Assembly: GCA_022448525.1 (NCBI GenBank)
Contig: JAKVCX010000004.1
Location: 372,001-436,000, forward strand
DNA: 64,000 nt
Reading direction: 5' to 3'
From: Tenacibaculum sp.
GTDB taxonomy: Bacteria; Bacteroidota; Bacteroidia; Flavobacteriales; Flavobacteriaceae
Shown piece by piece: positions 1 to 64,000 of this stretch; position 1 is the first letter of the stretch; every line of letters begins with the position of its first letter. A program made the position numbers and the translations under genes. The notes under the pieces are model-generated. The model made no database searches. It saw only the letters and a list, made by a program, of their open reading frames with translations, and was not told the origin of the DNA.

Positions 1-2
1 GA

Positions 3-113
3 AACTTCATAAAATTCATAAAAAACAAGAATTACGTTGAAAATAAAAAGTTTATAAATCGAATGATTGACCTAAAGAATGAGTTCTTAAAATTAGATTA
101 TTATGACGGATAG
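3..113 (+). CDS. C-terminal fragment of an upstream CDS cut by the window edge, product unknown
   Basis: Frame 3 is open from the window start (NFIKFIKNKNYVENKKFINRMIDLKNEFLKLDYYDG*) and its stop overlaps the start of the next ORF, as in operons. Confidence 0.4.
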   Translation, partial: NFIKFIKNKNYVENKKFINRMIDLKNEFLKLDYYDG

Positions 114-369
114 ACAAATTGATAGAATTATAGAAATGGCTTGGGAAGATCGTACAACTTTTGATGCGATTAAATTTCAATTTGGTTTAAAAGAGCAGGA
201 GGTAATTGATTTGATGAGAAGAGAAATGAAACCTTCTAGCTTCAGAATGTGGAGAAAAAGAGTTTCTGGTCGTGCTACGAAACACCAAGCAAAAAGAGAT
301 TTTCCAAAAGGAAGATTTAAATGTACAAGACAAAGAAATATATCAAATAATAAAATTTCAAAAAGATAA
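103..369 (+). CDS. DUF2805 / TIGR03643-type small protein
   Basis: MTDRQIDRIIEMAWEDRTTFDAIKFQFGLKEQEVIDLMRREMKPSSFRMWRKRVSGR is characteristic of this family. Confidence 0.8.
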   Translation: MTDRQIDRIIEMAWEDRTTFDAIKFQFGLKEQEVIDLMRREMKPSSFRMWRKRVSGRATKHQAKRDFPKGRFKCTRQRNISNNKISKR

Positions 370-374
370 ACATC

Positions 375-1055
375 ATGAAAACTATTTTAGTAGTAGGTGG
401 AAGTAGAGGAATTGGAAAAGCAATTGTAGAAGAATTAAAAGAAAATCATATAATCATAAATTTTAGTAGGAGTGAAGGTGTTTCACATCCAAATGTAGCT
501 AATCATACAATCGATGCTACTTCAAGTGATTTACCTGAATTAGGTGATGAAATAAACGGATTAGTTTATTGTCCGGGAAGTATTAATTTAAAACCTATAA
601 ATAGATTGTCTTTAGATGATTTTAGAAGCGATTTTGAAATCAATGTAATCGGAGCTGTAAGAATTATTCAGCACTACATTAAACAGTTAAGGAATAGTAA
701 TTCTAGTGTGGTTTTATTTAGTACGGTTGCTACAAAATTAGGAATGCCATTTCATGCAAGTGTTGCCGCAAGTAAGTCTGCAGTAGAAGGTTTAACAAAA
801 TCCTTAGCAGGAGAATTTGCAACAAAGGTTAGATTTAATTGTATCGCTCCAACTGTAACTGATACTTCTTTAGCTGAAAAGCTTCTTAGAAATGATAAAC
901 AAAAGGAAAATATGGAAAATCGTCATCCTTTAAAGAAATATTTGCAGGCAGAAGAAGTTGCAAGTTTAGCTTCCTATTTATTATCTGATAAATCAAAAGC
1001 AATTTCGGGTCAGGTATTTCCTATCGATGCTGGAATTGTAAGTTTAAAGTTATAA
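375..1055 (+). CDS. SDR-family NAD(P)-dependent oxidoreductase
   Basis: N-terminal GGSRGIGKAI Rossmann motif; short gap to the preceding gene. Confidence 0.9.
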   Translation: MKTILVVGGSRGIGKAIVEELKENHIIINFSRSEGVSHPNVANHTIDATSSDLPELGDEINGLVYCPGSINLKPINRLSLDDFRSDFEINVIGAVRIIQHYIKQLRNSNSSVVLFSTVATKLGMPFHASVAASKSAVEGLTKSLAGEFATKVRFNCIAPTVTDTSLAEKLLRNDKQKENMENRHPLKKYLQAEEVASLASYLLSDKSKAISGQVFPIDAGIVSLKL

Positions 1056-1056
1056 A

Positions 1057-1590
1057 ATGAAATATATATTCGCCTTATTTTTTATGATACATTTTACTCA
1101 AGATAAAACAGTTTTATTTGATTTTGAAGAAGGTTGCAATATTTCTGATTGGCGAGTTACAAACGATACAGTTATGGGAGGAATTTCTTCCTCCCAAATT
1201 TATTTAAATGACTCTGAAAATGGTGTTTTTTCTGGTTTAGTTTCAACTGAAAATAATGGAGGTTTTGCTATGACAAGAAAGCCTTTGTTAGTTAATTTAA
1301 ATGATTCGGCAAAATTCGTGGAATTAAGAGTTAAAGGAGATAATAAAAATTATCAACTGAGAATTAAATCTCAGAGAAATCAGCGTTATTGGCACATACA
1401 AACGTTTAAAACTTCTGATTCGTGGGAAATAATAAAGTTGTCATTGAAAGACTTTTATGCTTCTTTTAGAGGTTATCGATTAGATATTGATAATTTTAAT
1501 GCAAATAAAATTGAAGAAATTGCTATTCTCATAGGGAATAAAAAGAATGAGAAATTTAAACTAGAAATAGATTATATTTCGGTTTATTAA
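1057..1590 (+). CDS. CIA30-family (NADH:ubiquinone oxidoreductase intermediate-associated protein 30-like) protein
   Basis: FDFEEGCNISDWRVTNDTVMGGISSSQ ... FSGLVSTENNGGFAMTR pattern typical of CIA30. Confidence 0.8.
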   Translation: MKYIFALFFMIHFTQDKTVLFDFEEGCNISDWRVTNDTVMGGISSSQIYLNDSENGVFSGLVSTENNGGFAMTRKPLLVNLNDSAKFVELRVKGDNKNYQLRIKSQRNQRYWHIQTFKTSDSWEIIKLSLKDFYASFRGYRLDIDNFNANKIEEIAILIGNKKNEKFKLEIDYISVY

Positions 1591-3593
1591 ATCTTCCATG
1601 TAAATTTAATTGTAGTACCCATACCTTCTTCTGATTCAACATTTATTTTTCCTTGATTTTCAGAAACCAACTTTTGAACAATAGTTAGTCCAATTCCTGT
1701 ACTAGTTTCATCATCTTTATCAAGTTGACTAAACATTTCAAATATTTTTGAGTGATATTTAGCATCAATTCCAGGGCCATTATCTTTTACAGCAAAAACA
1801 TATTCGCTATCTGTTATAATTGCTGATATTTCAATAAATGCTTTTTCTTTGTCATTATATTTAATAGCATTACTGATTAAATTCTGGAATACATGTTCTA
1901 ATTCAAGCTTATTTGCGTGTACCTGTATATCTTCATCTGGTAAATGAAAAGTACTATCTGAATAATTTAAAATCTCAATAAGTTCATTTAGTAAACTATT
2001 TAGGCTAAATAGTTCCTTAGATTTTTTTCCTTTAGCAACTTTTGAATATTCTAATAATCCATTAATTAACGCATCCATTTTCGAAACTCTACCTTTGAGC
2101 AAGTCAAAATGTTTCTTTGCGCTTTCATCTAATACCAAATCTAAATCTTCTTCAATAAAAGTAATGAGCGTATGCATTGCAACTAATGGAGCTTTTAAAT
2201 CATGTGATACAATATGATTAAAACTATCTAGTTCGGCATTGTAGTTTTCAAGTTGTCTCAAGTTTTCTTTTAGTTCGATATTCACTTTTGACAATTCATT
2301 TGATTTTAATGAAATTTCTTTTTGTTGATTTACAGCTATGGCTCTTGATTTTTCCAACTGAACAAATGAATTAGAGAATCGAAACATTAATAACATCGAT
2401 AACATTAAAAAGACTAAAACATATCCAAAGTTCACATAAATTAGAGCATTTTCTAATTTTCCGATAAAAACAAAAATGTGTAAAAAGAATACTATGGTTC
2501 CTAAGAGAACACCAACAAGTAACAAAATAGAATCGTGTTTCTTTTCTTTAAATGAAGTTGCTATCACATAAAAAACATAAATAATGTTGAACAGCATATA
2601 CACTAAAAAAGGAAATACAAATTTTGTAAAATGTGGAGCGGGTAAAATAATAACAAGAAAACTTAAAATGTAAAAACCGTACACTAATATTTTCGAATAA
2701 ATTCGATGTGTAAAATTTTTGAATATTGTATTAAAGAATAAGCTAGCGGCAGTTCCTGCGTAAAACAGTGAAATGTATTCTATTCTTGTTAAAAAAGCCC
2801 AACTTATTGTAGGAAATATTTCAGCTATTGGGGCATATCTACTACTTAATGCCATGTAAGACAAACATACACATGCAATACCTAAGTGAAAAATGGCTCT
2901 GTCTTTATTCCAATAAAAGAAAAAGAATAGAAGAAAGAATAATCCAATAAATCCAAGACAGCCAATAAATAACATATCAGCCATGACTTTTTTACGGTTT
3001 TTAGAATTAAGGTATGAACTTTCTGCTACTGATAGTGGTTTATCCAGTCCTGCTTTATTATGATAGAAATTCGCAACTTGAATGATTATTTCAAAGTGTG
3101 ATTCATGAATATCTAAAGGAATTGTTTGATGATATCTTCTATGTAGCACATTATCTCGTACATCAGAAACTTTTCCTATTTCAGAAATTAACTTACCATT
3201 AACCCATGTTTTCGAAGCTGCATAAGCCGGTGGAATAAAAATAGAAGAATTTGGTCTATTTAATGGTAAGGTAAATTGTAATCGATAAGTTGCATACCCG
3301 AAAGAAGGTAAATGTTTTTCATTTAATTTAAAGTGAGTCCAACTAACTAATTCTACAATGCTATCTGGTTTTGATTGATTAGAAAAGTCTTTTGGCTCAA
3401 TTAATTTATTCCAATAAAATTCCCATCCCGAATCGAGTAGTGTTTCGGAATTTCGTGTAACGACCTGATTATTTGAGTGTACTCGTGTGCTATCCTTATG
3501 AATTAGATTAAAACCATGTCCAGCATGATTAAAAAATAAGATGGATATACAACAGAGAGTAAACTTCAAAAACTTTAAGTTTAATCTATACAT
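1587..3593 (-). CDS. Sensor histidine kinase with 7TM (7TMR-DISM-like) N-terminal region
   Basis: Extracellular jelly-roll-like N-terminus, about 7 TM helices, then SHDLKAPL H-box, N-box and DNGPGID / GIGLTIV ATPase motifs. Confidence 0.85.
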   Translation of the reverse strand: MYRLNLKFLKFTLCCISILFFNHAGHGFNLIHKDSTRVHSNNQVVTRNSETLLDSGWEFYWNKLIEPKDFSNQSKPDSIVELVSWTHFKLNEKHLPSFGYATYRLQFTLPLNRPNSSIFIPPAYAASKTWVNGKLISEIGKVSDVRDNVLHRRYHQTIPLDIHESHFEIIIQVANFYHNKAGLDKPLSVAESSYLNSKNRKKVMADMLFIGCLGFIGLFFLLFFFFYWNKDRAIFHLGIACVCLSYMALSSRYAPIAEIFPTISWAFLTRIEYISLFYAGTAASLFFNTIFKNFTHRIYSKILVYGFYILSFLVIILPAPHFTKFVFPFLVYMLFNIIYVFYVIATSFKEKKHDSILLLVGVLLGTIVFFLHIFVFIGKLENALIYVNFGYVLVFLMLSMLLMFRFSNSFVQLEKSRAIAVNQQKEISLKSNELSKVNIELKENLRQLENYNAELDSFNHIVSHDLKAPLVAMHTLITFIEEDLDLVLDESAKKHFDLLKGRVSKMDALINGLLEYSKVAKGKKSKELFSLNSLLNELIEILNYSDSTFHLPDEDIQVHANKLELEHVFQNLISNAIKYNDKEKAFIEISAIITDSEYVFAVKDNGPGIDAKYHSKIFEMFSQLDKDDETSTGIGLTIVQKLVSENQGKINVESEEGMGTTIKFTWKI

Positions 3594-3818
3594 CGGGGAA
3601 AGTCTGTTATAAACAATTGTACAATTTACATTTTCATTGACAATGTAGTTAATATTAATGACTTAGTGAAATAAGATTTTAATACAGACAACGCTGTTAG
3701 GAGTAAATTTGGTCGATAAAGTTATAATTATAAAGGTTTTCGATTTAAATAAATAGTAAAATAGTGTTTCAATATTTGGTATTATTTTTGTTTCTTGAAG
3801 ACTGTAATTAAATACAAT

Positions 3819-4280
3819 ATGAGACAAGCTTTGATGTTTTTGATTGGTGCCTTTATAATATGTACTAATTCCTACGGACAAAATGATTTAGTTGAATCTC
3901 CTATAGATTCAATGTGGAATCTCACTTATAAAGAGGCGTTAGATCTATCGAAAAAACAAAAAAAGCCAATTTTACTTTATTTTAAAGGTTCAGACTGGTG
4001 TGGACCTTGTAAAAAACTTGATGAAGAACTGTTTAATACAGAAAAATTCAAGAAACTTTCGAAAAAGTATTTTGTTTTATATGAAGCAGATATTCCTATC
4101 AACCAAGATTTGTTATCTCCCAAACGATTAGAGAAGAATAAAAAATTGGCTAAGAAGTTTAAAGTTTCTTCATATCCAACGTTATTTGTTATTAATCATC
4201 GACAAAAAGTTCTAGGAGTTAAGAAAGGCTTAATTTTAACTGAATACTATTATCCCTTTTTTCAGAAATTCATAAAATAA
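3819..4280 (+). CDS. Thioredoxin-family protein (exported)
   Basis: Signal peptide followed by KGSDWCGPCKKLDEE; likely start is the internal Met at 3819 of the 3795..4280 ORF. Confidence 0.85.
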   Translation: MRQALMFLIGAFIICTNSYGQNDLVESPIDSMWNLTYKEALDLSKKQKKPILLYFKGSDWCGPCKKLDEELFNTEKFKKLSKKYFVLYEADIPINQDLLSPKRLEKNKKLAKKFKVSSYPTLFVINHRQKVLGVKKGLILTEYYYPFFQKFIK

Positions 4281-4281
4281 G

Positions 4282-4309
4282 AAAACCATTGCCAAGGCAA
4301 TGGTTTTTT
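4282..4309 (+). terminator. Rho-independent terminator hairpin
   Basis: AAAACCATTGCC-AA-GGCAATGGTTTT followed by T-run just after the thioredoxin stop. Confidence 0.85.
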
Positions 4310-4336
4310 GTTAGAACGTATTTAAGTTTTCTTAGG

Positions 4337-5434
4337 CTATTTTTGATTAATAACTCTAAATTCTGTTCTTCTATTCATTCTGTGTTCAGCTTCCGTACAT
4401 GTAACACCGTCCGAACATCTATTCTTTAGTTTTGACTCTCCATATCCTTTTGCAACTAGTTGGCTATCATTTACTCCTTTTGATATTAAATAATTTGCAA
4501 CTGCTTGAGCTCTTCTTTCTGATAAAGATAAATTTGATGCTTTTGATCCTCTAGAATCAGTGTGAGAAGCTAATTCAACTTGAACTCCATCTTTTAAAAC
4601 TGGTAATAATCTTGAATCAATTAATCTTTTTGCTGATGAAGTTAAAGTAGCACTTCCTAAGTTCCAGTTAATTGGTAATGGATTGTATGTTAACAATTCA
4701 CATTCAACTTCTTTCCAAGTTGTTAGTCCTCCTTTATTTACAAGTACTTCTTTTGTTACATTCTTGTATTTTGCAGGTACTGTTACTTCTTCTTTCCATG
4801 CATCTTTAACTAATACTGTTTTAGTAATTGTTTTATATATAGCAGGTATTTCTACCGTTCTAGTTGTCGGAGGTTTCACCATTACTCTTTTTGTATAGGT
4901 CTTCTCATATCCAGGAACATTAATTTTTTCAGTGTTCGCATCACTATTTAGTTTTGTGATTGGAATAGTTACATAACTTGCAGGTGTTGGCTTATAACAC
5001 CAGTATCTACAATCATTAGGATCACTAGATTCACAATCAGGAGCTTTTTCACTCATTTCCCATCTTGCAGATGCAGCTTTTGTCTCAATCGTTTCTTCAT
5101 CCGGCCTAAATGTAGCTTTTACGACTCTAAGCTTATTTGCATCTTCTTTTGCCGTGTAACTAACTTGTTTATTTTCCCATACTGCAGGTACAATCTCTAA
5201 TCTTTGTCCAGCTTCTTTAATAATAACTCTTTCAGTAACTGTTTTATACTCTGCTGGGTATGTAACGATTCTCTTGTAAGCCGGGGCTACTTCTAAGGTA
5301 ACATCTTCATTTTTCCAAACTTCTGGAGTTTTACATCTTACATAACACTTTCCTGGTTCTGGATTTTGAGGTAAATCTTGTGAAAATGCACTAACGCTTG
5401 TAATTGTTAATGCTCCCAATATTAGTTTTTTCAT
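4337..5434 (-). CDS. OmpA-family outer membrane protein with repetitive N-terminal region
   Basis: C-terminal OmpA motif (LASHTDSRGSKASNLSLSERRAQAVANYLISKGV); signal peptide; N-terminal repeats of a V/IPA.YK.VTK.VLVK type. Confidence 0.9.
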   Translation of the reverse strand: MKKLILGALTITSVSAFSQDLPQNPEPGKCYVRCKTPEVWKNEDVTLEVAPAYKRIVTYPAEYKTVTERVIIKEAGQRLEIVPAVWENKQVSYTAKEDANKLRVVKATFRPDEETIETKAASARWEMSEKAPDCESSDPNDCRYWCYKPTPASYVTIPITKLNSDANTEKINVPGYEKTYTKRVMVKPPTTRTVEIPAIYKTITKTVLVKDAWKEEVTVPAKYKNVTKEVLVNKGGLTTWKEVECELLTYNPLPINWNLGSATLTSSAKRLIDSRLLPVLKDGVQVELASHTDSRGSKASNLSLSERRAQAVANYLISKGVNDSQLVAKGYGESKLKNRCSDGVTCTEAEHRMNRRTEFRVINQK

Positions 5435-5592
5435 AATGATTATAATTTTTTATGATTTCTTCTAATGTTACGACACAACTAAATCATAAAAGTCACTGCT
5501 ATGTGTAATTTCATAATGTAGGAGTATGTTTAAAGAGTTAGTTTAATTTGTTATTCATGGTATATTTAGAGATAAGTTTTAATAACATTTTT

Positions 5593-5663
5593 ACAATTCA
5601 GGATGAAATAACGACAATTCAAAAGTATTAGCTTCTATTTCCTAATTATTATATAGAGATTTG
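5593..5663 (+). promoter_or_regulatory. Candidate LytTR-type direct repeat plus promoter -7-like element
   Basis: ACAATTCA (5593-5600) and ACAATTCA (5614-5621) start exactly 21 bp apart; GAGATTTG (5656-5663) matches TAnnTTTG at 5 of its 6 defined positions. Confidence 0.45.
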
Positions 5664-5693
5664 AGTCATAACCAATGCTTAAAACTTATTACT

Positions 5694-6125
5694 ATGACAA
5701 CATCAGAAATATTTTCAATTACAAATTTTATAGCAATGCCAATGTGGATCTTATTACTTTTTGTTCCTAAATGGAAAGTGACAAGATTCCTTATTGATTA
5801 TAAGATAATTCCTATACTATTATCTCTAGTTTATGCTTTTTATGTTATTCAGTATTTAGCTACAGAAGGCATGATGGATTTTGGAAGTTTAAATTCTGTA
5901 ATGGAACTTTTTACAAAAGAGAATGCCGTTTTAGCGGGTTGGGTTCATTACTTGGCTTTTGATTTATTAGTTGGAATGTGGATTGTTAATCAAAATAAAA
6001 AATACAATATTCATCAACTTCTAATTGCACCTTGTTTATTGGGAACTTTTATGTTTGGGCCAATTGGTTTTCTGCTGTTTATGATTATGAAATCTTTAAA
6101 AAAGACTGAAAATGAAATATCTTAA
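5694..6125 (+). CDS. ABA4-like (DUF4281) membrane protein
   Basis: Multi-TM protein with MPMWILLLFVPKW ... GWVHYLAFDLLVGMWI ... GPIGFLLF; start probably the internal Met at 5694 of the 5661..6125 ORF. Confidence 0.75.
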   Translation: MTTSEIFSITNFIAMPMWILLLFVPKWKVTRFLIDYKIIPILLSLVYAFYVIQYLATEGMMDFGSLNSVMELFTKENAVLAGWVHYLAFDLLVGMWIVNQNKKYNIHQLLIAPCLLGTFMFGPIGFLLFMIMKSLKKTENEIS

Positions 6126-6912
6126 TGAAGTAATTAATACCGTAAAAAAACAAAGTCCTATTCTGTTTAGTATTGTATTGATTCATTTATTATTTGCTAT
6201 TGTAGCTATTATCGGATTATTTGTTGATGAACGAACGTTGTTGGGAGTAAACGTATGGATTAAACCCTTAAAGTTTCTGATATCAGATGCTATTTTTTTA
6301 ATGACTTCTGGATATTTAATTACCTTCTATCCATATTCAAAAAAGAAAAGGAACATTATAAATAATATTGTTTCCTGCACTATTTTCTTTGAAACTGCAA
6401 TAATTGTAATGCAAGGAGCTAGAGGTGTTCAATCTCATTACAATCAATCTTCTTTAGTAGACGGCGTTTTGTTTGGAATTATGGGATTATTAATTGGAAT
6501 CAATGTTTTAATTATGGTATTAATGTTATTCGATTCGATAAGACTTAAACTAAATACCTCGAAATCGATTCAAATAGGAATCGTTTTAGGATGGGCCATC
6601 ATTATATTTGGAAGTTGGATTGGTGGACAAATGATCAGTCAAATGTCACATAATATTGGAGTTGCAGATGGAGGAGAAGGCTTACCTTTAGTAAACTGGA
6701 GTACAATCGCTGGTGATTTAAGAGTTGCTCACTTCTTTGGTTTGCATGCTATTCAAATTATTCCTTTATTCGCATATGCACTCTCTAAAAAGTTGAGTTT
6801 TACGATTAAGAAACAAGTGCTATTAGTTTTACTTTTTGGATTGTTATATGCTAGTTGGATTGGCTTTACATTTTATCAAGCCAAGCAGGGAATTCCATTC
6901 TTAAGATTTTAA
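6112..6912 (+). CDS. Uncharacterised polytopic membrane protein
   Basis: Multiple TM helices; overlaps the upstream gene and is 3 bp from the downstream kinase. Confidence 0.8.
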   Translation: MKYLNEVINTVKKQSPILFSIVLIHLLFAIVAIIGLFVDERTLLGVNVWIKPLKFLISDAIFLMTSGYLITFYPYSKKKRNIINNIVSCTIFFETAIIVMQGARGVQSHYNQSSLVDGVLFGIMGLLIGINVLIMVLMLFDSIRLKLNTSKSIQIGIVLGWAIIIFGSWIGGQMISQMSHNIGVADGGEGLPLVNWSTIAGDLRVAHFFGLHAIQIIPLFAYALSKKLSFTIKKQVLLVLLFGLLYASWIGFTFYQAKQGIPFLRF

Positions 6913-6915
6913 ATC

Positions 6916-7989
6916 ATGTTCATATTCAATAGAAAAAAACGAATACAATATCTAGGTTTTAATGACTTCTGGTTTAGTTTAATTGGAATTCTAATGCTAA
7001 GCTTTATTACCGATTATTTATTCAGTAAATCTTTTATCAGGTTACCATTTTCTATTGCAATTTGGAGTTGGAGTGTTTCGTTGTTTTATACCATTTGTGA
7101 TTGGATGATTCTTAGGGGAATATTAATTCTATTGAGAAAAAAATATCCAAATTTTAAAGACGATACTAAGAGAATTATCATCTTTATATCATCAATAATT
7201 ATTGTGGTTACTTTGGTAGATTACTTAGGTGGGAAGTTTATTAAATTCTTCTTTTCACTATTAGGTGATAATGTAAATCATACCACGCAATTAAGAATTT
7301 TGCTTCCAGTAACCATTATTACAACAATGACAATGGCTATTTATGAAGCTATATATTATTATGTTCGATTGAAAAAATCTATTCGTGAAGAAGAACAGAC
7401 AAAACAAATTATTATACAAGCACAACTCGATACGCTTAGAAATCAAGCACAACCACATTTTCTATTTAATAGTTTGAATACTTTAAGAGATATCATAGAT
7501 CAAGATCCTAAGGAAAATGCTAAAACATTTGTCGATAATTTATCGAACGTATACCGTTTTATTATAGAGTCTGGAGATTCAAATCTAATATCATTAGAAA
7601 AAGAAATCAAGTTTGTGAAGGCTTATATTCATATTCAAAAAGAAAGATTTGGTGATAACTTAAAAGTACATTGGAATATTCCTTCCCAATATTTGAATAA
7701 ACTAATTGTTCCTATGAGTTTACAACTTTTAACTGAAAACGCTATAAAACATAATGTGGTATCAAAATCAAAACCTCTTGAAATTTCTATTGAACTTATG
7801 GATAATAAACTATTAGTTTCAAATAATATACAATTGAAGTCTACCAAACTTCCTTCCACCAAAATTGGATTAAAAAATATAGAAAAACGATACAGTTTAA
7901 TTTCTAATACTCCAATTCAAATAGAGATGGATAATGATTCTTTTAAAGTATTATTACCTTTATTACAGTCATCTGATCTAAAGAAATAG
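6916..7989 (+). CDS. LytS/YehU-type sensor histidine kinase
   Basis: QAQLDTLRNQAQPHFLFNSLNTLRDII (His_kinase family motif) after TM helices. Confidence 0.9.
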   Translation: MFIFNRKKRIQYLGFNDFWFSLIGILMLSFITDYLFSKSFIRLPFSIAIWSWSVSLFYTICDWMILRGILILLRKKYPNFKDDTKRIIIFISSIIIVVTLVDYLGGKFIKFFFSLLGDNVNHTTQLRILLPVTIITTMTMAIYEAIYYYVRLKKSIREEEQTKQIIIQAQLDTLRNQAQPHFLFNSLNTLRDIIDQDPKENAKTFVDNLSNVYRFIIESGDSNLISLEKEIKFVKAYIHIQKERFGDNLKVHWNIPSQYLNKLIVPMSLQLLTENAIKHNVVSKSKPLEISIELMDNKLLVSNNIQLKSTKLPSTKIGLKNIEKRYSLISNTPIQIEMDNDSFKVLLPLLQSSDLKK

Positions 7990-7991
7990 TT

Positions 7992-8744
7992 ATGAATTTA
8001 CTTATTATTGAAGACGAACCAAGAGCTGCTCGACAATTAGAAAACTTACTTAATGAAAGTGGTTTAAACTTCAATGTATTGGAAATAATTGATTCTGTAG
8101 AAGATGCTATTTCTTGGTTTAAAATCAATAAGAATCCAGATCTCATATTTATGGATATTCAATTAGCAGATGGTTTAAGCTTTGAGATATTTCAGCATAT
8201 TGAAGTAGAATCACCAATAATTTTCACGACTGCTTTTGATCAGTATGCAATTCAAGCGTTTAAAGTAAATAGTATAGATTATTTGTTGAAACCAATTCAG
8301 CGTGAAGATTTAGATGCTGCCTTAACCAAATTCAATAAAACAAATTCTTCAAGTACTATTCAACCAACAATTTTAAAACAACTTCTTGATTCTATGCAAG
8401 AACCACAATATAGATCTGGAATTTTGGTAAAAGAGGGTAGTGGCTTTGTTCAAATCAAAACATCAGAAATATTGTATGCGTATTCTGAAAATAGTATCAC
8501 ATTTGGAGTTACGCATCACAAACGATTTATTATAGATGAAACAATTGATCAATTGTATTCTTCTTTAAATCATTCCCAATTTTATAAGATTAATCGCGGA
8601 CAAATTGTTTCTAAATCTTCAGTTGAAAAATTAAATTCACACTTTAATCATAGAGTTAAGCTATCAATCACTAATCCTAGAGATCAAGAGTTTATTGTAA
8701 GTAGACAAAAAACTAGTGATTTTAAACAATGGTTGAACTCTTAA
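7992..8744 (+). CDS. LytTR-family response regulator
   Basis: Receiver domain (IIEDEPRAARQLE, DLIFMDIQL, TAFDQYAIQAF) plus C-terminal LytTR domain (YKINRGQIVSKSSVEKL). Confidence 0.93.
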   Translation: MNLLIIEDEPRAARQLENLLNESGLNFNVLEIIDSVEDAISWFKINKNPDLIFMDIQLADGLSFEIFQHIEVESPIIFTTAFDQYAIQAFKVNSIDYLLKPIQREDLDAALTKFNKTNSSSTIQPTILKQLLDSMQEPQYRSGILVKEGSGFVQIKTSEILYAYSENSITFGVTHHKRFIIDETIDQLYSSLNHSQFYKINRGQIVSKSSVEKLNSHFNHRVKLSITNPRDQEFIVSRQKTSDFKQWLNS

Positions 8745-8769
8745 TTTTAAAAAGAACTAACAATCAATC

Positions 8770-9678
8770 TTATTTTAAAATGGAATGAACACCATTTTCC
8801 AATTGATATAAAGCTGTTATCTCTTTATCGGTAAGACTTCTGTTATAAATTGATAATTCATCCATTAAACCAATATATCCTAATCCTAAATAGATGTTAG
8901 ACTTATCGAGCTCCCAAGTAAAAGGCGTATCAATATTTTCTCTTGTTCCTTTCAACTCACCATTCATATATAAAGATGCTTTTCCTTCTTTAGTATTTAA
9001 ACCAGAAAAATTAATTAATATATGAGTCCATTGACCAGTTCCAAAAGGAGGATTTTTAACTCCAGTTAATCGCTTATTAAAAATTGGATTTTCATTATCC
9101 GGTCCTTCTGGATTTGGGTTCCAAACATTTCTATCTCCAATTACTCCCAATCTAAAATCACGAGGATTTTCCTTTGTGAAATCAACCCAAATCGCAGCAT
9201 CGTTATAACTTACATCTGTGATTTGAATAGGATCACAATAGCCTGGTTCTAAATCTTTAGCTGGATCCAAACTTAACCAAAACGAAATTGCTCCATTCCA
9301 GTTAATAGAATCATAAGAAATATTCTTTGCACTAGGGTAGTAGACATAGCCTTTACTTCGTTCAGTGAAAACTAATCCTGAACCAAATTTCCCTTTATTT
9401 TCTTCAAGTTTAATATCTGGTTTGTGCAGACCTACTTTCGCAGAATCAACTGCTTTACGGTTAGGAATTGTATACATTTCAGCATCTCCCAAAGCAAAAT
9501 CAGCTGTAACACCATTATCAAAAGAAGCATAAAAAGTCAAAGCTTTCTTTAATTCTAAATTTGCGTTGTTTTGAGTTATTTTTTCATTTTCCTTCTTTTC
9601 TGTTTCTTGTTTACATGAAGTTAGTCCGATACTTAATGAAATAATTAAAGCTAAAGATTTAGTTGTATAGGTACGCAT
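8770..9678 (-). CDS. LamG-domain lipoprotein
   Basis: Lipobox-like LTSCKQ; laminin-G/concanavalin-like pattern (FYASFDNGV ... YLGLGYIGLMDELSIYNRSLTDKEITALY). Confidence 0.8.
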   Translation of the reverse strand: MRTYTTKSLALIISLSIGLTSCKQETEKKENEKITQNNANLELKKALTFYASFDNGVTADFALGDAEMYTIPNRKAVDSAKVGLHKPDIKLEENKGKFGSGLVFTERSKGYVYYPSAKNISYDSINWNGAISFWLSLDPAKDLEPGYCDPIQITDVSYNDAAIWVDFTKENPRDFRLGVIGDRNVWNPNPEGPDNENPIFNKRLTGVKNPPFGTGQWTHILINFSGLNTKEGKASLYMNGELKGTRENIDTPFTWELDKSNIYLGLGYIGLMDELSIYNRSLTDKEITALYQLENGVHSILK

Positions 9679-9827
9679 AATGAGTAGATTAATTTGGTCA
9701 ACGTATCAAAGTTAAGAAAATGTAACATATAACATTTTTAATAGTCCTGTTAAATTTTAAAGTCAATTCTATCAAGACTTTTATGTTTAGTATTTTAGAA
9801 GGATAAACCAACTAAATAATTTATAAA

Positions 9828-11525
9828 ATGAAAAGATTTATTCTTTGTATATATTGTGTTTTTTTATCTCATCCGTTTCTTGAAGCTCAAGATAGAATTA
9901 CAGGTGAACCATTTGCGACTCGTTCTGAGGTTTTAGGACAGAATGGAATGGTCGCTACAAGTCATCCTTTAGCAACGCAAATTGGGCTTGATATTTTGAA
10001 AAATGGTGGAAATGCAATCGACGCTGCTATTGCCGCTAATGCTGCGTTAGGATTAATGGAACCAACAGGATGTGGAATAGGAGGTGACTTATTTGCCATA
10101 GTTTGGGATGGTAAAACTAAAAAGCTCTATGGTTTAAATGCAAGTGGTCGTTCTCCTCAAAAATTGACTTTAGAGTATTTTGAGAAGAATAACATGACTA
10201 AAATTCCATCACATGGACCAATTCCAGTGAGTGTTCCTGGTGCCGTTGATGGATGGTTCGAATTACATAATAAATTTGGATCTAAACCAATGTCTGAAAT
10301 CTTGGCCCCTGCAATTGATTATGCAGAAAAAGGTTTTCCTTTAACTGAACTAATTGCATGGTATTTACAAAGAAGCATTCCTTTTTATAATTCAAAGAAT
10401 TTTCCAAATATCACTGAAACCTATATTTCACAAAACGGAGGTAAATTGCCGAATGAAGGGGAAATTTACAAGAATCCATACTTAGCAAACACGTATAGAA
10501 AAATTGCTAAAGGTGGAAGAGATGCTTTTTACAAAGGAGATATTGCTAAAACAATAGGTAAGTTTATAAAAGAGCAAGGAGGTTTTTTATCTGCAAAAGA
10601 TTTAAGTAATCATAAATCTGAATGGGTTGAACCTGTCTCTGTAAATTATAGAGGTTATGATGTATGGGAATTACCTCCAAACGGACAAGGAATCGCGGCT
10701 TTACAAATGTTGCAGATCCTGAAAGGATACGATTTTTCAAAGATTGAATTTGGGAGTGCAGAACACTTACACCTTTTTACTGAAGCCAAAAAACTAGCCT
10801 TTGAAGATAGAGCAAAATATTATGCGGATATGGATTTCTTTAAAGTTCCAGTTACTGAATTACTTTCAGATTCATACGCTGAGAAAAGAAGAGCTGAAAT
10901 TGGTAAAAGAGCTGGGAAATATAATGCTGGTAAAATTTCTGCAGGTGAAACTATTTATATGACGGTAGCAGATAAAAACGGAACAATGATCTCATTAATT
11001 CAAAGTAATTACAGAGGAATGGGTTCTGGAATGGTTCCTCCTGGACTAGGGTTTATGCTTCAAGATAGAGGAGAGTTATTTAGTTTAAAAAAAGGTCAAG
11101 CAAATACTTATGAACCAAACAAGAGACCATTTCACACAATTATTCCAGCATTTATTACCAAAAATGGTAAACCTTTTGTAAGTTTTGGAGTAATGGGGGG
11201 AGATTTCCAACCTATGGGACATACACAAATTGTCATGAATTTAGTAGATTTTGGAATGAATTTACAAGAAGCAGGAGATGCACCAAGATTTGATCATACC
11301 GGTGGAGCAAGTCCAATTGGAGAAACGACAACGAATACTGGAACTATTCGTACAGAATCCGGAATTCCATATACAACTATTCGAGGATTAATTGATAGAG
11401 GACATCGAATTGGAACCGTAAGAGGAGTATATGGAGGTTATCAGGCAATCATGTGGGATGATAAAAATAAAGTGTATCATGGAGCTTCAGAAAGTCGTAA
11501 AGACGGGCAAGCTGCAGGTTTTTAA
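9828..11525 (+). CDS. Gamma-glutamyltransferase family protein
   Basis: GMVATSHPLATQIGLDILKNGGNAIDAAIAANAALGLMEPTGCGIGGDLFAIVWDG; processing-region motif TIYMTVADKNGTMISLIQS. Confidence 0.93.
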   Translation: MKRFILCIYCVFLSHPFLEAQDRITGEPFATRSEVLGQNGMVATSHPLATQIGLDILKNGGNAIDAAIAANAALGLMEPTGCGIGGDLFAIVWDGKTKKLYGLNASGRSPQKLTLEYFEKNNMTKIPSHGPIPVSVPGAVDGWFELHNKFGSKPMSEILAPAIDYAEKGFPLTELIAWYLQRSIPFYNSKNFPNITETYISQNGGKLPNEGEIYKNPYLANTYRKIAKGGRDAFYKGDIAKTIGKFIKEQGGFLSAKDLSNHKSEWVEPVSVNYRGYDVWELPPNGQGIAALQMLQILKGYDFSKIEFGSAEHLHLFTEAKKLAFEDRAKYYADMDFFKVPVTELLSDSYAEKRRAEIGKRAGKYNAGKISAGETIYMTVADKNGTMISLIQSNYRGMGSGMVPPGLGFMLQDRGELFSLKKGQANTYEPNKRPFHTIIPAFITKNGKPFVSFGVMGGDFQPMGHTQIVMNLVDFGMNLQEAGDAPRFDHTGGASPIGETTTNTGTIRTESGIPYTTIRGLIDRGHRIGTVRGVYGGYQAIMWDDKNKVYHGASESRKDGQAAGF

Positions 11526-11545
11526 ATTATGAACTTATTCTAAAG

Positions 11546-11577
11546 AAAAACGACCTTAATTTTAAGGTCGTTTTTTT
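11546..11577 (+). terminator. Rho-independent terminator
   Basis: AAAAACGACCTTAA-TT-TTAAGGTCGTTTTTTT. Confidence 0.88.
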
Positions 11578-11597
11578 ATATTTTAAATTTGGTTGGA

Positions 11598-12977
11598 TTA
11601 TCTTCTTCTCGATTTATATTTTAAATCTTTTGCTTGAATTTGTTTTATCCAAAGCTCTTTTCCATCTTTATCTAAAATTTGAATACTAAGCACTCTTTCC
11701 TTTCTTGGACCACTTACTTTTAACATTCCAAAATTATGTTGACCAACTAAAGTTTCTTGTAGTTTATAAACATTTAGTTCTTCTTTATTAGCATGCGCTC
11801 CTGCAGTTAAAGAGGAACATGTTAAATCGTATATTGGATAAACTCTATTACTTTCTTGCATTTTACTCAATGCCGTATGATGACGATCACCATCTAAGAA
11901 AATTACTCCTTCAATTTTCGCTTCACGAATCTTCTGGATTAAATAATTACGTTCATTCTGATAAATAGCGTGGTTTTCATACATCGCTTCAGAACTAATG
12001 AATTGTCCACCAATAGCAATAAATTTAAACGGAGCTCGACTAAAAGACAATGCATTAATTAACCAATCAATTTGTTCTTTTCCTAGCATTTGTCGATCTT
12101 CCGTTTGATTGTTGTTAGCAGTTCTATAATAACGATTGTCTAATAAGAAAAAATCCAAATCAGCCCATTGAAAATGTCCTGTTATTCCGCCTTTGTCAAT
12201 AACATCATAATTTGGATTTCCCCAGAATAATTTAAATATCTCAGAGGCTGTTTTTTTCATAGGAAAACTTCCATCGGCATTGTTAGGTCCGAAATCGTGA
12301 TCATCCCATATAGCATAATGATGTGTTGAAGCTAATAATGGTTGAAGTTCTGGTAAAGATCTTGTATGTGTATATCTATGTAGAAATCCTGTACGTGAAT
12401 CCCAATCAACTTCTCTTAAATAGGTGTTATCACCTAACCAAAGCATAAAATCAGGATTCTTTTTATGAATTGAAGTGAAAATTTCATGTTCACTTCCATA
12501 AGGGTTTCCTGGTCTATCAACTTCTTTTTCATTTACATAATTACAACTTCCAACGGCAAAGTTAACTTCAGGTGGATCTGTTCTCCATTGCCAAAGCGTT
12601 TGAGCTTGAAATTCCATTGGGTAATCACGTTTTATTTTTCTGCCATTCACAAATACCTCATAAATGTATTTCTTTCCTGGTTGAATTTGATCTGCAACTA
12701 ATTTTGCAACGAAACCCAATTTCTTTTCCGTAGTATATTTTTCGGTTTTAAACTTCGTTTTAGGGTTTTCTTTTTCAAAATATTCGAAATGAACTTCTGC
12801 AGATTTTTTCGTTTGTACCCATAATAACGCTTCTTTCATTGAAGAATAACCTACCATAGGTCCAGATTGAACCAAATCCTGAGCAATACATGTAATACTA
12901 GAAAAAACTAGTATTGTTACATAGAAAAACTTCTTTATCATATATATAAGTTTGATTAGTTGTTTGATGACTAACAA
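11598..12977 (-). CDS. PhoD-like alkaline phosphatase family protein
   Basis: VGSCNY, DFMLWLGDNTYL, AIWDDHDFGPNNADGSFPMK, IFLDGDRHHTALSKM metal-site motifs. Confidence 0.9.
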   Translation of the reverse strand: MLVIKQLIKLIYMIKKFFYVTILVFSSITCIAQDLVQSGPMVGYSSMKEALLWVQTKKSAEVHFEYFEKENPKTKFKTEKYTTEKKLGFVAKLVADQIQPGKKYIYEVFVNGRKIKRDYPMEFQAQTLWQWRTDPPEVNFAVGSCNYVNEKEVDRPGNPYGSEHEIFTSIHKKNPDFMLWLGDNTYLREVDWDSRTGFLHRYTHTRSLPELQPLLASTHHYAIWDDHDFGPNNADGSFPMKKTASEIFKLFWGNPNYDVIDKGGITGHFQWADLDFFLLDNRYYRTANNNQTEDRQMLGKEQIDWLINALSFSRAPFKFIAIGGQFISSEAMYENHAIYQNERNYLIQKIREAKIEGVIFLDGDRHHTALSKMQESNRVYPIYDLTCSSLTAGAHANKEELNVYKLQETLVGQHNFGMLKVSGPRKERVLSIQILDKDGKELWIKQIQAKDLKYKSRRR

Positions 12978-13110
12978 AGATAACAGTAGTTAGAGAATAA
13001 TTGTTTTAGAAATTTAAAGAAAACATTATAAAACCATTAACTCGGTTGTGGGTAGTTTAATTTTAAGTATTACAATTAGTATCTTTATGTTTTATATAAA
13101 ACTTACCATA

Positions 13111-13956
13111 ATGAAATTTCTAAAAACGACAATTGTATTTGTTTTATTACTGAGTATTACATTTTCATGTAAATCAGAAAAATCAGAATCTAAGACTAAA
13201 GAAGTTACAGAAGAACTACCCGTAAAAGTTAAAGGAGAAGAAGTTACTTATGCTTCGGATTCAACGAATATGAAAGGGTATATTGCTTTTGATGAAAACA
13301 AGAAAGGTAAAAGACCTGGAGTAATTATTGTACACGAATGGTGGGGACATAATGATTACGTTAGGAAACGTGCTGAAATGTTAGCAAACTTAGGTTATAC
13401 AGCTATTGCTGTTGATATGTATGGAGATGGAAAACAAGCTAGTCATCCTGGAGATGCTGGAAAATTCGCGCAAAGTGTAATGTCTGATTTGCCCGTAGCA
13501 AAAGCACGCTTTAAAGCAGCAGTTGATTTATTAAAAAAGCATGAAAGTGTAGATGTTGATAAAATCGCGGCAATAGGATATTGTTTTGGAGGAAGTGTTG
13601 CCTTAACAATGGCAAATAGTGGTGAAGATTTAGATGCTGTTGCTGCTTTTCACAGTGGAGTTCAATTGCCGGTTATGCCAAATAAAGATTTAAAGGCACG
13701 TGTTTTAGTTTGTAATGGAGCAGAAGATCCATTCGTTAGTGAAGAGTCTGTAAAGGTGTTTACTTCTGCATTAGATTCATTAGGAAAAAAATATGAGTAC
13801 GTAGCTTACCCTGGAGCTAAACATAGTTTCACTTCTAAAGAAGCTGATGCTAATGGAGAAAAATTTAATTTACCATTAGCTTATAATGCTGAAGCTGATC
13901 AAAAATCTTGGGAGAGTTTGCAAAACTTACTAAATGATGTGTTTAAATCTAAATAA
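13111..13956 (+). CDS. Dienelactone hydrolase family lipoprotein
   Basis: Lipobox SITFSCKS; VIIVHEWWGHNDYVRKRAEMLA, GYCFGGSVAL nucleophile elbow (Cys), AKHSF His. Start probably internal Met at 13111. Confidence 0.9.
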   Translation: MKFLKTTIVFVLLLSITFSCKSEKSESKTKEVTEELPVKVKGEEVTYASDSTNMKGYIAFDENKKGKRPGVIIVHEWWGHNDYVRKRAEMLANLGYTAIAVDMYGDGKQASHPGDAGKFAQSVMSDLPVAKARFKAAVDLLKKHESVDVDKIAAIGYCFGGSVALTMANSGEDLDAVAAFHSGVQLPVMPNKDLKARVLVCNGAEDPFVSEESVKVFTSALDSLGKKYEYVAYPGAKHSFTSKEADANGEKFNLPLAYNAEADQKSWESLQNLLNDVFKSK

Positions 13957-13988
13957 TTTAGAAGAATCAGAAATTTAAAACAGAATAG

Positions 13989-14026
13989 AAAAAAGCTCGA
14001 TTCATAAAAGAAATCGAGCTTTTTTA
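13989..14026. terminator. Hairpin terminator between convergent genes
   Basis: AAAAAGCTCGATT ... AATCGAGCTTTTTT between the 13956 (+) and 14029 (-) gene ends. Confidence 0.8.
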
Positions 14027-14028
14027 TT

Positions 14029-16191
14029 TTAAAGTAAAACAGTTCTTCCAGTTTCATTATTGAAACGTTTTTTAATTCCATTGGCACAAAGGATTCCTGA
14101 TTGGACTGTTCCTTCCATATATCCCACGTTTAATCCAAAATCAGTCCAGTCTCCAGCAAAAAATAAATTTTGATAACCTGTTTCATCAGGTTTCATTCTA
14201 AATTTATTTGTTCCGGGTCTTCCTAATACATACTGCTTTGCTGGCTCAACATTTAACTGAAAAAACTGATCATGAAACTTAAGTTCAGTATTTTCTTTCT
14301 GAGAACAAAGTAAATTGTAATCAAAGTTTTCATTTTTTATAGATTTAGGCCAAAACCATTGCATGTTTTGGTTCATCCAATCTCCTGTATGCTCTTTTAA
14401 TTGTTCTATACTCTCATTGTAAGTTAAATTATTAGATAAATTTTCAGGCCAAACTCCGCACCAGTATGAAATTTGTCTAGGTTTTTCATTTTTCCATTTT
14501 TCAAATTTTTCTATGTAAGTCATACTGGTCCAACTGTATAGGTAGTCTTCATAAATTACAGTATTAGCATATTGGTTTTTTTCCATTCCCCAATTACCAT
14601 GATTAAATCCTAATTCCTCATCATTATTATTAAGCCAAAACTGGACATTTAAAGTTGGTGTAGTTGCAATATTTGATACCATTTCAGTCCATTTTGTATT
14701 GTTTTTAAGAATTTCTTTGGCAATATGTTTTAAAGGTTTAACAGAAGTTGCTACAATTGCAATGTCAAAACCATTACCTCTAGTTAAGGTTAGTTTTGAA
14801 GCTTCATTCCATTCAGAATAATTAGATTCTAAATCAATGTTGTTTTCCTGAATTCTTTGAGCTTGATTTTCTTCTATTTGAGAATAATCAGGTTTAGATG
14901 TCCATTGATGAATTCCATTTTGTATTACAAAAGGATTGTATTCAAGGTTTTTATTTTTTAATTCTACCTGAATATCAAAATTAATTTCTTCAATATGGTC
15001 AGTATCTGAATATTTGATATTTGTTACTTTATGAAAATACTTAAACTTTACACCTCTATTTTTTAAAACTAAAGCTAAAGGTGCTATAAATGTTCCTCCT
15101 GTTCCAGCAGCTAAATAATATACAAAACATCCTTTATAGCTTGGAATTCTGGTAATCATTTTAATACCTATATCGGCTCCAATTTTTCCTTTTTCTTCAA
15201 CATTATTTCCTCCATATACATTCCCGAAAGTACCGTAGTAAATGAAACGAACAATTGCAAAATCAAGGAGTTCATTTGTGGCACCATGTTTTACTAACCA
15301 TTCTCTAAAATCATATTTATTAATTTTATCCCATTCATATTCATTATTATCACTATTATACACTTCTGAAAAAACACCTTTTAAGCAAACTGCTCCGAGT
15401 TCGAGCATCAGTAAAGTTCTTCGTAATCCATTAGCCCTTTTTCCTATATTTTTAATTAAAAATTGAATAAACGAAATAAAGCCTTTAAAGCATTTTACAA
15501 GTATTTTAGTAATAAAGTTTTCTTTATTTCTGCAAAGTTTTAAAATGAAATTTTCTGACATATTGAAATTCCATTTTAAAAATTTATTAAAAAAACGATA
15601 ACTAATCGACTCTTTATTACTGGTATTTTTCTTAGTAGAATTAGTTGATTTAAAGAAAAGTCTATTTACGAGTCTGGATTTAAGTTTTAATTTTCCATTC
15701 TTATTGTTTTGATATGGAGAACCCAATAAGGTTTCAAAAAATATTCCTAAGCCTTCTTTAAATAGGGTAACGAAATCAGTTTGTAATTCTGTTCCTGGTT
15801 CATAATTATTGTTAGGGAAAACCATAGGCCAGTTTTTCCATTTATCTTGTTCTTCATTGTATTCAACATTGAAGGTATAGGGGTTTGCGATAAAAGCATC
15901 TTGCCAAGATTTAAAAGGATTCTCTGGAGCTATATTTTTTTCATTTATTTCATGATATACTTCTTTTACCATTCTAAAGGCATTATGATACCAACCTTGA
16001 AAAATATGTACTCCAACTTCTTCAATTCGTCCATTCTTTCCAACTCCAGAAGTAGCCTTTCCTCCACAACGCCAACCCATTTGATAAATTGTAATATCAT
16101 ATTTATCTTGCCAATTCAATTCATTAGTTAACTCATAGGCAGCGGTTAGTCCAGCGATTCCTCCACCTAATACGCATACTTTTTTCTTCAT
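14029..16191 (-). CDS. Large FAD/NAD(P)-binding flavin amine-oxidase-like oxidoreductase
   Basis: N-terminal KVCVLGGGIAGLTAAYEL dinucleotide-binding motif; C-terminal NLFFAGDWTDFGLNVGYMEGTVQSG typical of phytoene-desaturase/amine-oxidase-like flavoproteins. Confidence 0.88.
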   Translation of the reverse strand: MKKKVCVLGGGIAGLTAAYELTNELNWQDKYDITIYQMGWRCGGKATSGVGKNGRIEEVGVHIFQGWYHNAFRMVKEVYHEINEKNIAPENPFKSWQDAFIANPYTFNVEYNEEQDKWKNWPMVFPNNNYEPGTELQTDFVTLFKEGLGIFFETLLGSPYQNNKNGKLKLKSRLVNRLFFKSTNSTKKNTSNKESISYRFFNKFLKWNFNMSENFILKLCRNKENFITKILVKCFKGFISFIQFLIKNIGKRANGLRRTLLMLELGAVCLKGVFSEVYNSDNNEYEWDKINKYDFREWLVKHGATNELLDFAIVRFIYYGTFGNVYGGNNVEEKGKIGADIGIKMITRIPSYKGCFVYYLAAGTGGTFIAPLALVLKNRGVKFKYFHKVTNIKYSDTDHIEEINFDIQVELKNKNLEYNPFVIQNGIHQWTSKPDYSQIEENQAQRIQENNIDLESNYSEWNEASKLTLTRGNGFDIAIVATSVKPLKHIAKEILKNNTKWTEMVSNIATTPTLNVQFWLNNNDEELGFNHGNWGMEKNQYANTVIYEDYLYSWTSMTYIEKFEKWKNEKPRQISYWCGVWPENLSNNLTYNESIEQLKEHTGDWMNQNMQWFWPKSIKNENFDYNLLCSQKENTELKFHDQFFQLNVEPAKQYVLGRPGTNKFRMKPDETGYQNLFFAGDWTDFGLNVGYMEGTVQSGILCANGIKKRFNNETGRTVLL

Positions 16192-16201
16192 TATCAGTTT
16201 T

Positions 16202-16975
16202 TTAGCTGGTTAAATTTTGATTCATAAAAATTTTTATTTCATTCATTTTTTTAGGTCCGAAAAATTCAGATATGAGATTAAATAACTTGTTTTTATTTTT
16301 ATGAAAGATATATTTATTTGAAATTTCTCGAATGTAGTTTTGTAGATGACTCTCTGTTATAAGCGGATAGTCATTAGGGTAAAGATTTGGTCTTTTTATA
16401 ATCATTTTTACTGCAGGAAATATAGGGTTTGCAAGAATACTTCCAATTCTTCCAAATGGGAATATTTTGCCTTCAACCATTGCTTGTGCATACATAACTC
16501 GGATGAGAACATCTTGGATGAATTTTTTCTCAATTATTGATTCTGATTCAATTTCATCGGAAAACTTAATTGATGCTGAAATAATACTAGAATTATGAGC
16601 TTTGTACCATGATTTGGAACTCGGTGATTTAATATAGTTTATCCAGTATTTTACAGATTCTGGAATTTCAGAAAAATCATGATTTAATGCTACTATTTTA
16701 TTAGCTAATTCACTATCAAAGATAATTTGCATATTCATTTTACGCCACCAAGAGCTTCCTTTTTTGCTTTTGCAGTGTATTGTATTGAGTACGCCTCTTT
16801 GAATTTGCCATTTTATAAAGTCAATTTCAGATTGACCATAACCATATTTGGCAAGTTTTGAGTATCCATGATCAGAATAAAATTGTTTTCTTAATTCTAA
16901 TCTACAATTAGGTGAGTCTTCTATAGCCGCACATATAGCGTAGATTTCATTCTTTAGGGAGGTTATGCAATTCAT
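16202..16975 (-). CDS. Hypothetical protein, no recognised family
   Basis: Intact 257-aa ORF 10 bp upstream of the flavoprotein start on the same strand. Confidence 0.75.
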   Translation of the reverse strand: MNCITSLKNEIYAICAAIEDSPNCRLELRKQFYSDHGYSKLAKYGYGQSEIDFIKWQIQRGVLNTIHCKSKKGSSWWRKMNMQIIFDSELANKIVALNHDFSEIPESVKYWINYIKSPSSKSWYKAHNSSIISASIKFSDEIESESIIEKKFIQDVLIRVMYAQAMVEGKIFPFGRIGSILANPIFPAVKMIIKRPNLYPNDYPLITESHLQNYIREISNKYIFHKNKNKLFNLISEFFGPKKMNEIKIFMNQNLTS

Positions 16976-17156
16976 TTATCGGAGGATTTCTTTTTATTTA
17001 AAGCATTTCAAAAATATAAAAATGAATAAGATTTAATAATTTTATCTATATTTTCTAATACAATTAGCAGCAGTTTTACGCTATTCATAATTAAGAATAT
17101 AATTTTCTATTTCTTTAACAATTTAAATTATAGATGAAATAATTTACTTTTGAGAA

Positions 17157-18065
17157 GTGCAACATTTCAAATCCATTTCTGACTATTGTAAAGCAATACA
17201 TATTGCTGAATCAAAACAACCCTACTTTGATATCAGGAGCTTTGAGGAAAACATGCCAACCGTAGTTTCTAAGATGCCAACCTTTAAGCATGAATTTTAT
17301 GCTATCGCCATAAAAGTTGAAGGTTCCGGAAAAGCTATATCTGGACATCATACTAATTTTCCTGATGGTGCGACTGTATTTTTTAATTCTCCCTTTCAAT
17401 TAATATCTTGGGATATTTTGCCAGATTGGGAAGGTTATTATTTGATGTTTTCAAAGGAATTCATTTCAAAATCAAAATACCTTCAGAATTTATTGACTGA
17501 TTTTCCATTCTTGAAAATAGATCAATCTATTCCTTTTGAAGTTCAGCCTGAGGAAGTTTCAAAACTTCTAAGAGTGTATGAAGACATTTATGCAGAGCAA
17601 CAAAATTTAAAAGAAGACTCTTCTAAAATAATTGAAGCACACGTACTTGTATTACTAAATTTCATTAATCGATTCTTCACAAATCAAGTGCATCCAAAAG
17701 AAGCAGAAACTGCGTTTAGAAAAGCAGATGTTAATTTACTCTCTAGATTTCAAACCCTAATAGAAACTAGTTTTTATGAAGACTCGTTAGCTCATAAAAA
17801 GTCACATTCTCCTAGCTATTATGCAGAATTGTTGGCTATTCACCCTAATCATTTAAATGCATCTGTTAAACAAATTACAGGGAGTACTGCAAAAAGTCAA
17901 ATCAATACGCATATCATTCAATTAGCGAAATCTAAATTGTTGCAAACAGATATGACAATTAAAGAAATAGCGTACTCATTGCACTTTAATGCTCCAAATA
18001 ACTTTAATAGTTTCTTTAAGAAGCATACCAATCAAACTCCATCTAATTTCAGAAAAAATCAATAG
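17157..18065 (+). CDS. AraC-family transcriptional regulator
   Basis: C-terminal HTH: LLQTDMTIKEIAYSLHFNAPNNFNSFFKKHTNQTPSNFRK; start codon read as GTG. Confidence 0.88.
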   Translation: MQHFKSISDYCKAIHIAESKQPYFDIRSFEENMPTVVSKMPTFKHEFYAIAIKVEGSGKAISGHHTNFPDGATVFFNSPFQLISWDILPDWEGYYLMFSKEFISKSKYLQNLLTDFPFLKIDQSIPFEVQPEEVSKLLRVYEDIYAEQQNLKEDSSKIIEAHVLVLLNFINRFFTNQVHPKEAETAFRKADVNLLSRFQTLIETSFYEDSLAHKKSHSPSYYAELLAIHPNHLNASVKQITGSTAKSQINTHIIQLAKSKLLQTDMTIKEIAYSLHFNAPNNFNSFFKKHTNQTPSNFRKNQ

Positions 18066-18150
18066 TCTTTGATTTTTATACTTCTTGATTTGATTTCATA
18101 AATCTTTCCTTCTATAACTAATTGATCTTTGTAGTGTTAAAATTAACAAC

Positions 18151-19101
18151 ATGAGATTAATAACAATTGTAATTGTGATTTCATCTTTAATAGGATGTCA
18201 ATCAAAACAAACAAATCAAAAGATTATGGACGATTCAACTAATATTCAAGAAACAATAACCAAACTATTCATCAATACCGATAAAAGAGAATGGAGTGGG
18301 GTAGAAGCTCAATTTAACTCCGAAGTAACTCTTGATTATTCTTCAATGTCAGGAAATCCAGCAACCAAATTATCACCACAAGAAATTACTAGTGGATGGA
18401 AAACTATTTTACCTGGATTTACATTTACACATCATCAAATTGGTAATTTCATAACAGAAGTTAATGGAAATACTGCCAAGAGTTTTTGTTATGGCACAGC
18501 TACACATTACTTAGAAAATGAAAACGGGAATGTTTGGACTGTAGTTGGAACTTATGATTTTGATCTTCTTAAAGTAAATGATAAATGGAAAATCTCTGGT
18601 ATGAAGTTTAACTTTAAATATCAAAATGGTAATACAAAACTTATTCAAGAAATAACTCAGAACAACACTAGTTCTGAAGATTTAGTAACAAGAAATAAGA
18701 ATACTGTAAAATCATTTTTCAAAGCTTTAACATCTGAAAATGCAGAATCTGTTGCCGAATTATTTGCTGAAAATGGAAAACAGATAAATCCCTATCACTC
18801 TAATCTATTTCCTAAAGGAGCCAATGGTAAAGAAGAAATTAGAAACTATTGGAAACCGGTTTTTCCAAACTTTGATGGAATGACTTTTCCGATTCAAGAA
18901 ATATACGCAATGGAAGATCCAAACATTGTTTACGTGAAGTATTCTGGAAATATTAAACTGAAAAACAATTCAGGTGTTTATAGTAACGATTATTACTCAA
19001 CTTTCAAGTTTAATGATCAGGGAAAAATAACAGAATATGTAGAAATTTTTAATCCAATAGTAGCGGCCAAAGCTTTCGGATTAATAGATAAAATTCAATA
19101 A
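18151..19101 (+). CDS. Tandem NTF2-like/SnoaL-like domain lipoprotein
   Basis: Lipobox LIGCQS; two halves each with a SnoaL-like pattern (TKLFINTDKREWSGVEAQF..., VKSFFKALTSENAESVAELFAENGK...). Confidence 0.8.
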   Translation: MRLITIVIVISSLIGCQSKQTNQKIMDDSTNIQETITKLFINTDKREWSGVEAQFNSEVTLDYSSMSGNPATKLSPQEITSGWKTILPGFTFTHHQIGNFITEVNGNTAKSFCYGTATHYLENENGNVWTVVGTYDFDLLKVNDKWKISGMKFNFKYQNGNTKLIQEITQNNTSSEDLVTRNKNTVKSFFKALTSENAESVAELFAENGKQINPYHSNLFPKGANGKEEIRNYWKPVFPNFDGMTFPIQEIYAMEDPNIVYVKYSGNIKLKNNSGVYSNDYYSTFKFNDQGKITEYVEIFNPIVAAKAFGLIDKIQ

Positions 19102-19103
19102 TC

Positions 19104-20129
19104 ATGAACAAATTATGTATAGGAATTCTAACGGTTTTATTAATAGTAATATCATGTAAACCCTCAACAAAAAAAGATCAAAACAAAATCATAGAAACAA
19201 CACAAAAACAAAATACCATGAAAAGTGTAACATTTAAAAGTGAAGGATTAAATTTAGTAGGAAATTTATATTATCCATCAAACTATGAAGAAGGAAAAAA
19301 AATCCCAATCATTGTTTCATCAGGAAGTTGGACAACTGTAAAAGAACAAATGGCAGGATTTTATGCTAAGCAGTTAGCAGAAAACGGATTTATAACATTT
19401 GCCTTTGATTTTAGAAATTATGGTGAGAGTGAAGGTGTTCCTAGAAGTTGGGAAAATCCAACGATGAAAATTCAGGATATTAAAAATGCTATTGATTATT
19501 TAAAAACCTTACCAGAAGTGGATAATGATAATATCGGTGCATTTGGAGTTTGCGCAGGTTCAATGTATACACTTATGGCAGCTTCAGAAGATACAGATAT
19601 TAAAGCCGTGGCAACTACAGCTTCTTGGTTACATGATGCTGAAGCAGTAAAGTTATTTTATGGAGGTGAAGAAGGTGTTCAAACGAAAATTAAACAAGCA
19701 CAAGATGCTAAAAAGAAATATGCCGAGACTGGAGAATTTTCTTATATCAAAGCCATTTCTACAACTGATGAAACGGCGGCTATGTTTGGAGAGTTTGATT
19801 ATTACTTAAACCCAGAAAGAGGAGCTATTCCACAATGGAATGCTGATCAATTTGCAGTTGCAACTTGGGAAGATTGGTTAACTCTTGATCCATTTCCATC
19901 TGCTAAAAACTTAGAAAAACCTTTATTAATGATTCATTCAGATGGAAGTGTGTTACCAGATTATACCAAGAAATACTTTAATACTGTGCCTTCAAAGGAT
20001 AAAGAATTGATTTGGGTAGAAACAGATTTACCTTCACCTATGCATCAATTTGCATTTTACGATCAAGAAAAAGAAGTGAAGCTAGCAGTTGAAAAAACAA
20101 GTGAGTTCTTTCATAGAGTTTTAAAATAA
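19104..20129 (+). CDS. Alpha/beta hydrolase (exported lipoprotein)
   Basis: Lipobox VISCKP; FAFDFRNYGESEG, GAFGVCAGSMYTL (Cys in nucleophile position), C-terminal PMHQFAFYD. Confidence 0.85.
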   Translation: MNKLCIGILTVLLIVISCKPSTKKDQNKIIETTQKQNTMKSVTFKSEGLNLVGNLYYPSNYEEGKKIPIIVSSGSWTTVKEQMAGFYAKQLAENGFITFAFDFRNYGESEGVPRSWENPTMKIQDIKNAIDYLKTLPEVDNDNIGAFGVCAGSMYTLMAASEDTDIKAVATTASWLHDAEAVKLFYGGEEGVQTKIKQAQDAKKKYAETGEFSYIKAISTTDETAAMFGEFDYYLNPERGAIPQWNADQFAVATWEDWLTLDPFPSAKNLEKPLLMIHSDGSVLPDYTKKYFNTVPSKDKELIWVETDLPSPMHQFAFYDQEKEVKLAVEKTSEFFHRVLK

Positions 20130-20182
20130 TCCCCCTAACAATTCTGTCTTTTTAATAGCTGAAAGGGCAGAATTTACTTTAA

Positions 20183-21223
20183 CTAATTTATCGAAAAGCT
20201 GCGCTCTAAAGTAGGAGTAAGGCTTTCCTTTTGTATATCTCTATCAAATAAGCGTTCTAAATTATTTCCAGCAACATCTTCAATTAATTTATTACACTTT
20301 AAAACGTATGATATCGATTTCCATTTATTAAACGGTGAAAACATAACTTTTTTGTTATTGCTGTCTATAGTAAAAACACCTTCAATATGCTTATTCTCAT
20401 TATCATAAATTTTAAGATTATTACTTAAACTACCATAATCTAAATTATCACTTAAATGAATGATTAATGCGTCTTTAGTTTTTGGATTTGGAAGGTCGAA
20501 TTTCCAATTATTTATATTCGGTTGAGTTCTGTCAGCTTCAGAAACTTTAAAAGTAAACCTAAAATCAGACTTCATAGGAATTCCTTTAGCATCCTTTAAA
20601 TTTCCATCTATTTTTAATGTGTACGATTCGCCAATTTCTAGAACTTTTCCTAATCGTTTATTTGGACCTAAATCTCTTTTTTGTCTACCCGGTTCAACCC
20701 ACAATGTAATAAGCTTCCCGTCATTTGAAAGTAGGGGAGTTTCCAATGGTAATAATGCTCTATCTACCTTTTTTTGAGTTCTATTATCTATTAAGGAAAT
20801 ATGATCGTAGATATTCGTTGGGTTTACCGGTTTTGAAAACTCTACATACCATTTCAATAAATTTGATGGAAGTTCAGAAGAATTAGGATACAAATTTTGA
20901 ACACTAAGAATCTTATAATTGGATTCTAACGGAATAGAAAATTCATAATACGTGTTATTAAAAACTACGGTATAATTAGTTTCTACTTGAAATGGAAGTA
21001 AAGGAGAAAAAATTAACCTATCTCCTTGTCTATTTATATTTCCTATAATAGATTTTCTATTATTGCTTTCTTGTGAATTTTTAAAAGCACCTTTATAGAC
21101 TTTAATCACATTTTGTGAATCATCAGGTACAACTTCTATAGCTGTTTTAGAAAAAGAAAACTTTGGAGATTGTGAGAACAACTCCAAAGTTATTATAAAA
21201 AATAATATTGTTATTAATCGCAT
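20183..21223 (-). CDS. Exported protein with Ig-like (SbsA-type) domains
   Basis: Signal peptide; beta-rich pattern with 'KWYVEFSKPVNPTNIYDHISLID' and 'DFRFTFKVSEADRTQPNINNWKF'. Confidence 0.6.
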   Translation of the reverse strand: MRLITILFFIITLELFSQSPKFSFSKTAIEVVPDDSQNVIKVYKGAFKNSQESNNRKSIIGNINRQGDRLIFSPLLPFQVETNYTVVFNNTYYEFSIPLESNYKILSVQNLYPNSSELPSNLLKWYVEFSKPVNPTNIYDHISLIDNRTQKKVDRALLPLETPLLSNDGKLITLWVEPGRQKRDLGPNKRLGKVLEIGESYTLKIDGNLKDAKGIPMKSDFRFTFKVSEADRTQPNINNWKFDLPNPKTKDALIIHLSDNLDYGSLSNNLKIYDNENKHIEGVFTIDSNNKKVMFSPFNKWKSISYVLKCNKLIEDVAGNNLERLFDRDIQKESLTPTLERSFSIN

Positions 21224-21244
21224 TAAATTGCGGCAATTAAAAGA

Positions 21245-22363
21245 TTACAACCAACGGTTAGAACTTGTTTTTAACGCTAATTTGCCATTAGCTTCTCTCT
21301 GAATAAAGACAAATTCTTTATCATTTAGTTTATCTAATTGTTGAACGTTTACAAATGGTAAATTAATAAAATCAACACCACTCGTTCCTGCTCGTTCTTT
21401 AACACGAGTATTTAAAGAAGTATTAAACGCTTCAATATCTGCAACTTTTATCTTCATTAAAGCTCTATTGGAGTTTGCCATTAAAATGTAACGTTTTCCA
21501 TCTTTAGTCATTTCAATAATATCTAAAGGTGTATTCCAGTTTCCTAATTCCGCAACTGTTCTTCCTTTTGTATGAGCACCAGGATTTAAGCTATTCATTG
21601 GAAAAACAACTAATGGAGTACACGTATAACTTGCAATAATATGAGGTTGATTGTTTATCGTTGTCGTCATAAATGTCTTAATCGGAGCATGAGTTTCATA
21701 CTTTCCATGAGCCGCATGATAAATTTCTAATGAACTATCTTTTTGATTATTTGTGAATGGAAATGGAATTGATCTAAACGTTGAAGCAAATTCAGCATTA
21801 TTTAATCCTGAAACCATTATTTGTCCATTACCATATTGGATATCCGTAATTGCTAATCTACGTAAAGGTCTTCCTCGTCTGTCTTTAGCATCAGCTTTAA
21901 TTACATTTGAAACTGCAGTTTTTGAAAATGATACAGAACTTAAAGGAACATTTTCTAAAGTATTATTATTTACCAGAAATAGAAATGATTTCCCTGAACT
22001 ATGTTGCGCACCTATATAAACGTTTTGATTCACAGGATTCACAACCATATCTATAATTTGTAATTGATCGCTGTCTGCACCTAATAAATCGCTTAAAAGT
22101 GATTCAATATCTTTTAAGTATAACTTCTTGTTTGTTGCTTTTTTTGCTGAACTCATATCAACTGCAACAATTTGTGAATTTTTACTATCTCCTAAAAATA
22201 ATATTCCCTCTGGACCAAAAGTCATGGCGTTTATAGAACCAATTTCTGGATTACCAGTTGTAAAATCTTTTGTTAATGAGTCGTTTGCAAATGAAGGTAA
22301 ACAAAACAACCCTACTAGTAGTGTTAGTATTAATTTTCTCATGGTTTGATTTATTTCTATCAA
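21245..22363 (-). CDS. Exported hypothetical protein, possible beta-propeller
   Basis: Signal peptide and repeated 'xMTFGPEGILFLGDSKNSQIVAVD' style segment. Confidence 0.6.
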   Translation of the reverse strand: MIEINQTMRKLILTLLVGLFCLPSFANDSLTKDFTTGNPEIGSINAMTFGPEGILFLGDSKNSQIVAVDMSSAKKATNKKLYLKDIESLLSDLLGADSDQLQIIDMVVNPVNQNVYIGAQHSSGKSFLFLVNNNTLENVPLSSVSFSKTAVSNVIKADAKDRRGRPLRRLAITDIQYGNGQIMVSGLNNAEFASTFRSIPFPFTNNQKDSSLEIYHAAHGKYETHAPIKTFMTTTINNQPHIIASYTCTPLVVFPMNSLNPGAHTKGRTVAELGNWNTPLDIIEMTKDGKRYILMANSNRALMKIKVADIEAFNTSLNTRVKERAGTSGVDFINLPFVNVQQLDKLNDKEFVFIQREANGKLALKTSSNRWL

Positions 22364-22540
22364 ATTTACGGATAACCTGAGGCCTTATTCGTGAAAGAAA
22401 TGTTAAGGTTTATGGATATAGAAGTATTTAACATGCTCAATTAAAATTGTTTAATTCTATAACGAACAATTAAAATACGTGAACAATATCTTTATTTAAA
22501 ACAAAATTATATTTTCGTAAAACCAGATTTTCAATTTCAT

Positions 22541-23668
22541 ATGTCTAAACTTCCTAATACTTCAGCTAGTATATTTTCTGTAATGTCTCAATTGGCAAAT
22601 CAGCATAATGCAATTAATTTATCTCAGGGTTTTCCAAACTTTCCAGTGGATAATAGGTTACTAGAAATTTCTGAGCGTTTACTTAAAGAAAATATTCACC
22701 AGTATACTCCAATGGCGGGTTTACCATCGTTATTAGATAAAATAGCTGGATTGACTTTAAACAATTATGGAAGAGCTATTGATACTTCTTCTGAGTTATT
22801 AATAACTTCTGGAGCTACACAAGGTATTTACACAGCAATTAATGCATTAGTTACGTCTGGTGATGAAGTCATTATCTTAGATCCAAGTTACGATAGTTAT
22901 GAGCCATCTGTGTTGGTAGCAGGAGGGAAGCCTATTAGAATTTCTTTAAATGACGATTACTCTCCTAATTTCAATAGAATTGAGGATGCAATGACATCAA
23001 AGACGAAACTCATTGTAGTAAACAATCCACATAATCCGACAGGGAAAATTTGGTCAGAAAGTGATTATGAAAAATTAGAATTAATACTAGAGAAACATCC
23101 AAACGTTATCTTATTAAGTGATGAGGTGTATGAATACATTTCGTTTAAACATGCTCATATTTCAGTAAATAGCAGACCTAAATTAAGAGAAAGAGCGGTT
23201 GTGGCTTCTTCATTTGGAAAGTCTTTGCATGTTACAGGTTGGAAAGTTGGATATTTAATTGCTCCTGAACACCTGATGAAAGAAATTAAAAAGGTACATC
23301 AGTTTTTAGTTTTCAGTGTGAATAGTATTTCACAACATGTAATTTCTGAGTATTTGGATATCGTAAATTTTGATGAGGTAGCGAAAATGTATTCCAATAA
23401 GAGAACCTTATTTCAAGAAGCTTTAAAGGAGAGTCGTTTTGAAATACTACCATCTGAAGGAACCTACTTTCAAATTGTGAATTATAAAAATATTAGTACC
23501 AAGAACGATTTAGACTTTGCTAAAGAGTTAATTACTGAACATGGAGTTGCTGCAATTCCTATTTCAGTGTTTTATGAAGATGCTACGGATAAACATATGT
23601 TACGTTTTTGTTTTGCAAAAACGGATGAAACACTATTGCAGGCAGCAAAAAAGTTGAGTCATATATAA
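22541..23668 (+). CDS. Class I/II PLP-dependent aminotransferase (methionine aminotransferase-like)
   Basis: INLSQGFPNFPVD, NNPHNPTGKIW, SSFGKSLHVTGWKVGYLIAP (PLP lysine). Confidence 0.93.
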   Translation: MSKLPNTSASIFSVMSQLANQHNAINLSQGFPNFPVDNRLLEISERLLKENIHQYTPMAGLPSLLDKIAGLTLNNYGRAIDTSSELLITSGATQGIYTAINALVTSGDEVIILDPSYDSYEPSVLVAGGKPIRISLNDDYSPNFNRIEDAMTSKTKLIVVNNPHNPTGKIWSESDYEKLELILEKHPNVILLSDEVYEYISFKHAHISVNSRPKLRERAVVASSFGKSLHVTGWKVGYLIAPEHLMKEIKKVHQFLVFSVNSISQHVISEYLDIVNFDEVAKMYSNKRTLFQEALKESRFEILPSEGTYFQIVNYKNISTKNDLDFAKELITEHGVAAIPISVFYEDATDKHMLRFCFAKTDETLLQAAKKLSHI

Positions 23669-23669
23669 T

Positions 23670-23903
23670 TTATCCACCTGCAAATGGTGAAAGAATAGCA
23701 ACTTCATCTTTATCGTTAAAAGAGATGTCAATATCCTTCGAAACAAGATTATGATTTACAGCAATTTGAATGTCCTTGATTAGAATATTGTATTCATTTT
23801 CAAGAAAAGAAATTAATTCAAATAAACTTTCTTTATCTAAATTAATTGTTTCATTATTCTTATTAGTTTTCTCAGCTATTTCTCCAAAGTATTTTATTTC
23901 CAT
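23670..23903 (-). CDS. moaD: MoaD/ThiS-family sulfur carrier (molybdopterin synthase small subunit)
   Basis: 77 aa, ubiquitin-like pattern with C-terminal ...VAILSPFAGG diglycine. Confidence 0.88.
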   Translation of the reverse strand: MEIKYFGEIAEKTNKNNETINLDKESLFELISFLENEYNILIKDIQIAVNHNLVSKDIDISFNDKDEVAILSPFAGG

Positions 23904-23907
23904 ACTT

Positions 23908-24654
23908 CTAAATTAAGAATAATTTTACAGCGGCGATTGTTAAAACTCCGGCTAAAACATATTTTAATACAAATCCATTGAATTTTTGACTTCCGTATAA
24001 CGCACCTAGACTTCCACCAATTACGACTATTGGTATAAAATACCATGCTTCATTCGGAATAATTCCACCTTTTGAGTAAAAACCTATAATTCCTGATATA
24101 GAATTCACAAAAATAAATAATGCAGAAACAGCGGCGGCTTGTTTCATATTTCCCCATCCTAAAAGTATGATAACAGGGCTTAGAATAATCCCTCCACCAA
24201 TCCCAATCATTCCTGAAAATAGACCTATGGAAGCTCCAATGACTAAGGATAAACTTATATTGTTTTCTTTAATACTAGATTTCTCCTTTCCAAAAACATT
24301 TAACATTTTTAAAATAGCAAAAGCTAAAAACACTCCCAATATTTGCTTATATAAGGTAGCATTTATGGAAATATATCCTCCTACAAATGCCATTGGTATT
24401 GATGTTAAAGCAAATGGGTAAAAAAGTTTCCACTTAAAGTGATTGTTTTTCTTAAAAAACCAAAATGATATACCAGAAACAAAAATGTTAAGTAATAAAG
24501 CTGTCGGTTTCATTACAATTGTTGGAAACGTGAATAAAGCCATTAATGCCAAATAACCACTCGCACCACCATGACCAACGCTAGCATATAAAAAAGCTAC
24601 TACGGAAAGAATTACAAAAAATAGAAAGAGTACGTCTGCTTGTAGAAACTCCAT
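23908..24654 (-). CDS. TSUP / TauE-SafE family sulfite exporter-like permease
   Basis: GHGGASGYLALMAL and GMIGIGGGIILSPVIILLGW motifs. Confidence 0.9.
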   Translation of the reverse strand: MEFLQADVLFLFFVILSVVAFLYASVGHGGASGYLALMALFTFPTIVMKPTALLLNIFVSGISFWFFKKNNHFKWKLFYPFALTSIPMAFVGGYISINATLYKQILGVFLAFAILKMLNVFGKEKSSIKENNISLSLVIGASIGLFSGMIGIGGGIILSPVIILLGWGNMKQAAAVSALFIFVNSISGIIGFYSKGGIIPNEAWYFIPIVVIGGSLGALYGSQKFNGFVLKYVLAGVLTIAAVKLFLI

Positions 24655-25826
24655 TAGCTCAATTTTATATATTCAATCTTTTGCCCTTTTTCTATGATAG
24701 TTTCATTTTCTGGTACAATAAGTAACGCATTAGAAACGGCAAAAGATTTAAGCATTGAAGAAGCTTGTCCATCTAGTAAAGTAGCTTGTCCATTTTCAAC
24801 AGTACCTTTTAAAAATAAAGTTTTACCAAATTTATTCTTAATGTCAGAAATTGTAGTTGCTTTTTCTTTTGGCAAATGCGGATTTGTATAACCTAAATGA
24901 GCTTTTAACAAAGGAAGAACATACATATAAAAACAACTTAAACTTGATGCTGGATTTCCTGGCAAAGCAAATACTTTAGTTGTATCATTATATCCAAACC
25001 ATAATGGTTTTCCAGGTTTTTGATTTACTTTGTAGAATACTTCTTCAACTTTGTTACCGAGTAATGCTTGTTTCACAAAGTCGTAATCACCTACAGAAAT
25101 CCCACCTGAAATTAAAACTACATCAGATTTATCGAGTTCTTTTTTAATGGTTTTGAAGGTTGTTTTAAACGTATCTTTAACTTTAGAAATTCGAACTTTT
25201 TTAATGCCTAATTGTTTTAACGCAAGTTTTAAAGTAATGGAATTGCTATCATACACTTGACTTTCTTTTAGTTTTTTGCCTACTTCTTGAAGCTCATTTC
25301 CTGTAACTAAAATACTAACTTTTGGCTTTTTATATACCTGTACCTTAGTAATTCCTAAACCTGCTAAAAAGCCAATGGCCGCTTCGTTTAAATAAGTTCC
25401 AGTTTTTAAAGCAACATCGCCAATTTTTATTTGATTACCCAATGGTCTTACATTAGCGCCTTTCTCCGGAAGAGTTAGTATTCTTAGATTATCATCTTTT
25501 CGCTCTGTATGTTCTTGCATTACCACAGTATCAGCATCATCGGGAATTCGTGAACCTGTAAATATTCTAATAGCTTCATTATAATTTACTGGGAAATTTT
25601 CATTACTTCCTGCTGGAACTTCACCAGATACAAAATAATCGTTATTATTTGAATGTACAAACGCGTAACCATCCATGGCAGACTGCTTAAATGGAGGCAT
25701 ATTTATAGGTGAAATAACATCTTCTCCGAGAATGTATCCTAAAGTTTTTTCAATTGGCCTTTTAACCAAAGCCATTTTCGAAAAATGATTTTCAATATGT
25801 TGTATTGCTTCAGAAACTGAAATCAT
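24654..25826 (-). CDS. moeA: Molybdopterin molybdotransferase MoeA
   Basis: PPFKQSAMDGYAF, TGNEL, ISGGISVGDYDFVKQAL, ALPGNPASSLSCF. Confidence 0.95.
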   Translation of the reverse strand: MISVSEAIQHIENHFSKMALVKRPIEKTLGYILGEDVISPINMPPFKQSAMDGYAFVHSNNNDYFVSGEVPAGSNENFPVNYNEAIRIFTGSRIPDDADTVVMQEHTERKDDNLRILTLPEKGANVRPLGNQIKIGDVALKTGTYLNEAAIGFLAGLGITKVQVYKKPKVSILVTGNELQEVGKKLKESQVYDSNSITLKLALKQLGIKKVRISKVKDTFKTTFKTIKKELDKSDVVLISGGISVGDYDFVKQALLGNKVEEVFYKVNQKPGKPLWFGYNDTTKVFALPGNPASSLSCFYMYVLPLLKAHLGYTNPHLPKEKATTISDIKNKFGKTLFLKGTVENGQATLLDGQASSMLKSFAVSNALLIVPENETIIEKGQKIEYIKLS

Positions 25827-26410
25827 AATGTTTTATTAATCAAGGTTTGATAGTCTTTTTGGGTGTCGACATCAAATAGGTCGATATTTGAGTTCATTGT
25901 AAAAATAGGAAATTCATCACTGTTTAAAAGCTTTGAAGCACCTTTATCACCTTCTAAATTTTCCAAAAGAGTAAAATATTTTTTAGGAAATAATGCTGGA
26001 ACACCTTTTCGTGAGGTGTAGTTTGAAGCAATAATAAAATCCTGAGAACTTTTCCATGTCTCTATAATTTTCTGGAAATAATCAATTTGTATGTTTGGTT
26101 GATCTCCTAAAACAATTAAGACAGCATCGTAATCCAAGTTTTTAATATGCTGAATACCTGAAACGATGCTTGAGGATAATCCGCTTTTATAATTTGAATT
26201 AGTTAAAATAGTCAAATCATATTTAGTGATGGATTTCTGAATTGTATCTGCATTTGCTCCGAGAATACAGTAGATGAAATTATTATTTAATAAAAGTATT
26301 TTTTCAATTACAGTTCCGAGTAATGTAGTATTTCCTACGGATAATAATTGTTTAGGACTTCCCATTCTTGAAGAGGATCCTGCTGCTAAAATTAAAGTCG
26401 CGATTTTCAT
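25823..26410 (-). CDS. MobA/MocA-like nucleotidyltransferase
   Basis: LILAAGSSSRMGSPKQLL and VLIVLGDQPNIQ motifs. Confidence 0.92.
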   Translation of the reverse strand: MKIATLILAAGSSSRMGSPKQLLSVGNTTLLGTVIEKILLLNNNFIYCILGANADTIQKSITKYDLTILTNSNYKSGLSSSIVSGIQHIKNLDYDAVLIVLGDQPNIQIDYFQKIIETWKSSQDFIIASNYTSRKGVPALFPKKYFTLLENLEGDKGASKLLNSDEFPIFTMNSNIDLFDVDTQKDYQTLINKTL

Positions 26411-26414
26411 GAAA

Positions 26415-27428
26415 CTACGCGTGAATTTTACCAGTTATAGTTCGCAATGAAACAGGAGTTTTTTTCCTTGTTTCTGCTAAGATTTCTGATAAAATGGACA
26501 ATGCAATTTCTTCTGGTGTAATTGCTCCAATATTTAATCCTGCTGGACTATAAATAGAATCAAAAAACTCTTCAGAAAGGTCTGGAGCATAATGAAATAA
26601 TTCGTTTTGCAATTGCTCTCTTCTTTTCGCAGACCCTAAAATCCCAATATAAAATGGGTTTAAAGGTTCAAGTTTCAAAAGATACTTTAAGTCTTTAACG
26701 TAATTATGATTCATCAAAACTACAGCTGTTTCATTATCAATTGATAATTCTGCAATTTCCGGAGAAACGCCAATAACGGAATTCGCACCAGGAAAATCGG
26801 TGAGTTGCTTTGGATCTTTTTCTGAAGTAATAACGTCTACTTCCCAACCTAATAAGCTTGCTGAAGAACACAGTTTTACAGCATCATGTTCTCCACCAAT
26901 TATTAATAATCTGAAACAAGGTTGCAGGTGTTGCTGAAAAAATTCATGCGTATTAAAAGTTTCTTTGTTTAAAGTAGGAGAGAAGGAGTATGAGTTATTT
27001 TTTAATTTTATAATAGAACCAATATCAAAAATATATTCATCTTCTTTTTTATAAGATGAAACTATTTGAAAGACCTCTCTATTTTTTAATGACAATTTAA
27101 AATCATCTAAAAACTCTTGTGATACGTAAAACGGTTCTAGTAGAATATATAAGATTCCTTCACATCCTAATCGATAACGACCATCATAAGTCATTACTTT
27201 TGAAATTCCTGTTTCAAAAACTGATTGTGCTCTTCTTTGAACTTCCTTTTCAACACAACCGCCACTAACGGCACCAACCATTTTTCCATCAGAGGATAGT
27301 AACATTCTAACTCCAGGTTTTCTGTAAGAAGAACCTTCTAAATGTACAATGGTGGCTAAAACATTTTTAATTCCATTGTTTTGGTTTCTTTTCGCTTGGT
27401 ATACAATGTCTTTAAATTCGTGTGTCAA
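26415..27428 (-). CDS. XdhC/CoxI-family Mo-enzyme maturation protein
   Basis: LATIVHLEGSSYRKPGVRMLLSSDGKMVGAVSGGCVE; C-terminal GAITPEEIALSILSEI. Confidence 0.93.
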   Translation of the reverse strand: MTHEFKDIVYQAKRNQNNGIKNVLATIVHLEGSSYRKPGVRMLLSSDGKMVGAVSGGCVEKEVQRRAQSVFETGISKVMTYDGRYRLGCEGILYILLEPFYVSQEFLDDFKLSLKNREVFQIVSSYKKEDEYIFDIGSIIKLKNNSYSFSPTLNKETFNTHEFFQQHLQPCFRLLIIGGEHDAVKLCSSASLLGWEVDVITSEKDPKQLTDFPGANSVIGVSPEIAELSIDNETAVVLMNHNYVKDLKYLLKLEPLNPFYIGILGSAKRREQLQNELFHYAPDLSEEFFDSIYSPAGLNIGAITPEEIALSILSEILAETRKKTPVSLRTITGKIHA

Positions 27429-27492
27429 AATGATTTGTTTCCTTTAGAATTGAGTTTTCTATTTTGTAATCTAAGCAGTAAAATACATAAAA

Positions 27493-29661
27493 CTAAGATA
27501 ACTTTAATGGAAGATCTGTTAATCTTTTCCCAGTAAGTCTTCTTACTGCATTTGCAACAGCAGCACCAATTGGACCCATCGGTGGTTCTCCAACTGGTAA
27601 TGGAATATCGACTCCTTGTATAAAATGAATATCAATTTCTTTAGGAGCATGTTTCATTAAAGCCATATCATAAGGACCGTAGATTGTTGGAGAGAGTTGA
27701 CCATTTTCAAGAGTCATTTTTTCAAACATAGCACCGCTCATTCCCATAATTATAGATCCTTCACATTGTGCTTTTACTTGATCAGGATTTACAGTTACAC
27801 CACAATCGAAAGCACAAGTAACTTTATGAACTTTAATTTGATTATTTTCTATGGAAACTTCCACTACGTGAGCAGAAGGAGAATTTGCATCTGTAGATGC
27901 CGCGAATCCTTTAGCTATTCCATTTGAAGGTTTATCATCATAGTTACCTTTTTCTGCAGCAAGTTTTATGATATCGAACAGTCGCTTTTGATTTCCCTCG
28001 TTGCTAATACTAGCCAATCGAAATTCAACTGGATTTTTTCCTGATTTAATAGCCATTTCATCCACAAAACTTTCTATTGCAAAAGTATTCGCTAATAAAC
28101 CCAAGCTTCTCCACCAGCTTGTTGCAAATGGTAAGGTTGTATGCCACTGAACTGCTCTATGATTTGGTATTTTATCATACATAATATTTCCACCTCGCAT
28201 GGCACCGACATCTGTTCCTAAAATTGAATTGATAGCATTCGGAAATAAAATAGAGCCTATAGCAACATCTCCACTTGCGTAATGATGTTCTAAACTATCT
28301 AAGTGACCTTCAGAATTTAGCTTACCACGCATAATATGTTGAGTTGGAGGTCTAAATAAATCATTTTGGAACTCTTCTTTTCTTGTGAAAATGTATTTAA
28401 CAGGTCTTCCGGCTTCTTTTGATAATTGAACAGCTTGAATCGCATGATTTGTATTCAATCGTCTACCAAATCCACCTCCTAGGTAAGTAGGAACAACATT
28501 CACATTTTCTTTATCAACTCCTAATGCTTCAGCAACATATTCCCGTGTTTTACCAGGAACTTGTGTTGAAAGTATGATAGTTATATTCCCATTATTATAA
28601 TCTGCAACAGCACCATTAGGTTCGATTTGAGCATGAGCTCCAATTGGACTTGTAAATGTCATTGAAACTGTAGAATCATCATTTGGTTCAAGTGCACTTC
28701 CTTGTTTTTGAGTGATCATTTCATCACCTTTTCCAACTTGTAATAATCCACGAATTTCTTCTTCTGTCCACTTTTTAGGAATATCCCATTCTACGTCAAT
28801 TTTAAATTTAGCTGCCAATGCTTGCGGATAACTTTTTGCTACTACACCAATCCAATCATCTATTTGAACTATTTTTACAACACCAGGCATATTTTCTGCC
28901 TTATTTGTATTGGCGCTTTTGAATTTAGCTCCAACTGTACTAGGTCGAATTATTGCCGCGTGTAACATATTTGGCAATTCAGCATCTAAACCAAAAATAG
29001 GATCTCCAAAAACCTTTGCATTTAAGTCAATTCTACGAATTGGCTTTCCTATGAATTTGTAGTCTTTCATAGGTCTTAAATTTGGAGTGTCTGGAACATT
29101 CCATTCCGAAACACCTTCAGCAATTTCAGAATAAGTCATTGATTTACCTCCGCCGGAAACAATACCATTTTTAGTGGTTAGGGTAGAAGGATTTACATCT
29201 AATTTTTTAGCTGCTTCAATCTTTAACATTTCTCGCATTGTTGCTGACAATTCACGCAAAGGTTTCCAGAGTCCTCCGACAGATAAACTTCCACCTGTAC
29301 TTAAGGCGTCAATAACACCTGTCTTCGTGGCTGCTCCGATCACCTCGATTTGATTTATGGCTACATCCATTTCATCCGCAATCATTTGTGCAAAGCTTGT
29401 AAAAGAGCCTTGTCCCATTTCAACTTTTGGGGAATGAAAAATAACTTTATTTTCTTTTGTTAACTCAAACCATAGATTTGGTTCTGTTCCGCTTCCCATA
29501 TAGGAAGGAGCCATAGTTTCAGTCATTTCAAGAATAGATCTTCTTAAGGGATTTCTGAAAACATAAGTTCCAACTGCCAAAACTCCTAATGTACCTAAAC
29601 CACCACGAACTAAAAATTTACGACGAGAAATTCCTTTTTTCTGTTGTTTTGTATTACTCAT
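27493..29661 (-). CDS. Xanthine dehydrogenase family molybdopterin-binding subunit (IorB-like)
   Basis: Tat-like SRRKFLVRGGLG; GQGSFTSFAQMIADEMDV; GGGFGRRLNTNHAIQAVQLSKEAGRPVKYIFTREE-type motif; MGPIGAAVANAVRRLTG. Confidence 0.93.
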   Translation of the reverse strand: MSNTKQQKKGISRRKFLVRGGLGTLGVLAVGTYVFRNPLRRSILEMTETMAPSYMGSGTEPNLWFELTKENKVIFHSPKVEMGQGSFTSFAQMIADEMDVAINQIEVIGAATKTGVIDALSTGGSLSVGGLWKPLRELSATMREMLKIEAAKKLDVNPSTLTTKNGIVSGGGKSMTYSEIAEGVSEWNVPDTPNLRPMKDYKFIGKPIRRIDLNAKVFGDPIFGLDAELPNMLHAAIIRPSTVGAKFKSANTNKAENMPGVVKIVQIDDWIGVVAKSYPQALAAKFKIDVEWDIPKKWTEEEIRGLLQVGKGDEMITQKQGSALEPNDDSTVSMTFTSPIGAHAQIEPNGAVADYNNGNITIILSTQVPGKTREYVAEALGVDKENVNVVPTYLGGGFGRRLNTNHAIQAVQLSKEAGRPVKYIFTRKEEFQNDLFRPPTQHIMRGKLNSEGHLDSLEHHYASGDVAIGSILFPNAINSILGTDVGAMRGGNIMYDKIPNHRAVQWHTTLPFATSWWRSLGLLANTFAIESFVDEMAIKSGKNPVEFRLASISNEGNQKRLFDIIKLAAEKGNYDDKPSNGIAKGFAASTDANSPSAHVVEVSIENNQIKVHKVTCAFDCGVTVNPDQVKAQCEGSIIMGMSGAMFEKMTLENGQLSPTIYGPYDMALMKHAPKEIDIHFIQGVDIPLPVGEPPMGPIGAAVANAVRRLTGKRLTDLPLKLS

Positions 29662-29671
29662 AATCGAAAAA

Positions 29672-30145
29672 TTAGTTGTTAGTAGTGTTTTTTATTTCGG
29701 CTGCACGATGTATCGCTTTCCTCATTCGATAATACGTTGCACAACGACAAATATTAATTATATTCTGGTCAATATCTTCATCTGTTGGATTTGGAACTTT
29801 TTCTAATAATGCTGCTGTTGCCATCATAAAACCAGGCTGACAATAACCACATTGTGGAACCACTTCTTCAATCCATGCTTGTTGAACAGGGTGAGGATTT
29901 TCAGGTGATCCTAAACCTTCAATAGTGGTTACTTTTTTACCTTCCACAAATTTTACGGCATAAGAACATGAACGAACTTCTTCACCATTTACCATAATTG
30001 TACAAGCTCCACATGCCGCTTTACCACAACCGAATTTAGTTCCTTTTAAATCTAAAACATCTCTAATTACCCAAAGTAAAGGTGTGTTTCCATCTTCAAT
30101 ATCTATAGAAGTGGATTGATTATTTATTTCAAATGAAATTTTCAT
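29672..30145 (-). CDS. (2Fe-2S)-binding subunit of molybdenum hydroxylase (IorA-like)
   Basis: GCGKAACGACTIMVNGEEVRSC and CGYCQPGFMMA ... NICRCATYYRMR cluster ligands. Confidence 0.95.
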   Translation of the reverse strand: MKISFEINNQSTSIDIEDGNTPLLWVIRDVLDLKGTKFGCGKAACGACTIMVNGEEVRSCSYAVKFVEGKKVTTIEGLGSPENPHPVQQAWIEEVVPQCGYCQPGFMMATAALLEKVPNPTDEDIDQNIINICRCATYYRMRKAIHRAAEIKNTTNN

Positions 30146-30166
30146 AAAAAGAGTTTTAGTAATTAA

Positions 30167-30781
30167 TTATTGATCAGATGGAATTACGGCACCATCTTTA
30201 AACCATTGTTTTACAGCTTTTATATACTCGTCCACTGGAACAGGTGGAGGATTTCGTTTAGTTCCATCTGCACGAACACCAGGTTCCCAAGCCCAAAGAA
30301 CTAATTCGTGTTCAGTTAAATGATGCATTAATTCTTCATGATTTCTTCCTCCATTTCTTTTAGGATCAAGCATTGATTCTGCAATCTCATTTCTAGTTAA
30401 ACCTTCCCATTTCATACTTTCTGGAGCTAATGACCACTCTGGAGCACCAGGAACGCCAGAATAATTATTGTTTTCTGATTGATGACAAGTCGTACATTTT
30501 GTTGCTTGATATCCTAAATTATTTTCACCTCGAGACATTCCGAAATAATGAGGATGTGCATCATCTCCTTGTTTAGGAATATTATCATTTGGGTGACAAT
30601 TAACGCATCGAGGACTCATTAATACGTCCATCATTTTAGTGTAATTGTCATTGTTGTTTTTTGAAGAAGTTATTTCTTTTGAAACAGGAACATATACTGG
30701 CGAGTTGTTTAGATTAGAAGCTAAAATAATTCCAGTAACAAGTAATAAAGGTATTACTAGCAGTTTTACTGATTTCCTCAT
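30167..30781 (-). CDS. Diheme c-type cytochrome-like exported protein
   Basis: Signal peptide and two CXXCH motifs (CVNCH, CTTCH); directly upstream of the IorA-like subunit. Confidence 0.88.
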   Translation of the reverse strand: MRKSVKLLVIPLLLVTGIILASNLNNSPVYVPVSKEITSSKNNNDNYTKMMDVLMSPRCVNCHPNDNIPKQGDDAHPHYFGMSRGENNLGYQATKCTTCHQSENNNYSGVPGAPEWSLAPESMKWEGLTRNEIAESMLDPKRNGGRNHEELMHHLTEHELVLWAWEPGVRADGTKRNPPPVPVDEYIKAVKQWFKDGAVIPSDQ

Positions 30782-30934
30782 AAGTAGTTTGTTAGTTGAT
30801 ATTTAAAAATACAAAAATTCCTTTAAATCAGTTGTTTAAGTTGGTGATGTCAATCCTCTTATTATTGAATAAAGAAATCATTTTATAAAATTAGATAATA
30901 ATGAATATTAAAAGTTGTTCGAAAACGTCAAGTT

Positions 30935-31801
30935 TTAAGAATTTAATTTTAAAGATTTAAAAAAGTCCGATGGAGTTATAGAGAATTGTTTTTTAAATGC
31001 TTTGCTGAAGTGTGCTAAATCTTCAAAACCTGACTCTAAATACACCTTAGATGGTTTACTATATTCAGCTTTCATTAAATTTTTTGCATAATACAATCTT
31101 TCCTTCATAATCCAACGATGTGGTGTATCGTTAAAAATGGCCTTGAATTCTCGATTAAAAGTAGATAAACTTCTTCCTGACTGCTTCGCTAAAGTTGCTA
31201 AAGGAATATTATATAAAAAGTTATGTTTTACTAGTTTTTCAATACTAGCTCTTTCATTAATTGAAAATTCTTTAAATATCTGAAGTATATTTTCATCAGC
31301 TTCTGCTAATGCACGCAGTGCTTGTAAAGTTTTTTCTTCTATTGTATCTATATCAATAGACTCTTTTTCATCAATATGAACAATTAATGATTGCATTAAG
31401 TCATTCAACTTTTCTGTTGTTGGAATTTCAAAAAAGCTTTGGTTGATTCCTTTTGATTTTGGAAGCTCTATTTTATCTATAACCTTTCGGATAAATTCAT
31501 TAGTTAAACCGAAGCCATAAGTTTTAGCCAAACCTTCTTCCTGAGTCCAAGATTTATGAAGTTTGGCCTCCGTGTATTTTCTTAATAAGGCGAAATTTCC
31601 TTTTGGGATTTCATATTGTTTGCCTCCAGTTTCTAAATGCAGTGTACCAGTTTGCGTAAATAATAAGATAGAACTAGGATAATATGCCTCTGTTATTCTA
31701 TCGCAATTGGTTACACAAGATGCCGCAATTTGTAAATCACCAGATTGAATATATTTAATTCTATGTTCTTCCATAGGATAAATATATTGCAAGAAAATCA
31801 C
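30935..31801 (-). CDS. AraC-family transcriptional regulator
   Basis: C-terminal HTH: IPLATLAKQSGRSLSTFNREFKAIFNDTPHRWI ... YLESGFEDLAHFSKAFKKQFSITPSDF. Confidence 0.9.
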   Translation of the reverse strand: MIFLQYIYPMEEHRIKYIQSGDLQIAASCVTNCDRITEAYYPSSILLFTQTGTLHLETGGKQYEIPKGNFALLRKYTEAKLHKSWTQEEGLAKTYGFGLTNEFIRKVIDKIELPKSKGINQSFFEIPTTEKLNDLMQSLIVHIDEKESIDIDTIEEKTLQALRALAEADENILQIFKEFSINERASIEKLVKHNFLYNIPLATLAKQSGRSLSTFNREFKAIFNDTPHRWIMKERLYYAKNLMKAEYSKPSKVYLESGFEDLAHFSKAFKKQFSITPSDFFKSLKLNS

Positions 31802-31833
31802 TAAAACTTGTCTAAAAACGTCAAATTAAAAAT

Positions 31834-32721
31834 TTACATTTCATAGAAAGAATTACTATCATCAGCAATTGCAGTTTCTTTATTTTCAATTAATTCTTTT
31901 ATGTTCAGTTCAATTGTTCTTGAAATAGAACCAATAGGGCAATCTGTAGGTCGATTACTAAATGGATCTTGAACGTTTTTTGCAATTTTTTCTAAAAGCA
32001 AAAAAGGAATTGAAATTACAATTAAAACAGGAATACCAATCCACATTTCAAAATTCATAAAAGACAATGATAAAAGAAACAGAAAGACAAAAATGAAGAA
32101 ACGTAATGTAAGTCTGTATGTTTTTGGGAAAACAGTTTTTTTTATTCTTTCTGCTTTTCCCATTGATTCACATAACCTCACAATCGTACTATCAATTTGA
32201 ACTTGCTGAAAATAGTTTAAATCTCCATTTCTATGCAACGTATTTAAATCATTCGAATGTTTGTTTAGAATAGAAAGAGGTTTGTGATTATGACCACGTA
32301 AAATATCTTTTTCGTCTTCAGGTACGTATTTAGCAATTGAGTTTTCTGTATCTTTTTCCCTCAAATTATCTGCAAATAAATAACACCAAGCGATTTGCCT
32401 TAGAGCCATTTTGGTTACTGTATCTTTTGCTTGAGGATTCGTATAATTTAATAATTGAGTAACAAAAGATCTAGAATCATTTACGATTGCACCCCATATT
32501 TTTCTAGCTTCCCACCAACGATCATAAGATTGACTTAATTTAAAAGAAAGTAAAAGAGTAATTGATGTTCCTAAAAAACCACTAAAGGATAGAGGTAATT
32601 CAATTTTTAAGTACTGTTGTTCCAATACATAACTGGCTGTTACAAAGCAAGCAACTAAAACTATATCCCACTTTATAAGGTTAAACCAATATTTTAATGG
32701 TACTCTTTTATCTAAAATCAT
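31834..32721 (-). CDS. Bestrophin-family ion channel protein
   Basis: GTSITLLLSFKLSQSYDRWWEARKIWGAIVNDSRSF signature. Confidence 0.92.
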   Translation of the reverse strand: MILDKRVPLKYWFNLIKWDIVLVACFVTASYVLEQQYLKIELPLSFSGFLGTSITLLLSFKLSQSYDRWWEARKIWGAIVNDSRSFVTQLLNYTNPQAKDTVTKMALRQIAWCYLFADNLREKDTENSIAKYVPEDEKDILRGHNHKPLSILNKHSNDLNTLHRNGDLNYFQQVQIDSTIVRLCESMGKAERIKKTVFPKTYRLTLRFFIFVFLFLLSLSFMNFEMWIGIPVLIVISIPFLLLEKIAKNVQDPFSNRPTDCPIGSISRTIELNIKELIENKETAIADDSNSFYEM

Positions 32722-32774
32722 AATGCTATTTGATTGATGGAGGCTAAAAGTAGTAAAATCAAATTTGATTCAAA

Positions 32775-32812
32775 AAGAAAAATCCTGCACCGAAGCGCAG
32801 GATTCTTTTTGG
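32775..32812. terminator. Bidirectional-looking hairpin terminator
   Basis: AATCCTGC ... GCAGGATT flanked by AAAAAG and CTTTTT. Confidence 0.75.
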
Positions 32813-33004
32813 TTAAATGTACAAATGACAATCGTCGTACATTTTCACCTCTCCATAATAAGTCTCTCTATATTTATGTATTGTTCTAATAGGAACAAAC
32901 AAAAAATATTTTTTGATGTACGTAACTTTAGTTATTAATCTTCCCATTTTTGGAGAGAACAGATTGATGGTTTTTGTTTTTCTTTTTATCCGAAATATCT
33001 TCAT
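32813..33004 (-). CDS. Small basic protein, unknown function
   Basis: 63-aa ORF in an otherwise unoccupied gap, starts 17 bp after the Dps stop on the same strand; a terminator-like hairpin lies just past its stop. Confidence 0.5.
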   Translation of the reverse strand: MKIFRIKRKTKTINLFSPKMGRLITKVTYIKKYFLFVPIRTIHKYRETYYGEVKMYDDCHLYI

Positions 33005-33021
33005 ATATAAATTTTGATTAA

Positions 33022-33525
33022 TTATGACAATACGATATCTGCCTTTAATTGTTCTACTTTATTTTTTGTCCAAGCGTTTAACATCCAACTTGTTTTCTCT
33101 AAATCCTTAATGTATGATCCGATTAAATCAACCGTACCTTCATCACTTACTTTATTTGCTTTTTTAATTACGATATTCATTTGATATAGTAATCGTTTAT
33201 GATCTTCTAGTAAGACTAGTATCATGTCTCTATCCGTTTGGAAAGGAGATGTTTCAGAAATAGAGGCTATTTTTAAATATCTACTATATCTGCTTACTGG
33301 ATGAAACTGTAAGGTTAAAATTCTTTCTGCTAGCTCATCAATTTTTACACGTGCATCTTTATACATATTCTCAAACTTTTCATGTAGTTCGAAGAAGTTT
33401 TCTCCAACAACATTCCAGTGAAAGTTTCTTAACTTTTGATAATAGATATGATAATCAGCTAATAATTGATTTAATTCTCTAGCTACTAATAAGTTTTCTT
33501 CTTTGTTTCTTGTTAAATAGTTCAT
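33022..33525 (-). CDS. dps: Dps/ferritin-like DNA-protection protein
   Basis: LNQLLADYHIYYQKLRNFHWNVVGENFFELHEKFENMYKDARVKIDELAERI ferroxidase-site pattern. Confidence 0.93.
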   Translation of the reverse strand: MNYLTRNKEENLLVARELNQLLADYHIYYQKLRNFHWNVVGENFFELHEKFENMYKDARVKIDELAERILTLQFHPVSRYSRYLKIASISETSPFQTDRDMILVLLEDHKRLLYQMNIVIKKANKVSDEGTVDLIGSYIKDLEKTSWMLNAWTKNKVEQLKADIVLS

Positions 33526-33567
33526 GTTTCTATGTTTTTAATTAATATTCTTGATTCGTCGTTTTTA

Positions 33568-33600
33568 AAACTTTGTGCTCAAAAGAAGAGCACAAAGTTT
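33568..33600 (-). terminator. Hairpin between the interrupted gene and dps
   Basis: AAACTTTGTGCTC-N7-GAGCACAAAGTTT, perfect 13-bp stem with T/A-rich flank. Confidence 0.7.
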
Positions 33601-33638
33601 CTTGTGTTTACACACTACTATTGGAAAACATGAACCAA

Positions 33639-34142
33639 TTAGAAGATATCATTTGGTAATAATATCTCGGACTTTATATTGTTTTCATCTACCACGGTAA
33701 TAATGAAATCTCGGTTTTCATTTAATTTCGTTTCCCCGGTAAAATCTACTGTGTTGTCTAAGGTTGAAATTTCATACGTTTCCATTTTTGGTAATTGATT
33801 TTCCATTGTTAATAATGGAATGTTTTTATCCAATTCGTATGAAGTAATGTAAGCTTGATCATAATGATTATCATAATCATTATCGGTCATTACAATTTTG
33901 GTAACCTCTGGAGAAGTATTGATACGATCTTGATTTAATTTGTATCTATCTTTTTCATCAAATACTACATTTTGTTCTTTTAGCGTTACAATTTTTACTT
34001 TTTTCGTAGTTCATTTATTATTTTCTAAAACCTTTACTTTTCCTTCGGTTGTAGTTTTAATAAAATCTGTTTGAGCAACATTTTGTTGGGCAAATAAGGC
34101 TCCAAATCCAAATACTGTTGCGGTTAAAAATAATTTTTTCAT
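33639..34142 (-). pseudogene. Exported hypothetical protein gene interrupted by one in-frame TGA
   Basis: Reverse-strand reading from ATG at 34142: MKKLFLTATVFGFGALFAQQNVAQTDFIKTTTEGKVKVLENNK*TTKKVKIVTLKEQNVVFDEKDRYKLNQDRINTSPEVTKIVMTDNDYDNHY... continuing in the same frame to 33639; TGA at 34011-34013. Confidence 0.8.
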
Positions 34143-34382
34143 AATGTATGTGTTTTAAAATTACAAGTAAATTTTTTTTGAGATGCTCACTATTTTACAT
34201 CTGTAATTCGTGTTTGAAACAAATACATTACAAAAGTACAGCAGGTTTACAGTGTACATTAACTCATTTGATGGAATGCTTAACTCATATCATAATTTGT
34301 ACTTTTTTGGATAATACGAAATGAGTTAAAGATGTTGTTTTTTGTGTTAAATAGTAAAGATTAAATTCGTTACCTTTTAATT

Positions 34383-34556
34383 ATGAAGAATAGTATTAGA
34401 AAACTTAAAGGAAAATTAAAATTAAGAAGAACTAGATCTAAACCTTATAAACAAAAGAGTTATTCAACAACCAATGTTATTATAATTATTGGAATTGTAG
34501 CGATTGTAGGTTTTATAATTTTGGCTGTAATTTTAGAATGTACAACTGACTTTTAA
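34383..34556 (+). CDS. Small single-TM protein (57 aa), unknown function
   Basis: ATG...TAA: MKNSIRKLKGKLKLRRTRSKPYKQKSYSTTNVIIIIGIVAIVGFIILAVILECTTDF; basic N-terminus then one TM helix. Absent from the ORF track because it is short. Confidence 0.5.
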   Translation: MKNSIRKLKGKLKLRRTRSKPYKQKSYSTTNVIIIIGIVAIVGFIILAVILECTTDF

Positions 34557-34557
34557 C

Positions 34558-35595
34558 CTAGCTAACTTTAATGGCAGCTTCTTTTTTGTTTTTAAGAAAT
34601 TCACTTGGCGACATTCCATATTTTCTCTTAAAGATTTTTGAAAAATAACTTCTGCTACTAAATCCTATAGAATATACAACTTGAGAAATATTATAGTCAG
34701 TATTGTTCAGTAAATCTCTAGCTTCTTCCAAACGAACATGTCTGAGATATTCAATAACAGTTCTTGAAAACAATAACTTGAACCCTTCTTGCAGTTTAGC
34801 TTGTGTAATCCCAAGATCTAAAGCCATTTCCTCTACATTATAATCCTCAGCTACATTTTTAGCAATTTTAGTAGCTAATCGTCTAATAAGTCGAATTTCT
34901 TTTTTTGTTAAGTCTGTATCATATTCCTTTTGCTTTTCAACATCTTTGTTATGTTGTTTCATATGTTCAGAAAGAATTTGATAAATAATACCTTCTTTCA
35001 TAAGAATTCGAATCATTCCTTTTTCTTTAATAGCATTTAATCTTTTAATAAGGTTAGACAATTTTAAATTGTAAGAACCAAAATAAGCGAATGTATTCTC
35101 ATGTTGTTTATCATGAAATATTTCGTAAAGCTTTTTATTCAGGACAGAAGCATCATTAAGTCTTTTCGTAATAAACTCTTTTCTACTAATTTGAATAAGA
35201 TTGATGTACGTTTTTACATTTTTCTCAAAGTATCCATAATTATAACCACCATCTTTACTTGTTATAATTATAGGTTGAAACTGATCCAACTTCCTTTTTT
35301 TGTCTTCAAGCTGAAACCTGTGCAAAGAATGACCTTCTAGCGTATACACAAAATGAATAGGATTAAACATTGAAGTGTCCATAATTAAAGTTATATCATC
35401 AAAGAAAGTGATATTATACTCTAATAAATTTCCTCCCCATTCAAAATTGATGAAAGTGATTTTACCAAAGGCATTTTTATTATTTATAGTTAAGATATAT
35501 TCACCCCAACGTTCTTGAATTTCACCTCCAAGAACTTCTTGAATTTGTTTAACCGTTCCCTCTGTAGTTGTTGCAGTAATTCGTATCTCTTTCAT
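34558..35595 (-). CDS. AraC-family transcriptional regulator
   Basis: VEEMALDLGITQAKLQEGFKLLFSRTVIEYLRHVRLEEARDLLNNTDYNISQVVYSIGFSSRSYFSKIFKRKYGMSPSEF. Confidence 0.92.
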   Translation of the reverse strand: MKEIRITATTTEGTVKQIQEVLGGEIQERWGEYILTINNKNAFGKITFINFEWGGNLLEYNITFFDDITLIMDTSMFNPIHFVYTLEGHSLHRFQLEDKKRKLDQFQPIIITSKDGGYNYGYFEKNVKTYINLIQISRKEFITKRLNDASVLNKKLYEIFHDKQHENTFAYFGSYNLKLSNLIKRLNAIKEKGMIRILMKEGIIYQILSEHMKQHNKDVEKQKEYDTDLTKKEIRLIRRLATKIAKNVAEDYNVEEMALDLGITQAKLQEGFKLLFSRTVIEYLRHVRLEEARDLLNNTDYNISQVVYSIGFSSRSYFSKIFKRKYGMSPSEFLKNKKEAAIKVS

Positions 35596-35763
35596 AAAAT
35601 AAAACGCCTAAACAAATATAATATTTAATTAATTGTTTGACGGTTCCATCAAATGAGTTAAATAAATTAATTGTAATTTTAAATAACAAAAAACAAATCA
35701 AAAATTGAAGAGAAAATTACAAGTTATGAGTAATATTCCAATATTAATTTTACCAGAAATATA

Positions 35764-36171
35764 ATGGCAAATATTGAATATACAAGAGAGTTTTACATTG
35801 CAATTACGAAGCTTTTTTATTCGTTTTCAATGGTAGACAGATCGATGTCTATAGAAGAGAAAAAGGAGATTGTATGGAGTGTAAAAGATGATTGGGCAAC
35901 AAATGAATATGGTTTTAATAGTGAAGAACTTATTTATGAAACCATGCGACATTTAATAAAAGAGAAATTTTCTTCTGATAAGGCTTATGAGGATTTTAAA
36001 GATTTCTTCAATAATAATTTGAATCTATTTAATAATCAAACAAATGAATTGTTGAAAGAGGCTTGTAATAAAATATGTTATGCGGTAAACGGAAGGAATA
36101 AATCTGAATTGATTCTGTTAACCAAGTTATACAGACTTATGGGAGATCTTGATACTACAAACTTAAATTAA
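35764..36171 (+). CDS. Hypothetical protein, unknown function
   Basis: Intact 135-aa ORF whose stop abuts the corA-like start. Confidence 0.75.
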   Translation: MANIEYTREFYIAITKLFYSFSMVDRSMSIEEKKEIVWSVKDDWATNEYGFNSEELIYETMRHLIKEKFSSDKAYEDFKDFFNNNLNLFNNQTNELLKEACNKICYAVNGRNKSELILLTKLYRLMGDLDTTNLN

Positions 36172-37227
36172 ATGAGATTTATAACTCGACAGAAAAATAG
36201 GGGAGAGATTCCTGGTAAGCCAGTATTTATCGGAACGCAAAAAGAAGACAAAACTCATATTAATTTAATTGCTTACGACGCCGAAAATTTCATTGAAGTT
36301 GCTATTAACGATGTGAATGAAATAAATGAGTATAGCCAACAGTTTAAGAATGTTTGGGTAAATATTGATGGTATTCATGACGTTGAATGTATCAAAACAA
36401 TTTGTAATTTGTTTGGTATTCACACTTTGGTAATTGAAGATATTGTAAATACTGGACAAAGAGCAAAGTCTGAAATAGATGAAGATTCAATCTTTACTGT
36501 GATGAAAATGATGTTTTTAAGTAAAGATGAAACGCTGCATGCAGAACAATTATCAATATTCCTACAATCGAATGTTTTATTGACATTTCAGGAGAAGCAA
36601 GGAGATGTTTTTGATCCTATAAGAGAACGTATTAGAAATAAAAAAGGTAGAATCAGAAATAGTAATTTAAGTTATCTTAATTATTGCCTATTAGACATTA
36701 TTGTGGATAATTACAATTTCTTAATTGAAGTATTTGGAGAAAATGTAGAAGATTTGGAGGATAAAATCCTATCACATCCAAATAATGATATTTTACAAGA
36801 CATCAATAAAAACAAAATAGAATTAAATTACTTTCGAAAAACAATAAGACCTGCTCGTGATTCAATTAGTAATTTTAAAACCTACAAAACCCCTTTAATC
36901 ACCAAAAAAGAGCAAATATTTTATAACGATTTGCACGATTATATCGATCGGGTGTATGAAACAATAGAGAATTATAAAAGTATGCTGAGTGAACAATTAA
37001 CGGTTTACTCTACAAACGTTAATCAGAAGCTAAATGAAATAATGAAGCTGTTAACTATTTTCTCAGTTGTGTTCATTCCTATTACTTTTATCGCAGGTAT
37101 ATATGGTACTAATTTTACAAATATTCCAGAATTACAATGGAAGAATGGATACTATTATATGTGGATTTTCATTGTGTTTATAGCTGCAGCAATGTTATTG
37201 TTTTTTAAAAGAAAAAAATGGTTTTAG
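36172..37227 (+). CDS. CorA-family divalent cation transporter with non-canonical GTN motif
   Basis: Two C-terminal TM helices with ITFIAGIYGTNFTNIPELQW at the usual YGMNF position; C-terminal KRKKWF. Confidence 0.9.
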   Translation: MRFITRQKNRGEIPGKPVFIGTQKEDKTHINLIAYDAENFIEVAINDVNEINEYSQQFKNVWVNIDGIHDVECIKTICNLFGIHTLVIEDIVNTGQRAKSEIDEDSIFTVMKMMFLSKDETLHAEQLSIFLQSNVLLTFQEKQGDVFDPIRERIRNKKGRIRNSNLSYLNYCLLDIIVDNYNFLIEVFGENVEDLEDKILSHPNNDILQDINKNKIELNYFRKTIRPARDSISNFKTYKTPLITKKEQIFYNDLHDYIDRVYETIENYKSMLSEQLTVYSTNVNQKLNEIMKLLTIFSVVFIPITFIAGIYGTNFTNIPELQWKNGYYYMWIFIVFIAAAMLLFFKRKKWF

Positions 37228-37288
37228 CTGGTAATTTTTGAATTAACAATATGATTATGAGTTTTATTTGATAATCTAATTTTACACT

Positions 37289-37344
37289 CGTCTTTTTTTA
37301 TCCTAAACACGTCATAAAAAAATAGAAGGTAGGTTTTAGTTTTG
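37289..37344 (+). promoter_or_regulatory. Candidate activator site plus -7 element of the siderophore operon
   Basis: CGTCTTTTTTTATCCTAAACACGTCAT (37289-37315) and TAGTTTTG (37337-37344); matching module at 50826-50880. Confidence 0.6.
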
Positions 37345-37371
37345 TGTCATTATTAAGACTAAATAAAAATA

Positions 37372-38889
37372 ATGATTGTAAACGAAGCTCCTCCCATTAA
37401 AGAATTATCGTTAAATAGTTACTTGTTTAATGATGAATCTCTTGCTTTATATGAAGATTATATCTCTAAAACATTGGTTTATGTCCAAAAGTTTTTGGCG
37501 AATAGAAAGTTTTACAAAGGTGATGATATTGAGGAAATCAGAATCAACAAACAGAAAGCACGATTAATAGATATCAATTCATCTAACCCCATTCATAAAG
37601 CGTTAGAGGAATTAAATGAGTTGTATTTAGATAATGCAATAGCCTTTCATAATCCAAATTATGTAGCGCATTTAAACTGCCCAATTACACTACCATCAAT
37701 TGTTGCAGAATTAATTACAACAACAGTAAACACCGCAGTAGAAACCTGGGATCAAAGTACCTCTGCAACCTTTATTGAACAAGAAGTAATTCGTTGGATT
37801 TGTAACGAATTTAAATTTGATGATTATTCCGATGGTGTTTTTACAAGTGGTGGAACACAATCAAATTTTATGGCACTATTAATGGCCAGAGATCATTATG
37901 CTTTCGAGAAGTTTGGCATCAACATTAAACAGAATGGATGGTCTGATCAAGTCAGTAAATTTAGAATCTTCTGTTCGGAAAAATCACACTTTAGTATCAA
38001 GAAAAACGCTGCGCTTCTAGGAATGGGATATGACGCTGTTGTTCCTGTAAAAGTAGACGATAAAATGTGTATGGATACAGAGGAATTAGTTCTTGCTATT
38101 GAAAAAACTAAACAGGAAGGAAACATTCCAATTGCAGTTGTAGCTACATTAGGAACTACAGATTATGGAAGTTTCGATCCAATTAAAACGATAGGGAAAA
38201 TTGCAAAAGAACAAGAACTTTGGTTACATGTGGATGGAGCATATGGTGGATGTTATGTGTTAACAGAAACTCATAATCACTACTTTGATGGAGTTGAATA
38301 TGCAGATTCAATTACTATAGATTTTCATAAAACATTATTCCAACCCGTAAGTTGTAGCGCATTTTTAGCTAGAAATAGAAAACATTTTCAGTATGTTTCT
38401 TACTATGCAGATTATCTAAATCCTTTAGAAGATAAAGATTCTGAAAGACCTAATTTGATTGAAAAGTCTATTCAAACTACAAGGAGATTCGATGCTTTAA
38501 AAGTTTGGTTAACCCTAAAAACTTTAGGAACAAAAACCATTGCTTCTTATTTAGAAGAAGTACATCATTTGGCAAAACAGGTGTATAATAACATGCTTAG
38601 TAATCCGAATTTTGAATTGGCGCATGTTCCTGAATTAAGTACAATTGTATTCAGATATAAAAACTCTGAAGCTGATCATGAACCAACGCATGATGAAGTG
38701 AATCTTCATATTAAAAACACTTTATATAAATCAGGAAAAGCATCAATTGCAAGTACTAAATTAAATGGAAATATCTATTTAAAATTCACACTCTTAAACC
38801 CAAAAAACACCATTAATAACTTGTTGAACATCGTAGATATGATTGAAGAAACAGGTAAACTTTATCAACCTAAAACAGAAGCATTATGA
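37372..38889 (+). CDS. PLP-dependent group II decarboxylase (lysine/diamine-forming, siderophore pathway)
   Basis: FTSGGTQSNFMALLMARD, LWLHVDGAYGG, SITIDFHKTLFQPVSCSAF (PLP lysine); first gene of operon with N-monooxygenase. Confidence 0.93.
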   Translation: MIVNEAPPIKELSLNSYLFNDESLALYEDYISKTLVYVQKFLANRKFYKGDDIEEIRINKQKARLIDINSSNPIHKALEELNELYLDNAIAFHNPNYVAHLNCPITLPSIVAELITTTVNTAVETWDQSTSATFIEQEVIRWICNEFKFDDYSDGVFTSGGTQSNFMALLMARDHYAFEKFGINIKQNGWSDQVSKFRIFCSEKSHFSIKKNAALLGMGYDAVVPVKVDDKMCMDTEELVLAIEKTKQEGNIPIAVVATLGTTDYGSFDPIKTIGKIAKEQELWLHVDGAYGGCYVLTETHNHYFDGVEYADSITIDFHKTLFQPVSCSAFLARNRKHFQYVSYYADYLNPLEDKDSERPNLIEKSIQTTRRFDALKVWLTLKTLGTKTIASYLEEVHHLAKQVYNNMLSNPNFELAHVPELSTIVFRYKNSEADHEPTHDEVNLHIKNTLYKSGKASIASTKLNGNIYLKFTLLNPKNTINNLLNIVDMIEETGKLYQPKTEAL

Positions 38890-40223
38890 AGCAGAGCAAT
38901 GTAGCAGATTTTATTGCAATAGGAGTTGGTCCATTTAACTTAGGATTAGCATGTTTAACTGAGCCTATTGAAAACTTAAATGGAATTTTTCTAGATAAAA
39001 AGGAACGTTTTGATTGGCATCCAGGAATGTTGTTAGAAGACACAACGTTACAAATTCCATTTATGGCTGATTTTGTAACCTTAGCAGATCCAACAAATGA
39101 ATTTAGTTTTTTAAACTATATCAAAGAGCAGGGGAGAATGTATTCTTTTTATATCCGTGAGAACTTTTTGTTATTGCGTAATGAATACAATCAGTATTGT
39201 CAATGGGCTATTGAAAAGTTATCTAATATCTATTTCAGTACGGAGGTAACGCATATTGATTACGAAGAAGAAAGTGGTTTATATATTGTGACTAGTACTT
39301 GTACAAAAACAGAAGAAATCAAAATATACAAGGCAAAAAAACTAGTTTTTGGAACTGGAACTCCACCGTACATTCCGGAATCTTGTAAGAAATTAGAAGA
39401 TAAAGCTATTCATTCTTCTCAATATTTAGATCATAAAGAAGAGCTACAAAAGCAAGATAAAATAACAGTTTTAGGAAGTGGACAAAGTGCAGCAGAAATA
39501 TTTTATGATTTATTACAAGAATCTGATTCTATTGGTTATGAACTAAATTGGATCACTCGTTCACCTAGATTTTTCCCACTTGAATATTCTAAGTTAACAC
39601 TAGAAATGACATCTCCAGAATATGTTGACTATTTCTATAATTTACCTGAATCGAAAAGAGATGATTTAATTAAAAATCAAAAGCATTTATACAAAGGAAT
39701 TAACAGTGATTTAATTGCTGCAATTCATGATACTTTATATACAAAAAGAGTTATAGCTAAAGCTCCTATAAAAGTATCTCTTCGTACAAATTCTGAATTA
39801 ATTAATACGCAAATATTAGAGGATTCAATTCAGTTAGATTTACATCAAATTGAGCAAGACAAGTATTTCAGACATACAACTCAAGGTTTAGTTTTAGCAA
39901 CTGGATATGCTTATCAACTTCCTGATTTTGTTGATGGAATCTCAGATAGAATTAAATGGGATACGAAAGAACGATTCGATGTAGGAAGAAATTATAGTAT
40001 AGACATTTCTAACAATGAAATATTTGTTCAAAATGCTGAATTACATACACACGGCTTTGTAACTCCAGATTTAGGAATGGCGGCATATAGAAATTCTTAC
40101 ATCATTAAAGAAATGACTGGGATTGAACATTACCCAATCGAACAAAAAATTGCATTTCAACAATTTGAAGTTCATGAAGACGAGGAAATACCTGTAACTA
40201 TTTTAAATGAATATGAAGCTTAA
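38886..40223 (+). CDS. Lysine/ornithine/diamine N-monooxygenase (siderophore)
   Basis: DFIAIGVGPFNLGLACL, FDWHPGMLLEDTTLQIPFMADFVTLADPTNEFSFLNYIKEQGR, VLGSGQSAAEIFYDL. Confidence 0.95.
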   Translation: MKQSNVADFIAIGVGPFNLGLACLTEPIENLNGIFLDKKERFDWHPGMLLEDTTLQIPFMADFVTLADPTNEFSFLNYIKEQGRMYSFYIRENFLLLRNEYNQYCQWAIEKLSNIYFSTEVTHIDYEEESGLYIVTSTCTKTEEIKIYKAKKLVFGTGTPPYIPESCKKLEDKAIHSSQYLDHKEELQKQDKITVLGSGQSAAEIFYDLLQESDSIGYELNWITRSPRFFPLEYSKLTLEMTSPEYVDYFYNLPESKRDDLIKNQKHLYKGINSDLIAAIHDTLYTKRVIAKAPIKVSLRTNSELINTQILEDSIQLDLHQIEQDKYFRHTTQGLVLATGYAYQLPDFVDGISDRIKWDTKERFDVGRNYSIDISNNEIFVQNAELHTHGFVTPDLGMAAYRNSYIIKEMTGIEHYPIEQKIAFQQFEVHEDEEIPVTILNEYEA

Positions 40224-41391
40224 AACTTTTTTAATAGTTATGACGTTGGTTGCCGTAGTTAGTGATTATCTATTGCATCCATTTTATCCGCAATTTTTTG
40301 AACTACGTTTTGGAATAACTAATCCTGAATTGGTAGGATATTATTTCGCAGCAATTTGTTTCATGGTGATGATTGCATTTCCATTCTGGGCATATGTTTC
40401 AAAAAAAGTATCAGAATTAAACATTTTAGTCTATACTCAGTTTGTAGCTGGAATCCTAGCTTTACTTTGTTTTTACACAGAATCATATATAGCTTTTTGG
40501 GTAATTTCTTTAACCATGGTTATTTTTAAAGGAAGTTATCTATTGGTTTATCCATACATTTTAAAAATTATAACCAAAGAGGAACATCCAAGTACAATTG
40601 GCCTTTTATCTGTAGTTGTACATCTTGGAGGAATTTTGGGTGCCGTGATAGGCGGTTTAACTGTTGATTTAATCGATCCTCGAAATATATTTTTAATAAT
40701 GGCTTTAGGAGATTTCGTTCAAATGGGAATGAGTGCCTATTTATTAAGAAGTAAAAAGTATGCAACAGGCTTAATAGTTTCTGAAGAATCAGGGTCAAAA
40801 GAAGAGCGTTTTTTACCTAAAGGATTTATTCTAAAATTAGGAATTATTACACTGATTTTATATTTCAGTGACTTTCTAATAAGACCATTTTTCTCAATTT
40901 ACTGGGAAAGTTTCTCAAGCTTTAAAACGAAACTCGTTTCAGGTACAATTTACGCAATCCCAGGTTTTGTCGCTTTAATTGCGCTTTGGATAAACAATAG
41001 AAGAAAAACAAACGATGGTTATAAAGGAATTATAAATGCCTTATGTATTGCTTTAATCGGACTGTTTTTACAAGGAATTCCTTTAGAGTTATTTGTAATT
41101 ACAGGACGAATCATTTATGGTTGGGCAATTTTTCAAGGTGTAGTAAAATTCGATGTGTTGTTGTTTGAATTAAGTTCCTCGGAATCTTATGCTGTTGACT
41201 ATAGTAAAATTCACTTTTTCCAAAACTTGGGTGTTTTATTAGCTTCTTTAAGTGTAGGGATTGTTGTGGAAGACTTCGGACTTCAAATTCCATTTTCAAT
41301 TGCGTTTATAGGATTCATAATAACACTACTATTATACTTCTTTGTTTTTAAATCTGTTAGAATTCATCATAAACAACTAGCTAAAACCTGA
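40207..41391 (+). CDS. MFS transporter, probable siderophore exporter
   Basis: About 12 TM helices; overlaps the monooxygenase gene. Confidence 0.85.
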   Translation: MNMKLKTFLIVMTLVAVVSDYLLHPFYPQFFELRFGITNPELVGYYFAAICFMVMIAFPFWAYVSKKVSELNILVYTQFVAGILALLCFYTESYIAFWVISLTMVIFKGSYLLVYPYILKIITKEEHPSTIGLLSVVVHLGGILGAVIGGLTVDLIDPRNIFLIMALGDFVQMGMSAYLLRSKKYATGLIVSEESGSKEERFLPKGFILKLGIITLILYFSDFLIRPFFSIYWESFSSFKTKLVSGTIYAIPGFVALIALWINNRRKTNDGYKGIINALCIALIGLFLQGIPLELFVITGRIIYGWAIFQGVVKFDVLLFELSSSESYAVDYSKIHFFQNLGVLLASLSVGIVVEDFGLQIPFSIAFIGFIITLLLYFFVFKSVRIHHKQLAKT

Positions 41392-41395
41392 GAAA

Positions 41396-43807
41396 ATGTC
41401 AGAGAATATAGTTTTCAGTAAAAAGTATAGAGGTTTTGGCACCATTGATATTCGTCATTTTCAAATTGAAAAAGATTCAGAATTCTTGCATTCTTGGGTC
41501 AATAAAGAATATGCTGTGTTTTGGGGAATGCAAAACTCAACGCTTGATGCTGTTAAAGACGAGTATAAGAAATTAACTAAACCAGATCATTACAATGCAT
41601 TTGTAGGTTATTATAACGATGAACCTGCTTTTGTTTTGGAACAATACGATCCCAGAAAAGATGAAATAGGTAAGTATTACGATTCTAAATATTCAGACAC
41701 AGGAATTCATATTATAGTTGCTCCTCCAAAAGAAAATAAAGTAGACAATTTTACTTGGTTCATGTTTAGAGCGATTATGGATTTTGTGTTCTGTGATTTG
41801 ATGGTCTATAGAATTTTAGTAGAGCCAGACATAAGAAATAAAAAGATGTTTGCCTTGTGCCAAAGAATAGGATTTCAATTAGATAAAATCGTTGAATTAC
41901 CACACAAAACAGCACAGCTCGCATTTTTAACTAAAGAAAATTACCAACAAAAAATTAAATCTCCTTTACCTTCAAAGAGAAGTACTATGAATACAATAGA
42001 TAATGTGGTTTCTCCACAACAATCAACTCAACATATACAGCCTGCTGTTTGGGAACAAGCTAATCGTTTATTAATCAAAAAAGCCTTGTGTGAATTTTCA
42101 CACGAGTTATTAATTGAGCCAGAGGTTCAAAATAATTTAGAAAATGGTTACAAAGAATACGTAGTAAAGGCTGACGATAGTAACATCATTTATTTTTTTA
42201 ATGCAAAACCTTTAGCATTAAACCATTATATGATCGATGAAAATTCGATTAGAAAAACTATTAATAATCAAGTTGCTGAATTAGATGCTATTTTATTTAT
42301 CAAAGAATTTAGAAAAGCATTGGGAATTGCACACGAAAAAATGCCTGTTTTTCTTGAAGAAATCATCAGTACTTTATATGGTAGTGCTTTCAAAATAACC
42401 AAAGGAAATCCAACTGCAAAAGAATTAGCTACTGCCGACTTTCAAACCATTGAACAATCAATGACTGAAGGTCACCCAGGTTTTGTAGCTAATAATGGAA
42501 GAATTGGATTTGATAGTACAGATTATTGTTCTTATGCTCCAGAGGCAGGAAACTCATTTTCATTACTATGGTTAGCTGGTCATAAAAGTAAAGCTGTTTA
42601 TGCTGCAATTGAAAGTTTACCATATGAAAAATTAATCCACCAGGAGTTAGCTACCGTAACAATTGAGAAATTCAATTCTACAATTAAAGAAAAAGGTTAT
42701 AATCCTGAAGATTATTTATTCTTGCCAATTCACCCATGGCAATGGTTTAATAAACTTGCGAACATATTTGCTCCAGAAGTGGCTAAAGGAGATTTAATCT
42801 GTTTAGGTTATGGCCCTGATCAATATTTAGCTCAACAATCAATTCGAACATTATTTAATACTAGTAATCCCCAAAAATTCTACACCAAATCTGCCTTATC
42901 AATCTTAAATATGGGCTTTATGAGAGGTTTACCGCTGTATTATCTCGGAACAGCTCCTAAGATGGCAGTTTGGTTGGAGAATTTGCTATATAACGATTCT
43001 TATATTCAAGAGAACGGGTTTAGAATGCTCAGTGAAATTGGATCAGTAAGTTATGTTAATCCATATTTTGAAGAATTTGGTCCACATAATGATTATAACA
43101 AAATGTTAGCTTCATTATGGAGAGAAAGCCCTTATTCAATTGTTAAGAATAGTCAAAAGCCAATTACCATGGCTGCTTTATTACATATTGATCAACATGG
43201 TAATGCTCTATTACCAGAAATGATAAAGGATTCAGGTTTATCAATAGATGATTGGATTCGTAAATACTTACGTGCATACCTAAGTCCAATGTTACATTGT
43301 TTCTATTATTATGACTTGGTATTTATGCCTCATGGAGAGAATATAATTCTTGTTTTAGAAGATAATATTCCAGTATATGCTTTACTAAAAGATATCACTG
43401 AAGAAGCTTGTATTTTAAGTCCAGATGTAGAATTACCAGATCATTTAAAACGAATGTATGCGCCTGTTCCGGAAGATGTAAAGTTACTATCAATTTTTAC
43501 AGACATGTTCGATGGTTTCTTCCGCTTCCTAGCACCAATTTTAGAAGAACATGCAAACTATAGTGAAAATAGATTCTGGGAATTAGTAGCTGAAAATATT
43601 TCTGAATATCAAGCTAAATTTCCTCAATTAGAGCAAAAATTTAAACAGTATGACTTGTTTGCTGATGATTTCAAATTATCATGTTTAAACAGATTACAAC
43701 TAAACAATCATAAACAAATGATTGACTTAGATGATCCAGTAGCATTGTTACAATTTGCAGGAAAACTTACAAATCCGATAGCTCAATTTAAAACTCAAGA
43801 AGTATAA
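41396..43807 (+). CDS. GNAT acyltransferase - IucA/IucC (NIS synthetase) fusion
   Basis: N-terminal GNAT domain (HSWVNKEYAVFWGMQ...) then NIS synthetase motifs MTEGHPGFVANNGRIGF, LPIHPWQW, SIRTLFNTSNPQKFYTKSALSILNMGFMRGL. Confidence 0.95.
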   Translation: MSENIVFSKKYRGFGTIDIRHFQIEKDSEFLHSWVNKEYAVFWGMQNSTLDAVKDEYKKLTKPDHYNAFVGYYNDEPAFVLEQYDPRKDEIGKYYDSKYSDTGIHIIVAPPKENKVDNFTWFMFRAIMDFVFCDLMVYRILVEPDIRNKKMFALCQRIGFQLDKIVELPHKTAQLAFLTKENYQQKIKSPLPSKRSTMNTIDNVVSPQQSTQHIQPAVWEQANRLLIKKALCEFSHELLIEPEVQNNLENGYKEYVVKADDSNIIYFFNAKPLALNHYMIDENSIRKTINNQVAELDAILFIKEFRKALGIAHEKMPVFLEEIISTLYGSAFKITKGNPTAKELATADFQTIEQSMTEGHPGFVANNGRIGFDSTDYCSYAPEAGNSFSLLWLAGHKSKAVYAAIESLPYEKLIHQELATVTIEKFNSTIKEKGYNPEDYLFLPIHPWQWFNKLANIFAPEVAKGDLICLGYGPDQYLAQQSIRTLFNTSNPQKFYTKSALSILNMGFMRGLPLYYLGTAPKMAVWLENLLYNDSYIQENGFRMLSEIGSVSYVNPYFEEFGPHNDYNKMLASLWRESPYSIVKNSQKPITMAALLHIDQHGNALLPEMIKDSGLSIDDWIRKYLRAYLSPMLHCFYYYDLVFMPHGENIILVLEDNIPVYALLKDITEEACILSPDVELPDHLKRMYAPVPEDVKLLSIFTDMFDGFFRFLAPILEEHANYSENRFWELVAENISEYQAKFPQLEQKFKQYDLFADDFKLSCLNRLQLNNHKQMIDLDDPVALLQFAGKLTNPIAQFKTQEV

Positions 43808-43808
43808 T

Positions 43809-44384
43809 ATGATTTCAACGAATCAAATAGTTTTTAGTAGGGAAATTGAGGGAATAGGTACAATGAGCATAAGACCTATTCAATTAGATTCTGATATAGA
43901 TACACTTTTTAGTTGGGTAACAAAACCTTATGCAAAATATTGGGGAATGTTAGGGCAAACTAGAGATGAAGTAAAACAATCATATCAAGAAATTGAGGAT
44001 AACAATCATCATCATACCTACATCGGATTGTTAAACGATACACCTATTTTTCTAATGGAGAGATATAAAGCTTCAGAAGACATCATTGCTTCTCATTATG
44101 AAGCTTTAAATAACGATTATGGAATGCATATTCTAGTAGCTCCTGTTGAAAAAAGAATACCAAAATTTACTTGGGAAGTATTCAGAACTGTAATGGAATA
44201 CTTTTTCAGTTTATCCTTTGTAAATAGAGTAGTGGTGGAACCTGATAAAAACAATGATAAAATTCATTTGTTAAACAAGAAGGCAGGTTTTGTATACCAG
44301 AAAGAAATAGAATTGCCACATAAAGTAGCATCATTAGCTTTTTGTACTAAGAAATTATACCAAGAAGCAATTAAGAAAATTTAA
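43809..44384 (+). CDS. Stand-alone GNAT acyltransferase (IucB/siderophore type)
   Basis: Clear paralogue of the N-terminal domain of the preceding protein (FSWVTKPYAKYWGM ... GMHILVAP ... NRVVVEPDKNNDKIHLLNKKAGFVYQKEIELPHK). Confidence 0.93.
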   Translation: MISTNQIVFSREIEGIGTMSIRPIQLDSDIDTLFSWVTKPYAKYWGMLGQTRDEVKQSYQEIEDNNHHHTYIGLLNDTPIFLMERYKASEDIIASHYEALNNDYGMHILVAPVEKRIPKFTWEVFRTVMEYFFSLSFVNRVVVEPDKNNDKIHLLNKKAGFVYQKEIELPHKVASLAFCTKKLYQEAIKKI

Positions 44385-44385
44385 A

Positions 44386-46209
44386 ATGTTTGATAGGAAT
44401 ATATCACATTTACAACCTCATATTTGGGAGATTGTAAATCGTAATTTAATAAAGAAAGCGCTTAGCGAGTTTTCTCATGAACTGATACTTACACCAGAAT
44501 TTTTAAAATCTGAGAATGGTTGGAATCATTACCGAATTACTTCTGATTGTAAGCAATTTACTTATGAATTTAACGCTAAAAAATATCTGTTAGATCATTG
44601 GTACATCGATACTAAAAGTATTACTAAACGTGACGGAAATACATATAACGGATCTTTAGATGCTTTATCTTTTATAACAGAATTCAGAAAAACACTTGGT
44701 ATTCCAGATCAGTTTTTAGGAACGTATTTAGAAGAAATAACAAGTACATTATTTGGAGCAGCTTATAAATTGGCTAATGAGAAATTTTTAGCCAATGAAC
44801 TTTACAATAAAAGTTTCCAAGATATTGAACATGCCATGACTGAAGGTCATCCTTGTTTTGTTGCCAATAATGGAAGAATAGGATTTAACACCAATGATTA
44901 TCAATTATACGCACCTGAAACAAATAAACCTTTTCATATAGTTTGGATTGGAGTCCATAAAAATTATGCTTCTTTCACAGGCATCAAAGATTATGATTAC
45001 GATAGTTTATTGCGCAGTGAATTGGGAGAGGAAAAAGTTTATGAATTTTCTCAAATAATTAAAGACATGGATTTAGATATAAATAATTATCTATTCATGC
45101 CTATTCATCCTTGGCAATGGACAAATAAAATTACTCATGTATTTGCCGCAGACATTGCACAAAAGAATATAGTTTTTGTTGGAGAAAGTGAAGATAAATA
45201 TTCGGCACAACAATCTATAAGAACACTTTTTAATGTCACAAATCCAGAAAAATTATATACAAAAGGAGCTTTATCCATTCTAAATATGGGATTCATGCGA
45301 GGATTGTCTCCTTACTATATGAAAAGTACTCCACCAATCACCACTTGGATTACTGATCTTCTATCGGAAGATACATATTTGTTGAACAATGGATTTACAA
45401 TGCTTGGTGAGGTGGCAACGATAGGATATCAAAATCATTATTATGAAGTATTAGGTAAAACAAATCCACATAATAAGATGCTTTCGGCATTATGGAGAGA
45501 AAGTCCATTTACCAAAATATCTTCGAATCAAAGAGTATTAACAATGGCAGCATTATTACATCTTGATTCTGAAGACAATTCACTATTAGCATCTTTAATT
45601 GAAAATTCTCCTTATGGTGCTACAACTTGGATTAAACATTATTTAAGGGCGTATTTATCAACATTGTTACACTGCTTTTATCAATATGAATTTGTCTTTA
45701 TGCCGCATGGTGAAAATTTAATTATGGTTCTTGAAGAACATACTCCTGTCTATGTATTGATGAAAGATATTACAGAAGAAATAATTGTGTTTAATACCAA
45801 AATGGAATTACCTGAACATGTTGATCGCTTATTTACAGAGACTACAGATACAATGAAGGTATTATCAATTTTTACTGATGTTTTTGATTGTTTCTTCCGA
45901 TTTATGGCAGCACAACTCGATACTCAAATCGGATTCTCTGAACATAATTTCTGGCAGTTGGTAGCAGAATGTATTTATGAATATCAAGACGAATTCCCTC
46001 AATTCAAAGAAAAATATGAGCGTTATGATTTATTTGTTGATGAGTTTGATCGTTGTTGTTTGAATAGATTACAATTAGGTAACACCAAGCAAATGTTAGA
46101 TTTAGCCGATCCTATTGAAAGTTTAAAATTAGTTGGAACACTTGAAAATCCCTTAGCTAAATTCAGAAAAGAAAGAATAATTACTAACACTATTTCAGTA
46201 TCTGTATAA
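44386..46209 (+). CDS. IucA/IucC family NIS siderophore synthetase
   Basis: MTEGHPCFVANNGRIGF, MPIHPWQW, SIRTLFNVTNPEKLYTKGALSILNMGFMRGL, FMPHGENL. Confidence 0.95.
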   Translation: MFDRNISHLQPHIWEIVNRNLIKKALSEFSHELILTPEFLKSENGWNHYRITSDCKQFTYEFNAKKYLLDHWYIDTKSITKRDGNTYNGSLDALSFITEFRKTLGIPDQFLGTYLEEITSTLFGAAYKLANEKFLANELYNKSFQDIEHAMTEGHPCFVANNGRIGFNTNDYQLYAPETNKPFHIVWIGVHKNYASFTGIKDYDYDSLLRSELGEEKVYEFSQIIKDMDLDINNYLFMPIHPWQWTNKITHVFAADIAQKNIVFVGESEDKYSAQQSIRTLFNVTNPEKLYTKGALSILNMGFMRGLSPYYMKSTPPITTWITDLLSEDTYLLNNGFTMLGEVATIGYQNHYYEVLGKTNPHNKMLSALWRESPFTKISSNQRVLTMAALLHLDSEDNSLLASLIENSPYGATTWIKHYLRAYLSTLLHCFYQYEFVFMPHGENLIMVLEEHTPVYVLMKDITEEIIVFNTKMELPEHVDRLFTETTDTMKVLSIFTDVFDCFFRFMAAQLDTQIGFSEHNFWQLVAECIYEYQDEFPQFKEKYERYDLFVDEFDRCCLNRLQLGNTKQMLDLADPIESLKLVGTLENPLAKFRKERIITNTISVSV

Positions 46210-46210
46210 T

Positions 46211-46789
46211 ATGAATTTTGAGGAATTAACACAATTGATTAAAGAGAGAAGAACGACTTACGCCTATGATTTTTCTGAGCAAAAAGTTAGTAAAGAAACC
46301 ATAGAAGCTGTTGTAACTAATGGTCTGTGGGCTCCAACACACAAACTCACACAACCTTGGAGGTTTGTTGTTCTGGAAGGCCAACATCAACGAGATTTAG
46401 GCCAATATATGGCGGACTATTATAGAAAGTTATATACGGAGGAAGAATTTTCTAACGAGCGTTATGAAACTACAAAATCATATGCTGAAAATGCCACGCT
46501 ATTAGCCTTAGTATTTCAGCCTAGTAAAAGAGCGCAGCTTCCTGAATGGGAAGAAATTGCGGCCATATCATGTGCTATTCAAAATATGTGGTTGAGTTGC
46601 ACTGCTATGAATTTAGGTTGCTATTGGGATACCGCAGAAGCAACAATGGAATATGGTAAACGTATAAAACTAGAAGAAGGTGAAAGATTTCTTGGAATTT
46701 TCTTTATGGGAAATCTTAAAGAAGATATTGAATTAGGAAACCGCAAAAGAAAACCATTATCTAAAAAACTAAGTTGGCAATACTTATAA
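46211..46789 (+). CDS. Nitroreductase-family flavoprotein
   Basis: IKERRTTYAYDF, NGLWAPTHKLTQPWRFVVLEG, AISCAIQNMWLSCTAMNLGCYWDT. Confidence 0.9.
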   Translation: MNFEELTQLIKERRTTYAYDFSEQKVSKETIEAVVTNGLWAPTHKLTQPWRFVVLEGQHQRDLGQYMADYYRKLYTEEEFSNERYETTKSYAENATLLALVFQPSKRAQLPEWEEIAAISCAIQNMWLSCTAMNLGCYWDTAEATMEYGKRIKLEEGERFLGIFFMGNLKEDIELGNRKRKPLSKKLSWQYL

Positions 46790-46813
46790 ACCTTCTGAAC
46801 AATTACAAATAAA

Positions 46814-47914
46814 ATGAAAAAACAAAATAGAGTGCGAGCAGTTGATTTTGTTCGTGGATTTAGCGTATTAATGATGATACCGGTTCATGTATTAATGCTT
46901 TTCGCAACTATGGATACTTGGGAAAATAGCAATACAGGTAATTTTGTACAATTATTAGAAAGAGGTTCTCCTATATTTTTAATTGTAATGGGAATTTCTT
47001 TCGCTTTCTCAAGAAATGCAAATAAAAACGGAATTTTAAAAAAGGCTCTTTTAATAATCGGTTTAGGTTATGTTCTAAATTTTCTGCGCTTTATAGTTCC
47101 GCTTTTACTCTTTGGAGGCTTCCCTGAAGCTTTCGTACAAGCGAGTGAACTTACGATTAATAATCCTGCAAGAATGTTAAATTACTTCTTGAAAGGAGAT
47201 ATGTTTCAATTAGTTGGTATTTCTCTTTTTATTATTGGATTAGCATTCAGATTTTTAGTAAAAAACAAACACATAACATTAGGAGCTGCTTTGGTTATTA
47301 TGTGGCTATCAAAAGTAGTAAGCGGTTTCCAATTGGGAATTCCTGGAGTTGATTACGTTTTAAATCTGTTATGGGGAAATAACTTTGATGTATACTTTCC
47401 ATTATTCCCTTGGTTATCTTTTATTTTAATAGGATTGTATTTAGGCCTTAGTTATCTTGAAAATCAAGATAATCCAGAAAAATCATTATTCCGACCTATG
47501 TTGATTCTTGGAATTGTGTTTCTAATTTCAGGAAAGCTACTTTGTGATTATGATTATCAATATCACTTTGGAGATTATTATCATTTAGGTCCTGGAGGAA
47601 CCATGGGGTTAATGGGAATATTGTTAGTACTTTTCTGGGTTTACTATCACATCGAACGCGCATTACCAAAAGATAACTACATATCTAAGTTATTTTTTTA
47701 TTGTAGTAAAAACGTAACTCCGTTCTATTTAATTCAATGGGTATTAATTTACTGGACATTAGCTTTTACAAACTTTTCAGCATACAACGAGATAACGGTT
47801 TTAATCATCATTTTAGGAATTAATGTGGGAACTTTTACAGTGCTACATTTCGTAAATAAAATGCTTACTAGTCATAAAAACCGAGAATTAAAAACCGTAC
47901 AACCTGGTATTTAA
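46814..47914 (+). CDS. Polytopic membrane protein of the DUF1624/HGSNAT-like acyltransferase type
   Basis: RVRAVDFVRGFSVLMMIPVHVLMLF N-terminus and multiple TM helices. Confidence 0.75.
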   Translation: MKKQNRVRAVDFVRGFSVLMMIPVHVLMLFATMDTWENSNTGNFVQLLERGSPIFLIVMGISFAFSRNANKNGILKKALLIIGLGYVLNFLRFIVPLLLFGGFPEAFVQASELTINNPARMLNYFLKGDMFQLVGISLFIIGLAFRFLVKNKHITLGAALVIMWLSKVVSGFQLGIPGVDYVLNLLWGNNFDVYFPLFPWLSFILIGLYLGLSYLENQDNPEKSLFRPMLILGIVFLISGKLLCDYDYQYHFGDYYHLGPGGTMGLMGILLVLFWVYYHIERALPKDNYISKLFFYCSKNVTPFYLIQWVLIYWTLAFTNFSAYNEITVLIIILGINVGTFTVLHFVNKMLTSHKNRELKTVQPGI

Positions 47915-47917
47915 TAA

Positions 47918-48937
47918 ATGAGAAAACTAATTATACTCTTAGCAATTATCTTTCATTTAAAAGGAATTGCACAAACCAATTTGGCTGGAAGCTATGGATT
48001 AGATCCTGATGTTCAAGAATTTTTGAATGCTATTCATTCTTATGATGGACCACCTTTGCAAGATTTAGAATTAGAAATTGGAAGAAATGCAATCGTAGGA
48101 ATGCAACAAGATTCTACATTAAATTTTGATAAAGTTGTTTTTCACAAACAAACGATTACTATCAATCAGAAATCTATTAAAACTGTCTTTATAAAACCAA
48201 AAAAATCTCAAAAGGAATTATTACCTGCATTCATCTATTTTCATGGAGGTGGTTGGGTGTATAACAGCTTTGAAACTCATAAACGATTAATGCGTGACAT
48301 TGCTCTTAAAGCAAATATTGGAATTGTATTTGTTGAGTATTCAAGAGCACCTGAAGCCAAATTTCCAATTGCAAATGAAGAGGGCTATTTAACCGCTTTA
48401 TATCTCTCTAAACATGGAAAAAAACATGGTTTGGATCCAACTAAAATAAGTATCGGAGGAGATAGTGCAGGAGGGAACATGGCAGCAGTAATAGCCTTAA
48501 TGTCCAAAGAAAGACAAGAATTTGAATTAGTATCTCAAGTTTTAATCAACCCAGTTATGGATACGAATACGAATACAAAATCATACGAACAATTCTCGAA
48601 AGGACATTATCTCTCTAGAGATATTATGATCTGGTTTTGGAATATATATGCTCCAGATAAAAATAAGCATTATTCGAGTAAAATTGCTCCTTTGAAAGCT
48701 ACTAAAGAAGAGCTAACAAATTTACCTCAAACATTATTGATTACTGCCGAATATGATGTGTTAAGAGATGAAGGTGAAGCATATGCAAAAAAATTAAGAA
48801 TGGCTAAAGTTCCAGTTATCTCTACAAGATATGGAGGTACAATTCATGATTTTGTGGTGTTAAATGCTTTGAAAGATACCTATCCTTCTAAGGCTGCACT
48901 AAATCAAATATGTGATTTTTTAAAAACAACTTTTTAA
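47918..48937 (+). CDS. Exported alpha/beta hydrolase, HSL/acetyl-esterase-like
   Basis: Signal peptide; YFHGGGWVYNSFETHKR oxyanion motif and SIGGDSAGGNMAA nucleophile elbow; C-terminal GTIHDFV. Confidence 0.9.
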   Translation: MRKLIILLAIIFHLKGIAQTNLAGSYGLDPDVQEFLNAIHSYDGPPLQDLELEIGRNAIVGMQQDSTLNFDKVVFHKQTITINQKSIKTVFIKPKKSQKELLPAFIYFHGGGWVYNSFETHKRLMRDIALKANIGIVFVEYSRAPEAKFPIANEEGYLTALYLSKHGKKHGLDPTKISIGGDSAGGNMAAVIALMSKERQEFELVSQVLINPVMDTNTNTKSYEQFSKGHYLSRDIMIWFWNIYAPDKNKHYSSKIAPLKATKEELTNLPQTLLITAEYDVLRDEGEAYAKKLRMAKVPVISTRYGGTIHDFVVLNALKDTYPSKAALNQICDFLKTTF

Positions 48938-48947
48938 GTTAATTAAA

Positions 48948-49862
48948 ATGGATTTACAAACAATAGAAAACCTTTCGGGATCATTAACTCATATGAGTTT
49001 AATTGTATTAATTCTAATGTTAATAGAGTGGGGGATACTTATCTTCTCCAATCATATTGAAAGTAAAAAAGAAGGAGTCGTGAGTATTGTATCTTATCTA
49101 GTACAAAGCATTCCTTACTTTTTACTGTCTAAAGTACTAATCGTTGGTGTTATGTTCGGATTATATCATTTCCGACTCTTTGAACTCGGATTTGAATGGT
49201 ATTACTGGATTATAGCCTACTTATTATACGACTTTACTGTGTTTTTTATTCATTTTCTTGGACATAAAGTAAGATTCCTTTGGTGCATTCATGGAGTTCA
49301 TCATACAGCAGAAGAAATGAATTTAACTGTTGTTGCAAGAGGATCTATTTTTGATGTGTTTTTCACTCCATTTAATTTCATTTGGTTACCGATTTTAGGT
49401 TTTCATCCATATATGATATTTGTAATTGAACCAATTGCGAGATTATATGCTACATTAACTCATATCAGCGAAAAATATGTAGGCAAACATAAGTGGTTAG
49501 AATACATTTTTATTACACCATCTGTTCATCGTGTTCATCATGCGAAAAATCATATCTACTTAGATAGAAACTACGGTGAAACCTTTAGTATCTGGGATCG
49601 AATATTTAAAACATTTCAGAAAGAAGTCGACAATGAAAAGATTGAATATGGAGTAATGCATGACGAATTAAATAGTGAGAGCTTTTGGCACGTTCAATTT
49701 TTAATGTGGAAAGAGCTGTGGTTAGATGTTAAAAATGCTCCAACCATTATCGATAAAATTAAATACATACTAATGCCACCAGGATGGAATCACATTGATG
49801 GCGGAAAAAAAGCTGAACGATATAGAGAAGAAGCTTGGCAAAGTAGAGGAGTTAAGAACTAA
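48948..49862 (+). CDS. Sterol desaturase / fatty-acid hydroxylase family membrane di-iron protein
   Basis: His-cluster motifs HFLGHKVRFLWCIHGVHHTAEEMN and SVHRVHHAKNHIYLDRNYGE. Confidence 0.92.
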   Translation: MDLQTIENLSGSLTHMSLIVLILMLIEWGILIFSNHIESKKEGVVSIVSYLVQSIPYFLLSKVLIVGVMFGLYHFRLFELGFEWYYWIIAYLLYDFTVFFIHFLGHKVRFLWCIHGVHHTAEEMNLTVVARGSIFDVFFTPFNFIWLPILGFHPYMIFVIEPIARLYATLTHISEKYVGKHKWLEYIFITPSVHRVHHAKNHIYLDRNYGETFSIWDRIFKTFQKEVDNEKIEYGVMHDELNSESFWHVQFLMWKELWLDVKNAPTIIDKIKYILMPPGWNHIDGGKKAERYREEAWQSRGVKN

Positions 49863-50821
49863 ACTGTATTTCGATATTGTTTCGGAGTCTGTTTTACAAT
49901 TTTTTTAAAGGCTGCTGAAAAATGAGTTGGATTCTTATATCCGACTAATTCGGCAATTTCATAGATGGGTTTTGAGGTGTTAGAGAGTAATTTCTTCGCC
50001 TCAACCATTCTTTGCTGTAAAGCAAAATCAAAAATTGTAGTTCCAAAATTCGACTTAAACTCCTTTTTTAATTGAAATTCATTTAAAAACACCTTCTTAG
50101 AAAGCTCCTGAATAGATATTTGAGTATCTAAATTGTTTATAATATAATCCTTTGCTAAATGTATTTTCTTTAGAATTGTTGAATTGTTAATACCTGAGTT
50201 TTTATTATCAAAACGAAGCATTAATAACTCCAAAACTTTTGATTCTAGAAATAATCGTTTCAACAATCCTTTTCTATCATCATCTAATAGCTCTTGAACT
50301 ATTTGTTCAGATCTATAATCTAACTGATTGGAAAAGTTATTTTGTAAATTTTCAATAGAATAGTCCTCATAAATTGGAAACTCTTTATCTAACTGATGCT
50401 TTTTGATAAAATCATTGGACATCTTAATAACAATCTCTCGTATCATTTTATCCCTTGAATAAACAACATTTCCATCTGCTTTATTGATAAAGGAGATACA
50501 ACTTTCACCTTCTTCTTGAACTAATTCCTTATTACAATCAGGTAAAAACATTTTTTTCTCACCGGATAAAACGATTGAAAAGATAAGAGCATTTGTAGAT
50601 TGTAAACCTGTAACTCTAATGTCAGATAGTAATTGAATTTCTCTTTGCCTTATCATCAAACCATCGAAAACCCAACTCTTTACGAAACCTGATCCAAATT
50701 CAGGGTTTATAATGAATTCCTTGGTTTCCAATCCACAATGGGAATCAATACTTTTCAGAAGTAAAATATCATCTAAAATATATTTATTATCGATACTTAT
50801 ATCGATATCAATAGTATACAT
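49859..50821 (-). CDS. AraC-family regulator of the siderophore locus
   Basis: C-terminal HTH: ISIQELSKKVFLNEFQLKKEFKSNFGTTIFDFALQQRMVEAKKLLSNTSKPIYEIAELVGYKNPTHFSAAFKKIVKQTPKQYR; divergent from the TonB receptor gene. Confidence 0.9.
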   Translation of the reverse strand: MYTIDIDISIDNKYILDDILLLKSIDSHCGLETKEFIINPEFGSGFVKSWVFDGLMIRQREIQLLSDIRVTGLQSTNALIFSIVLSGEKKMFLPDCNKELVQEEGESCISFINKADGNVVYSRDKMIREIVIKMSNDFIKKHQLDKEFPIYEDYSIENLQNNFSNQLDYRSEQIVQELLDDDRKGLLKRLFLESKVLELLMLRFDNKNSGINNSTILKKIHLAKDYIINNLDTQISIQELSKKVFLNEFQLKKEFKSNFGTTIFDFALQQRMVEAKKLLSNTSKPIYEIAELVGYKNPTHFSAAFKKIVKQTPKQYRNTV

Positions 50822-50825
50822 AGCT

Positions 50826-50880
50826 CGTCATTTTTTATCCCAATTACGTCATTTACTAACTAGGATAGTTGGTAGTTTTG
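50826..50880 (+). promoter_or_regulatory. Candidate activator site plus -7 element of the TonB receptor gene
   Basis: CGTCATTTTTTATCCCAATTACGTCAT (50826-50852) and TAGTTTTG (50873-50880); matches 37289-37344. Confidence 0.6.
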
Positions 50881-50892
50881 CCTTTGCAAATT

Positions 50893-50921
50893 TTATTATT
50901 TAAAATTATTCTAAATAATAA
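50893..50921. promoter_or_regulatory. 29-bp near-perfect palindrome, candidate Fur-type operator
   Basis: TTATTATTTAAAATTATTCTAAATAATAA; only the centre and one symmetric pair break the dyad. Confidence 0.6.
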
Positions 50922-50982
50922 CAGTTCGTGGGGAACATAATTTGCTACAAACATAATATATAATTAGTCTAAATAAAAACAA

Positions 50983-53370
50983 ATGAAAAGATTTATACTT
51001 TTTGGAATCTTAGTTTTTTGCACAACTCCGTTTTTGGCTCAAATAGGAGGAACCGTAGTTGATAATGCAAAACAACCAATTTATGGGGTAACAATTGCTA
51101 TAGAAGGAAGCAATTTAAAAACAGCAACGGATATAGATGGGAAATTCAATCTACCTAAAGTTTCTGGTTCACAAACCTTGGTAATTTCCTCGATTGGATT
51201 TAAAACTAAACATATTGATATTAATGCACCTAATTCAAATATTAATATTGTTCTATTTGAAGGGAACGAACTATTAGAGGAAATTGTTTTAACTGGTTCA
51301 AAAAATAAATTCTCAAGAAAAAAGACAGCTTACGTAGCTAAGCTTCCATTAAAAAACATTGAAAACTCTCAGGTTTATTCAACGATTACTGATGAATTAC
51401 TAATCTCACAAAACGTAAATTCTTTTCAAGACGCGTTAAAAAATGTTGTTGGAATCGATAAATTATGGCAGTCGACTGGAAGAGCAGGAGATGGGGCAGG
51501 TTATTACTCTTTAAGAGGTTTTGCAACCCAACCTCAGTTAGTAAATGGAATGCCTGGAGTTACGAATGGATTTATTAATCCGTTCAATGTTGAAAGAGTT
51601 GAAGTTATAAAAGGGCCTTCGGCAACCTTATTCGGTAGTACAGTTACATCTTATGGAGGATTAATTAACATAGTTACTAAAAAGCCCAAAAAAGGAACAA
51701 CTGGAAATATTTCTTTAGGAGGAGGATCTTTCAACTTTAAAAAGATGGTACTTGATATTAATACAACAAGTGAATCTGAGAAGTTGTCGTTACGATTTAA
51801 TGCAGGTTTTCAATCAGAAGATAGTTTTCAGGATGCCGGTTTTAATGAATCTGTATTTATGGCACCATCTATAACTTATCAGGTAAATGATAAATTAACA
51901 TTCAATGTGAGTTATGAGTTATCTGCAAATGAACAAACTAATCCTGTTTTTCTGTTTTTTAACAGATACGGAACTTTGGCTTTTAATAATGTAGATGAAT
52001 TAAATTACGATTATAACAAATCTTTGACGGATGATTCTGTAAGCATTAAAAATCCAACTCAAAATTTAAGAGCAGAGGCCGTGTACAAAATAAGTGATCG
52101 AATAACCTCTCAAACAATATTTTCTACAGGAAATGCAAAATCAAATGGTTATTATTCTTATTTATGGAATTTTGCTGATTTCTCTGGACCAACACCTGCG
52201 GGAACTCCTTATTTCTCTACTTATGCGCAAAGAACAAATGCTACAACTAATTCACTTGATATTCAACAAAACTTTACAGGTGATTTTAAAATAGGTAATG
52301 TTCGAAATAGAGTATTGGTAGGAATTGATTATTTACAAACTCAAAATATAGATAACGGTTCTGGTTATGCTTACATTAATACTTTAACTGCTCAAGGAGA
52401 TTTATTAGATGGTTCTTCTATTTCAGCAAGTGTAATAGACAACGCTACAAGCGGTTTAGCAACTACTAATACAAATGTAAATCAGAATGTATTTAGCCTA
52501 TATGCTTCTGATGTTATTAATGTTTTACCAGAACTATCTTTAATGGCTGGTATTCGTTACGATCGTTTCAATTATAGAGGAGATAAAAATACTCCAGATG
52601 ATGATCTTTCTGAATATACAAAAAGTACTTTTTCACCGAAAGTTGGTGTAGTTTATCAGCCAATTCTAAATAAGGTTTCTGTATTTGCAAACTATCAGAA
52701 TGGTTTTAGTTATGTAAATCCTGAATTAACTGTCGATCCTGCTAATCCTGGTGTACCGGTATTATTATCCTTCGACTTAGAGAATGCTGATCAATTTGAA
52801 GGTGGAATTAAAACGAATTTGTTCAATAATAAGTTAGAGACTACTTTAAGTTATTACAATATTACAGTAAGCAATAAAGTAACTGGATTTGGACCAACAA
52901 AACAGCAAGATGGAGAGATCAATAGTCAAGGAATAGAAATTGATGCGAATGCTTATCCAATTGAAGGTTTAAATGTAAGAGGAGGATTTGCATACAACGA
53001 TTCTAAAGTCGTAAAATCACCATCGCAACCATTTTTAGAAGGAAGACGTTTTGGTGAAGCAGGAGCTGAATTTACCTACAATTTTTATGCAGATTATAGA
53101 TTCTTAGACGGTACTTTAAAAAATCTAGGAATAACATTTGGATTTAACGGCGCTTCAGAATACAATACAATGGAAGGATATCCACTGGTTGGTGAGTTTA
53201 TTTTACCAGCTTACACAATTTTTAACACAGGATTGTATTATGATCATGAAAAATTCAGAGTTGGATTTAATGTAAATAATCTTACAAACGAGCAATATTT
53301 CAAAGGTTGGAGTACTTTAACTCCACAACAACCAAGAGCTTATTTTGGAAATTTAACTTACAAATTCTAA
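50983..53370 (+). CDS. TonB-dependent siderophore receptor
   Basis: Signal peptide, carboxypeptidase-regulatory-like domain (GGTVVDNAKQPIYGVTIAIEGSNLKTATDIDGKFNLP), plug (VERVEVIKGPSATLFGS), C-terminal beta-barrel ending F. Confidence 0.95.
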   Translation: MKRFILFGILVFCTTPFLAQIGGTVVDNAKQPIYGVTIAIEGSNLKTATDIDGKFNLPKVSGSQTLVISSIGFKTKHIDINAPNSNINIVLFEGNELLEEIVLTGSKNKFSRKKTAYVAKLPLKNIENSQVYSTITDELLISQNVNSFQDALKNVVGIDKLWQSTGRAGDGAGYYSLRGFATQPQLVNGMPGVTNGFINPFNVERVEVIKGPSATLFGSTVTSYGGLINIVTKKPKKGTTGNISLGGGSFNFKKMVLDINTTSESEKLSLRFNAGFQSEDSFQDAGFNESVFMAPSITYQVNDKLTFNVSYELSANEQTNPVFLFFNRYGTLAFNNVDELNYDYNKSLTDDSVSIKNPTQNLRAEAVYKISDRITSQTIFSTGNAKSNGYYSYLWNFADFSGPTPAGTPYFSTYAQRTNATTNSLDIQQNFTGDFKIGNVRNRVLVGIDYLQTQNIDNGSGYAYINTLTAQGDLLDGSSISASVIDNATSGLATTNTNVNQNVFSLYASDVINVLPELSLMAGIRYDRFNYRGDKNTPDDDLSEYTKSTFSPKVGVVYQPILNKVSVFANYQNGFSYVNPELTVDPANPGVPVLLSFDLENADQFEGGIKTNLFNNKLETTLSYYNITVSNKVTGFGPTKQQDGEINSQGIEIDANAYPIEGLNVRGGFAYNDSKVVKSPSQPFLEGRRFGEAGAEFTYNFYADYRFLDGTLKNLGITFGFNGASEYNTMEGYPLVGEFILPAYTIFNTGLYYDHEKFRVGFNVNNLTNEQYFKGWSTLTPQQPRAYFGNLTYKF

Positions 53371-53427
53371 AATCCAAAGCAACAATAAATTGAATTAGAA
53401 TTCAAATTCGCAAAACTCTAAATTTAA

Positions 53428-53805
53428 ATGGTTTGGAGTTTTGCTTTTAAAATTTACTTCATGATATCTTTATCTATAGGTATTCTTTTATTAACGACCT
53501 TTATATTCTACAGTCAATCAATGTTTTTTGACGGTTCTAATGAATCATTTCTGAAGTTTGTATTAAGAGATTCCTTTACTTATTCGAAACAATTAGCTTT
53601 TATATTATCAATAATAAGTTTATTGGGATTCTATACAATATTTGGACTAACCTCAGGTCTTATTCTTTGGTTTTTAATATTAATAGGTTGTTTCAGTTTG
53701 ATTGTCATTCTATATCCGACTCGAGTTGTATCAACCCGATTTGTTGGGCTTTGCCTTGTTTTCTCTTGTTTAACAGAATTTATTGTTTCTTATGCCTGCC
53801 AATAA
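53428..53805 (+). CDS. Small membrane protein, DUF3325-like
   Basis: Three or more TM helices; position between the receptor and PepSY genes, as DUF3325/DUF3649 proteins are in many iron-uptake loci. Confidence 0.6.
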   Translation: MVWSFAFKIYFMISLSIGILLLTTFIFYSQSMFFDGSNESFLKFVLRDSFTYSKQLAFILSIISLLGFYTIFGLTSGLILWFLILIGCFSLIVILYPTRVVSTRFVGLCLVFSCLTEFIVSYACQ

Positions 53806-54097
53806 AAAGTACTTAACTACATCTCCTTCGCAAAAAGCAATAAAAATTATTGCTGGAATTATCGGAGGCTACATCATTTCATCATTACTTCATATGATTG
53901 CAGCACTGATTATTCCTTTTAATAAAGAGATTCTAGTAACTGCTACATTCAGTTTATTCCTAATTTGGATGATTTTTTTAATTATTCCTTATTTATTCGA
54001 GAATGGATATAAGGTTTTAATATGCTATACAATTGTTATTGCGTCACTTTATATGATGTATTCTTCATTAAGTAATCATAATCCTTTTTTACAATGA
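53783..54097 (+). CDS. Small membrane protein, DUF3649-like
   Basis: KIIAGIIGGYIISSLLHMIAALIIPFNKEILVTATFSLFLIWMI resembles DUF3649 iron-uptake proteins; overlaps both neighbours. Confidence 0.6.
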   Translation: MFLMPANKKYLTTSPSQKAIKIIAGIIGGYIISSLLHMIAALIIPFNKEILVTATFSLFLIWMIFLIIPYLFENGYKVLICYTIVIASLYMMYSSLSNHNPFLQ

Positions 54098-56163
54098 GTA
54101 AAAGAAATTACAATGTATTTTTTCATACACATACTGTAAGTGGAATAGTTATTAGTGTTGCTCTTTATGTTATTTTTTTTGCAGGTGCTTTTGCCTTATT
54201 TAAAGATGAAATTTTAATTTGGGAAGAAGGAAAATCTATCAACCATATTGAAAGAAGTGAAGTTAATTATGATGATATTTTAAAAAGATTAGATACAAAA
54301 TATGATTTAACAGGAAGAGATGTAGAAATTGATTTAGCCAAAGAAGAGGATAACTTGTTCATTTATCTTTTATCGAGTAAGGATTCCTTGAGTAGTGAAT
54401 CAAGTAAAGCATCACACTTTTTTTCATATAACATAACAACAAAGGAAGAGAAGCGATATCATGAGTATTATGGAATTGGAGAGTTTTTATATCGATTACA
54501 CTTTTTCCATCAAATACCAACCATAGGAATATATCTTGCCGGTTTTGTGGCTTTCTTTTTTTTATTCACGATTGTCACAGGAACAATTGTACATTGGAAA
54601 AAAATTGTTCCTAATTTTTACAAGTTTAACCCTAAAGTTGCTTTAAAAAGAGTTTGGGCAGACGCGCATACATCTTTAGGAGTAATAGGTTTACCATTTC
54701 AATTCATGTTTGCCGTGACTGGAGCTTATTTTTGTTTAAGCTTGCTGGTATTACTTCCTGCTAATTTTTTATATGAAGGAAATCAAAAGAAACTACTAGA
54801 AGATTTAAGACCGGAACGTAAAACCTATGAATGGTCTAAGCGAATAAATCAAGATGTACCTAGCATAAATAGTTTTGTAAAAGAGTATAGCAATACTTGG
54901 AGTAATTTTAGTAGTACTCATTTATATATTAGAAATTATAAAGGAGATAATTGTAAATATATTTTACAAGGAAATCTTGAATATAAAGATCGTTTTGTTG
55001 GTTTAGGAAGAATTGTTTTTGATGCAGTTAAAAGCGAAGTAGTTACTATCAAAAACCCTTATGAATTAAATTATATTGAAGATGTACAGAAAGTATTAAC
55101 TCGATTACATTTTGGGAATTTTGGTGGAGTTATTGTAAAGGTGGTTTACTTTATTTTAGCATTAATAACTTGTTTTGTAATAATTACAGGAGTTTTGATT
55201 TGGGTTGAAGCTAGAAACAAGAAAAGTGCCACGCTGCAACAACAATTATTTGTAGCAAAGGTAGGTCATGTGTACCTCGCTATTTGCTTATCCATGCTAC
55301 CGGTTACCGCTATTTCATTTCTCTTTGTAAAGCTATTTGGAGATTCTTTTTCAAATAAACAGCAAAGTTTGTACTACTGTTATTTTCTACTTTGGTTAAT
55401 TGCTGCCGTCTATATGCGATTTCAAAGAAATAATTATAAAATAAATAAACAGAGCTTATTAGTTGGTGGAATATCGGCTTTATGTATTCCTGTTGTGAAT
55501 GGAATCGTTTCTAATCAATGGATTTGGAAATCTATTTATAACAAGCAACATGAAATTTTAACTATCGATTTACTTTGGCTATTTATTGGGATTATGGCAT
55601 TGTGGGTTTACAGTAAAATTTCACCTAATATTCAAAAACAAAGTAGTTATTCAAAAAACCCGATTGACTATAAAAACTTAAAAACTCTCTTAAAACTAGA
55701 AGAGAATCAAACTACAACAAACCATATTTTACAAATTAAAAAAGAAAAAAATTTTATACCTATGAGAACAAAAGTTATTCTATTGTGGACTTTATTAGTC
55801 ATTGGATTCATACTACATCACGTTTATGGTATTGCCAATGTTTATTTTCAAGAATCCCTAGTATTGGAAGGATCAAACGGAGAAATACCAGGTTGGGCAC
55901 ATCAATGGAGAATTATATTGGAAGGAATGGCATTTTTATTTGCTGTTTTAACCGTTTCTCTTTCACAAAACTGGTTTAAATGGACTTCTTTAATTTGGGC
56001 TTGCCTGTTAGGTTTATTTAATGTTTATCATTTTATAACAGCCTTAATTTATGAACCTTCGAATATTTCAGAGATTTTAATATTGCTTTTAATGGCAGTT
56101 GCTAATGTGTTTTTAGTTAAAGAAATACTCAATTGGAAATCACACCAATTATCAGAAGAATAG
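54094..56163 (+). CDS. PepSY-domain membrane protein, probable ferric-siderophore reductase component
   Basis: FHTHTVSGIVISVALYVIFFAGAFALFKDEI, RLHFFHQIPTIGIYLAGFVAFFFLFTIVTGTIVHWKK, ADAHTSLGVIGLPFQFMFAVTGAYF. Confidence 0.9.
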   Translation: MSKRNYNVFFHTHTVSGIVISVALYVIFFAGAFALFKDEILIWEEGKSINHIERSEVNYDDILKRLDTKYDLTGRDVEIDLAKEEDNLFIYLLSSKDSLSSESSKASHFFSYNITTKEEKRYHEYYGIGEFLYRLHFFHQIPTIGIYLAGFVAFFFLFTIVTGTIVHWKKIVPNFYKFNPKVALKRVWADAHTSLGVIGLPFQFMFAVTGAYFCLSLLVLLPANFLYEGNQKKLLEDLRPERKTYEWSKRINQDVPSINSFVKEYSNTWSNFSSTHLYIRNYKGDNCKYILQGNLEYKDRFVGLGRIVFDAVKSEVVTIKNPYELNYIEDVQKVLTRLHFGNFGGVIVKVVYFILALITCFVIITGVLIWVEARNKKSATLQQQLFVAKVGHVYLAICLSMLPVTAISFLFVKLFGDSFSNKQQSLYYCYFLLWLIAAVYMRFQRNNYKINKQSLLVGGISALCIPVVNGIVSNQWIWKSIYNKQHEILTIDLLWLFIGIMALWVYSKISPNIQKQSSYSKNPIDYKNLKTLLKLEENQTTTNHILQIKKEKNFIPMRTKVILLWTLLVIGFILHHVYGIANVYFQESLVLEGSNGEIPGWAHQWRIILEGMAFLFAVLTVSLSQNWFKWTSLIWACLLGLFNVYHFITALIYEPSNISEILILLLMAVANVFLVKEILNWKSHQLSEE

Positions 56164-56172
56164 ATAAAAGAT

Positions 56173-56200
56173 AAACCGATTCATTTGAATCGGTTTTTTT
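56173..56200. terminator. Hairpin terminator between convergent genes
   Basis: AAACCGATTCA-TT-TGAATCGGTTT followed by T-run. Confidence 0.87.
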
Positions 56201-56205
56201 ATGTT

Positions 56206-56895
56206 TTAGCTCAATAACTTATTCAAATTTAACTTGTACGTTTTTCCAATAGGAATCACAAAATCCCGAATTAAAATTCGATTACCTTCAATTTCATTTA
56301 TATGTTTCTTTGATACAATAAATGACTTGTGAACTTGAAAAAACGCATCATCAGGTAATAAATCTAATATATCTGAAATCTTCTCTCTAACTTTGATTTC
56401 TTGTTCAGTAGTTGTAACATTTACATAATTACCAGTGGCCTCAATAAAAAGAATTTCATCTGTTTTTACCTGAACTAATTTCTTATTTGACCGTAAAAAC
56501 AAACTGTTTGTTTCTTTACTAACATTTACATTAGAAACTGTTGTAGTTGACGCTTCTATTTTATTAATAGCTTTTACAAATCGATCAAAACCAAATGGTT
56601 TTAATAAATAATCAATGATATTCAATTCATAACCTTCTAAAGCATATTCTTGATACGCGGTTGTTACAATTACTTTAGGAGGATTTTGTAAGGTGCGTAG
56701 AAACTCAAATCCTTTTAGTTTAGGCATATTCAGATCCAAAAAGATTAAATCCACCTGATGGTTTCGTAAACATTCCATAGCTTCTATAGCGTCATAACAA
56801 TGTTGCACAAAAGAAAGATTTGGTAAGGCATCACAATATCCTTTTATAATATCATGAGCAATATGTTCATCATCAATAATTATATATCTAATCAT
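56206..56895 (-). CDS. LytTR-family response regulator
   Basis: IIDDEHIAHDIIKGYC, DLIFLDLNMPKLKGFEFL, TAYQEYALEGYELNIIDYLLKPF, LytTR domain FFQVHKSFIVSKKHINEIEGNRI. Confidence 0.94.
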   Translation of the reverse strand: MIRYIIIDDEHIAHDIIKGYCDALPNLSFVQHCYDAIEAMECLRNHQVDLIFLDLNMPKLKGFEFLRTLQNPPKVIVTTAYQEYALEGYELNIIDYLLKPFGFDRFVKAINKIEASTTTVSNVNVSKETNSLFLRSNKKLVQVKTDEILFIEATGNYVNVTTTEQEIKVREKISDILDLLPDDAFFQVHKSFIVSKKHINEIEGNRILIRDFVIPIGKTYKLNLNKLLS

Positions 56896-57680
56896 AATTG
56901 TATCGAAAGTTTTGCTGAGTACACTTCATTTTCAATCAAAGTTGAGTATTCATGCTTTTTCGGGTATGCTAATTCTAACCTTCTTTTTAAATTTTCTAAT
57001 CCAATTCCTTGCACCGATTTTTCTTCCGAATCAAAATTATTTTCAATATTAAAGGTAACCTTATTCTGAATAGTTTTAATGGCGATAGTTACAAAAGCAT
57101 CATTACGTAATACTTCAACTCCGTGTTTAAATGCATTTTCAACTAAAATGATAAACAATAAAGGCATTATTTTTAACTGATCATTATCAACATCAATTTC
57201 GAATTTCAAATCTATGTTTTTGTGATAACGCATTTTATGAAGTTCAATATAATTCTGAATAAAATCTATTTCCTTAGCTAAAGTTACATACTCTTTTTGT
57301 CCTTCATAAATACTGTAACGCATCATATCAGACAACTTTAAAATCAAGGCTTTTGCTTTCTCGTTGTCTTTATCTACCAATCCATAAAGATTATTCAACA
57401 TATTAAAGAAAAAGTGTGGATTTACTTGAGATTGCAAATGCATTAATTCCGTTTTTGCCTTTTCATTCTTAAGATTGATAATGAACTTTATATTCACAAA
57501 CAACCAATGTACTACTGCAATACAAACAGAAATAAAGTATAAAAACAAAAATTCTATAAATCCTTCTATTTTACCGAATACATCGTTAAATATGACAATT
57601 ATAATTCCAATTACTAACTGTAATAAACGAATATTTCGTACTGTAAATAGCTTTTTGATATGTTTAATTTTTGTAATCAC
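56892..57680 (-). CDS. LytS/YehU-type sensor histidine kinase
   Basis: LMHLQSQVNPHFFFNMLNNLYGLVDKDNEKAKALILKLSDMMRYSIYE. Confidence 0.93.
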   Translation of the reverse strand: MITKIKHIKKLFTVRNIRLLQLVIGIIIVIFNDVFGKIEGFIEFLFLYFISVCIAVVHWLFVNIKFIINLKNEKAKTELMHLQSQVNPHFFFNMLNNLYGLVDKDNEKAKALILKLSDMMRYSIYEGQKEYVTLAKEIDFIQNYIELHKMRYHKNIDLKFEIDVDNDQLKIMPLLFIILVENAFKHGVEVLRNDAFVTIAIKTIQNKVTFNIENNFDSEEKSVQGIGLENLKRRLELAYPKKHEYSTLIENEVYSAKLSIQL

Positions 57681-57792
57681 AATTCAATATTAGGTAATAT
57701 ATCTAGTGCAAGCAAATAAGTTGATAAACTATCAAAAATCAGTTATAAAACTCCTTAGAACTGTGACAAACGAACTTTAAACCTTCTTCATA

Positions 57793-57862
57793 ACAATTCA
57801 CATTCAACTCTTTCTAATTCCTCCCTAAAACTTTATAGAATTTGAGATTCGAGATAGGTTTG
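57793..57862 (+). promoter_or_regulatory. Candidate LytTR-type direct repeat plus -7 element
   Basis: ACAATTCA (57793-57800) and CTAATTCC (57814-57821) start 21 bp apart; TAGGTTTG (57855-57862) matches TAnnTTTG. Confidence 0.45.
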
Positions 57863-57886
57863 GCATATAATTTTAAAAGTCAACTT

Positions 57887-58753
57887 ATGGAACTCATTAT
57901 AAAAAACTTAAGTAAAACCTATGAAAATGGTGTAAAAGCATTGCAGAATGTATCTCTAGAAATTCCAAAAGGAATGTTTGGATTGCTAGGTCCTAATGGA
58001 GCAGGAAAATCTACTTTAATGCGAACGATAGCCACATTACAAGATGCTGATCAAGGAGAATTATCATTTAACAACATTAACATTCAAAAGGATAAACACT
58101 CACTTCGAAAAATACTTGGGTATTTACCTCAGCAATTTGGAGTATATCCTAAAATGTCCGCTGAAATTCTATTGAATCACCTCGCTGTTTTGAAAGGAAT
58201 TACCATTAAGAAAGAACGCAAAGCCATTGTTGACGCATTACTGCATAAAACAAACTTGTATGAGGTACGAACACAAAACTTAGAGGGATTTTCTGGTGGA
58301 ATGAAACAAAGATTTGGAATCGCACAAGCTTTACTGAACAATCCGAAATTATTAATTGTAGATGAACCCACAGCAGGTTTAGATCCAAAAGAACGAAACC
58401 GATTCTATAATTTGTTAAGTGAAATTGCAGAAAATATTGTCGTCATTTTTTCAACTCATATTGTGGATGATATAAAAGAATTGTGTTCGAATATGGCCAT
58501 TATGAATAGAGGAGAAGTAGTACTTACAGGAAAGCCATTAGAACTCATCGAACAATTAGAAGGAAAAGTGTACCAAAAGAGTATTAAAAGAGAAGAATTG
58601 GAACACTACAAACAGGAATATCATGTGATAAATGATAAACTATTTCTAGGAAAACCAATAATTCATGTGTTCAGTGAAGTACATCCAGGAAACGATTTTA
58701 CTCCTATAAAGGCAACTTTAGAAGACCTATACTTTTCAAAAATCAACAATTAA
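57887..58753 (+). CDS. ABC transporter ATP-binding protein
   Basis: Walker A LLGPNGAGKSTLMR, signature LEGFSGGMKQRFGIAQAL, Walker B LLIVDEPTAGLDP; likely start is the internal Met at 57887 of the 57842 ORF. Confidence 0.95.
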   Translation: MELIIKNLSKTYENGVKALQNVSLEIPKGMFGLLGPNGAGKSTLMRTIATLQDADQGELSFNNINIQKDKHSLRKILGYLPQQFGVYPKMSAEILLNHLAVLKGITIKKERKAIVDALLHKTNLYEVRTQNLEGFSGGMKQRFGIAQALLNNPKLLIVDEPTAGLDPKERNRFYNLLSEIAENIVVIFSTHIVDDIKELCSNMAIMNRGEVVLTGKPLELIEQLEGKVYQKSIKREELEHYKQEYHVINDKLFLGKPIIHVFSEVHPGNDFTPIKATLEDLYFSKINN

Positions 58754-58765
58754 TCTTTTCTAATT

Positions 58766-61700
58766 ATGTGGTACGAAATATTCAAATTTGAATTTAAATA
58801 TAGAGTTAAAAGACCTGAAACGTATGTGTTTTTTGTGTTTCTACTATTGTTTTCCATGGTAGGAGTAGATTTTATCTTTCAAGGTGTTGATTTAGGAATT
58901 ATGAAAAAAAACGCTCCATTAGTCATTGGAAAAACTATGGGAGCAATTACTGGAATATTTATGATTCTTGTATCAATGATTATGGGAGTTCCTATATTAA
59001 GGGATTACCAATACAATACCGAATCCATTTTATTTGTAAATCCAATTTCAAAAAGAGATTATTTACTTGGTAGATTTTTGGGTTCGTATGTCATTTTACT
59101 TTTCATTTTCAGTGGAATTCTATTTGGAATGATGATAGGATCTCAAATGCCATGGCACAAAGCTTCTGAAATGTTAGCGTTTAATCCTTGGACATACATA
59201 CAAACATTTATCGTAGTCGTTTTACCTACGTTATTTTTTGGCGCTTGTACCTTTTATGTAACAGGAATGTTGAGCAAAAATCTAATGGTTGTATACACAC
59301 AAGGAATTATCTTATTTGTTATTTTCTTACTAACTAAGGCGATTACAAATGAATATTTACAAGGAATTTTCGATCCTTTTTCACTAACAACTTTAACACA
59401 ATATTCTAAAGAATGGATTAACGCTGAACGAAATTCGATGTCAATAGCTTTTAATGGTATTCTATTGCATAACAAGGTTTTTTGGAGCTTAATTGGAATT
59501 TTAGTTGCTATTTATGGTTATAGGAAGTTCTCTTTTAGTCAATTAGTTAGAAAGACGAAAAAGAAGGAAAAGAAAAGGGAAGTTCACACAAACAACTCAA
59601 CTGTAACTACTATTATTCCAAGTATTTCGTTGCAATTCAGTTTTAAGTCTAAAATCATTCAATTAAAAGAATTGACCAAATTTTATACGCTATCTATTCT
59701 TAAAGAAACAGCTTTTTGGGCAATTGTAATTTGTGGAATTATAATTATTCTGATAAACTCAATAAGTCTAGGTACTGTTTATGATGTTGATAGTTATCCA
59801 GCTACTCATTTTATAATGGCGGAGTTACAAGAAATGTCAATGTATTTCTTTATTATTATTTTACTTTTTTATTCGGGTGAAATCATTTGGAAAGAACGAA
59901 CTATCAAACAGAATGTTTTAAATGATTCCACTCCAATTCATAATCTAATAATACTTGTTTCCAAACTTTTAGCTTTAAATGCAATTTACGTTGTTCTTAT
60001 GCTAAGCTTGATTTGTACTGGAATTCTATTTCAACTAAGTCAAGGGTATTATCAATTAGATTTACAGGTGTATTTTACAGGATTCTTCATTGAAATTTTA
60101 CCTTATTTGTTTTTGTATACTGTTGTAACATTCTTCTTTCAAATTACAAGTAAGAATAAATTTATTGGAATTTTCTTAACCCTATTGTTTTTCATTGGTA
60201 ATATCGCATCTGAATACTTTGGTTTTAATCATAGTTTATACAAGTACGGTGGAAAAACATTAGGAATATATTCAGAAATGAATGGTTACGGACATTTCTT
60301 GAAACCTTATTTATGGATTAAAACGTATTGGATCGTTTTTGCTGGATTACTTTTAATCCTAAGTTCTTTAATCATGAACAGAGGAACTGAAATTAGTTTA
60401 TGGAAACGTATTAAAAATATGAAATCAGAAATGAAAAAATCTATACAAATCCTTCTGATTTCATTGACAACGCTGTTTATTTTAATTGGATCTTACATTT
60501 TTTACAACACCAACGTTTTAAATGAATATTGGACTAACGAAGAAGAACAAACGTTTCGTGCTTCATATGAAAAAGAACTGAAACAATTTGAATATAAACC
60601 TCAACCGAAAATAACAGATGTAACGTTGAATCTAGAGTTATATCCTGAAAAAAGAAGTAATGAAGTAGATGGAAGTTATACACTGAAAAACACTTCTTCT
60701 GAAACAATCAGCGAAATTCATATTCAAAAAAGAATTGCTTCACATTTACAATTAAAGAATGTGAAATTCGATAGAGATGTAGTTATTAATTCAAAATATC
60801 AAAAGTTCGATTATATAATCTATCAATTACAAGAGCCTTTAAAAGTAAGAGATTCTATACAAATGAAATTTACCCAAACCTATTATCCAAAGGGATTTGA
60901 AGAAGATGGTTCAAAAGGAGATGTAATTTATAACGGAACCTTCTTTAATAACAATGTATTTCCAACTTTAGGCTATAATAAGAAGTATGAGCTTTCTGAT
61001 GACGACATACGAACGAGTTATGATTTACCTAAAAGACAAAGAGAAGCTCAAATAAACGATATAAATGAACTTATAAATGCCCGAACGGGAAGTGATTCCG
61101 ATGGAATTTCACTCGACATTACTATAGGAACTTCAAGCGAACAAACTGCTGTTACATCAGGTAAGTTAGTTAAACATTGGAAAGCCAATAACCGTAATTA
61201 TTTTCACTATACAAATGAGAGTCCAATTATTAACTTTTACCCTATTGTTTCTGCCGAATATGAAGTTAAAAAAGATGTTTGGAAATCAAATAACACAAAG
61301 GTAGATTTAGAAATTTATCATCATCAAAATCATACTTATAATTTAGATCGAATGCTTCATGGCATGAAAGCTTCTTTAGATTATTTCAGTTCTAATTTTA
61401 GTCCATACCAATATGAACAATTGCGAATTATGGAGTTTCCGAGATATGCTGATTTCGCACAATCTTTACCAAATGTAATTCCATTCTCAGAAGCTATGGG
61501 ATTTGTATTAGATATTGATGATGAAAATGATGTTAATATGGTATTTTATATTACTGCACATGAAATTGCACATCAGTGGTTCGGAATGCAAATAGAAGCT
61601 GCAAATGTGAAAGGTCAAAAATTCGTTTTAGAAACATTAGCACAATATGGAGCCATAATGGTTTTACAAAAAGAATTCTCTGAAGAGAAAGTACATCAGT

Positions 61701-62032
61701 TTCTTGAGCTACAAAAAGAACGATACCTTATAGAAAGTAAAAAAGCTATCGCTGAACCAACATTAGCTCTTGTTGAGAACGAAGATTATGTGTATTATTA
61801 CAAAGGTGTAATTGCTATGTACGAATTACAAAAATTAATAGGAGAGGAGCAAATAAATAAAGCGCTTCGACAATTTATAAAAGATTGGAGAAGTTATTCT
61901 GGAGAAATTAAAAGTACAACAAATCGTTATGCCACATCCAAAGATTTGATTTCTTATTTCAAACTTTATAGTCCTTTAGATAAACATGAAATAATCTCAA
62001 AACTTTTTGAATCGAAAGACAAAATAGAATAG
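58766..62032 (+). CDS. ABC transporter permease fused to M1-family aminopeptidase domain
   Basis: Two multi-TM permease blocks then HEIAHQWFGMQ...FVLETLAQYG (HEXXH-18-E zinc site). Confidence 0.93.
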   Translation: MWYEIFKFEFKYRVKRPETYVFFVFLLLFSMVGVDFIFQGVDLGIMKKNAPLVIGKTMGAITGIFMILVSMIMGVPILRDYQYNTESILFVNPISKRDYLLGRFLGSYVILLFIFSGILFGMMIGSQMPWHKASEMLAFNPWTYIQTFIVVVLPTLFFGACTFYVTGMLSKNLMVVYTQGIILFVIFLLTKAITNEYLQGIFDPFSLTTLTQYSKEWINAERNSMSIAFNGILLHNKVFWSLIGILVAIYGYRKFSFSQLVRKTKKKEKKREVHTNNSTVTTIIPSISLQFSFKSKIIQLKELTKFYTLSILKETAFWAIVICGIIIILINSISLGTVYDVDSYPATHFIMAELQEMSMYFFIIILLFYSGEIIWKERTIKQNVLNDSTPIHNLIILVSKLLALNAIYVVLMLSLICTGILFQLSQGYYQLDLQVYFTGFFIEILPYLFLYTVVTFFFQITSKNKFIGIFLTLLFFIGNIASEYFGFNHSLYKYGGKTLGIYSEMNGYGHFLKPYLWIKTYWIVFAGLLLILSSLIMNRGTEISLWKRIKNMKSEMKKSIQILLISLTTLFILIGSYIFYNTNVLNEYWTNEEEQTFRASYEKELKQFEYKPQPKITDVTLNLELYPEKRSNEVDGSYTLKNTSSETISEIHIQKRIASHLQLKNVKFDRDVVINSKYQKFDYIIYQLQEPLKVRDSIQMKFTQTYYPKGFEEDGSKGDVIYNGTFFNNNVFPTLGYNKKYELSDDDIRTSYDLPKRQREAQINDINELINARTGSDSDGISLDITIGTSSEQTAVTSGKLVKHWKANNRNYFHYTNESPIINFYPIVSAEYEVKKDVWKSNNTKVDLEIYHHQNHTYNLDRMLHGMKASLDYFSSNFSPYQYEQLRIMEFPRYADFAQSLPNVIPFSEAMGFVLDIDDENDVNMVFYITAHEIAHQWFGMQIEAANVKGQKFVLETLAQYGAIMVLQKEFSEEKVHQFLELQKERYLIESKKAIAEPTLALVENEDYVYYYKGVIAMYELQKLIGEEQINKALRQFIKDWRSYSGEIKSTTNRYATSKDLISYFKLYSPLDKHEIISKLFESKDKIE

Positions 62033-62042
62033 ATAAAAAATG

Positions 62043-62072
62043 ATAACCTTCCTATATGGGAAGGTTATTTTC
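62043..62072 (+). terminator. Hairpin terminator
   Basis: ATAACCTTCC-TATATG-GGAAGGTTATTTT. Confidence 0.8.
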
Positions 62073-62185
62073 ATTGAAATATTCTTATTTAAATAGTCTC
62101 CAAATAATACTTGTTTAACATTTTTAGATAAAATAAAACGCAGCTATATCTTATTTTTGCATCTGACTTATTTAAATCCCGAAAT

Positions 62186-62785
62186 TTGTTAGAAAAAAGA
62201 CGTCAATTACCACAAAGCCAAGTTGTAAATCCAGATTATTTTATTTTCTGTTTGGAATCAGTTTTAGATGTTGAAGTTGAAAATGTTACACCTACTCAGC
62301 AAAAACTAGAAGAACTAACAATGGATTTCGGTATAGCTAGTATTTATCAAACTTGTGATACTATTGAAGGCTTAGAAGAAAGCTTAAATACTTTGGTTTT
62401 AGACGATCATAACTTTAAAAATTATGAAATCATTTACTTGGTTATGACTGGCGAGGCTAACAGTGTTTGCTTAAATGGTTATTTATATAATCTACAAGAA
62501 ATTGCTGAAATTTTTGAAGGGCGTTTAAATGATAAAATTTTACATTTCGCTAATTCTAAAGTATTGGATTTAGATGAAGACGAAGCTCAATATTTCTTGG
62601 ATATAACGGGAGCAAAGGCTATTTCTGGTTATGGAAATCAGTTTAATGGAATTGCTAGTTCAAACTTGGATAAGGTGTTCTTTAATCTTTTTAATGAAGA
62701 TGATGATATGTTCGAAGTAGTTGAACAATTGCACAGAAAACACTACAAAATGTGTAAACTTCTTGATTTTAGATTGTACTATTAA
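62186..62785 (+). CDS. Uncharacterised protein, possible degenerate caspase/CHAT-like fold (DUF6642-like)
   Basis: YEIIYLVMTGEANSVCLNGYLYNLQEIAEIFEGRLNDKILHFANSKVLDLDEDEAQYFLDITGAKAISGYG resembles the core of caspase-like families; start codon is non-ATG. Confidence 0.55.
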   Translation: MLEKRRQLPQSQVVNPDYFIFCLESVLDVEVENVTPTQQKLEELTMDFGIASIYQTCDTIEGLEESLNTLVLDDHNFKNYEIIYLVMTGEANSVCLNGYLYNLQEIAEIFEGRLNDKILHFANSKVLDLDEDEAQYFLDITGAKAISGYGNQFNGIASSNLDKVFFNLFNEDDDMFEVVEQLHRKHYKMCKLLDFRLYY

Positions 62786-63010
62786 TTATCTAAAAAATAG
62801 TGTCTAATTATTTCCTATTCCTTGTTTTTTACTAAAACCTCTTTTTTTATTACTAATGCTAACTTGAGGTTCTGGGTTAAATTTGCATTGTAATTTTATA
62901 ATAATAAGCATGATTGTAAATTCTCTATTATATATTGACTTATAAATTTGAAGGATAGGTCAATATGGTTTTTAGAGAAGTTATTTATCCTTTAACACAA
63001 AACAGTAAAA

Positions 63011-63964
63011 ATGACAAATAATAAAGCACTTACAGAAGCTCGCTCACTTGAACTACCTTCAAGGCAAGCATCTTTGCATCGTGAAAAGTCTGTTTCAGCT
63101 TTTTGGAATAACAATAGAGATTTATTAGAAAAAGCTTGGACAGAATGGGAAGTTGAAAACAAAGAAAATTTGTTAATCCCAGATGAAACACTACTTGATC
63201 CTCGTTTACGAAAAGCAATTAAATCTGCTTGGGAAAATCCAGATAAAGAAGTTGATGTTGCCAATTTATGGGAAGAAATCATCCCTGGAGTTTACAGTAC
63301 GCAATTTTTTGATGTGGAACGTTTAGCAGAATTCCGTGAATATTTAGAAGCAGTAGCTACCTCACAAATTCCTAAAAGAGCACCTTATGGTATTCAATTA
63401 AACCGTTATGGAGTAATGTTAGATCCACGTTCAGAAGGTCATCTAGCAGCTCCTAATTTTCAAGCATTTTATAATGATATTATGGATCGTTACATACGAC
63501 CAGTAGCTCGATTATTATTAGGAACATATGGATATGATACTCAAACATTTGGTTTTTCAATTCAATATAACCCGGATAAAGACAAAGATTTACAACCACA
63601 TACTGATGCGTCAGCTGCAACTTTAAATGTAAACATCAATTTGCCAGATGAAGAATTTACAGGTTCACAAGTTGATTTTTTCGATAAAACCACAGGAAAA
63701 ACAGGACAGACTATTTTTGAACCTGGTAAAGCCATAATTCATCGTGGTAACGTACCACACGCAACACATTCAATAATAAGCGGACAACGTAATAATTTAG
63801 TCATGTGGTTATATGGTGATCGTATGCAAGTTCCAAGAGGAAATACAAGTAGTTATGGCAATTCTAATAGCTCAGAAACAACTGATAATATTTCGAAAGT
63901 AGTAACTGCACGTGAACGTTGGAGTATCCCAACAACACCTAAAGATCCTTTTGCACCATTTTAA
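63011..63964 (+). CDS. 2OG-Fe(II) oxygenase-like protein
   Basis: PHTDAS (HxD), HRGNVPHATHSIISGQRNNLVMWLYG (distal His/Arg). Confidence 0.85.
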   Translation: MTNNKALTEARSLELPSRQASLHREKSVSAFWNNNRDLLEKAWTEWEVENKENLLIPDETLLDPRLRKAIKSAWENPDKEVDVANLWEEIIPGVYSTQFFDVERLAEFREYLEAVATSQIPKRAPYGIQLNRYGVMLDPRSEGHLAAPNFQAFYNDIMDRYIRPVARLLLGTYGYDTQTFGFSIQYNPDKDKDLQPHTDASAATLNVNINLPDEEFTGSQVDFFDKTTGKTGQTIFEPGKAIIHRGNVPHATHSIISGQRNNLVMWLYGDRMQVPRGNTSSYGNSNSSETTDNISKVVTARERWSIPTTPKDPFAPF

Positions 63965-64000
63965 ATAAGATTTCAGTAAACCTTCTTACTAGTATTAAGT

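Follow-up and report, generated by a model that had tools for sequence, protein, structure and literature searches.

The window analysed here, a 64,000-nucleotide stretch of Tenacibaculum sp. DNA, carries a closely spaced run of genes (37372-49862), one section of which is a GNAT/NIS synthetase cassette. On its forward strand, the run opens with A (37372..38889; Pfam Pyridoxal_deC, 7e-68), a PLP-dependent decarboxylase and predicted BsbA-like lysine decarboxylase, B (38886..40223; Lys_Orn_oxgnase, 2.5e-123), an N-hydroxylating flavin monooxygenase and predicted BsbB-like cadaverine N-hydroxylase, and E (40207..41391; MFS_1, 6e-17), an MFS transporter and predicted BsbE-like exporter. The cassette follows on the same strand. 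CD1 (41396..43807) is a BsbCD1-like protein of 803 aa that fuses a GNAT acyltransferase (C1) to an NIS synthetase (D1). C2 (43809..44384; Acetyltransf_8, 6e-46) is a separate BsbC2-like GNAT of 191 aa, a predicted succinyltransferase, and D2 (44386..46209; IucA_IucC, 3e-78, plus FhuF) is a separate BsbD2-like NIS synthetase of 607 aa, predicted to be linear-forming. An earlier, sequence-only reading had described a fused GNAT-NIS gene followed by a paralogous split pair. Our ORF check returned the same coordinates with 1-bp gaps between the three ORFs, and the Pfam domains and the identities between copies (C1/C2, 42% over 187 aligned aa; D1/D2, 49.5% over 596 aa) bear this out. In a search of the whole genome, two IucA_IucC genes (D1 and D2 only) and two Acetyltransf_8 genes (C1 and C2 only) were found.

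Downstream, also on the forward strand, N (46211..46789; Nitroreductase, 8e-24), a nitroreductase-family flavoprotein, begins 1 bp past D2. It is followed by H (46814..47914; HGSNAT_cat, 4e-17), an HGSNAT-type membrane acetyltransferase with a predicted role in terminal-amine acetylation, X (47918..48937; Abhydrolase_3, 1e-61), an alpha/beta hydrolase with a signal-like N-terminus, and F (48948..49862; FA_hydroxylase, 2e-24), a fatty-acid-hydroxylase-family membrane protein. An AraC-family regulator, R2 (49859..50821; HTH_18), lies on the reverse strand. A candidate TonB-dependent siderophore receptor (50983..53370, forward strand) matches TIGR01783 with an E value of 3e-62 and 211 bits, slightly below the cut-off of 223.5.

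The two-cassette layout is already known. The window holds a bsb (bisucaberin B) type cluster, and duplication and fusion of CD were reported in 2017 for the tbs locus of T. maritimum (PMC5561996). The sequence-only reading had taken the arrangement to be unexplained and its product to be beyond telling from sequence. Neither view is supported, because the gene arrangement matches the T. mesophilum bsb cluster already described, whose BsbD2 alone produces linear bisucaberin B and no macrocycle in E. coli (PMC6164419). The order A-B-MFS-CD1-C2-D2 and the fusion state are the same in both; A to D2 spans 8838 bp here and 8840 bp in the published cluster, where C1/C2 and D1/D2 identities are 44% and 50%, respectively (PMC6164419). 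The species is probably a different one, with a CD1 of 803 aa here against 204 + 606 aa published. N, H, X, and F, closely spaced downstream in the window, fall outside the published six-gene description.

Divergence of the two cassettes

Pfam assigns CD1 an Acetyltransf_8 domain (7e-40), an IucA_IucC domain (3e-74), and an FhuF C-terminal domain (6e-41), and the protein matches DfoC (PDB 5o7o) over its full length (E 6e-243). The solved structures nearest to D2 are those of DfoC and DesD. Fused GNAT-NIS proteins are ordinary, and both DfoC and BibC have the domain order of CD1. However, those are single macrocycle-making enzymes, whereas CD1 is an extra copy next to C2 and D2, with residues specific to C1 and D1.

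The motifs that the sequence-only reading quoted from the synthetases were found in D1 and D2, which alike retain EGHPxFVANNGRxGF, HPWQW, QQSIRT, HGEN, and KDxxEE. With the IucA_IucC and FhuF C-terminal domains and the EGHP, HPWQW, QQSIRT, and HGEN motifs, both have the features of Type C NIS synthetases (DesD/DfoC/AlcC). C1 and C2 alike retain the EPD motif and the His of G(I/M)H. That reading had considered both copies to look functional, a judgment that a loss of catalytic residues would have overturned; the core motifs are kept in all four domains, and both copies do look functional.

Beyond these shared motifs, each copy has residues of its own. After EPD, C2 carries the HxxN of DesC-type N-hydroxycadaverine succinyltransferases (79/79), a succinyl-type marker in the sense that we found it common to canonical C enzymes. 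In C1, the signature MFxxC (Met151, Phe152, Cys155; 41846..41860, forward strand) replaces IHxxN in the alignment, leaving FxxC at this site. Cys155 is present in 80/80 C1 sequences, and Asn stands there in 79/79 C2 sequences and 12/13 references. The C1 Cys matches the Cys of Rv1347c/MbtK at that position. Rhizobactin 1021 is an asymmetric siderophore, and its locus on pSymA, like the window, has two NIS synthetases and two GNATs, the latter likewise lacking HxxN. Its synthetases are distant relatives, whereas those of the window belong to a paired paralogous cassette.

In D1, the signature PLYYLGTAPKMA (residues 513-524; 42932..42967, forward strand) replaces SxxYMxxTPxI(N/T) in the alignment, such that D1 reads RGLPxYYLxTAPxM where the other enzymes read RGLSxxYMxxTPxI. 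P513, L517, A520, M523, and A524 are invariant in 81/81 D1 sequences. These fixed differences from both D2 and the canonical enzymes indicate that D1 is not a plain copy of D2. D2 itself has Thr319 (45340..45342, forward strand) at a site occupied by Asn in 13/14 canonical D enzymes, and Gly341 (45406..45408, forward strand) at one occupied by Arg in 14/14. Thus, the pattern of macrocycle formers (Arg at D1 position 546, Asn at 524) is absent from both copies, D1 having G/S and A and D2 having G and T. The tie of this Arg and Asn to ring closure is a correlation; the residue signatures as a whole are correlative, and the sample includes few GNATs with known donors.

In a mixture-model tree, D1, D2, and the canonical DesD/DfoC/AlcC enzymes formed three groups, which suggests that their roles diverged long ago. 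The D2 group (value 98) was separate from the macrocycle-forming DesD/DfoC/AlcC in this tree, built without the T. mesophilum sequence itself. Among the GNATs, C2 groups near the canonical C enzymes. Judged by these sequences, D1 and D2 each constitute an old clade of their own. A first, AlcC-rooted tree had shown D1 and D2 as sisters, but distant outgroups shifted the root into D2. Since the mixture-model tree is a three-way fork, we make no claim of a sister relationship between D1 and D2.

Conservation and company of CD1 among relatives

We compared 80 CD1 loci fetched from relatives, and a second C+D pair accompanies CD1 in all 80. Among 400 genomes sampled evenly across the family, D1 and D2 occurred together in five, and only one of them in none. 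In Plesiocystis (L054) and Pseudobacteriovorax (L078), CD1 adjoins a canonical DesD-type C+D pair; this layout suggests that CD1 supplements a chain-forming enzyme rather than substituting for it. D1 is better conserved than D2 in 2848 of 2850 genome pairs, with a median dN/dS over 80 close pairs of 0.054 for D1 and 0.074 for D2. Furthermore, the CD1 frame is open in 80/80 loci, two of which (L035 and L080) have a broken D2. The stronger conservation of D1 argues against a decaying enzyme, but strong conservation could also be maintained by a structural, non-catalytic role. The 'Glaciecola amylolytica' record (L057) was dismissed as evidence of horizontal spread to Gammaproteobacteria, since genomes drawn from its class proved to be those Bacteroidia genomes that are also drawn from the class of the window.

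Gene A is present in nearly all CD1 loci, E in 58/80, N in 20/80, and X in 17/80; matches to F and R2 occur in 26/80 and 49/80, respectively. H occurs in 76/80 loci, the relatives' H being confirmed with Pfam. In the literature searched, no report linking HGSNAT to siderophores was found, and H looks like a previously unreported member of the bsb-type cluster.

Possible roles of CD1

Tenacibaculum yields acyl-capped linear desferrioxamine-type siderophores. In tenacibactins K-M, one hydroxamate is capped by a C15 acyl group and the opposite end bears a succinyl unit, whose succinyl-NHOH terminus was presented as unprecedented; the siderophore families of T. maritimum include acyl-capped, N-acetylated, and succinic-terminal ones, and hydroxamic-acid-terminal compounds are its most abundant family (PMC8767563, PMC12224167). 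Long-acyl forms remain cell-associated. The product reported from T. mesophilum is uncapped bisucaberin B (PMC6270104, PMC6164419).

We consider it probable that the window holds a bsb-type operon for linear hydroxamates of the bisucaberin B/tenacibactin class, in which CD1 contributes an end unit of another kind, so that the linear product is capped and asymmetric. A and B, whose predicted functions agree with the cadaverine/succinate pathway of the sequence-only reading, would make N-hydroxycadaverine, and C2 and D2 would make and join succinyl units. C1 may load a non-succinyl donor (fatty or short acyl) on N-hydroxycadaverine, D1 may couple that unit into the chain, and H probably acetylates the opposite end. 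The two acyl donors and asymmetric product offered earlier would thus be the best-fitting reading. The obligate pairing, the conservation of D1, the lack of HxxN in C1, and the known capped tenacibactins all point this way, as does a parallel in Streptomyces. There, a second DesC-like GNAT, DesH, stands beside the succinylating one (DesC/DesD plus DesG/DesH), produces the capping monomer in vivo, and is tied to capped linear products (PMC12161575). DesH has no accompanying second NIS synthetase, whereas both domains are duplicated, and fused, in the window cassette. When DesH was searched for on a Streptomyces plasmid, DesG was found and DesH was not. Against an end-unit role, the uncapped bisucaberin B of T. 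mesophilum needs no CD1. A DesC-type GNAT can use acetyl-CoA in vitro (PMC12161575), and therefore a second GNAT is not strictly needed for capping. Also, in its one published test, the BsbD1 part alone gave no siderophore in E. coli, although it was assayed as a severed domain lacking C1, and HSC was the monomer provided (PMC6164419).

In that work, co-expression lowered the yield, and the authors who cloned bsb left open whether D1 is redundant or dead (PMC6164419). The chance that CD1 is a redundant or inactive duplicate that makes no separate product is in our view slim, given its retained catalytic motifs, its open frames, and the stronger purifying selection on D1. Both pairs might instead carry out one reaction, the second merely raising the dose or tuning the dimer/trimer ratio, since core motifs persist in both and single D enzymes are iterative (PMC6164419). 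The fixed residues of C1 and D1, the separate old clades, and the lack of any genome with just one of the two copies in the family sample make this, too, quite improbable. Canonical DesD/DfoC/AlcC perform both the linear and the ring-closing steps, and a division of these steps between two synthetases, as once proposed for this locus, is conceivable. However, no macrocycle was detected with D1 (as the severed domain), D2, or both (PMC6164419), both copies lack the canonical Arg and Asn, and the Tenacibaculum products reported so far are linear, all of which renders such a division very improbable.

Another role concerns the tenacibactin K-M terminus. C1 would succinylate the free-amine end, and D1 would activate that succinate, to be trapped by hydroxylamine, a nucleophile accepted by the NIS synthetase AcsD (PMC3323832). 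The succinyl-NHOH end, the abundance of such compounds in T. maritimum, the conserved side chains lost from the D1 motif after RGL, and the position of N directly 3' of D2 favor this scheme. We nevertheless regard it as unlikely, as the candidate nitroreductase occurs in so few loci, C1 is unlike succinyl-type GNATs, and oxidative dealkylation could also give the hydroxamic acid end. That D1 is a chain-ending NIS synthetase, joining hydroxylamine to a terminal succinate to form the hydroxamic acid particular to tenacibactins while C1 gives a succinylated or acylated end, seems to us decidedly unlikely.

On comparative grounds, the obligate C+D pairing, the conservation of D1, the copy-specific residues, and H as an extra cluster gene are what our study adds. 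The cloners of bsb left two questions, what a second C/D set is for and if D1 has lost its activity; the comparative data speak against decay and suggest that CD1 is an old specialised partner enzyme, strongly conserved, rather than a dead duplicate. They single out Phe152 and Cys155 of C1, residues 513-524 of D1, and the Arg and Asn lost from both D copies. CD1 is constantly present next to another chain-forming pair, and these findings together connect the gene layout with the acyl-capped siderophores of the genus.

A bsb-type locus with two C/D sets

The sequence-only reading had described a fusion of GNAT and NIS synthetase (CD1, 41396-43807, 803 aa) followed by a separate GNAT (C2, 43809-44384, 191 aa) and a separate synthetase (D2, 44386-46209, 607 aa), and an ORF check bore out all three. 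By Pfam, CD1 comprises Acetyltransf_8, IucA_IucC, and FhuF, C2 is Acetyltransf_8, and D2 is IucA_IucC plus FhuF. No further IucA_IucC gene beyond CD1 and D2, and no further Acetyltransf_8 gene beyond CD1 and C2, was found in the genome. A PLP decarboxylase (A), an N-hydroxylating monooxygenase (B), and an MFS transporter (E) are encoded upstream of CD1. This arrangement is already known as the bsb type. The Tenacibaculum mesophilum bsb cluster spans 8840 bp with six ORFs (A, B, E, CD1, C2, and D2) and paralogue identities of 44% (C1/C2) and 50% (D1/D2) (PMC6164419); compared with these published figures, the window has the identical order, 8838 bp, and identities of 42% and 49.5%. The CD duplication/fusion in T. 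maritimum was noted in 2017 (PMC5561996), and a Flavobacteriaceae survey counted 167 bisucaberin B-like clusters (PMC10734526).

Downstream of D2, four genes follow on the cluster strand with intergenic gaps of 1-24 bp, encoding a nitroreductase-family protein (N, 46211-46789, 1 bp after D2), an HGSNAT-type membrane acetyltransferase (H, 46814-47914), an alpha/beta hydrolase (X), and a fatty-acid-hydroxylase-family protein (F, 48948-49862). H is missing from the published six-gene bsb description. Beyond F lie an AraC regulator gene on the opposite strand and then a TonB receptor gene, close to which a PepSY-associated TM protein is encoded (54094-56163). PepSY proteins are frequently associated with siderophore-iron reduction.

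CD1 and its neighbors in relatives

Using CD1 as the query against genome contigs, we obtained 80 named loci, chiefly from Tenacibaculum, Aquimarina, and Flavobacterium. The CD1 reading frame is intact in all 80, and all 80 hold a second C and D (the sequence of L052 stops within this set), either split or, in many Aquimarina, likewise fused. D2 is broken in two loci, L035 and L080; in the latter, from Flavobacterium davisii, A, B, and D2 are each in pieces and CD1 is open, reflecting decay or sequencing error. The locus titled Glaciecola amylolytica (L057, CP034120.1) is apparently Bacteroidia, its class yielding the same genomes as that of the window. Even sampling of the window's family (400 genomes) showed D1 and D2 together in 5 and either one alone in none; 2 others carry a distant NIS gene (~36% identity).

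In Pseudobacteriovorax and Plesiocystis, a D1-group CD1 accompanies a canonical DesD-type partner, the Plesiocystis order being A-B-E-C-D-H-CD1. In Plesiocystis pacifica (L054, 3451-9951), a DesC/DesD-like pair of canonical type is joined in a single run by H and a CD1 of the Bacteroidota type. Thus, the chain-forming pair that accompanies CD1 can be of either kind, and on this basis we read CD1 as a putative added function.

Of the 80 loci, 76 have an H-like gene in the same orientation as the cluster. It follows D2 in Tenacibaculum and Aquimarina, whereas in Flavobacterium it comes after B and before CD1, and in Plesiocystis after D and before CD1. On a Pseudoalteromonas plasmid, it adjoins a single fused CD. 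N is present in 20/80 loci and possibly has a hydroxylamine-related or reductive role; F, with matches in 26/80, could act on an acyl tail.

Conservation and copy-specific residues

The D2 step has been demonstrated for the T. mesophilum orthologue, as BsbD2 by itself yielded linear bisucaberin B in E. coli. No product came from the severed BsbD1 part in that host, and no macrocycle was detected with BsbD1, BsbD2, or both; the authors left D1 inactivity as a possibility and did not find residues explaining the absent ring closure (PMC6164419). In our comparison, D1 is better conserved than D2 in 2848/2850 genome pairs, which are not independent but uniform in direction, and its median dN/dS is lower (0.054 vs 0.074, restricted to 80 pairs with dS 0.1-1.0). 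Both observations argue against an "inherently inactive" D1.

In a mixture-model tree, D1 (99, starred), D2 (98, starred), and the canonical enzymes (92) are each a single group, and the three meet in a three-way fork. C1 is likewise a single group (98, starred), and C2 is placed beside the canonical C enzymes. P513, L517, A520, M523, and A524 are present in 81/81 aligned D1 sequences, the D2 and canonical counterparts being S, M, T, I, and T/N. Neither D1 (546, G/S) nor D2 (mostly G at 341) has the Arg present in 14/14 canonical D enzymes, and the Asn of 13/14 is replaced by A in D1 and T in D2; distant NIS outgroups likewise have G and T there. From the alignment, loss of this Arg and Asn is no more than a candidate cause of the linear-product trait. 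C1 carries Phe152 and Cys155 at the positions occupied by His and Asn in C2 and in the canonical succinyl-type enzymes. Rv1347c/MbtK also has Cys at the latter position, and the rhizobactin locus of pSymA encodes two GNATs without HxxN; donor prediction from such residues is based on few characterized GNATs.

A proposed division of labor

Tenacibactins K-M combine C15-acyl-N-hydroxycadaverine, succinyl-N-hydroxycadaverine, and a succinyl-hydroxamic acid end (PMC8767563), and T. maritimum makes acyl-capped, N-acetylated, hydroxamic-acid-terminal, and succinic-terminal siderophore families (PMC12224167). In Streptomyces, DesH, a second DesC-like GNAT, makes the capping monomer, with knock-out support (PMC12161575). 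In a less favored reading, D1 might build the hydroxamic acid end, as AcsD, an NIS synthetase, takes hydroxylamine (PMC3323832). Considering the tenacibactin, T. maritimum, and DesH chemistry, we infer the C1 donor, the D1 reaction, and the role of H as follows: C2/D2 would provide the succinyl units and CD1 the different end unit, and H may be responsible for the N-acetylated siderophores.
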